A stretch of 26,249 nt of DNA, taken from IMG/VR virus record IMGVR_UViG_3300025010_000216, positions 1-26,249 of that record. One strand, written 5' to 3'. Positions within the stretch are counted from its first letter, which is position 1, and every line of letters begins with the position of its first letter. A program made the translations under genes and the position numbers. Positions 1 to 26,249 of this stretch are shown piece by piece. Source of the DNA: a virus. The notes below the pieces were generated by a model that worked only from the letters and a program-made list of their open reading frames with translations, made no database searches and was not told the origin of the DNA.

Positions 1-2
1 CT

Positions 3-374
3 AAATTTAATAGTGATGTTGCAGTAGATTTTAGAGATAAATTACAAAGAAGTATGTGTAGTTTTCTTGTTGATGAAAGTGAAGCAGAAATTTATTTAAC
101 AAAAAATAATAAAGAATATATAGGTAGCAATGATGTAGAATTAAGTAATTGGTTTATTGCACCTTATTTAGAAATGGAATTACTTATAAATGAAACTATT
201 AATTTAGAATATCATATTTTAAATGGTAATATAAAATTAGAAACTGTAGGGACTGCTAGGAAAGATCGCTATACGAGTTGTTCATACGGAAATTTTTTTG
301 CTTCATTATTAGAAATTGATTTGTTAAAGCAAAGTCAGGATTCAGACTATGATTTTGTATTTTCATTTTCATAA
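3..374 (+). CDS. Terminase large subunit, C-terminal end (partial)
   Basis: The reading frame is open from the left window edge, so this is the 3' end of a longer gene; the ATG at 54 is internal. The visible 123 residues contain GTARKDRYTSCSYGNFF followed by a hydrophobic helix. This matches the C-terminal end of phage TerL nuclease domains, where a (R)KDRY(S/T)S segment is common. The order terminase, portal, protease, capsid supports the call. TerL is the ATP-driven packaging motor and DNA nuclease that docks on the portal vertex. The ATPase motifs lie outside the window and cannot be checked. A poorly structured A+T-rich spacer of about 120 bases separates it from the portal gene. Confidence 0.7.
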   Translation, partial: KFNSDVAVDFRDKLQRSMCSFLVDESEAEIYLTKNNKEYIGSNDVELSNWFIAPYLEMELLINETINLEYHILNGNIKLETVGTARKDRYTSCSYGNFFASLLEIDLLKQSQDSDYDFVFSFS

Positions 375-496
375 TAACACATTATTATTATTACTAATAT
401 AATTATTAACTAAAATAAATAAAAATATACATATTAATTCAAACAATAAAAACTAAATAAATAATATAAAAACACAGAAAGGAGGATTTAATTTAA

Positions 497-2170
497 TTGG
501 CAAAAAAACAAATTACAAATCCTCAATCACAAATTGAATCACAACAACAAATAGAAATAAATAATATAAACACTCATAATCCTAATACTTCTCCCCTATT
601 CTCTAATTCAAATGAAATAGAATTAAATTCATTATCTTATAGTTCTTTTTCATTAGGTAGATTAGATACTGATAATATATCAATGACTGATTTAAAACAA
701 TATGTAAAATATCCAATGATATATAATGAAATATTAAGAGTTATATCAAGACAATCATATTGTTTGAATGGAATTTATGGACAAAGTATTGATCGAATGA
801 TAGCACTTCCTACTTTATCTTATATAACTACTTTAAGAAGTAAATCTAAACAAATGAAAAATAAAAAAGATAAATTTAATACTATACTTAAAATGTTAAA
901 TATAGATAGAACAACTAGAGATATTTTAAGACATTTACTTGTTGATGGTGAATATATAGGTGTACTTAGAGATACTTCTGCTTCAAATAAAAAAATAGAC
1001 ACTTCAATGTTTACTATTGATAGTATTGATAGATTAGAAGGTTTATCTTTAGATGATAATTTTATGATTCAACCATTAGATTTAGATTATTGTAAAATAG
1101 TTGGATTTCAAAATAATATTTCAATTGCAGCGTTTGATATGATGTATTTTGATCAGTTTAAATTAAATGGATTATTAAATGAAATTAAAAATTTTCCAAA
1201 AGAATTTGTGAAAGCATATATGGATTATAAAAAAGATGCAGGAAAAAGATGGTTCATTCTTGATTATAGGAAAACTATTGCTTTAAAAGCTAAAGCAAAT
1301 GAAATTGATGCTCATGGAATTCCTTTTGGAATTTCTGCTTTTACAGATATGAAATCTAGTAATGATTATGATGATAGTCAATATCAATTAATTAGTGAAT
1401 TAGCAAGTAGTATATACTATATTATATTGCCTGAAGGGGAAAAAACTGGGTCTTGTAGTTTAAATAAAACACAACAAGATAATGTAATAGAAGCATTTAA
1501 AAATGCGGTAAAGGTAAATACAAGTGGAAATATTGCCAAAATCTCAACACTTAGTTTGGCTCCAGGAACTAAAATAGATAGATTAAGTAAAGATTCTTCA
1601 TTAATCAAAGATACATTAAGTGATGAAAATTTAAAAAAAATAGCAACAAATATTGGTATTGCTAGTTCCGCATTAAATGCTGAAAGTAATAGTGCTAATT
1701 TAGGAAGTTTGCAAATAAATTTAGATTTAATATCAGCACAAGTATTTCAATATATTAATGAAATAGCAAGAGAAGAAACAAGAGTTATTAATGAACACTT
1801 AAGTATCTTACCTAAAGATTATATAGATATTAAATTTCTTCCTATTACATGGCTTAATAAAAAGGATGTTTATGAGAAAGCAAAAGATTTATATATGACA
1901 ACTGGAGGCAGTAGAAAATTCTATATTGCAGCAGCAGGATTTGATCCAGAAGATTATCTTAGTATTTGTGATGAAGAAATTGAATTAGGGTTTGATGATA
2001 AATATTTACCACATATTACCAGTTATACTGCTAGTGATAATGCTGATACTGCAAATGAAGATGGCAATTTAGGTGGAAGACCTCAGAAAGATAATACTGA
2101 ATTAAAAGAATCAGGATTAATTACTAAAAATTTAAAAAGTAATGAACAAAAAGTTAAGAATCAAAAATAA
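497..2170 (+). CDS. Portal protein
   Basis: This 557-residue protein has the length and position of a phage portal, the dodecameric ring through which DNA enters the head and to which the terminase and tail attach. It starts at TTG 497, about 11 bases after GGAGG (481-485). The N-terminal 35 residues are Q/N-rich and look disordered. They are followed by a helical core (YVKYPMIYNEILRVISRQSY and onward) and a C-terminal segment rich in G, N and D. Residues 311-329 (LPEGEKTGSCSLNKTQQDN) are nearly repeated in the next small ORF. Assignment rests on length, gene order and general resemblance to clostridial phage portals, not on a single signature motif. Confidence 0.75.
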   Translation: MAKKQITNPQSQIESQQQIEINNINTHNPNTSPLFSNSNEIELNSLSYSSFSLGRLDTDNISMTDLKQYVKYPMIYNEILRVISRQSYCLNGIYGQSIDRMIALPTLSYITTLRSKSKQMKNKKDKFNTILKMLNIDRTTRDILRHLLVDGEYIGVLRDTSASNKKIDTSMFTIDSIDRLEGLSLDDNFMIQPLDLDYCKIVGFQNNISIAAFDMMYFDQFKLNGLLNEIKNFPKEFVKAYMDYKKDAGKRWFILDYRKTIALKAKANEIDAHGIPFGISAFTDMKSSNDYDDSQYQLISELASSIYYIILPEGEKTGSCSLNKTQQDNVIEAFKNAVKVNTSGNIAKISTLSLAPGTKIDRLSKDSSLIKDTLSDENLKKIATNIGIASSALNAESNSANLGSLQINLDLISAQVFQYINEIAREETRVINEHLSILPKDYIDIKFLPITWLNKKDVYEKAKDLYMTTGGSRKFYIAAAGFDPEDYLSICDEEIELGFDDKYLPHITSYTASDNADTANEDGNLGGRPQKDNTELKESGLITKNLKSNEQKVKNQK

Positions 2171-2192
2171 TAATTAATGGAGGAATTATAAT

Positions 2193-2423
2193 ATGGAAAA
2201 TAATATTATAAAATGTAATTATAAAGGAAATTTATTAATTTTTAATTTACCTGAAGGTGAAAGAAGTGGATCTTGTTCATTAAATAAAGAACAACAAGAT
2301 AATTTAAAGATATATATAGAAAAACAATTTGAAAAAATAAATGAAAAAAATGGTGGAGTTCTAATACTACCTCCAAAGACAAAGTTTTCTTTTATAGAAT
2401 TAAAAGATAATATTAATGAATAA
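2193..2423 (+). CDS. Small ORF copying an internal portal segment
   Basis: This 76-residue ORF has a good ribosome site (GGAGG about 11 bases before ATG). Residues 19-37 read LPEGERSGSCSLNKEQQDN and match portal residues 311-329 at 16 of 19 positions; the DNA matches at about 47 of 57 bases by eye. The resemblance continues weakly to the C-terminus, including a shared P-x-(G/K)-T-K stretch, so the whole ORF looks like a diverged copy of roughly portal residues 305-370. Whether it is a functional mini-protein or a relic of recombination next to the downstream endonuclease gene cannot be told from the sequence. The intact start and ribosome site favour expression. Confidence 0.6.
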   Translation: MENNIIKCNYKGNLLIFNLPEGERSGSCSLNKEQQDNLKIYIEKQFEKINEKNGGVLILPPKTKFSFIELKDNINE

Positions 2424-2466
2424 ATAAATTTTAAAAGATATATTGTAATAATTTTATAAAAGATAG

Positions 2467-2520
2467 TTAAGGAGTAATTAACCTTAATGATAAGACGAGT
2501 TCCTTTCGCTCGTCTTCTTT
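2467..2520 (+). terminator. Hairpin plus Rho-independent terminator
   Basis: A small hairpin (2467-2472 TTAAGG pairing with 2482-2487 CCTTAA) is followed by a stronger one: 2492-2499 AAGACGAG pairs perfectly with 2509-2516 CTCGTCTT, loop TTCCTTTCG, then CTTTTATTG. The T-run is modest. It separates the portal block from the endonuclease-like gene that starts at 2580. Confidence 0.7.
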
Positions 2521-2579
2521 TATTGTTTAATTTTAAATTATGAAAGGAAGAAAGAAATTCATTAGAAAGGAATGATAAT

Positions 2580-3767
2580 ATGAATGGTAAAAAGAAAACA
2601 CATGAAGAATTTTGTGAAGAAGTTTTTTTAATACATAAGAATATAAAAATAATAGGTAAATATAATGGTGCTAGAAATAATATAAAAGTAAAATGTTTAA
2701 ATTGCACAGGTGAATGGGAACCAATTGCTAATAGTTTATTAAGTCATGGATGCCCTTATTGTTGTCCTACACGTAAAAAAGTTTTAATAGGATATAATGA
2801 TATTTGGACAACTAACCAAAAATTGGCAATATTGCTTTTAAATCCAGATGATGGATTTAAATACACAGAACATAGCAATAAAAAAGTTGATTTTAAATGT
2901 CCAGATTGTGGTAATGTTCTAAAGAATAAAATTATAAATGATATTTCTAGAAGAGGTATATCATGTTCTAAATGTGGAGACGGTATCCCATATCCTGAAA
3001 AATTTATATATAATTTGTTAAGACAATTAAATATAACAAATGAGCATATAAAGACACAATTATCAAAAACAACTTTTAAATGGTGTAATGACTATAAGTA
3101 TGATAATTATATATCTGAGATTAATTGTATTATTGAGACTCATGGTATGCAACATTATAAAGAATCAACAGGTAATTGGACATTTTCATTAAAAGATATA
3201 CAAGAAAATGATAAACAAAAAGAACAATTAGCAAAAGAAAATGGTATTGAGAATTACATAGTTTTAGATTGTAGAGAATCAAATTTAGAATGGATTAAAA
3301 ATAGTATTATGAATAGTCTATTACCTAGTTTATTAAATTTTAAAGAAGAAGATATTGATTGGTTGAAGTGTCATGAATATGCTTGTAATAGTTTAGTAAA
3401 AATAGCATGTGATCATTGGAATAATGGAATTAAAAATATCAATAATATTACAAATATAATTAATTTACATCGTGATACTATTAGAAAATATCTTAAACAA
3501 GGAGCAGAATTAGGTTGGTGTGATTACGATCCTAAAAAAGAATTTAAGAAAAATTTACAAGATAATATAATTAGAAGTACAAAAGTAACTTCTAAAATGG
3601 TTATGTGTATAGAAACAGGACAAATTTTTAAATCAATATCAGAAGCAGCAAAAATTGTATTAAATGGTTCTAATCATATCTCTTCATGTTGCAGAGGTAT
3701 AAGAAATACTTGTGGAAAATTAGAAGATGGAACTCCGTTACATTGGAAATATGTAGATAATATTTAA
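2580..3767 (+). CDS. Homing-endonuclease-like protein: zinc ribbons, PD-(D/E)XK-type core, NUMOD1-like C-terminus
   Basis: This 395-residue protein has two N-terminal zinc-ribbon units: C39xxC42 with CPYC near 58-61, and C107xxC110 with C129xxC132. The central segment (about 135-240) includes YDNYISEINCIIETHGMQHY. This is the signature of phage Vsr-like/EDxHD endonucleases, whose core is beta-strand, E-x-x-G-x-Q-H-Y, then a helix with charged residues. The C-terminus (about 335-395: CIETGQIFKSISEAAKIV, ending WKYV) resembles the NUMOD1 DNA-binding domain of homing endonucleases. Such enzymes cut intron-less or gene-less alleles so that repair copies their own gene. The gene sits between portal and protease genes, a usual place for a free-standing homing gene. 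The usual second acidic residue is replaced by H188, so activity is uncertain. Confidence 0.75.
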   Translation: MNGKKKTHEEFCEEVFLIHKNIKIIGKYNGARNNIKVKCLNCTGEWEPIANSLLSHGCPYCCPTRKKVLIGYNDIWTTNQKLAILLLNPDDGFKYTEHSNKKVDFKCPDCGNVLKNKIINDISRRGISCSKCGDGIPYPEKFIYNLLRQLNITNEHIKTQLSKTTFKWCNDYKYDNYISEINCIIETHGMQHYKESTGNWTFSLKDIQENDKQKEQLAKENGIENYIVLDCRESNLEWIKNSIMNSLLPSLLNFKEEDIDWLKCHEYACNSLVKIACDHWNNGIKNINNITNIINLHRDTIRKYLKQGAELGWCDYDPKKEFKKNLQDNIIRSTKVTSKMVMCIETGQIFKSISEAAKIVLNGSNHISSCCRGIRNTCGKLEDGTPLHWKYVDNI

Positions 3768-3787
3768 AGGAGGTGAAAAATAATTTT

Positions 3788-5473
3788 GTGAATAATTTAA
3801 TTATAAAATCAAATAATCAATACATAGAAATATGTGAAATGTCTGAAGAAGATGTTGCAGGTAGAGTAAAAATTCGTATGTCTTGTTTAGAAATAGTTCC
3901 AGATAATTCACATTATAATTCTAACGGAATTTCATGGTTAGAGGAATATATAGATGATAACTTGAAATCTGCAATTGGTATGCCATATGTTGTATCCTGG
4001 TTTGATGAAGAAAATCAAATACCTAGTGATCATGGAACAATGTCATACAATGAAGATGGATATGTTGAATTTGAAGGCGTGTCTGTAGGGTCTGTTCAAA
4101 ATTGCTTTATAGAAGATGTAGAAATTGATGGAATAACAAAAAAACTTCTTATGACAGAAGGGTATTTATATAGTCAGAGGTATCCTTTATTTGTAAAGTG
4201 GCTAAGAGAAGAAATTTTAAACAATAAAGTTTATGGTTCAATTGAAATTAATGGTAAAGGTAAAAATAAAAAAATTGAATATTTAGATGGGTCTACAAAC
4301 AGTGATGGAAGTATGAAAGATGGCAGAATTCCGACAAAATTCGACTTTTCTGGTTTAGCAATTTTATATTTAACTGAACCTTCAGATAAGAATAGTATTG
4401 TTTTTGAGGTTAATTCTAAACAAGATAACCTTGATATAAATACCAAAGTAACTACAGGAAAGGAGGATGATATTTTGGGTGATAAAAATATAAATAATAT
4501 AATTATTGAATTAAATGAATTAAATTACAATGATATTGCGACTTTAGTGGAAAATGTTTTTAATAAAAAAATTAACAATATAGAAAATGAAGAATATCAT
4601 TATTATTATATTCATAAATTCTATCCAACTAATTCTACATTTGTAATGAAATGTTGGAGTAAAGTAGGAGAATATTATAAGAGTTCATATTCCATTGAAA
4701 ATTCAAAGGTTATTATCGGTGACATTATAAAAGTTGAAGAATCATGGGAACCAGTAAATGGTGAGCGATCTATAGAAATTAATAAGTCACTGATTAATAT
4801 ATTAAACAATCAAACAAAGGAGGAAAAAATCAAAATGGATGAAAAAATTGTATTAGAATTTAATCAAAAAATCGAAGATAAAATTAATGAAATTAATTCA
4901 TTAACTAAATCTTTGGAACAAAAGGAATTAGAAGTTAGCACTTTGACTAAATCTTTAGATGAAAATGTAGTAGAAATTAATACTCTTACTGAAAAGGCAA
5001 AAGAATTAGAGGCAAAAGTAATTGAAGTTAATACTTTAACTGAAAAAATTCAAGAATTAGATAGTAAAGTAATTGAACTAAATACTACTATCGTTGAAGT
5101 TAATAAACTACTTGAATCTGAAAAAGCAGAAAAAGAATCTCTTACTATAGAAGTTAATTCTTTTAGGGAAGAGAAAACAAAATTAGAATCAGAAGCAAAA
5201 ATTGCAGAAGTTAATGCTTATTTTGAAACTGAAATTACTAAGAATGGTTTTGAAGAAGCAGAAATAAATTCACTTAAATCTTTTGTAGATGCTGTTGATT
5301 TAGATGGATTAAAGAAAGTAGAAGCAGAATTATGTGCAAAGAAATTTAAAGAAATGATTGCTGAAGGTAGTAATGTAGAAACCAATACTAAGAATGATAT
5401 GTTTATTTCTATTAAAGAAAAAGATGTTAAAAGAATTCCAGGTAGTATCCCTTCTTTCTTTAAAGAAGTTTAA
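3788..5473 (+). CDS. Prohead protease fused to coiled-coil scaffold
   Basis: A frame-opening GTG at 3773 lies inside the ribosome site AAAGGAGGTG, so the in-frame GTG at 3788 is the better start (561 residues). Residues below are numbered from 3773. Residues 1-200 resemble phage prohead proteases: LYSQRYPLFVKWLREEI then VYGSIEI, with S156 a candidate nucleophile and H87 a candidate partner. Such proteases trim the scaffold and often the capsid protein inside the prohead. Residues about 235-345 form a separate domain (YHYYYIHKFYP; VEESWEPV). From about 355 on comes a long coiled coil with imperfect repeats of EVNTLTEKIQELDSKVIE type, ending in a helical tail, as expected of a scaffold. Two in-frame internal starts are annotated separately. 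It lies between an endonuclease-like gene and the capsid genes. Confidence 0.65.
   Translation: MNNLIIKSNNQYIEICEMSEEDVAGRVKIRMSCLEIVPDNSHYNSNGISWLEEYIDDNLKSAIGMPYVVSWFDEENQIPSDHGTMSYNEDGYVEFEGVSVGSVQNCFIEDVEIDGITKKLLMTEGYLYSQRYPLFVKWLREEILNNKVYGSIEINGKGKNKKIEYLDGSTNSDGSMKDGRIPTKFDFSGLAILYLTEPSDKNSIVFEVNSKQDNLDINTKVTTGKEDDILGDKNINNIIIELNELNYNDIATLVENVFNKKINNIENEEYHYYYIHKFYPTNSTFVMKCWSKVGEYYKSSYSIENSKVIIGDIIKVEESWEPVNGERSIEINKSLINILNNQTKEEKIKMDEKIVLEFNQKIEDKINEINSLTKSLEQKELEVSTLTKSLDENVVEINTLTEKAKELEAKVIEVNTLTEKIQELDSKVIELNTTIVEVNKLLESEKAEKESLTIEVNSFREEKTKLESEAKIAEVNAYFETEITKNGFEEAEINSLKSFVDAVDLDGLKKVEAELCAKKFKEMIAEGSNVETNTKNDMFISIKEKDVKRIPGSIPSFFKEV
4475..5473 (+). CDS. Possible nested in-frame product (middle domain plus scaffold)
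   Basis: Inside the protease-scaffold gene, AAAGGAGG (4459-4466) is followed eight bases later by an in-frame TTG at 4475. Initiation there would give 332 residues beginning MGDKNINN, lacking the protease domain but keeping the middle domain and the scaffold. The ribosome site lies exactly at the boundary after the protease domain, which argues that it is not accidental in such A-rich DNA. It is also possible that protease and middle domain were once separate genes that fused by loss of a stop codon. Confidence 0.4.
   Translation: MGDKNINNIIIELNELNYNDIATLVENVFNKKINNIENEEYHYYYIHKFYPTNSTFVMKCWSKVGEYYKSSYSIENSKVIIGDIIKVEESWEPVNGERSIEINKSLINILNNQTKEEKIKMDEKIVLEFNQKIEDKINEINSLTKSLEQKELEVSTLTKSLDENVVEINTLTEKAKELEAKVIEVNTLTEKIQELDSKVIELNTTIVEVNKLLESEKAEKESLTIEVNSFREEKTKLESEAKIAEVNAYFETEITKNGFEEAEINSLKSFVDAVDLDGLKKVEAELCAKKFKEMIAEGSNVETNTKNDMFISIKEKDVKRIPGSIPSFFKEV
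4835..5473 (+). CDS. Nested in-frame scaffold protein
   Basis: AAAGGAGG (about 4816-4823) precedes an in-frame ATG at 4835. The predicted 212-residue product starts MDEKIVLEFNQKIEDKINE and is almost entirely coiled coil, with heptad-like repeats NTLTEK...ELxxKVIE. In lambda (C/Nu3) and many relatives the scaffold is made from an internal start in the protease gene and shares its C-terminus. The sequence here has the same arrangement. The product would line the inside of the prohead and be removed by the protease. The start codon is ATG, unlike the weaker GTG of the full-length protein, so more scaffold than protease could be made. Confidence 0.6.
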   Translation: MDEKIVLEFNQKIEDKINEINSLTKSLEQKELEVSTLTKSLDENVVEINTLTEKAKELEAKVIEVNTLTEKIQELDSKVIELNTTIVEVNKLLESEKAEKESLTIEVNSFREEKTKLESEAKIAEVNAYFETEITKNGFEEAEINSLKSFVDAVDLDGLKKVEAELCAKKFKEMIAEGSNVETNTKNDMFISIKEKDVKRIPGSIPSFFKEV

Positions 5474-5525
5474 AGAAGGTAAATATAATAAATTACTAAA
5501 ATAAAATTAATAGGAGGTAATAAAT

Positions 5526-6044
5526 ATGAGTTTATTCAAGTTTCATGATTCTAATTTTCTTAATGGTTATAACAAACCTAATGTGTTAGCAATTGCAGAT
5601 ACATATAATGGTTATCAGTTTAATGTTGTTTCTGATACTCAGGTAATTGTTCCTGATTTAGCTACTGCAAAATTAGGTGATATTTGGGTTATGTTAAATA
5701 TTATTGACAAACCTGAAATTATTAATACTGATGATTATAAAGTTATTGCTGGTGAGTATATTCGTGCATTTAGACTTAAAGATTATGTTGGTCAACAATT
5801 GGACATGTCTTCTGATTTAGTTACTGATACATTTGCTAATGTTGCGGAAGGTGATTTTATTATTGGTAGATCTGTAGCAGATGCTACTAATACTCAAAAA
5901 TGGACTAAAACTGCCGATCCTTCTACATATGCAATTTATCTTAAAGTTATTAGAAAAACTACTTTTGGTGCTTTTACTATTGATGCTAATGGTGGAACTG
6001 TTCCTGGTGGTTATGTTGTAGAAATTATGTCTAATGATTTGTAA
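5526..6044 (+). CDS. Probable capsid accessory (decoration) protein
   Basis: This 172-residue protein has a strong ribosome site (AGGAGGTAATAAAT before ATG). It is predicted to be mostly beta-strand with little charge clustering, and shows no signal peptide, membrane segment or cysteine pair. I recognise no family motif. Its place directly between scaffold and major capsid genes is that of lambda gpD-like head decoration or stabilisation proteins. The call is therefore contextual. Segments such as VIVPDLATAKLGDIWVMLNI and the glycine-rich end (GGTVPGGYVVEIM) fit a compact virion beta-protein. Confidence 0.4.
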   Translation: MSLFKFHDSNFLNGYNKPNVLAIADTYNGYQFNVVSDTQVIVPDLATAKLGDIWVMLNIIDKPEIINTDDYKVIAGEYIRAFRLKDYVGQQLDMSSDLVTDTFANVAEGDFIIGRSVADATNTQKWTKTADPSTYAIYLKVIRKTTFGAFTIDANGGTVPGGYVVEIMSNDL

Positions 6045-6123
6045 GATTGGTTTTATTAGAGTATTAAAATAATTATATAAGTATTATTAAATAAACAATA
6101 AATAAAAATAGGAGGTATTCAAT

Positions 6124-7239
6124 ATGAATTTAGGAATTGACTTTAAGAATTTAAGTGAAAATGCTGAACAAGTTGAAATTAATAAAATTGTAAAAAATAG
6201 ATTGTCTAATGCTCGTCCTAGTGAAGAAGTAGAAATTTTTACTAATATACTTTATGGTAAAGATGTTAGTAAATATGGTAAAAAAGTTGATACTGTGATG
6301 GATCAAATTAAGACATTAGCAGGTATGGCTAATGATGGTAATACCAAAGCAAAAGCAGAATTAAATGCTATTAGAACTATTACTATTCAACAACCTTTGG
6401 AGAAGAGATTAGCGATTAATAATGCTATGGGCCAAGTAACACATGTAAAAGAAAATGAGGAATTGAGGTTCTCCGTAGTCCAGTTACAAGGGGATAAGTC
6501 AAGAATTCAGGCAAATTCTGGTTCGTTTGTGTTCCCTATCGTTAAAAAGAGAACTGGTACTATGACAGTTCAAAATGCTACTGGTGGTTTAATTATTGAT
6601 CCTAGAGAATTATTGTCTGGTGATACTAATACAATGGCATATGCCAATGAACAAGTAATGACTGATATTATTAATCAAATGGTACTTTCTCATATCAATG
6701 CTTTAAGAAGTTCTATTACAGCGGCTACTACTTTAAAGAATTATGAGGAAGGTATTACTAAAACATCAGTTGAAAGCGTTAGAAGAAAAGCAAGACGTTT
6801 TGGCACTTCGGTAACAATCATGGGAGATTATAGTGCTGTAAGTAAACTTGGTGAAATTACTACTTTTAGCACTGTATCAGCAGGAACAGAATTTAGATTT
6901 CCTGATTATGTGATGGAAGAAATCATGAAAACTGGTCTTATTAAGAATTACAAAGGAAGTATTGTTGTGGAAATGCCTAATAGTTATAATATGATTAATC
7001 TTAATACTGCTGGTGATTTTTATGCACCGCAACTTCCTACAACTGATTTGTGGTTTATTCCTCAAGGCTTTATTTCACCACTTCAGATCGGAATACAAGG
7101 GTCGTTACAGACAATGACAGCCACAGACATTAATTTGCGTGCAGAAGTGATAAGGTTCGACATTAGTTACGGAAATAAGGTATTAATTGAAATGATTCCT
7201 GCAATGGGATATATTTATGATGATGCTTTAGCCGAGTAA
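6124..7239 (+). CDS. Major capsid protein (HK97-like fold likely)
   Basis: This 371-residue protein starts at ATG after AGGAGG. The N-terminal 100 residues are helical and charged and could be a delta-like scaffolding segment removed by the protease. A beta-rich core follows, with F-P-I-V-K-K-R-T-G-T near residue 140 (an E-loop-like region), DPRELLSGDTN, a long helix (VMTDIINQMVLSHINALRSS) and a C-terminal strand region ending RFDISYGNKVLIEMIPAMGY, typical of the P and A domains of HK97-type capsids. Position after protease, scaffold and accessory gene agrees. Codons in about 6430-6545 and 7080-7175 are noticeably less A+T-rich than in the rest of the gene. Confidence 0.8.
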   Translation: MNLGIDFKNLSENAEQVEINKIVKNRLSNARPSEEVEIFTNILYGKDVSKYGKKVDTVMDQIKTLAGMANDGNTKAKAELNAIRTITIQQPLEKRLAINNAMGQVTHVKENEELRFSVVQLQGDKSRIQANSGSFVFPIVKKRTGTMTVQNATGGLIIDPRELLSGDTNTMAYANEQVMTDIINQMVLSHINALRSSITAATTLKNYEEGITKTSVESVRRKARRFGTSVTIMGDYSAVSKLGEITTFSTVSAGTEFRFPDYVMEEIMKTGLIKNYKGSIVVEMPNSYNMINLNTAGDFYAPQLPTTDLWFIPQGFISPLQIGIQGSLQTMTATDINLRAEVIRFDISYGNKVLIEMIPAMGYIYDDALAE

Positions 7240-7246
7240 ATAACTA

Positions 7247-7275
7247 TTGACAGAATACTAAAATAATTGTATAAT
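7247..7275 (+). promoter_or_regulatory. Consensus sigma-70/sigma-A promoter
   Basis: TTGACA (7247-7252) and TATAAT (7270-7275) are separated by exactly 17 bases. The predicted start of transcription is near A7282, which is also the first base of the 60-nt structured RNA. It lies eight bases after the capsid gene stop. Confidence 0.85.
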
Positions 7276-7281
7276 ACATTT

Positions 7282-7341
7282 AGGGATAGATAAAGAAGTC
7301 ATGATCTTTATCGAAAAGAGTAATTCCGATACTCCTTCCCT
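7282..7341 (+). ncRNA. 60-nt three-way-junction RNA, copy 1
   Basis: Closing stem: AGGGA (7282-7286) with TCCCT (7337-7341). Second stem: 7289-7296 GATAAAGA with 7305-7312 TCTTTATC. Third stem: 7318-7322 GAGTA with 7330-7334 TACTC, loop ATTCCGA. The second and third stems are joined by GAAAA. A second copy of identical length with different but still pairing stems lies at 16820-16879. A consensus promoter places the 5' end at the first base of the closing stem. The following sequence is T-rich but has no clear terminator. The downstream gene is an endonuclease-like gene (7390). I do not recognise the family. Confidence 0.65.
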
Positions 7342-7389
7342 ATTTAATTATATATTTTTCGGAAAATAAATTACTACGGAGGTAATGAA

Positions 7390-9015
7390 TTGGGAAAGCA
7401 AATTACATATGAAAGCATTAAAGAATATATTGATAACGAAACGACTGGTAATTGTTGTAAATTAATTACCACACAAAAAGATTTTGAGATTGAGAAATTA
7501 AAGCAAAATAAAAGTAATGTAAGTGTTAAATTAAAAATTCAATGCGGATGTACAGATAAAAATATATTTGAGACAAGTTTTGATAAATTCAAAAGTAGAA
7601 ATAAAAAACAATGTAATATTTGTGGTAAATTAATCACAAGAAATAAAAGATTACTATCATATGAATATGTTAAAAATTATATTGAAATTGAAAGTAATTC
7701 TGGATGTGAATTAATTAGTAATGAATATATTGGAATATTTGATAAACTTGAAACAAAATGTAAGTGTGGGAATCATTTTTATGTTAGTTTTGATGCTTTT
7801 AAGTATAATAATGTAAGAAGATGTTCTGAATGCTATAAAAAATCAATGAGTAAAATTAAAACACTATCTTATGAAGAAGTTAAAAATTTTATTGAAGTTG
7901 AATCAGAAAGTGGTTGTGAATTATTAAGTACAGAATACATAAATGCACATGAAAATTTAAAAGTAAAATGTAAATGTGGAAATGATTTTAATGTTTGTTT
8001 TAATAAATTTAAATCAGATAATCAAAGACAATGTCAAGAATGTGGATATAAAAGTATAGGAAATAAGTTAAGAAAACCATATGAAATAGTAAAATATTTT
8101 ATAGAAGTAAAAAGTGAAAGCAATTGTAAGTTAATAAGTAAAAAATATATAGATGCAAAAAGTAATCTAGATATCGAATGTAAATGTGGAAATAAATTTA
8201 CTACAACATATGATAATTTTTCAAGTGGTAAAAGGCAATGTGAAGTATGTGCTATGAATTTACTTTCAGAAAAATTTAAAATACCATATTGTGATATAAA
8301 AGCAATTATTGAAGGAGATAATAGTAATGGATGCAAGTTAATAACTAGTGAAATTGATTATATTAATACAAATGAAAATATTATTATTGAATGTAGATGT
8401 GGTAATAAATTCACTACGACATATAATAATTTTTTATATCAAAATAAAAAACAATGTGATGATTGTGCAAAACTCAATAAGAAACTAACTTGTTTAGCAA
8501 AATTTGGTTTTGAACATCCTATGAAAAATAAAGAGGTATCTGCAAAAGTAAGAGAAACTTTATTTAAAAATGGCAATGCTCCATGTTCTAAACAGCAAAT
8601 TTATGTTCATCAATTAATTGGTGGAGAAATAAATTATCCATACTATAATGCTTCTTTAGATGTTGCTTTTCCAGAAGAAAAATTATACGTTGAATGTGAT
8701 TTTGGAGGACATTGGTTATCAATTAAATTAGGTGGTTTAACACAAGATGCATTTGATAAGAAACAAAGAAATAGATGGTATTCATTATATCGTTCTAACT
8801 GGAGGAGTATAAATATCATCTCACGCAATGACAATCTCCCATCAGACCAAACAATCCTAGAAATGATATCTTACGCACGTACATATCTACAAAACCATCA
8901 CTACATAAAATTTGATGTAGATAATAATAAAATAATTAATTCTCAAGGTGAATTTGATTATAACTATGGTGAATTAAGAAAAATTAAATTAACCGACTTA
9001 AAAGAAGCAATATAA
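7390..9015 (+). CDS. Homing-endonuclease-like protein with five zinc-ribbon repeats and EDxHD-type nuclease
   Basis: The gene starts at TTG 7390 after CGGAGGTAATGAA; 541 residues. The first about 370 residues are five tandem units of roughly 70 residues, each of the form YE-VK-FIE-ES-SGCELIS...CKCGN-F...C-x-x-C, which should bind zinc and contact DNA. Next comes CLAKFGFEHPMKNKEVSAKV, resembling the DUF723-type repeats of phage homing enzymes. The C-terminal nuclease (about 395-510) has SKQQ...LDVAF (D424), then YVECDFGGHW with E435, D437 and H441, fitting the EDxHD/Vsr-like PD-(D/E)XK family. It lies after the major capsid gene. Codon use shifts towards C-ending codons in the last about 40 codons of the nuclease region (8790-8910), suggesting a mosaic gene. 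Confidence 0.78.
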   Translation: MGKQITYESIKEYIDNETTGNCCKLITTQKDFEIEKLKQNKSNVSVKLKIQCGCTDKNIFETSFDKFKSRNKKQCNICGKLITRNKRLLSYEYVKNYIEIESNSGCELISNEYIGIFDKLETKCKCGNHFYVSFDAFKYNNVRRCSECYKKSMSKIKTLSYEEVKNFIEVESESGCELLSTEYINAHENLKVKCKCGNDFNVCFNKFKSDNQRQCQECGYKSIGNKLRKPYEIVKYFIEVKSESNCKLISKKYIDAKSNLDIECKCGNKFTTTYDNFSSGKRQCEVCAMNLLSEKFKIPYCDIKAIIEGDNSNGCKLITSEIDYINTNENIIIECRCGNKFTTTYNNFLYQNKKQCDDCAKLNKKLTCLAKFGFEHPMKNKEVSAKVRETLFKNGNAPCSKQQIYVHQLIGGEINYPYYNASLDVAFPEEKLYVECDFGGHWLSIKLGGLTQDAFDKKQRNRWYSLYRSNWRSINIISRNDNLPSDQTILEMISYARTYLQNHHYIKFDVDNNKIINSQGEFDYNYGELRKIKLTDLKEAI

Positions 9016-9030
9016 ATGCTTCTTTTTTAT
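9001..9030 (+). terminator. Rho-independent terminator overlapping the endonuclease stop
   Basis: AAAGAAGCA (9001-9009) pairs perfectly with TGCTTCTTT (9017-9025), loop of seven, then further T residues to 9028. The stem includes the last codons and the loop includes the TAA of the preceding endonuclease-like gene. Confidence 0.75.
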
Positions 9031-9091
9031 TTGCATTAAACTAAATAATCAAAAACAAAAAATAATAAAGGTTATATGGAGGGTAAAAATT

Positions 9092-9565
9092 ATGGCAATA
9101 GACATGAACAGTCGTTCAAAGGTTAGAAACTTATGTGATTGGAATGTGTCATGGGAAAGGTATTCTATGGAAGGTGACGAATTCATTAAAGCTAACCAAA
9201 CTGTATATATTCCTAATATGGAAATTGAAACACAAGTACAAAATAAAAATCTTTTCCTCTCTGGAAATGACGGGATAGGCTCACATGCTCGTTGCTATAT
9301 TGAAAATCCAGAAATGAGAGAACATCTTGGATTTGACAATAAAGAAGAAAAACGTACTCAGCTAATCCTAACAGATGATAAATGTAAAGAAATATTTGAT
9401 TATAAAACTTTCAGCACATTTAAGAAACATGTAACTGAAAATATTATTACTAATCAAGAAAAATCAAAAATAGTAAATTATGCTAAGAAAAATAAGATAA
9501 ATAATTATGAACAGATTCAGTTTATTACCGAATATACAAAATTACCATTTAAAAATGAAGATTAA
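9092..9565 (+). CDS. Virion-region protein of unknown function
   Basis: This 157-residue protein starts at ATG after GGAGGG. The first about 100 residues look beta-rich (SKVRNLCDWNVSWERYSMEGD, VYIPNMEIETQVQN, GNDGIGSHARCYIENPEMREHLGF), and the last 50 are helical and lysine-rich. I recall similar proteins downstream of capsid genes in other clostridial and bacillus phages but cannot give a function. It starts a run of short genes between capsid and head closure, so a capsid or neck accessory role is a fair inference. The next gene begins 15 bases after its stop, with the ribosome site directly behind the TAA. Confidence 0.5.
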   Translation: MAIDMNSRSKVRNLCDWNVSWERYSMEGDEFIKANQTVYIPNMEIETQVQNKNLFLSGNDGIGSHARCYIENPEMREHLGFDNKEEKRTQLILTDDKCKEIFDYKTFSTFKKHVTENIITNQEKSKIVNYAKKNKINNYEQIQFITEYTKLPFKNED

Positions 9566-9580
9566 AGGGAGTGAATAAAT

Positions 9581-9988
9581 ATGGCTGGTACTCCCCTTTC
9601 AGAAGTTTATGATGCATTTTTTATCAAATCAGGTAAAGATTATTCATATAAAGAAGATCAAGTATTTCAATTTTTTAAAACAGGTGTAAGTAAGTGCTAT
9701 AAAATTGTTTCAAATAAATTAGATTATATATCTGATGAAAATTATGATGGTGAATTTATTGAAATATTAGATCAAGATGAAATTGAATTAATTGCATTAA
9801 ATATGCTATTAGAAGAAAAAAGACAAAGAAAATCTGAACTAGATTATACTAAATCTTATTTAGGTACTAAGGATTTTAATAGATTGGTAGATAAGGTTTC
9901 TGAATATAAAATCATTAGTCAAAGTATGAAAGATTTAAAAGAAGATATTAAGGATTTTGAACAATCTTTTAAATCTTATGCTAATTAA
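9581..9988 (+). CDS. Probable head-tail adaptor (connector) protein
   Basis: This 135-residue, largely helical protein starts MAGTPLSEVYDAFFIKSGKDYS. The body contains EIELIALNMLLEEKRQRKSEL and ends in a charged helix (MKDLKEDIKDFEQSFKSY). Size, helix content, and location between the capsid gene and the head-closure-like gene fit SPP1 gp15/HK97 gp6-type adaptors that bind beneath the portal. The N-terminal TPLSEVY string recurs at residues 10-16 of the protein at 10275. No cysteine pair or known catalytic motif is visible. Confidence 0.5.
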   Translation: MAGTPLSEVYDAFFIKSGKDYSYKEDQVFQFFKTGVSKCYKIVSNKLDYISDENYDGEFIEILDQDEIELIALNMLLEEKRQRKSELDYTKSYLGTKDFNRLVDKVSEYKIISQSMKDLKEDIKDFEQSFKSYAN

Positions 9989-10006
9989 TGGAAGTGATAT
10001 ATTTTT

Positions 10007-10231
10007 ATGAATAATAAATATGAAAACAATATTTTAATAAAAACCCCTCAATGCGAGATGAGTTTAATTGATTTATGCAATAAAGAATATTTAAAAATTA
10101 ATCATATTATGCATATGATCGAAAAAGAATTTAATATTTCATTACATGATTATCCAGAATTAAGAGGTAAAATTCTTGATATAAGTAATTTTATTAAGAG
10201 AATACCCAATTATAAAATCGAAATGTTTTAA
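10007..10231 (+). CDS. Small protein of unknown function
   Basis: This 74-residue ORF has a ribosome site (GGAAGTGAT) and ATG start. It follows the adaptor-like gene by 18 bases and is followed by a 43-base gap to the next gene. It appears helical in the middle (KINHIMHMIEKEFNISLHDYPEL) with a basic end. I do not recognise the family. Codon use matches the neighbours and supports it as a real gene. Confidence 0.5.
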   Translation: MNNKYENNILIKTPQCEMSLIDLCNKEYLKINHIMHMIEKEFNISLHDYPELRGKILDISNFIKRIPNYKIEMF

Positions 10232-10274
10232 ATGTAATATAAGTTTACAAATATAAATAAGGAGGAAATAAATA

Positions 10275-11024
10275 ATGGGATATAGTGATTTTAGTTTTAA
10301 AACACCATTATCTGAGGTTTATAAAGATATTACCCCAGGATTGGTAGTAGCTTCAAAAGCAGTAATAACAGATGCAAATAATAAAGTTGATACATTAGAC
10401 ATTACTGCACCTAAAATTGGTGGGGTTGCAGTAACAACTACTTCTGCTGAACTTAATATTTTAGACGATTTAACTAGAGGTTCAATTATTGTTGGTGGAG
10501 AAAATGACACTACAGATGTATTAGATGCAAAAACTTCTGGACAAATACTTATTGGTGATGGTACTGATTTAGTATCTGTTGTTGTAGGTGGAGATGCTAG
10601 TTTAGGAGCAGATGGAACCTTAGCATTAGCAGTTCCTAAATTATCATATATAAATAAAATATGTACTATTGCTAATTTTACAGATGATGGTGGTACTTCT
10701 GGTCATATCGACTTTACTTCACAATTACCTGCTGGAGCAATTGTTGTTGGATTTAAGGCTGTTGTTAGTGCTGGTTTTGCTGGTGATACATCTGCCGTAA
10801 TACAAATTGGTGTTGCTGGTACATTGGGTAAATTTTCAGCAAGTGTATCACAATCTGTTTTTGCCGCTGGAACTGTTGGTTCTGGTGCTCCAATGGATAC
10901 ATGTTTTAATGCTGTCGCCTCTACACCAAGGATTACCGTTACTGGCAATGCTGATTTTACAAGTATCGTTACTGAAGGTAATGGAGCAATGAATGTATAT
11001 TTGTATTATATTGTTACAGTATAA
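10275..11024 (+). CDS. Probable head fibre or other virion surface protein
   Basis: This 249-residue protein starts at ATG after AAGGAGG. Its first third resembles the shaft of phage fibre proteins: VTTTSAELNILDDLTRG matches the widespread (T/A)xAELNILDG fibre repeat, followed by GQILIGDGTD and GGDASLGADGTLAL. Residues about 120-249 form a glycine- and alanine-rich beta domain, probably the exposed tip. Its position between neck genes and head-closure gene, far from the tail fibre cluster, favours a capsid-attached fibre or decoration. The TPLSEVY string near the N-terminus is shared with the adaptor-like protein. Confidence 0.5.
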   Translation: MGYSDFSFKTPLSEVYKDITPGLVVASKAVITDANNKVDTLDITAPKIGGVAVTTTSAELNILDDLTRGSIIVGGENDTTDVLDAKTSGQILIGDGTDLVSVVVGGDASLGADGTLALAVPKLSYINKICTIANFTDDGGTSGHIDFTSQLPAGAIVVGFKAVVSAGFAGDTSAVIQIGVAGTLGKFSASVSQSVFAAGTVGSGAPMDTCFNAVASTPRITVTGNADFTSIVTEGNGAMNVYLYYIVTV

Positions 11025-11062
11025 TAAAATAATAAAATAAATATAATAAGGAGGAATTTATT

Positions 11063-11338
11063 ATGACTAGCTTTATAGGAAGAGAATTAACGGCGAACCA
11101 AGCTGAACAAAATGTAACTTTAGATATGGGATTTATTAATCTTATTGTAAACGATAGCGCAAATATAGTGACGATTAGTTTCGACATTGCTAGTGCAAGT
11201 GCAGCTAATAACTTAATGATTTTAAAAGCAGGAGAATCTAGACAAAATGTTGCTGTACCATTTAAAAAGTTATATTATAAAGCAGCAGCAGATGCTTCCG
11301 CAATGAGAATTGAAGGATTAACTAAAGCACCATTCTAA
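11063..11338 (+). CDS. Small virion-region protein
   Basis: This 91-residue, neutral, beta-rich protein starts at ATG after AAGGAGG. Sequence such as LDMGFINLIVNDSANIVTISFDI and MILKAGESRQNVAVPFKKLYYKA suggests a small beta-sandwich, like decoration or fibre-associated proteins. It directly follows the head-fibre-like gene, so the two may act together. The protein at 17158 has a similar general layout (a beta protein with I-x-I-L-x-x-G/S-E segments). No family recognised. Confidence 0.45.
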   Translation: MTSFIGRELTANQAEQNVTLDMGFINLIVNDSANIVTISFDIASASAANNLMILKAGESRQNVAVPFKKLYYKAAADASAMRIEGLTKAPF

Positions 11339-11394
11339 AGATTTTATATTAAAGGATAAATATTATTTTATTTATCCTTTAATAATATAAATCT
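11339..11394 (+). terminator. Long hairpin between virion genes
   Basis: 11348-11362 pairs perfectly over 15 bases with 11369-11383 (ATTAAAGGATAAATA with its complement), and outer arms AGATTT (11339-11344) and AAATCT (11389-11394) can extend it. There is no following T-run, so it may be a processing or attenuation hairpin and not a full terminator. It ends 13 bases before the next gene's GTG. Confidence 0.5.
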
Positions 11395-11406
11395 GCTAAA
11401 AGGACA

Positions 11407-12609
11407 GTGAATAATAATAATATGAATATTAGACAAGAATGGTTAAATACTGATAACACTTCTCAATTCTATTCAGCAGAAGAAACAATAAGTGAAGTAA
11501 AAGATAATTTTGATATTCGTAGATATTATAGTGCTGAAGGAGCAGATGTAATTGTAGATGGAGTAACTTGTAGAGCATTAATTCAATATTTTACTAATCC
11601 ATTAAATCAAGCAAAATATGATAGAAAATTACATGTTCCAATGGAAATTAATATTAATACTGGTTCTATTATTGACTATGATGGTTTTAAATGGTTGGTA
11701 ACAGGAAGTATTGATGATATACAAGCATATAAAAGTGCTGGTATGGTAAAATGCAACAACACCACATTAAATTTCTACGATCAATCACATATCTTACATG
11801 AAATTCCTTGTATAATTAATAAATCACTTACTCTTGACACTAATGAGAATAAATATATTACTACTGTTGATAATGAATTTTATTTAACTGTAGCAAATAC
11901 ATCAATAACTCAACAAATTAAAGTTAATAATATTTATAAAATTGGAACATATAATTATCAAATTTCAAGTGTTCCAGATGATATTTCACAGAATGGATTA
12001 TTAATATTTAAAATGAAGTATAATGAAGTTGAACAAGAAAGTCATGTTTATCAACTTTCTATCCTTAACAGTGATAGTTTGCAAATTTCTCAATCTCAAC
12101 AATTAATTATTAATTGTGAATTGAAAGATAATAATGTGATTATTTCATCTCCTACTTTAGTTTATTCTTCAAGCAATGAAACTATTGCTACTATATCTAA
12201 TATAGGTGAAGTGACAATATTAGGTTTAGGAACAGTGACTTTTAATGTTTCTATGGAAAGTGATTTAAGTATTAATGATAGTATTAATGTTGAAATTATT
12301 CAGGATGAAATCCACAATTACACTGTAGAGATCGTAGGTACAAACTTTATTACAAAAGGATTTACAAGTAATTATAATTGTGTATTTAAGGATAATGGAA
12401 ATTTAATAACATCTCAATCTGAATTTTATTTAACTGCCGATGATGGAGTTAGTACCACTACACTTGCTGAGGTTGTAAGTCAGGATAGTGTTAATAATAC
12501 ATGTGTTATGAAGGGTAATAATATTGGGTATGTGAAGTTATTTACAAAAAATTTAGATGGAAGTATTGTTAGTAATGGATTTAGGGTTCAGATTAAAAAT
12601 TTATTTTAA
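11407..12609 (+). CDS. Head-closure-like protein with C-terminal Ig-like (BIG2-type) domains
   Basis: This 400-residue protein starts at GTG 11407, or at ATG 11422 five codons later; the weak ribosome site AAAAGGACAG fits either. Residues about 1-130 (RQEWLNTDNTSQFYSAEETI, then KYDRKLHVPMEI, GSIIDYDGFKWLVTGSIDD) resemble phage stopper/head-closure proteins that plug the connector. The rest is beta-rich: about 215-300 contains YSSSNETIATISNIGEVTI, a BIG2-type Ig-like domain, and about 300-400 looks like a second domain. A stopper of SPP1 gp16 type is near 110 residues, so this one has about 270 extra residues that may project from the neck. Confidence 0.5.
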   Translation: MNNNNMNIRQEWLNTDNTSQFYSAEETISEVKDNFDIRRYYSAEGADVIVDGVTCRALIQYFTNPLNQAKYDRKLHVPMEININTGSIIDYDGFKWLVTGSIDDIQAYKSAGMVKCNNTTLNFYDQSHILHEIPCIINKSLTLDTNENKYITTVDNEFYLTVANTSITQQIKVNNIYKIGTYNYQISSVPDDISQNGLLIFKMKYNEVEQESHVYQLSILNSDSLQISQSQQLIINCELKDNNVIISSPTLVYSSSNETIATISNIGEVTILGLGTVTFNVSMESDLSINDSINVEIIQDEIHNYTVEIVGTNFITKGFTSNYNCVFKDNGNLITSQSEFYLTADDGVSTTTLAEVVSQDSVNNTCVMKGNNIGYVKLFTKNLDGSIVSNGFRVQIKNLF

Positions 12610-12657
12610 TTAAAATAAATTACTTAGATTAATATTATAATAATTTAATAATGGTTG

Positions 12658-12723
12658 CTTATTAAGGTTGCAAACTTAATAAGTGTAAAACAACAAGACT
12701 ATGCCGTTACATAGTCTTTTTTT
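12658..12723 (+). terminator. Hairpin/pseudoknot followed by Rho-independent terminator
   Basis: First hairpin: CTTATTAAG (12658-12666) with CTTAATAAG (12675-12683). Its loop holds GTTG (12667-12670), complementary to CAAC (12691-12694), so an H-type pseudoknot is possible. Terminator: AAGACTATG (12695-12703) with CATAGTCTT (12710-12718), loop CCGTTA, and a T-run to 12723. It ends the neck gene block before the third endonuclease-like gene. Confidence 0.75.
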
Positions 12724-12761
12724 CCATTTATCTCTTTATAACGGAAAGGAGAATTTGAAAA

Positions 12762-14354
12762 ATGGGTAAAAGAAAATATACATACGAAGAAGTAAAACAT
12801 TTTATAGAAGTAGAAAGTAATAGTGATTGTAAACTCATATCAACTGAATATCATTGTAATTCAGACAATTTAATAATTGAATGTAGATGTGAGACAAGAT
12901 TTAATGCATCTTTTAGTAAATTTAAAGATCGTAATAAAAGACAATGTAATAAATGTAGTGGAATGATACCTTGGAATATAGATTCTATAAAACAATTTAT
13001 AGAAATAGATAGTATGAGTGGTTGTAAACTTATTTCTAAGATTTATACGGGGATAAAAGATAAAATAGATATAGAATGTAGGTGTGGAAGACCATTTAGT
13101 GTTTCTTTTGATGTATTTAAAAATAAAAAACAAAGACAATGTGGATATTGTAGTAATAAAATAAATTTAAACACTAACAATGTTAGAGAATATGTAAATG
13201 ATTTAGGTTATGAATTAATTAGTGATTATATAAATTCAAAAGAAAATATTATAATAAAAGATAAATATGGTTTTTATTATTGTGTTCTTTTTCATAATCT
13301 TAAAAAATATAAAACACTCCCAATAGCAAGTACTTCAAATATTTATAGTATTCAAAATATACAATTATGGTGTAAATTAAATATTAAATCATTTGAATTA
13401 ATTAGTAATACATACAAAAAAGGTAAACTTAAATGGAAATGTTTAAAAGATGATTGCGGTGAAATATTTGAAATGAGTTGGGATTGTATTCAAAGTGGAC
13501 AAAATTGTTCATATTGTGCAGGGAAAAAAGTAGGTTTATCAAATTGCCTAGCAACCAAAAATCCTGAACTTACAAAAGAATGGCACTCTACTAAGAATGG
13601 AAAGTTAACCCCATATGATGTTACTGCAAATAGCGGTAAAAAAATTTGGTGGCAATGTAGTAAAAACCCTAAACATGAGTGGGATGATTTTATATCAAAT
13701 AGAAATAAATCAATTAACTGTCCATACTGTTCACATGAAAGACCAAGTGAAGATTATAATTTATTAAAAGATAATCCTGAATTATGTGAAGAATGGGATT
13801 ATAAAAAGAACAAAAAGAAACCAGAAGAATATACCCCAGGTAGTGGAGAATATGTTTATTGGAAATGCAAAGAATGTGGACATGAATGGTATGCACAAAT
13901 TAATAGTAGAAATCGTGGGATTGGTTGTCCTGAATGTAATAAATCTAAAGGTGAAAAAGAATGTAAAAGAGTTTTTATATCTAAAGGTTTTATTGAAATT
14001 AGTCAAGAGGAATATAATATATTATCAGATATAGATAAAAACAAATACATATACTTTATTCCTCAAATGAAATTTGATAATCTAATTGGTCTTGGTGGTG
14101 GTCTTTTATCTTATGATTTTTATATACCAAAATATAATCTTCTCACAGAGTACGATGGTGAATTTCATTATAAACCAATTAAAAAATATAAAAATGAACC
14201 TATGAAATACGCAGAAGAAAGATTAAGAAAACAGCAAATACATGATAAGTTTAAAGATGAATATGCACAAGATAATAAAATAATTTTATTAAGGATTCCC
14301 TATTGGGATTTTGATAACATCGAATCAATCCTTACTAAAGAATTAGGTTTATAA
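12762..14354 (+). CDS. Homing-endonuclease-like protein with zinc ribbons and EDxHD-type nuclease
   Basis: This 530-residue protein starts at ATG after AAAGGAG. Two N-terminal repeats (YEEVKHFIEVESNSDCKLIS...CRC...C-x-x-C) are the same unit as in the gene at 7390. The centre has treble-clef/zinc-ribbon units of DUF4379 type: NPELTKEWHSTKNGKLTPYD with WWQCSKNPKHEW and CPYC, then a second with WKCKECGHEWYAQI and CPEC. The C-terminal nuclease has YDFYIPKYNLLTEYDGEFHY (D452, E463, D465, H469) and a helix with K/R residues ending ILLRIPYWD, the standard EDxHD core. It lies after head closure and before tail genes. The shared N-terminal repeats with the gene at 7390, but different central ribbons, show modular shuffling. 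Confidence 0.8.
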   Translation: MGKRKYTYEEVKHFIEVESNSDCKLISTEYHCNSDNLIIECRCETRFNASFSKFKDRNKRQCNKCSGMIPWNIDSIKQFIEIDSMSGCKLISKIYTGIKDKIDIECRCGRPFSVSFDVFKNKKQRQCGYCSNKINLNTNNVREYVNDLGYELISDYINSKENIIIKDKYGFYYCVLFHNLKKYKTLPIASTSNIYSIQNIQLWCKLNIKSFELISNTYKKGKLKWKCLKDDCGEIFEMSWDCIQSGQNCSYCAGKKVGLSNCLATKNPELTKEWHSTKNGKLTPYDVTANSGKKIWWQCSKNPKHEWDDFISNRNKSINCPYCSHERPSEDYNLLKDNPELCEEWDYKKNKKKPEEYTPGSGEYVYWKCKECGHEWYAQINSRNRGIGCPECNKSKGEKECKRVFISKGFIEISQEEYNILSDIDKNKYIYFIPQMKFDNLIGLGGGLLSYDFYIPKYNLLTEYDGEFHYKPIKKYKNEPMKYAEERLRKQQIHDKFKDEYAQDNKIILLRIPYWDFDNIESILTKELGL

Positions 14355-14374
14355 AAGTAAGAGGTGATGCTAAT

Positions 14375-14413
14375 TTGATTGTATTAAAAAATTTAATTAA
14401 AGTGAGTTGGTGA
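14375..14413 (+). CDS. Possible 12-codon ORF coupled to the tail terminator gene
   Basis: AAGAGGTGAT (14359-14368) is a strong ribosome site positioned for TTG 14375, which opens 12 codons (MIVLKNLIKVSW) and stops at TGA 14411-14413, overlapping the region of the next start (TGATAATG). It may be a leader that couples translation to the next gene, or the truncated start of a gene cut by the endonuclease insertion. Confidence 0.25.
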   Translation: MIVLKNLIKVSW

Positions 14414-14415
14414 TA

Positions 14416-14940
14416 ATGTCAAATATTATACAATTATCAAATGCAGGAAATATATTATCAAATGTCGGTAATAAATTAATACAAAACAAAAATTTAATGC
14501 GTTGCATTGCATATGATACACCTGATGCTTTATCACCTTCTTTACCAGATATTCCTATAGAAGAAATAATTAAATTAGTAGGCAAAGGTGATGATCCATT
14601 AAATCAACAAAAAATTTATAAATATCCTTTTACTAATAACATAATAGATAAAGTTCGTTCAGAACTTCGTTTTTTTATTCCTAAATTTAAACCAGATAAT
14701 ATTTATATTACTGGAACATATATAGGATTTGAAGCAATTACTTATAATACTTTGATAGATTTAGAAGATAATAAACTTAGATATTTAGTGATGGTTCAAG
14801 AAATCTTAAATTCATTAAATGGATTTGATTGTGGTGGTATTGGTTTATTATATTTAACACAAAATTCATCTATTAATATTATATCTTATAATAATAATTA
14901 TTCAGGTTATACCTTCTTTTTATCTACTAGATTAAGATAG
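14416..14940 (+). CDS. Probable tail terminator/tail completion protein
   Basis: The best start is ATG 14416 (MSNIIQLSNAGN, 174 residues); in-frame TTG 14407 and GTG 14410 just upstream are alternatives. The protein has an N-terminal helix, then mixed alpha/beta sequence with strands around NIYITGTYIGFEAITYN, LRYLVMVQEILNSLNGF and YSGYTFFLSTRLR. This arrangement and the place between head closure and tail tube fit lambda gpU/SPP1 gp17-type proteins that cap the tail tube and join it to the head. No diagnostic motif is visible, so the name is contextual. Confidence 0.45.
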   Translation: MSNIIQLSNAGNILSNVGNKLIQNKNLMRCIAYDTPDALSPSLPDIPIEEIIKLVGKGDDPLNQQKIYKYPFTNNIIDKVRSELRFFIPKFKPDNIYITGTYIGFEAITYNTLIDLEDNKLRYLVMVQEILNSLNGFDCGGIGLLYLTQNSSINIISYNNNYSGYTFFLSTRLR

Positions 14941-15014
14941 TAAATATAAATGTAATATTATTATAATAATTATTTTGTATGTTACAACTTAATAATATAA
15001 AAACTAAGTGATTT

Positions 15015-15044
15015 AAAACTACATTCAATATGTAGTTTTTTATT
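15015..15044 (+). terminator. Rho-independent terminator
   Basis: AAAACTACA (15015-15023) pairs with TGTAGTTTT (15031-15039), loop TTCAATA, followed by TTTATTTT. It separates the tail-terminator-like gene from the tail tube gene. Confidence 0.75.
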
Positions 15045-15077
15045 TTATAAATTAAAAATATAAGGAGGAATTATATC

Positions 15078-15848
15078 ATGGCACAAAAAAGCGTTAAAGG
15101 TTTTATTGTAGATGCACCACAAGTTTTAATTACTACTGAGGTTGGAGATAGTCATTTGGTAACTGCTTCCAGTGGAGAAGTTACTTTGGGTGGAGAGAGT
15201 TTAGAAATTGCTGGAGGTTGGAGTTTCTATAACCTTGCCGAGATAGATACAAAAAAATCTATTGAGATCAATTTAACAGACACTCAATGGGACTTAGATG
15301 CAATGAAATTAGTATCTGGTGGTACTAGGACAGTTGCAGCAGATGAAAGATATTATTTTGGCACCCCTTATACTATTTCAGCAAATAAAATTACTATACC
15401 TTTTGCAATAGTTGCAAGTTCTATTAGAATTAATGGTTATACTGAAGTTATTTTACCTGCCGCTGATGGTGAATTTAAAGTTACAATAACTCCTGGTGTT
15501 CCTGGTTCTACAGAAGTAGAATTTTTTGCTGGAACAACTGGAAAAGTATATCCTGCATATAAAGTAGCTACTGCCGCCACTACTGAAATTTTAACTGTTA
15601 AAACAACTGATTTTCCAAAAGCTGCTGCTCCTGTTGTTGTTCAGTTTCCTATTTATTCTGACGCTGATGCAGTAAATAGTACTATCATAGCATATGGACA
15701 ATTAGTTGTATATAAATGTAAATTAATGCCTGATTTTGGGTTTAGTGGAAGTTATAAATCAGCTAGTGAATTTTCTTTGAATTTAAAAGGATTAGACCCA
15801 CGGAGAACTGATAGTGCTATGTGGAAATTTAGTTATATCGCAGTTTAA
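15078..15848 (+). CDS. Major tail tube protein
   Basis: This 256-residue protein starts at ATG after AAGGAGG. It is beta-rich, beginning MAQKSVKGFIVDAPQVLIT, with a long acidic/neutral middle and the end SEFSLNLKGLDPRRTDSAMW, similar to tube proteins of long-tailed phages, whose last strands carry a conserved (L/F)KGLDP-like segment. It would polymerise into the hollow tail tube. Gene order (tail terminator before, chaperone after) supports this. Only one tube-like gene and no sheath gene are present, so a siphovirus tail is the simpler reading. Confidence 0.7.
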   Translation: MAQKSVKGFIVDAPQVLITTEVGDSHLVTASSGEVTLGGESLEIAGGWSFYNLAEIDTKKSIEINLTDTQWDLDAMKLVSGGTRTVAADERYYFGTPYTISANKITIPFAIVASSIRINGYTEVILPAADGEFKVTITPGVPGSTEVEFFAGTTGKVYPAYKVATAATTEILTVKTTDFPKAAAPVVVQFPIYSDADAVNSTIIAYGQLVVYKCKLMPDFGFSGSYKSASEFSLNLKGLDPRRTDSAMWKFSYIAV

Positions 15849-15863
15849 TTAATTTAATAAATT

Positions 15864-15900
15864 ATATAAAAGTAAAGATTATTACTCTTTACTTTTATAT
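15864..15900 (+). terminator. Strong hairpin downstream of tail tube gene
   Basis: 15864-15878 and 15886-15900 form a 15-base-pair stem centred on AAAAGTAAAG/CTTTACTTTT, loop of seven. The bases after it are mixed A/T, not a clean T-run, so termination may be partial. This would lower expression of the chaperone relative to the tube protein. Confidence 0.55.
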
Positions 15901-15921
15901 TACTAATAGGAGGATAATATT

Positions 15922-16131
15922 ATGTTTAAAGATAAAGAAATTAATAAAAATATTAATATCACCAAACCATTTGAAATAGGGCAAACAATTAAAATCGAAA
16001 ACATAGAGAAAAAAATTTTAGATATAGACAAAAATAATAATGTACTTGTTGATGTACAAATTATAGATAATCAAGGTAATCCTAAATTAGTTAAACAATG
16101 GTATTCAATGATATTAGTAGAATTAATTTAA
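15922..16131 (+). CDS. Small tail-region protein of unknown function
   Basis: This 69-residue, lysine/asparagine-rich protein starts at ATG after AGGAGG. The layout (IGQTIKIENIEKKILDIDKNNNVLVDVQI, then KQWYSMILVELI) looks like a small SH3- or OB-like beta barrel. It sits between tube and chaperone genes, 15 bases upstream of the latter. No family recognised. Confidence 0.45.
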   Translation: MFKDKEINKNINITKPFEIGQTIKIENIEKKILDIDKNNNVLVDVQIIDNQGNPKLVKQWYSMILVELI

Positions 16132-16146
16132 CAGGAGGTATTAAAT

Positions 16147-16473
16147 ATGCAAGAAAAACAAATACCTCTTGCGGAAAATGAATTTGAAATAGGTGGAAAT
16201 ATAATAAAAATAAAACCTGTTAAATTAAAATATATTGTTGATGGGTTTTATGGTTATTATATGTTGTTAAAAAAATTAGGTCTAATGAAATTATTATCAT
16301 ATGCAGATGGGAAAGATGTTTTTAATAAATTTTTACTTGCTGTATTTGATAATAATCAAGATATTATTGATATTTTTTTAGAAGAATTAAATGAAATAAA
16401 AATGAAAGAATTAATAAATATGATTCAAAATGTTAATGAGTTAGAGGATGAAGAAGACTCAAAAAACGTGTAA
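16147..16473 (+). CDS. Tail assembly chaperone, short form (G-like)
   Basis: This 108-residue protein starts at ATG after AGGAGG. It is helical with an acidic end (ELEDEEDSKNV) and stops at TAA 16471. Together with the frameshifted extension described next it matches the lambda G/GT arrangement in which the short chaperone is made in excess and the longer form recruits tail tube subunits onto the tape measure. The identification rests on the slippery site and gene position more than on sequence similarity. Confidence 0.75.
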   Translation: MQEKQIPLAENEFEIGGNIIKIKPVKLKYIVDGFYGYYMLLKKLGLMKLLSYADGKDVFNKFLLAVFDNNQDIIDIFLEELNEIKMKELINMIQNVNELEDEEDSKNV

Positions 16474-16787
16474 AGGGTGGTAAAACTGTTGAAGAATTTA
16501 CCACCCGTAGAGGAATTGCATTAATATTTACTCATGTTGGCGGTCTTACTGAAGATGATATATTAGATATGACATATATTTTATATAGGGATGTGATTAA
16601 TGAATTAGCAATAAAATTTAATTATGAGTGTGTATGTCATATATTAGCAAATCCATATGCAAAAGATTCTAGTAAATTAATTGATAAATCTAATCCATTT
16701 AATATTAGTACAAAGAAGAATAATAAACCAAAACGATTAACATTAAAAGATTTAGCTAATGCTGGATTAGATGTATCAAATAGTTAA
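16147..16787 (+). CDS. Tail assembly chaperone, -1 frameshift form (GT-like)
   Basis: The coding path is 16147-16467 joined to 16467-16787, giving about 213 residues. The upstream frame ends at TAA 16471. The -1 frame is open from the slippery site and continues CGT GTA AAG (RVKGGKTVEEFTTRRGIAL) through the ATG at 16569 to the stop at 16785. The ATG at 16569 has no ribosome site, which supports expression by frameshifting. The extension ends in a basic tail (KKNNKPKRLTLKDLANAGL). In siphoviruses this form binds the tape-measure protein, but no tape-measure gene follows here. Confidence 0.8.
16461..16506 (+). promoter_or_regulatory. Programmed -1 ribosomal frameshift site
   Basis: The heptamer A AAA AAC (16461-16467) is in the exact frame needed for tandem -1 slippage. 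Seven bases later GGGTGGTAAA (16475-16484) pairs perfectly with TTTACCACCC (16497-16506), a ten-base-pair stimulatory stem with a 12-base loop. The zero-frame stop (16471-16473) lies in the spacer. Confidence 0.9.
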
Positions 16788-16807
16788 TTAAATTAATAAA
16801 ATAATTG

Positions 16808-16813
16808 TATAAT
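16808..16813 (+). promoter_or_regulatory. -10 element before RNA copy 2
   Basis: TATAAT lies in the same context as in the promoter of copy 1 (AAAATAATTGTATAATA) and at the same six-base distance from AGGGA. The -35 position (16785-16790) reads TAATTA, a poor match, and overlaps the chaperone stop codon. Promoter activity is therefore less certain than for copy 1. Confidence 0.5.
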
Positions 16814-16819
16814 ATATTT

Positions 16820-16879
16820 AGGGATAGATATGAATTAGCTATTCATATTGAAAAGGCAATATCCGAGTTGCTCTTCCCT
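16820..16879 (+). ncRNA. 60-nt three-way-junction RNA, copy 2
   Basis: Closing stem AGGGA (16820-16824) with TCCCT (16875-16879); second stem ATATGAAT (16828-16835) with ATTCATAT (16841-16848) plus a G-T pair; third stem GGCAA (16855-16859) with TTGCT (16868-16872). The GAAAA linker and UCCGA loop core match copy 1, while stem bases differ and still pair. Unlike copy 1, it is not followed by an endonuclease gene. Confidence 0.65.
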
Positions 16880-17157
16880 ATTGTATATTTTTATATGAGA
16901 AAAGAAAGTGGTAATAAGTATGAGTAGTAGATGTTCAGGGACAGAACCTAGTTTAAAGACTGGTAGTTTATTGTAGCTAGATAAGAAAGGTTAGATGTAA
17001 AAATTTAATTGTGTTCCAAACTTCGCTTTTATATTAATTTTAACTTTGTAAAACTCTTATATATTAAGGTTTTTAGAAAGTGAAAATTAATATAAACAAA
17101 ACAATTATATAAAAAAATAATTCCATAATTATTTTACAAAAAGAAAGGAATGATACT
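16880..17157. other. Gene-poor stretch after RNA copy 2
   Basis: There is no convincing gene here. An 18-codon ATG frame at 16920 lacks a ribosome site. A 13-base inverted repeat, TTATATTAATTTT near 17029 and its complement near 17080, encloses a smaller A/T hairpin. In related phages the tape-measure gene would be expected here, so the stretch may mark a deletion or rearrangement. Confidence 0.4.
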
Positions 17158-17466
17158 ATGATCGGAAATTTATCTCACTCAGGCTACCTATCCTCAATTC
17201 ACAAAGATAATTTAACACCATTTCATACTACCACAGTCGCAAATGAATTAATAACTTTCACAGATCAAAACAATAACCCCTATCCTCTCAATTCATTAAC
17301 TATTGAAGCAAATAATACAGATTTATATATCCAAATTTTACCTTCTGAATTTGTATTGCATATATCTGCTGGAAATTCAGTTTCTATTGATTATTATAGT
17401 ATAAAACAAATTAAAGTTTTAGGTAATTTAGGTCAGGATATAAAATGGTATGGATTATATTTCTAA
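17158..17466 (+). CDS. Small tail/fibre-region protein
   Basis: This 102-residue protein starts at ATG after AGAAAGGAATG. It is beta-rich, with no charged clusters, transmembrane segments or cysteines. Segments LYIQILPSEFVLHISAGNSVSIDYYSIKQIKVLG fit a small beta-sandwich of the type found next to baseplate and fibre genes. The first 40 codons use more C-ending codons than neighbours. Its place before the collar protein suggests a tip or fibre accessory role. No family recognised. Confidence 0.45.
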   Translation: MIGNLSHSGYLSSIHKDNLTPFHTTTVANELITFTDQNNNPYPLNSLTIEANNTDLYIQILPSEFVLHISAGNSVSIDYYSIKQIKVLGNLGQDIKWYGLYF

Positions 17467-17486
17467 TAGAAAGGATGTTAATTTAA

Positions 17487-19118
17487 ATGCCTATAAGTAA
17501 TAAAAATAATGCTAATAATTTATCTGGTTCAAAATTAAAAATAAATTCTGGAACTATTATAAAACCAACAATAACTTATAATACAGGTTTAGGAACAATT
17601 ACAATAAGTGAAGGTATTTTTAGATTATATAATACAACTAATTATACTGGTTTAATAACAGAACATATTATTCCAGAAACAACACTAGCAACTACTGATA
17701 TGGTTACAAACTATCTTATTGCTCAGTATAACGATGGTAATCCGCAATATGCTATCACTCTTGATTTATTAGACATTAATTGGTCTAATAATACTCCTGT
17801 ATATACTGTTGCTCGCATAGGTGATGGTATTTCTGTAATTGATTGGGATGAACCTGGACTTGGGTTATCAAATAAAATTCACAGACGATTAATTGAAACA
17901 AGAAGGTTTGAGAGAGCATCTGGACTTACTATAGGAATATCAGAAACTAGAAATATTATTATAAATACAGGAAAAGCATGGGAAGGATCGTATAGTAGTA
18001 GTTTTCCAACAGTAGATTCAAGTATAGATACAATGCTTTTATGGGTGAATAATGGTGACGGCACATTTTCTAATAGCATTGTAACTCAATTTCCAAATAC
18101 TCAATATGATCCTAAAACTGGTACATTATCAACTCTTACAGATGGTAAATATGCTGTAATATGGGTATATCGTTGTATGTGTAGGCCAGATATAGATTCT
18201 GCACGAATACATATATTTCTTTATGATATTGATGCTAGTTTAGATCAAGCAAAAGCATGTCAACCACCTGAAATCCCACAAGTAGTCGCAACAAATGCGA
18301 TGCTTGTTGGTAAAATTATTGTGCAAAAAGGATCAGATACGCCAATTCAAATTGATTCAGCATTTCAAACTTTATTTGCTCCTGCTTCTGCTTCCAACGG
18401 TGTGGTAATAGGTTCAGTTCAAATGTTTGCTGGTTCAATAGCACCGTCAGGATATTTGATGTGCCAGGGTCAATCTATATCAAGATCGACATATACTGCA
18501 TTATATAATGTAATTGGAAATACATATGGTATAGGTGACGGTAGTACAACATTCCAATTACCAGATTTAAGAAGTAGATTTCCAATTGGTGCTGGACAAA
18601 GTACGTTTACTTCTACGTTTGCTAATACTGATGTTAATGTTTCAACCAATGAAATAACTGTATCGGATAATGATAGTTTATATACTGATTCTACTGTAGT
18701 TCTAAGTACTACTGGCACAGCACCATCTCCATTATCTGTAGGAACAACTTATTATGTTATAAAAATTTCATCTACAAGTATTAAATTAGCAACAACTTAT
18801 GCTAATGCAATTGCTGGTATAGCTATTGATATAACTACGCAAGGCATTGGCAATCATACATTAACGGTTACATATACAGATCGTGTATTAGGTAGTGTTG
18901 GTGGAGAAGAGAAACATGGACTAACTGTTAGTGAAATGCCAAGTCATACACATAATTATACAGATAACTATGGTGTGCAAAACTTAGAAGCAATATTTAA
19001 TAATGGCAACGCCACAGATGAAATAGAAAGAACCGAAACAACAACTTCAACGGGTGGAAGTCTGGCTCATAATAACACTCCATTGTATACTGTTCTTAAT
19101 TATATAATTAAATATTAA
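17487..19118 (+). CDS. Tail fibre protein with phage tail collar (MDTP-type) domain
   Basis: This 543-residue protein starts at ATG after AAAGGATG. Residues 1-300 form a virion-anchoring region. From about residue 309 comes a tail collar domain: GSVQMFAGSIAPSGYLMCQG, then GIGDGSTTFQLPDLRSRFPIG, and at the end MPSHTHNY and NNTPLYTVLNYIIKY, all classic for the family. Between RFPIGAG and VGGEEKHG lies an inserted beta module of about 75 residues (GTTYYVIKISSTSIKLATTY and onward) that resembles a mobile module found in many phage structural proteins. The protein probably contacts the host surface. A terminator follows. Confidence 0.8.
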   Translation: MPISNKNNANNLSGSKLKINSGTIIKPTITYNTGLGTITISEGIFRLYNTTNYTGLITEHIIPETTLATTDMVTNYLIAQYNDGNPQYAITLDLLDINWSNNTPVYTVARIGDGISVIDWDEPGLGLSNKIHRRLIETRRFERASGLTIGISETRNIIINTGKAWEGSYSSSFPTVDSSIDTMLLWVNNGDGTFSNSIVTQFPNTQYDPKTGTLSTLTDGKYAVIWVYRCMCRPDIDSARIHIFLYDIDASLDQAKACQPPEIPQVVATNAMLVGKIIVQKGSDTPIQIDSAFQTLFAPASASNGVVIGSVQMFAGSIAPSGYLMCQGQSISRSTYTALYNVIGNTYGIGDGSTTFQLPDLRSRFPIGAGQSTFTSTFANTDVNVSTNEITVSDNDSLYTDSTVVLSTTGTAPSPLSVGTTYYVIKISSTSIKLATTYANAIAGIAIDITTQGIGNHTLTVTYTDRVLGSVGGEEKHGLTVSEMPSHTHNYTDNYGVQNLEAIFNNGNATDEIERTETTTSTGGSLAHNNTPLYTVLNYIIKY

Positions 19119-19154
19119 AAAGGAAATAAATATGATTTAGATAAGATTAAATTG

Positions 19155-19192
19155 GAGTAGGAATTGGTTTATACCTTACCTACTCTTTTTTA
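19155..19192 (+). terminator. Rho-independent terminator
   Basis: GAGTAGG (19155-19161) pairs with CCTACTC (19179-19185), with an inner GGT/ACC pairing, followed by TTTTTTATTT. It ends the collar fibre transcript. Confidence 0.75.
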
Positions 19193-19339
19193 TTTGCAAT
19201 ATATAAATAAAAACGTAATTTCATCACGATTTTGGTGTTCGGAAAGTGTTGATTTTATTGGGTTTGTGTTTTTGTGAAATTATTGTATTATTATATATTA
19301 TTTTAAAACTAAATATAAATAAAAAAGAAGGTGATATTT

Positions 19340-19723
19340 TTGACAGCATTTAATTTTCATCCTGGTAAAATAGGAATTGATCAAACTATACCTGGGACAA
19401 CTAATGCTATAGTAAATAAAGATGTATCAGGAAATGAAATTTTTACAATTATTAATCCTGCTTATACTCAACAAGTAGGCAATATACTTCAAGAGCAATT
19501 AACCGAAACTGATGCTGTGGCAAATGTTTTAACTTTTTCTACTAATATTTCAACAATTGAACTATATAATACTGATGCAGTAAATACAGGAGTATTTAAT
19601 GTAAATGGAATAGATATTACTGTCCCTCCAGAAAAATATTTTAAAGCAGATATTGGTGGTACTCCTAGTGAAGAAGTTACTATATCTGGTGCAACAACTT
19701 ATATAGTTTCAAGATACGAATAA
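19340..19723 (+). CDS. Virion-associated protein of unknown function
   Basis: The GTG at 19331 lies within the ribosome site GAAGGTGAT, so TTG 19340 is the likelier start (127 residues, MTAFNFHPGK). The protein looks beta-rich throughout, with glycine/threonine-rich strands and an end ISGATTYIVSRYE. It precedes the beta-helix spike gene by 22 bases and is likely co-translated with it, suggesting an adaptor or fibre-attachment role. I do not recognise the family. Confidence 0.45.
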   Translation: MTAFNFHPGKIGIDQTIPGTTNAIVNKDVSGNEIFTIINPAYTQQVGNILQEQLTETDAVANVLTFSTNISTIELYNTDAVNTGVFNVNGIDITVPPEKYFKADIGGTPSEEVTISGATTYIVSRYE

Positions 19724-19745
19724 TAAAATAAAAAGAGGTGAAAAT

Positions 19746-20807
19746 ATGGGTTACGGAGATAATGTTAATTTAATAAATGTCGGTGTAAGTAAATCTGATT
19801 TTAATAATTTAGTTGAATCTGCTAAGGTTGAACCAAGTAATTATTTGTATGTTGGTAAAAATGGTAATGATACAACTGGCAATGGTGGTGCAAATAAACC
19901 TTATTTAACAGTAAGTAAAGCAATTACAGAAGCTACATCTGGAACTACTTTATTTATATTTCCTGGTACATATACTGAAGATATAACATTAAAAGCAGGA
20001 ATTAATATGGTTGCTCCTGCAAAATTTTCTGTTTATATTAAAGGAAAAGTTACTGTTAATATGATTGGAACAGTATATGCTGAGAAAATTATATTTAAAA
20101 ATGATACTGATATTGTAATTGATTTTAAAGGAACTGGTGCTCAAAATTTACAAATGTTAATGTGTAATGTGGAAAGTTTAACTGGAAACAATGCAAATGC
20201 TATTAGTTATACTAATACTAATGCTAGTAGTAAAATATCTATTTCTGATGGAGTTATAACGGTTTATACATCATCTGGTGGAGCAAAGGCATTTTCTAGT
20301 GTATCAACTGCATATGGTACTGTATTATTAGATAAAACAACTTGTCAAATATTAGATGATATAGATAATATTTGCTTAGATATTGCAGGACATATTAATT
20401 TTGTACATACACAAGATCAAATTAAAGGTCAAATAGTAGTATCTGATTCTGCTAGTATAACTTTTGCTATTTTGACAATGACTACTGGAACAGTACCAGT
20501 TTTTATTACAAATTCTAGTGGAATTAGTACCATATCAGAAATTGTTGCTGTGACTACCTCTACTCCTTGTTTTTCTGGATCGGGGATCATGGTCTACATG
20601 GCAATTATTTACGCTGGAACGGGCGTGTCTGGAGCATCAACTTTATCTGGTGGTCTTGGAGCAATTCCGTTAACAATGGCACCAATTAGATTAAGACAAG
20701 GTGTATTGACTACTGGGATTAATGATGGAACATTTGAATATAATGGTACGGATCTTTTCTTTAGTAAGGGAACGACACGTTATAAAGTAACTATGAGTGC
20801 TGTTTAA
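19746..20807 (+). CDS. Beta-helix tail spike/fibre protein
   Basis: This 353-residue protein starts at ATG after AAGAGGTG. The N-terminal 30 residues would attach to the virion. Residues 33-95 read YLYVGKNGNDTTGNGGANKP...AITEATSGTTLFIFPGTYTEDI, the entry motif of right-handed parallel beta-helix (pectate-lyase-like, DUF1565-type) proteins. Repeating short strands with T/S/N turns continue to about 300. The C-terminus, GTFEYNGTDLFFSKGTTRYK, resembles fibre tips. No catalytic acid triplet could be assigned, so polysaccharide cleavage is not claimed. Codons around 20575-20640 are markedly richer in G+C. Confidence 0.7.
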   Translation: MGYGDNVNLINVGVSKSDFNNLVESAKVEPSNYLYVGKNGNDTTGNGGANKPYLTVSKAITEATSGTTLFIFPGTYTEDITLKAGINMVAPAKFSVYIKGKVTVNMIGTVYAEKIIFKNDTDIVIDFKGTGAQNLQMLMCNVESLTGNNANAISYTNTNASSKISISDGVITVYTSSGGAKAFSSVSTAYGTVLLDKTTCQILDDIDNICLDIAGHINFVHTQDQIKGQIVVSDSASITFAILTMTTGTVPVFITNSSGISTISEIVAVTTSTPCFSGSGIMVYMAIIYAGTGVSGASTLSGGLGAIPLTMAPIRLRQGVLTTGINDGTFEYNGTDLFFSKGTTRYKVTMSAV

Positions 20808-20848
20808 TTATATTAAATAATAAAATAATATAAAATTTATATGTAATT

Positions 20849-20902
20849 AAATAAAAGACTCTGCTATTAATATTATCTATTATTTAGCAGAGTCTTTTAT
20901 TT
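20849..20902 (+). terminator. Strong Rho-independent terminator
   Basis: 20849-20866 pairs over about 18 bases with 20885-20902 (core AAAGACTCTGCTA with its complement), followed by T-rich sequence. The A-run on the left arm could make it act in both directions. It marks the end of the structural block. Confidence 0.85.
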
Positions 20903-20903
20903 T

Positions 20904-21003
20904 GTAAGCAGATTGATTAAGATTTTGCTAACAAATTAATTGTTAACATAAGTAAATTAAAATTGTTTCAATTCCCTACGGGAAGTAGATTCAATCTGCT
21001 TGT
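20904..21003 (+). ncRNA. Candidate structured element closed by an 11-bp stem
   Basis: AAGCAGATTGA (20906-20916) pairs perfectly with TCAATCTGCTT (20991-21001), extended by two G-T pairs. Inside are TAACAA/TTGTTA (20929-20934 with 20940-20945) and TTCCC/GGGAA (20972-20976 with 20980-20984, loop TAC). It lies between a terminator and the resolvase-like gene. No clear promoter was found, so it could be an RNA or a DNA site. Confidence 0.4.
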
Positions 21004-21072
21004 ATTAATGGTTAGTATATATGATTAGTAATAGGTTGTCAAGTGGATTTAAAAATTAGATGTATTTAAGGA

Positions 21073-21651
21073 GTGATATTTATTTCAAATGTATTAAAAT
21101 TAGTTAGTCCTATACCAGTTTCAGTGAACCATTTTTTAAAACCAAGAGCATTTATTTCAAAAGGTAAAGCAATGGTAACTATGTATGAAACTGCTGATGC
21201 AAAGAATTATAAAAAAGAATTTAGTAAATATGTTAAAGAACAAGTAAAACTACAGAATTGGTCATTAACTCCTAATAAGACACAACATTTTTATATTGAT
21301 TGTGTTTTTTATTTTGAAAGAACAGATCAAGACCCAAATAACTATTTCAAATTACCACTTGATGCTATTACTGATACACAATTAATTTGGCAAGATGATA
21401 ATATTACATTGGAAAGGGTTCAAGGAATATTATATGATGTTAAAAATCCTAGACTTGAAATGACAATTTATCCTGTTTCCTATAAAGGAATATTTTCTAA
21501 TCAAGAACATTTAGATAATTTTAAATCTAATTGCATCCAATGTAGTAAATATAAAGATGGCAGATGTAGTATTTTAGTAAAAAGTTTAGAAGGAAGAATT
21601 ATTGAAGAAGTTAAAGATTTAGTTTGTAGTAAGTTTAAAATGAAAAATTAA
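21073..21651 (+). CDS. RusA-like Holliday junction resolvase
   Basis: The frame opens at GTG 21073, but this overlaps the ribosome site AAGGAGTGAT; an ATT at 21082 (MSNVLKLVSPIP) is better spaced. The core has FERTDQDPNNYFKLPLDAIT and WQDDN, matching the D-x-D...K...D pattern of RusA, with D85, D87, K93, D97 and D108/D109 (numbered from 21073) as candidate metal ligands. RusA enzymes cut four-way junctions in recombination and debranch DNA before packaging. The C-terminal 45 residues add C-x-x-C, then two further cysteines (CIQCSKYKDGRC, VCSKF), a possible zinc-binding tail not present in the E. coli enzyme. Confidence 0.75.
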   Translation: MIFISNVLKLVSPIPVSVNHFLKPRAFISKGKAMVTMYETADAKNYKKEFSKYVKEQVKLQNWSLTPNKTQHFYIDCVFYFERTDQDPNNYFKLPLDAITDTQLIWQDDNITLERVQGILYDVKNPRLEMTIYPVSYKGIFSNQEHLDNFKSNCIQCSKYKDGRCSILVKSLEGRIIEEVKDLVCSKFKMKN

Positions 21652-21743
21652 CACATTACTAATATAATTATCAAAGCATAGTGATTGCGACAAGATAAGT
21701 AGTTTTTTCTATATTATTTTATATTTATTTTATCACTTATAAA

Positions 21744-21752
21744 TGGTATAAT
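21744..21752 (+). promoter_or_regulatory. Extended -10 promoter
   Basis: TGGTATAAT fits an extended -10 element (TGnTATAAT). No good -35 is seen at the usual distance (TTTATT). It would start transcription about 50 bases before the coiled-coil gene at 21812. Confidence 0.55.
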
Positions 21753-21811
21753 ATTTTTAAATAAAACATATAATACTATAATATTATACAAATAGAGGTG
21801 ATAATAATAAA

Positions 21812-23254
21812 ATGAATATTAAAATGATGTCAGTAGACCCCAAACTTAAATTTGCAGAAACTTATAAAAATGATAAAGATAAAACCGTAAATAAGAAAAA
21901 GAAATTATTAGAAAAATTTATAAATGTGACTAAAGTTGAAAATGTAAAAGATTCTGAAGAATTAAAGGATGTTATTGTTAATAACAATGATAATAACAAT
22001 GTTAATAGTAATAACAATAATAAAGAATATTCAAAAGAATTACGTCAGAAAGATAAACAGATTAATAATTTACAAAAGGAGTTAGTATTAAAGAATAATG
22101 AATTGAAAGACAATAAATCTACTATCTCCCTTTTGAAGAAAGAAATTTATGATTTAAAACAGAAGAATATTCTTAATGAAAGTACTGAAATATTATCATT
22201 AAGAAATAAAATCACTGAGCAGGAAAATACTTTAGTTAAAATTCAGGAAGATGTATTAAATAGACTTCCTTATAAGGATAATTATGATAAGTTAGTAGAA
22301 GATAATAAGAGTTATAGAAGTACATTTGCGATAATGAAACTTGAACATCAAGAATTGCGTGTTAAATATGAAAAACTTAAAACTGTTTTAACACATATTA
22401 ATACTTCTACCGTAGCAGAAGATTTAAAGAAACATAAAGAAATTATTATGAATATGAGTATTGAATTACAACATTTTAAATACCTTTCTGAAAATTATAA
22501 AGAATCTTTGACAATTTTAGATCTAATAGATGAATTAATTGTAAGGTTTAATGATACAAATTATATGGAATATGAAAAAATCTATAGTTTGTATAAGTTA
22601 TATTTTAACAAAATGAAATTTGGAGTAGGGTATAATTGTAAATCAGATGAGCAGAAAATAGATGATAATGTTAACATAGAATTTGGTTGGTTAAGAATTA
22701 TTAATAATAGATGGTTTTTTGTTGGAACAAATTACAAAACTTATCCTATTATTAATACTGTTCCATATATGAAAAATGGAATTCCTGCAAAAGCGATTGT
22801 AGAATTTGGATTAGCAAAATTAATTAAAGCATTTCAGTATTATAGTTTTGATTATGATATGTACGAAGAAAATTCATTGTTTATCAATAAATATAAACGC
22901 AAAAATAACAATACTGATGAATATGTTAATTTTGGTAATTTCACAGTTTTAATTGTTGGCTCACAGTATAAGAATCAATATATGGGTAGATTAAAAAAAC
23001 ATGGATTAAATGTATTATGGTTTGATTCATTTGATGTAGATGATGTAAATAAATTAGAAGTTATGATTAAACATTCAGATATAGTCATTATTTGTAGAAG
23101 ACATACTAGGCATTATGTTAATAAATTAGTAAATATGTCTTTTAAAGACAATGATAAATTCCAATTTATAGAGAAAGATAATGAAGATAGTATTGTTGGT
23201 AGAGTAAGATTTGCTGGAATTAAATTAGGATTGATTAAGATGGATAGTGATTGA
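21812..23254 (+). CDS. Coiled-coil protein with DUF2325-like C-terminal domain
   Basis: This 480-residue protein starts at ATG after AGAGGTGAT. Residues about 55-75 are an N-rich linker. About 75-220 is a long coiled coil with K/E/L/N heptads. Residues about 285-345 (FGWLRIINNRWFFVGTNYKTYPI and PYMKNGIPAKAIVEFG) look like a small beta-barrel. Residues about 377-470 (FTVLIVGSQYKNQYMGRLKK, SDIVIICRRHTRHYVNK) fit DUF2325, a small Rossmann-like fold of unknown function common in Firmicutes. Its own extended -10 promoter and flanking terminators (the nearest at 23301) make it a single-gene unit. Function unknown; a regulator or sensor is a guess. Confidence 0.55.
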   Translation: MNIKMMSVDPKLKFAETYKNDKDKTVNKKKKLLEKFINVTKVENVKDSEELKDVIVNNNDNNNVNSNNNNKEYSKELRQKDKQINNLQKELVLKNNELKDNKSTISLLKKEIYDLKQKNILNESTEILSLRNKITEQENTLVKIQEDVLNRLPYKDNYDKLVEDNKSYRSTFAIMKLEHQELRVKYEKLKTVLTHINTSTVAEDLKKHKEIIMNMSIELQHFKYLSENYKESLTILDLIDELIVRFNDTNYMEYEKIYSLYKLYFNKMKFGVGYNCKSDEQKIDDNVNIEFGWLRIINNRWFFVGTNYKTYPIINTVPYMKNGIPAKAIVEFGLAKLIKAFQYYSFDYDMYEENSLFINKYKRKNNNTDEYVNFGNFTVLIVGSQYKNQYMGRLKKHGLNVLWFDSFDVDDVNKLEVMIKHSDIVIICRRHTRHYVNKLVNMSFKDNDKFQFIEKDNEDSIVGRVRFAGIKLGLIKMDSD

Positions 23255-23300
23255 TTGATTGTTAGGTTATTAGTGTATTAATTTAATATTACTAATATTT

Positions 23301-23333
23301 AAGAATATAGATAAATTCTATATTCTTTTTTTT
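23301..23333 (+). terminator. Rho-independent terminator
   Basis: AAGAATATAGA (23301-23311) pairs perfectly with TCTATATTCTT (23317-23327), loop of five, followed by a T-run to 23333. It ends the coiled-coil gene transcript. Confidence 0.85.
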
Positions 23334-23401
23334 AATGTTCTATTTTAAATATAAAATTATAAATTCAAAAATAAATAATAAAAAACGGAGGAATTATAAA
23401 C

Positions 23402-24007
23402 ATGAAAATACAAGAATTAAAAGAAATACTATCTCAAAATAATAAAATAATTATAAATGAATTAATTAAAGTAAAATTATATGTATCTTCTATCGAAAAG
23501 AAGTTATTAGTAGATAATATTATCAATGGTTGCATAGAGTTAGACGAAAATTATATTATGAAAATAGATTATTTTAATAAAAATTTAGTTAAAGATATTT
23601 CAATAATAGCAAATTATACAGATTTAGAGTTTTCGGAGGATGATTCAATTGCAGAATATGATTATTTAATTGAAAATGGTATTTTTGATTATATAATTGG
23701 GGGTATAAATGAAAAAGAAATAGAATTTATTAATGATTTACTTTATGATGAATTAAAACAGAAAATAGATTTAAATAATAGTTTAACTAATGTAATTGTT
23801 AAAACATTAAATAATTTAATTTCAAAAATACCGGACGAAAAGAGTTTAAATAAAATGATGTCTAATATGACGAAAAATTTGAACAAAATAAAACCAGAGA
23901 ATCTTAATATGATGAAGGATCTTTTTAGTCAGAATAAAGGACAAAATTTTATGAGTGAATTGAGTAAAAATATTGTTAAGAATGATGGCATTGAAGTTAC
24001 TGATTAA
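23402..24007 (+). CDS. Conserved clostridial-phage-type protein of unknown function
   Basis: This 201-residue protein starts at ATG after CGGAGG. It is mostly helical. The N-terminal pattern KIQELKEILSQNNKIIINELIKVKLYVSSIEKKLLVDNII resembles proteins I have seen in clostridial phages and prophages, without assigned function. The C-terminal third contains repeated methionines and asparagines (MMSNMTKNLNKIKPENLNMM). A terminator follows 45 bases after the stop. No catalytic or DNA-binding motif is evident. Confidence 0.5.
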   Translation: MKIQELKEILSQNNKIIINELIKVKLYVSSIEKKLLVDNIINGCIELDENYIMKIDYFNKNLVKDISIIANYTDLEFSEDDSIAEYDYLIENGIFDYIIGGINEKEIEFINDLLYDELKQKIDLNNSLTNVIVKTLNNLISKIPDEKSLNKMMSNMTKNLNKIKPENLNMMKDLFSQNKGQNFMSELSKNIVKNDGIEVTD

Positions 24008-24051
24008 TGAAAGTGTTTATAGATTAATAAAATAAATATTTCTATAGATAT

Positions 24052-24086
24052 AGGACATTTCATATTTTGTGGAGTGTCCTTTTTAT
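24052..24086 (+). terminator. Rho-independent terminator
   Basis: AGGACATTTC (24052-24061) pairs with GGAGTGTCCT (24071-24080), including two G-T pairs, and is followed by TTTTTA. It separates the preceding gene from the methyltransferase leader. Confidence 0.75.
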
Positions 24087-24094
24087 ATTTTCTT

Positions 24095-24274
24095 TAAAAA
24101 TAATTTAGAGAGTAGTTTGAGAAACTATTCTAACATCTCCTTTTACTTTTTATTGATTAAGAAGTTGCGAGAGAGAAGTTAGATATTTATTTACTCTAAC
24201 TTTTCTCTAAATTATTTTTATGTGTTAAATAGTATCGCAACTACTATTTGATATTTAGAGATAATCAATAAAAA
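24095..24274 (+). promoter_or_regulatory. Highly structured methyltransferase leader with nested, crossing inverted repeats
   Basis: Six complementary pairs pack into 180 bases: 24095-24111 with 24204-24220 (17 bp); hairpin 24109-24118 with 24122-24131; 24147-24159 with 24262-24274 (13 bp); 24163-24170 AGTTGCGA with 24235-24242 TCGCAACT; hairpin 24170-24183 with 24195-24208; hairpin 24227-24234 with 24242-24249. The last hairpin's loop is the partner of 24163-24170, so a pseudoknot is predicted. The ribosome site of the methyltransferase starts five bases after the last arm. No known riboswitch class was recognised. Confidence 0.5.
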
Positions 24275-24292
24275 TTTAAGGAGGAATTAGAA

Positions 24293-25039
24293 ATGTTAGA
24301 AATTAATAAAATATATAATAATGATTGTATAGGTGAAAATGGAATGTGTTTAATTGATGATAAGAGTGTAGATTGTATAATTTGCGACTTGCCTTATGGT
24401 ACTACAATGGCAAAATGGGATAAAATCATAAATCAAGAATTATTATGGAAAGAATATAGAAGAATAATAAAAGAAAAAGGTGCAATTGTATTAACCTCAA
24501 GTCAACCATTTTCAAGTTTATTAGTATATAAAAACAATGATATATATAAACATTCATGGATTTGGGAGAAAAATAATTCTGCAGACTATGCAAACGCTAA
24601 TTGTAGACCAATGAAAATACATGAAGATATTTTAGTATTTTCTTTTGCTTCAGATGTAGCACCAGGAAAAATAAAAATGAAATATAATCCACAAGATTTA
24701 ATTGTATGTAATAAAATTAATAAAAGAGGAAGAAATAGTGAAACTACAGGACATTTTAATGAAAATGAGTATATACAAAAATATACTAATTATCCTAGAA
24801 CAATTTTAAAATTTGATTTAGATAAAAAGAAAATTCATAGTACTCAAAAACCTGTAGCACTATTTGAATACTTAATAAAAACCTATACAAACGAAGATGA
24901 TTTAATTTTAGATAATTGTATGGGATCGTTTACTACTGCAGTTGCCTGTATAAATACCAAAAGAAATTTTATTGGATTTGAATTAGATGAAAAATATTAT
25001 GAATTAGGGCAGAAAAGATTAGAAGAATTAAATAAATAA
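24293..25039 (+). CDS. DNA methyltransferase (N6-adenine or N4-cytosine type)
   Basis: This 248-residue protein starts at ATG after AAGGAGG. The catalytic motif DLPYG (D32-Y35, the DPPY motif IV) lies near the N-terminus. The S-adenosylmethionine-binding region is at the C-terminus: QKPVALFEYLIKTYT, then DNCMGSFTTAVACINTKRNF (motif I, from residue 207) and IGFELDEKYY. This order is the beta class. DNCMGSFTT is close to the usual DPFMGSGTT, although the second G of FxGxG is F. No endonuclease partner is adjacent, so it is an orphan phage enzyme, likely protecting DNA from host restriction or marking it. Target sequence cannot be read. An elaborate leader precedes it. Confidence 0.85.
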   Translation: MLEINKIYNNDCIGENGMCLIDDKSVDCIICDLPYGTTMAKWDKIINQELLWKEYRRIIKEKGAIVLTSSQPFSSLLVYKNNDIYKHSWIWEKNNSADYANANCRPMKIHEDILVFSFASDVAPGKIKMKYNPQDLIVCNKINKRGRNSETTGHFNENEYIQKYTNYPRTILKFDLDKKKIHSTQKPVALFEYLIKTYTNEDDLILDNCMGSFTTAVACINTKRNFIGFELDEKYYELGQKRLEELNK

Positions 25040-25045
25040 TAAATT

Positions 25046-25273
25046 TTAAATAGTTAATTTGTAAAAGTATACTCCCCAACCATTATTTTTACTAATAATT
25101 TTATTTTGTTGCTTTAATTCTATTAATTTTCCTATTAATTCATTATTATAAAATACATGATCTATTTCATACCATACTCTAGCAACTGGTTTATTTAATA
25201 TTTTTGCCATAATTTCTTCATCGGATATGTATTTATTTTTATTTAATACGGATAATATTTTTTGTTCTAACAT
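25046..25273 (-). CDS. Small winged-helix-like protein, the only reverse-strand gene
   Basis: The start is ATG (25273 down) after AAAGGAGTG on the reverse strand; a GTG nine bases earlier lies inside the ribosome site. The 75 residues (MLEQKILSVLNKNKYISDEEIMAKI, then ARVWYEIDHVFYNNELIGKLIELKQQNKII, NGWGVYFYKL) look like helix-turn-helix followed by a wing, as in small winged-helix regulators. It is convergent with the methyltransferase (six bases between stops) and divergent from the early-type promoter at 25485. It may regulate that region, but this is inference. Confidence 0.5.
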   Translation of the reverse strand: MLEQKILSVLNKNKYISDEEIMAKILNKPVARVWYEIDHVFYNNELIGKLIELKQQNKIISKNNGWGVYFYKLTI

Positions 25274-25311
25274 ATGTAACACTCCTTTATTAGTTTAATT
25301 TTATATTTTAT

Positions 25312-25340
25312 ATTATAATATATTATTTATAATTTTGCAA
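25312..25340 (-). promoter_or_regulatory. Reverse-strand promoter for the winged-helix-like gene
   Basis: On the reverse strand TTGCAA (25335-25340) and TATAAT (25312-25317) are separated by exactly 17 bases, with the gene start about 39 bases downstream. Confidence 0.65.
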
Positions 25341-25418
25341 TAATAAAAATATAATAATTTAGTAAATTTGATGGAATATAAAAGTATATGTTGCTTTTAG
25401 GAATCAATAATTAATTAA

Positions 25419-25441
25419 CCCACCCTCTCCCTCACCCACCC
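25419..25441 (-). other. G-quadruplex-capable tract (i-motif on + strand)
   Basis: Five CCC runs on the + strand, at 25419-25421, 25423-25425, 25429-25431, 25435-25437 and 25439-25441, have loops A, TCT, TCA, A. The reverse strand therefore has five GGG runs with loops of 1, 3, 3 and 1. It lies between the divergent promoters, in a region that is otherwise nearly all A and T and has no gene. Confidence 0.7.
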
Positions 25442-25484
25442 ATCTCTTTATCATAATTTTTATTAGAATACTAAAATAATTATA

Positions 25485-25513
25485 TTGACATAGTTTGATT
25501 ATAGGTGTATAAT
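25485..25513 (+). promoter_or_regulatory. Consensus forward promoter
   Basis: TTGACA (25485-25490) and TATAAT (25508-25513) are separated by exactly 17 bases. It would drive the small genes and the primase-like gene at the right edge. The 16 bases 25466-25481 (GAATACTAAAATAATT) also occur exactly at 7253-7268 inside the promoter of RNA copy 1. Confidence 0.85.
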
Positions 25514-25554
25514 TAGGATAAATTAATATAGATAATATAATAAAGAGGTGAGAT

Positions 25555-25581
25555 ATGTGGGATATTATTAAGTTTGTGTAG
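25555..25581 (+). CDS. Possible 8-codon leader ORF
   Basis: AAAGAGGTGAG (25542-25552) lies just before ATG 25555, which opens MWDIIKFV and stops at TAG 25579. The ribosome site is one of the better ones in the area although the ORF is tiny; it may be a leader peptide or a decayed gene start. Confidence 0.2.
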   Translation: MWDIIKFV

Positions 25582-25649
25582 GTAGTAGGTAATGTTTTTA
25601 ATTAATTGATTAGAATAATAAAATAATAATATATAAGTGAGGAAATAAT

Positions 25650-25760
25650 ATGGATATTAAAAATTGTAAATATTGTGATAGACAGGAATGTTGGCGTTGG
25701 GGTCAAGATAGACCTAGTTGTAGTGATTTTATGAAGTTTGAGTATGATGAAGAAGAATAA
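25650..25760 (+). CDS. 36-residue cysteine-rich protein
   Basis: The ORF starts at ATG 25650 after GTGAGGAAATA and encodes MDIKNCKYCDRQECWRWGQD followed by RPSCSDFMKFEYDEEE. The four cysteines in the pattern CxxCx(4)C...C suggest a small zinc-binding fold. The ribosome site is moderate. It is the first sizeable ORF after the forward promoter and lies 51 bases before the next gene. Function unknown; cysteine-rich micro-proteins of this kind are common in phage early regions. Confidence 0.55.
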   Translation: MDIKNCKYCDRQECWRWGQDRPSCSDFMKFEYDEEE

Positions 25761-25811
25761 TATTACAAAGTAACAAAATAAAATAATATAATATTTTAGG
25801 AGGTAACAAAT

Positions 25812-25985
25812 ATGTATGTAATAAGAACTCAAAAATTAGCAACATGGTTAATTAGCAAAGGATTTGAATTATTAAAAATTGATGACAATAAAGAAGATTT
25901 AAGATTTAAAGTATTCTTATTTAAGGACACCCCTGTATTAAGAGCGATGATAAAGCAATATAAGAAACAAAGTATCGTGCTATAA
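25812..25985 (+). CDS. 57-residue DUF5659-like protein
   Basis: The ORF starts at ATG 25812 after AGGAGGTAACAAAT, an excellent ribosome site. It encodes MYVIRTQKLATWLISKGFEL, then LKIDDNKEDLRFKVFLFKDT and a short C-terminal helix. The pattern (I/V)RTQxLAxxLIxKGFxLL followed by strands matches DUF5659, a small domain found in clostridial phages and plasmids with unknown function. It is followed after 16 bases by the primase-like gene, so the two are likely co-translated. Confidence 0.65.
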   Translation: MYVIRTQKLATWLISKGFELLKIDDNKEDLRFKVFLFKDTPVLRAMIKQYKKQSIVL

Positions 25986-26001
25986 ATATGGAGGTAACTA
26001 A

Positions 26002-26249
26002 ATGGTAACTAAAATTAACTACGAAAAGTTAGCAGACAAAATGTACTCACTCTATATAACAGTCTATAATCCATTCATTGTGCAACAACCAAATGGAGAT
26101 TATATACGGAAAACAGGTGATAAATGGGGAAATTTAAAAGATAATAAAAATATCTTAATTAAACACCTACAATCAAAACAAACTGTAGGTGTTTTTTGTC
26201 ATAGTCATACTAAATTTATGTGTATTGATGTTGATTTTGGTGAAGATTT
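26002..26249 (+). CDS. Primase-like protein, N-terminal part (partial)
   Basis: The ORF starts at ATG 26002 after GGAGGTAACTAA and runs off the right edge; 82 full codons are visible. The sequence begins MVTKINYEKLADKMYSLYIT; residues 65-82 read VGVFCHSHTKFMCIDVDF(GED), resembling the first catalytic-Asp region of archaeo-eukaryotic primase domains (TOTE-type primases and related phage PrimPols), where a D-x-D pair follows a hydrophobic strand. The assignment rests on this short stretch only. It would open a DNA replication block. A terminator-like hairpin lies inside its coding region. Confidence 0.45.
   Translation, partial: MVTKINYEKLADKMYSLYITVYNPFIVQQPNGDYIRKTGDKWGNLKDNKNILIKHLQSKQTVGVFCHSHTKFMCIDVDFGED
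26161..26197 (+). terminator. Terminator-like hairpin inside the primase-like coding region
   Basis: AAACACCTACA (26161-26171) pairs perfectly with TGTAGGTGTTT (26184-26194), with a 12-base loop and a T-run to 26197. It lies wholly within the open frame. Confidence 0.55.

Follow-up and report, generated by a model that had tools for sequence, protein, structure and literature searches.

A three-way-junction RNA preceding phage homing endonuclease genes, a candidate translational leader with a palindromic loop

Homing endonucleases are selfish DNA-cutting genes, and their dose must be controlled. HEARO/OMEGA RNA is a noncoding RNA that adjoins HNH endonuclease genes of the IscB type. The put RNA of HK022 is short and structured, lies right behind a phage promoter, and occurs in more than one copy per genome. 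The kissing loop of the HIV-1 DIS is a self-complementary 6-nt palindrome in a hairpin loop, flanked by 5' purines. An SD (Shine-Dalgarno)-sequestering RNA is an established restraint on the homing endonucleases of T4-type phages (PMC2988022). In the T-even examples I-TevI, I-TevII, I-TevIII, segB, and Aeh1 mobE, RNA structures can hide the RBS and a gene-specific promoter is present; the structures are individual hairpins, and the late promoter is sited so that late transcripts skip them (PMC2988022).

The window analyzed here is the whole of a 26,249-base IMG/VR virus record, which carries portal, tail-collar, and other structural genes as well as several endonuclease genes. As with the T-even endonucleases, an RNA structure that can hide the RBS precedes a phage homing endonuclease gene with its own promoter. 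Unlike in those phages, one conserved three-way junction, starting at the promoter, is common to unrelated endonuclease families, and its sequence predicts a choice between loop-SD and loop-decoy pairing together with a palindromic dimer loop. The RNA resembles HEARO/OMEGA RNA in being noncoding and adjacent to HNH endonuclease genes; it differs in its length of ~60 nt, in accompanying nucleases that differ in fold, GIY-YIG enzymes among them, and in having the gene's own SD as its predicted pairing partner and no guide-like part. With put it shares the short structured form behind a promoter and the several copies in a genome, whereas its pairing partners and gene association are different. 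Like the retroviral DIS, it has a palindromic P2 loop with extra bases on the 5' side; unlike the HIV-1 DIS, it is a phage leader RNA with a putative dimer and no genome packaging. We found no description of such an RNA in the literature.

Copies, fold, and relatives of the RNA

A sequence-only reading of the window had singled out two 60-mers, at positions 7282 to 7341 and 16820 to 16879, as copies of one structured RNA. Both lie exactly there, and their joint pattern had 0/100 matches in the shuffled window. The number of copies was too low, however, as the window carries four, at 7282, 16820, 2459, and, in divergent form, 12650 (Table 1). Similarly, the 60-mer at 7282 to 7341 stands, but a loop-complementary site (7359 to 7364) and an SD (7377 to 7382) also belong to the conserved unit, which therefore extends past 7341. 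For copies 1 and 2 the predicted fold is a three-way junction (-14.9 and -16.0 kcal/mol; z scores, -2.2 and -2.0), and P1 is AGGGA/UCCCU in both.

Table 1. RNA copies, pairing sites, promoter elements, and downstream genes in the window (R1 E values are rough, from a shortened calibration)
Feature	Position	Strand	Basis or detail
Copy 1 promoter, TTGACA-17-TATAAT	7247..7275	+	12/12 sigma-70 consensus
Copy 1, three-way-junction RNA	7282..7341	+	Fold; R1 E 7e-11; covariation
Copy 1 P1	7282-7286/7337-7341	+	Fold
Copy 1 P2	7289-7296/7305-7312	+	Fold; palindromic loop UCAUGA, 7299-7304
Copy 1 P3	7318-7322/7330-7334	+	Fold; loop AUUCCGA, 7323-7329
Copy 1 site 1, UCGGAA	7359..7364	+	Complementary to P3 loop UUCCGA; permutation test
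Copy 1 SD of endonuclease gene, CGGAGG	7377..7382	+	CGGA pairs with P3 loop UCCG
Gene after copy 1, homing endonuclease-like	7390..9015	+	phrog_559 HNH endonuclease, 1.9e-32
Copy 2 -10 box, TATAAT	16808..16813	+	Sequence
Copy 2, same RNA	16820..16879	+	P2 loop palindrome UAGCUA, 16836-16841; P3 loop AUAUCCGAG; orphan, with neither an endonuclease ORF nor a loop-complementary site after it
Copy 3	2459..2520	+	R1 E 1.1e-7
Copy 3 P1, AAAGA/UCUUU	within 2459..2520	+	Extendable by AUA/UAU
Copy 3 P2 loop palindrome, UAAUUA	2475-2480	+	
Copy 3 P3 loop, UUCCUUUC	2500-2507	+	
Copy 3 site 1, GAAAGGAA	2542..2549	+	8-nt exact complement of P3 loop
Copy 3 site 2, GAAAGGAA, endonuclease SD region	2565..2572	+	8-nt exact complement of same P3 loop
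Gene after copy 3, homing endonuclease-like	2580..3767	+	DUF4379; phrog_4538/phrog_559
Copy 4, divergent	12650..12728	+	Fold z -4.1; spotted by eye, below model threshold
Copy 4 P1, AAUGG/CCAUU	within 12650..12728	+	
Copy 4 P2	12657-12666/12675-12684	+	Loop palindrome UUGCAA, 12668-12673
Copy 4 P3	12695-12703/12710-12718	+	Loop CCGUUA, 12704-12709
Copy 4 UAACGG	12739..12744	+	Exact complement of P3 loop; abuts SD AAGGAG
Gene after copy 4, homing endonuclease-like	12762..14354	+	DUF4379, 2.7e-36; phrog_559, 8e-61

Relatives were collected from IMG/VR pattern scans, in which the true ones were recognized by their structure and by a TATAAT box 6 to 8 nt upstream, and a genome scan yielded the Clostridium difficile contig NZ_JRHN01000042.1 and a Clostridia MAG. 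In all, ~45 distinct relatives were found in viral contigs, the C. difficile contig, and the MAG, and 48 nonredundant members are listed, leader sequence included. Seventeen relatives were aligned by structure, with loops padded with N so that MAFFT preserved the columns, and covariance models R1, R2, and R3 were built from structural alignments. R1 and R2 detected further copies, both in the phage records already known to carry one and in related records, among them the third copy of the window. The covariance-model search of phage and clostridial genomes that had been proposed from the sequence thus returned further covarying homologues. R2, built without the GC-rich members L463 and L465, matched both at a rough E value of 0.013; in R3 the two are members by construction.

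In the final structural alignment, 98.7% of the cells are paired, compared to 76% in shuffled alignments and ~50% with slid partners, and double-sided changes occur at 14 of 20 pairs (74 such cells versus 19 in shuffles). These counts lean towards structure because the alignment was hand-fitted to it; safeguards against this bias are the control with slid partners and the members that were found independently. P1, invariant in the first set through the search design, occurs as AGGGA/UCCCU, AAAGA/UCUUU, AGAGA/UCUUU, UGGGA/UCCCG, and GUGGA/UCCAC, the last in the pair of contigs with 58% GC (L463 and L465). The covariation of stems that had been read from two copies as selection on an RNA structure is therefore seen in P2, P3, and also P1, and the joint-pattern shuffles and the covariation led us to reject a chance origin.

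Rfam covariance models gave nothing overlapping copies 1 to 3 in the window even at an E value of ≤5, in agreement with the earlier failure to match a known RNA class. Matches to rox2 and mir-8186 in the window were sub-threshold noise, and a further sub-threshold match, to Plastid-rpoB (E 0.36; 27 of 45 bits), touches copy 4 in its P3 hairpin and was also taken as noise. The family, with its junction, pseudoknot, and palindrome, is absent from Rfam. The mir-8186 model scores on both strands of a near-perfect inverted repeat at 20845 to 20906 (AAAAGACTCTGCTA...TAGCAGAGTCTTTT), which is probably a two-way terminator. The window also contains an N6/N4 DNA methylase gene at 24293 to 25039 (Pfam, 1.2e-28).

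When ten members were compared by BLAST with 50,697 phage records, no match was obtained, and R2 and R3 found none near related endonucleases in annotated regions of Staphylococcus, Psychrobacillus, and Geobacillus phages; absence from annotated phages is based on these BLAST searches and few regions. A huge-phage BLAST match, LR756500.1, was rejected, as it covers only a 36-nt AT-rich stretch and no RNA is there. R3 was also run over other phage loci totaling ~1.85 Mb, with no convincing match: the best (L125; rough E value, 7e-4) was rejected as having no P2, and another (L091) as having no loop complementarity. Among the prokaryote genomes searched on the Clostridia side (391 + 396 + 71), only the two seed genomes were positive.

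Promoters and downstream endonuclease genes

The promoter of copy 1 is the best among 161 promoter-like sites. The earlier reading had called it perfect and had predicted a start at the 5'-terminal base of the closing stem; it indeed fits the consensus at every position. Copy 2 has a -10 box and no other promoter element. In nearly all AGGGA-type members a TATAAT box lies 6 to 8 nt upstream, partly as a result of the search design, while AAAGA-type members often have no clear -10 box at this spacing; the promoter is not universal in the family. The GC-rich relatives (L463, L465 1906-1962) have the palindrome UGGCCA and precede a NUMOD4-HNH-like gene. Their upstream boxes (TAACTTTGC in L465 and TACACTTGC in L463) resemble the Bacteroidota -7 element, TAnnTTTG, which suggests that the RNA crosses phyla. 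The host range is drawn from a single contig of C. difficile, a single Clostridia MAG, and this promoter resemblance.

Since the first base of the RNA coincides with the predicted +1, and P1 would enclose the 5' end, a put-like antiterminator or a 5' stability element could be envisaged. We regard this as very improbable, as it would leave unexplained the covariation of the P3 loop with sites farther downstream (site 1 and the SD), the palindromic loop, and the endonuclease link.

The gene after the RNA, with its ORF starting ~30 to 90 nt downstream, nearly always encodes a homing endonuclease of one of several unrelated types (part of the downstream ORFs were profile scanned, and the others were judged from their first residues). 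These include DUF4379/phrog_559 (the window, L395, L396, and L376), NUMOD4-HNH (L309), GIY-YIG (L161, L349, and L392), NUMOD3 (L148), HNH with zf-FCS (L025), and DUF7487/phrog_12131 (L097 and L306) proteins. In the window, three of the four copies precede an endonuclease gene; directly behind the first of these genes lies a 566-amino-acid ORF (3773 to 5473) with no Pfam or PHROG match. Most NUMOD4 and GIY-YIG relatives have no such RNA. No match to IscB or TnpB, the associates expected of a HEARO/OMEGA RNA, was found among the associated proteins.

Five members are orphans with no endonuclease gene (copy 2 of the window, L305, L299, L307, and L311). L307 and L311 retain site 1, and the other three, copy 2 included, keep neither site 1 nor an endonuclease gene. 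The RNA may therefore be vestigial or serve a separate function. In three further members (L004, L062, and L394) the contig has only a short or interrupted reading frame after the RNA. The 280 nt between copy 2 and the next structural gene (16880 to 17157) contain no clear ORF and may be the trace left by an endonuclease gene that has been lost.

In the C. difficile contig (L313, 3340 to 4830), a tail tape-measure gene that is intact in phiCD418 is interrupted at codon 334 by a 1.34-kb insertion, and the cassette lies within this insertion. The insertion carries the leader RNA and an HNH gene, has the borders ...GTGACT^GAAATAC... and ...AACTATTG^GATGG... and a plausible internal guide, and ends in G, the 5' exon ending in U. 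Rfam gave no match above noise for the insertion; from these sequence features we take it to be a probable group I intron that escapes the Rfam models. The leader therefore accompanies free-standing and probably also intron-borne endonucleases. That the RNA itself is a group I or II intron was rejected, as no Rfam intron was found and the C. difficile member is the leader of its endonuclease.

Loop pairings

In nearly all members the P2 loop is a 6-nt palindrome, with exceptions in L299, L307, L004, and L311. At least 10 different palindromes occur (UCAUGA, UAGCUA, UAAUUA, UGAUCA, UCGCGA, UUCGAA, UUGCAA, AUCGAU, GUCGAC, and UGGCCA); those of long-P2 members were read by eye, the automatic finder having taken the wrong hairpin there. 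Between 96% and 98% of the palindrome cells are paired, with 14 double changes, a result reached in 0/500 shuffles, and the two inner pairs covary. The apical loop is thus self-complementary and covarying, as the sequence of a kissing-loop homodimer should be. The commonest palindrome, UAAUUA, is predicted to form a weak kissing pair.

The P2 stem is dyad-like and lies at about +8 to +30, just past the promoter, where an inverted repeat could also be a DNA operator bound by a dimeric repressor. The extra loop bases, however, are on the 5' side, and the center of the palindrome is often 0 to 1 bp off the center of the stem. A kissing dimer therefore fits better than an operator, which was rejected on loop asymmetry, would not account for P1, P3, or the loop-SD pairing, and is in our estimate extremely improbable.

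The P3 loop of most members is complementary both to site 1, which lies 5 to 35 nt past the RNA, and to the SD region in front of the following ORF, the complementarity expected of an SD-sequestering endonuclease leader. The mean longest Watson-Crick run with the loop's own site 1 was 6.35 nt, compared to 4.42 nt with those of other members (31 loops), and the corresponding values for the SD region were 6.15 and 4.40 nt (n = 26). None of 20,000 permutations was as good in either case (P < 5e-5 each), with the proviso that related loops are not fully independent; the permutation test takes in the common purine/pyrimidine bias of the SD and the P3 loop. Examples are CUCCUAC in L348, with the complement GUAGGAG present twice; UUCCUUGU in L349, with partners ACAAGGAA and ACAAGGA; AAUCCUAUC in L463, with GAUAGGAUU and AUAGGA; and, in two further members, AUUAGCCUAU with AUAGGCUAAU and AGGAGGCUAAU-AUG and GCCUAAG with UUAGGC and CUUAGGC. 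Mean predicted duplex energies in 26 members were similar for the two alternatives, at -8.1 kcal/mol for loop-site 1 and -9.2 kcal/mol for loop-SD, rough averages since the site 1 stretch was taken too short in a few members; pairing of the SD with the 16S tail is slightly stronger than both (-10.7 kcal/mol). Copy 4 and L379 have one complementary site each, adjoining or overlapping the SD, and the two-site switch is therefore not universal.

These pairings bear on whether the RNA acts in cis. A free small RNA of ~60 to 80 nt, ending near P3 or P1 and acting in trans on the SDs of endonucleases, those of coinfecting phages included, with orphans such as that at 16820 as regulators, would suit the coincidence of promoter and RNA 5' end in many members, the terminator-like P3 of copies 3 and 4 with U-rich sequence after it, and the existence of orphans. 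Most P3 hairpins, however, are followed by no U-run, the loop of copy 2 has only 4 to 5 nt in common with the other leaders of the window, and the loop of each leader covaries with its own site 1 and SD, an argument for action in cis. We hold the trans-acting RNA to be quite unlikely.

The junction letters AUAG, UGAUAAG, and CUU are constant among members that differ in P2, P3, and part of P1, the GC-rich L463 and L465 included. They could form the binding site of a ligand- or protein-sensing leader, riboswitch-like or repressor bound, with the loop-SD pairing as its expression platform, for which two alternative pairings are the usual design. On the other hand, folding alone can account for the conserved junctions, no known ligand class is alike and Rfam gave no match, and the controlled gene is nearly always an endonuclease, across different phages, and not a metabolic gene. 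A sensing leader thus appears unlikely, though it merits consideration.

Proposed function and significance

We consider it rather likely, judging from the sequences, that the RNA is a new cis-acting leader that steers the translation of homing endonucleases by setting a decoy site against the SD, probably as a homodimer. It would form the 5' leader in mobile cassettes carrying a homing-endonuclease gene (HEG); transcription would begin with the first P1 base or close to it, and the P3 loop would serve as an anti-SD. Pairing of this loop with site 1 would give a local pseudoknot, formed first during transcription, that leaves the SD free and allows the endonuclease to be made, whereas pairing with the SD would turn translation off, site 1 competing for the loop as a decoy. 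The P2 loops of two transcripts may kiss, so that the leader could act as a homodimer, and transcript concentration or dimer state would bias the choice between site 1 and the SD. The outcome would be a low or timed dose of the DNA-cutting enzyme, whichever enzyme follows.

More tentatively, and with a fair measure of doubt, the leader might be a mobile, enzyme-independent module that selfish endonuclease genes carry among phages of Bacillota and Bacteroidota and that dimerizes with itself, senses its own transcript level via the kissing loop, and switches the P3 loop between decoy and SD; the orphans, as copies that outlasted their endonuclease genes, might then act in trans against incoming endonucleases.

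One plug-in RNA regulator appears to be common to unrelated endonuclease families, and control by RNA therefore seems to travel with the selfish genes independently of the enzyme. In phage genomes, the conserved RNA is a marker both of endonuclease cassettes and of what is left of them, and the combination of a palindromic dimer loop with a two-site loop choice is simple and would be a ready-made translational switch.

Follow-up and report, generated by a model that had tools for sequence, protein, structure and literature searches.

The element at positions 24095-24274 of a phage sequence, lying 5' of a DNA methyltransferase gene, is probably a cis-acting pseudoknotted 5' leader that controls translation by moving an anti-Shine-Dalgarno (anti-SD) strand between two partners; we put the probability of this reading at about 0.6. 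The whole stretch analysed, called the window here, is the 26,249-base IMG/VR virus record IMGVR_UViG_3300025010_000216 (positions 1 to 26,249). Its GC content is 26%, and its major capsid protein is akin to that of SPbeta-like Bacillus phages (36% identity to SPR and SPbetaL2). A first-pass annotation of the window had proposed a pseudoknotted, fold-switching leader acting on translation. Comparative evidence supports this proposal, which passed both the comparison with shuffled sequence and the comparison of pairing in homologous leaders.

Architecture and folding strength of the element

The complementary arm pairs listed in the first-pass annotation are present in the sequence after one-base corrections of their coordinates (Table 1). 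As had also been described, two of the long pairings cross (P3 crosses P1) and the arm at 24204-24208 (TCTCT) is used by both P1 and P4. The reported complementarity of the P5 loop TCGCAAC is real, with its partner GTTGCGA placed at 24164-24170 and not at 24163-24169. The annotation had overlooked the anti-SD:SD pairing, the alternative helix UUCUAAC:GUUAGA and the recurrence of the element before other genes.

Table 1. Features of the element and its surroundings in the window.
Feature	Position	Strand	Remarks
201-codon gene, no assigned function	23402-24007		upstream neighbour of the element
Terminator-like hairpin followed by T run	24052-24080	+	5' of the element
P1 5' arm (TAAAAATAATTTAGAGA)	24095-24111	+	17 bp, perfect; covaries with 24204-24220; inner AGAGA invariant
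P2 hairpin (GTAGTTT GAG AAACTAT)	24112-24128	+	arms 24112-24118 / 24122-24128; nearly invariant, hence without covariation support
UUCUAAC	24128-24134	+	invariant; partner 24178-24183 (P6) in the early fold
Anti-SD UCUCCUU	24136-24142	+	pairs with SD 24278-24284; tracks SD sequence across copies
P3 5' arm	24147-24159	+	13 bp with 24262-24274; all cells paired (100%); 3 pairs with changes on both sides
PK (pseudoknot) 5' strand GTTGCGA	24164-24170	+	complementary to P5 loop
P4 5' arm (AGAGAGAAGTTAGA)	24170-24183	+	14 bp with 24195-24208, including one G-U; SD-like purine strand holding the anti-SD in the early fold
P4 3' arm	24195-24208	+	final five bases TCTCT common to P1
P1 3' arm	24204-24220	+	pairs with 24095-24111
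P5 hairpin	24227-24249	+	arms 24227-24234 / 24242-24249; loop TCGCAAC 24235-24241 is the PK 3' strand; two-sided change in 6 of 8 pairs
P3 3' arm	24262-24274	+	3 nt from its end to the start of the SD
Shine-Dalgarno (SD) AAGGAGG	24278-24284	+	sequestered by anti-SD; computed base pairing probability 0.8-1.0
N6/N4 DNA methyltransferase, 248 aa	24293-25039	+	gene behind the element; PF01555 E 1.2e-28; phrog_67

The minimum free energy of region 24080-24300 is -62.9 kcal/mol, whereas 200 dinucleotide shuffles of the same region gave a mean of -36.2 (sd 3.9); the z-score is -6.8 and no shuffle was as low (0/200). The shuffle check suggested with the earlier claim is thus passed: shuffled sequence does not match the folding of the element. 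When 192 gene leaders of related contigs were ranked from the lowest z-score upwards, copies of the element took the first six places and seven of the first eight. In this ranking, the segment scored for the seventh copy begins inside its ORF, and the L075 copy, whose gene is a fragment, was not sampled.

The element recurs in related uncultivated phages

Eleven distinct copies of the element, including that of the window, were found in related uncultivated phages with an SPbeta-like capsid. The first ones came from a search of the window DNA against the records behind 36 related loci, which yielded contigs of 227 kb and 230 kb. Further copies were collected with one pattern drawn from the conserved hairpin and another drawn from the P1 3' arm. 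The ten copies outside the window are L065, L066, L069, L071, L072, L073, L074, L075, L112 and L123. With covariance model R1, from whose construction L112 and L123 were left out, all copies score 139-191 bits, and L123, which comes from another metagenome, has the lowest score. The sample consists of 11 related sequences, mostly from one main group of metagenomes.

At the sensitivity used (blastn and pattern search), no copy was detected in cultured phages, plasmids or GTDB genomes. Blastn of the window and of the L072 copy against known phages and plasmids gave short chance matches only; the sole GTDB pattern match (L077) was judged to be chance, as were the pattern matches L064 and L146-L149, which had no convincing model score. 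A multi-copy regulon within one phage was not seen, the contigs of 227, 230 and 118 kb each carrying a single copy. Leaders near kin of the controlled genes (L151, L152, L154, L155, L157, L158, L161 and L162), considered as divergent versions, had no model match; in L151, L152 and L154, the gene lies closely behind apparent upstream coding sequence. No family of Rfam 15 (riboswitches, ribozymes and group I introns included) matched the window at the gathering threshold, and at E up to 10 only chance-level matches were obtained for the window element and L072. Judged from its sequences, the element is an RNA family absent from Rfam, a putative cis-regulatory translational leader of a known kind with an unusual, portable architecture.

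The same leader precedes different genes

All copies share one orientation and a similar distance to the start, and each runs up to a ribosome site and start codon. The genes behind it encode DUF559-type nucleases (L065, L072), HNH proteins (L069, L112), BRO-N proteins (L066, L074), Rha-domain proteins (L123, and L073 by similarity to L123) and a DEAD-type helicase (L071, a sub-threshold match), of which a broken copy is found in L075. A weak, sub-threshold match to RusA lies at the C-terminal end of the L066 and L123 proteins. The first-pass annotation had placed the element before the methyltransferase. It is not specific to this gene, since it is absent from L001, whose methyltransferase is a 92% identical protein, and the ten other copies precede other genes. 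A leader common to the window and this nearest methyltransferase was likewise rejected, as the similarity of L001 DNA to the window begins only at about the start codon.

A few short matches aside, the upstream sequences are similar only within the sets window/L073/L074, L065/L069, L066/L071 and L072/L075/L112, and downstream similarity groups the copies differently. Because the two sets differ and the L001 similarity starts at the start codon, the leader is a module that has been recombined relative to its neighbours. Comparison of the copies shows this recurrence with shuffled neighbours; by these similarities, the leader and the genes recombine independently and the element is at junctions of unrelated modules. 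On the upstream side, the similarity of L042 (1072-3484) and L043 (1245-3660) to the 201-codon gene stops near the 3' end of that gene and resumes about 1.9 kb later; the gap holds a zinc-finger nuclease-like ORF and looks like an insertion.

Compensatory changes point to selection on the RNA

Covariation was evaluated on an alignment of the 11 sequences whose model included P2-P5 only. Of the alignment cells, 95.9% pair as the six helices (P1-P5 and PK) require, and two-sided compensatory change is found in 18 of 56 pairs (47 cells), the covarying helices being P1, P3, PK and P5. Pairing is therefore conserved in homologous leaders, a point on which the earlier claim could have failed: all six helices are kept across the 11 copies. 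Of 500 shuffles, none attained the covariation score, and a shift of the partners by one to three columns makes the signal collapse. P1 and PK are the less biased tests because they are absent from the alignment model. Both covary on a plain MAFFT alignment, where no shuffle out of 500 equalled either the score or the number of cells with two-sided change, and 5 of 500 matched the number of two-sided pairs. Since related sequences can make shuffle statistics look too good, more weight goes to the sliding control and to the variety of pair types than to the 0/500 values. The strand pairs of PK, for instance, are GTTGCGA/TCGCAAC, CTGCGAA/TTCGCAG or CGGCGAA/TTCGCCG according to the copy. P2 and P6 hardly vary and so have no covariation support. 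Otherwise the helices are supported by comparison of the copies.

All helices together contain 57 G-T cells versus 2 A-C cells, which indicates that the + strand RNA is under selection. This ratio bears on the suggestion, also made in the first-pass annotation, that the element is an origin or a DNA recombination site. A DNA site of this type (replication origin, recombination or packaging) would act as hairpins in single-stranded DNA, and both the long inverted repeats and the position at junctions of unrelated upstream and downstream modules are in line with it. Pairing in such a site would be indifferent to strand, whereas here G-U is tolerated and A-C is not; in addition, the SD is part of the fold, which changes along with it, and orientation and distance to the start codon are kept as described above. 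We therefore regard a DNA site as very improbable.

The anti-SD changes along with the SD

The segment that lies between UUCUAAC and P3 extends P3 in every copy by pairing with the SD region, and mean pairing of the SD region over 10 nt is 0.50-0.99 across copies. Two kinds of SD, AAGGAG and AAGAAAGAAG, are found besides individual variants. The anti-SD/SD pairs are CACAUC/GAUGUG in L066, CACUUCUUUC/GAAAGAAGUG in L123 and CUCCUUUA/UAAAGGAG in L073. The L073 duplex reaches -15.1 kcal/mol, but only between -2.9 and -7.3 if its anti-SD is matched to SDs of the other kind. For the window and for L065, the duplex on its own does not surpass those formed by shuffled anti-SDs, of which 37% and 22%, respectively, are as good; the argument is therefore one from the family. 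Comparison of the copies shows this predicted sequestration, and it supports the view that the decisive feature of the element is an anti-SD that sequesters the SD and changes along with it.

Masking of a ribosome site by RNA is known from T4-like homing endonuclease genes (I-TevI, segB, mobE), where an internal late promoter yields open transcripts (PMC2988022). The element resembles these leaders in that its structure sequesters the SD and several of the genes behind it are nucleases. It could be a static mask of the T4 type, long read-through transcripts with the whole element being closed and an internal promoter giving shorter, open late transcripts. With this precedent (PMC2988022), such a mask would fit the closed SD of every full-length copy and the terminator just upstream. 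That the element starts just past a terminator had been noticed in the first-pass annotation and was confirmed: the terminator-like stem ends 14 nt 5' of P1, and a hairpin of this type lies at most 90 nt upstream in 10 of 11 copies, versus 4.6% of random windows. However, none of the 11 copies revealed a conserved promoter-like block inside the element, sigma-70 promoter matches in the terminator-P1 spacer or the element are only at chance level (the phage's own promoter type may differ), and P5, a possible promoter location, is not conserved in sequence. A static mask would also leave unexplained the covariation of PK and of P1, which lies outside the closed fold. We regard a static mask as unlikely. 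Each T4-like leader is a hairpin of its own gene and is opened through an internal late promoter, whereas the copies of the element are homologous, pseudoknotted, endowed with a competing fold and placed before varied gene types, and no internal promoter was found in them.

The AT-rich spacer between terminator and P1 frequently contains AAATTTA or a near variant (L066, L069, L071, L072, L073, L075 and L112). This motif could be a candidate phage promoter, though descent explains its sharing among some copies. A YonO-like phage RNA polymerase, considered as an explanation for transcription across the terminator, was set aside: neither PF00623 nor one active-site codon pattern gave a match, a weak check in view of how diverged YonO is.

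Two alternative folds are predicted

P1 and full P4 are mutually exclusive because both use UCUCU. The ability to switch between folds that had been attributed to the element agrees with this competition and with the computed folds, which change with transcript length. For 10 of the 11 copies, the calculations on growing transcripts favour P1, the anti-SD being bound elsewhere. When the transcript ends just after the P1 3' arm, P1 has a probability of at least 0.96 in ten copies and of about 0.6-0.7 in L065, which favours P1 only weakly and reverts earlier as the transcript lengthens. UUCUAAC is paired to GUUAGA (P6) in these P1-ended transcripts of all copies except L066, where P1 is present without P6; in those P1-stage folds that were inspected, the P4 purine strand binds the anti-SD. 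The window, L072, L073 and L123 were followed through all transcript lengths; in these four, the early fold lasts until the SD is transcribed, and P2, P4 and anti-SD:SD then take over.

Full-length transcripts belong to a closed fold family, with the SD shut, in all 11 copies. When P1 is imposed, the mean pairing of the SD falls in each of them: six copies go down to 0.06-0.21, four (window, L065, L073 and L074) to 0.43-0.52, and L112 only to 0.78. In the alternative fold, P1 is lengthened by the P2 5' arm. By an energy model that does not include pseudoknots, the closed fold is more stable by 1.7 to 19 kcal/mol. The segments used in both folds (AGAGA, GUAGU, UUCUAAC, GUUAG and UCUCU) are nearly invariant, as expected of strands that must satisfy two partners, and most single-fold segments vary, with compensation.

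The preferred reading, a leader that moves its anti-SD between two partners, can be described as follows, the order of folding and the relative stability of the folds being computed. During transcription, P1 would form, UUCUAAC would pair with GUUAGA, and the purine-rich 5' strand of P4, an internal SD mimic, would hold the anti-SD, so that the SD would emerge free (ON). Once the SD is transcribed, a more stable fold would become possible, made of P2, full P4, P3 extended by anti-SD:SD, and the P5-loop pseudoknot. This fold would close the SD (OFF), the anti-SD being handed from the internal mimic to the real SD. Translation would come as a burst and then be shut off, except where some factor keeps the RNA in one fold; the balance could be tipped by a ligand, by a protein or by the pseudoknot itself. 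We infer the assignment of the folds to ON and OFF, their timing and the biological role. As OFF is the more stable state in the calculations, ON may be short-lived or never used.

The hok and aapA3 toxin mRNAs also form a metastable fold during transcription and then a stable fold that sequesters the SD; in their case, the transient fold blocks translation at the early stage, and an antisense RNA takes part (PMC6733600). The element resembles them in the computed succession of a conserved transient fold (10/11 copies) and a stable SD-closed fold (11/11). It differs in that its computed transient fold leaves the SD open. The genes behind it look like DNA enzymes or regulators.

Translational riboswitches carry an anti-SD expression platform in which SD, anti-SD and a competing strand lie under a structured upstream core. 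The element has the same components beneath a structured core, and its alternative folds hide or free the SD, in computation only. A riboswitch-like regulator, in which a metabolite or a phage or host protein binds the crossing P1/P3/PK core and a signal rather than time sets the fold, is accordingly a possible, if rather doubtful, alternative. The complex conserved pseudoknotted core and the near-invariant UUCUAAC exceed the needs of simple SD masking, and the alternative folds with anti-SD and SD mimic resemble riboswitch expression platforms. The invariance is, however, explicable by strands that serve two helices, the controlled genes have no common metabolic pathway, and neither the window element nor L072 matched an Rfam riboswitch.

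Other structured leaders and inserts in the same phages

A second, unrelated leader type was observed in L012 (about 1000-1137, +) and L028 (about 760-884, +). Its P1 (GAAGAGG/CCTCTTC; GAAGATAGG/CCTATCTTC in L028) encloses a hairpin and CTCTACG (CTCTGCAC in L028), which can pair across P1 with CGTAGAG (GTGCAGAG) 5' of the ribosome site. The result is an H-type pseudoknot with changes on both sides and z-scores of -6.3 and -3.5. A third type is found in L001 (about 4215-4324, +) and L157 (about 1880-2001, +), with P1 ATAAACAGGA/TCCTGTTTAT (AAACAGTC/GACTGTTT in L157); its inner hairpin loop TCCTTA can pair with TAAGGA 3' of P1, before AAAGGAGATG.

Three zinc-ribbon/treble-clef repeat genes lie among the virion genes of the window (2580-3767, 7390-9015 and 12762-14354). 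Two contain DUF4379 and the third a sub-threshold CSL zinc finger; from their sequences, they look like free-standing homing endonuclease genes. A AAGGTTGCAAACTT hairpin followed by a terminator-like stem occurs 5' of zinc-finger nuclease-like genes in the window (about 12660-12700), L112 (2154-2167) and L009 (12638-12651). An inverted repeat (ATTAAT...ATTAATNTTGAYAAG) recurs in L011 (11189-11225), L014 (11187-11223) and L038 (3260-3296), + strand; between it and the gene that comes next lies a terminator-like hairpin.

Implications for phage gene control

The leader may, more tentatively, represent a new class of phage RNA switch: one pseudoknotted leader, passed between phages as a module for the control of expression, would detect how far infection has advanced (from a ligand, a protein or the transcription rate) and time nuclease, methyltransferase and antirepressor-like products by pairing its anti-SD now with the real SD, now with an internal mimic of it. 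The element is a structured RNA family with a traceable two-state design, which makes the switch testable by a handful of point mutations. Its distribution suggests that phages may reuse one leader as a portable controller of nuclease, methyltransferase and antirepressor-like genes. Such a controller would help to explain how accessory genes can be swapped and yet stay tightly controlled. As the same phages seem to have two or more further types of pseudoknotted leader, the strategy may be wider.
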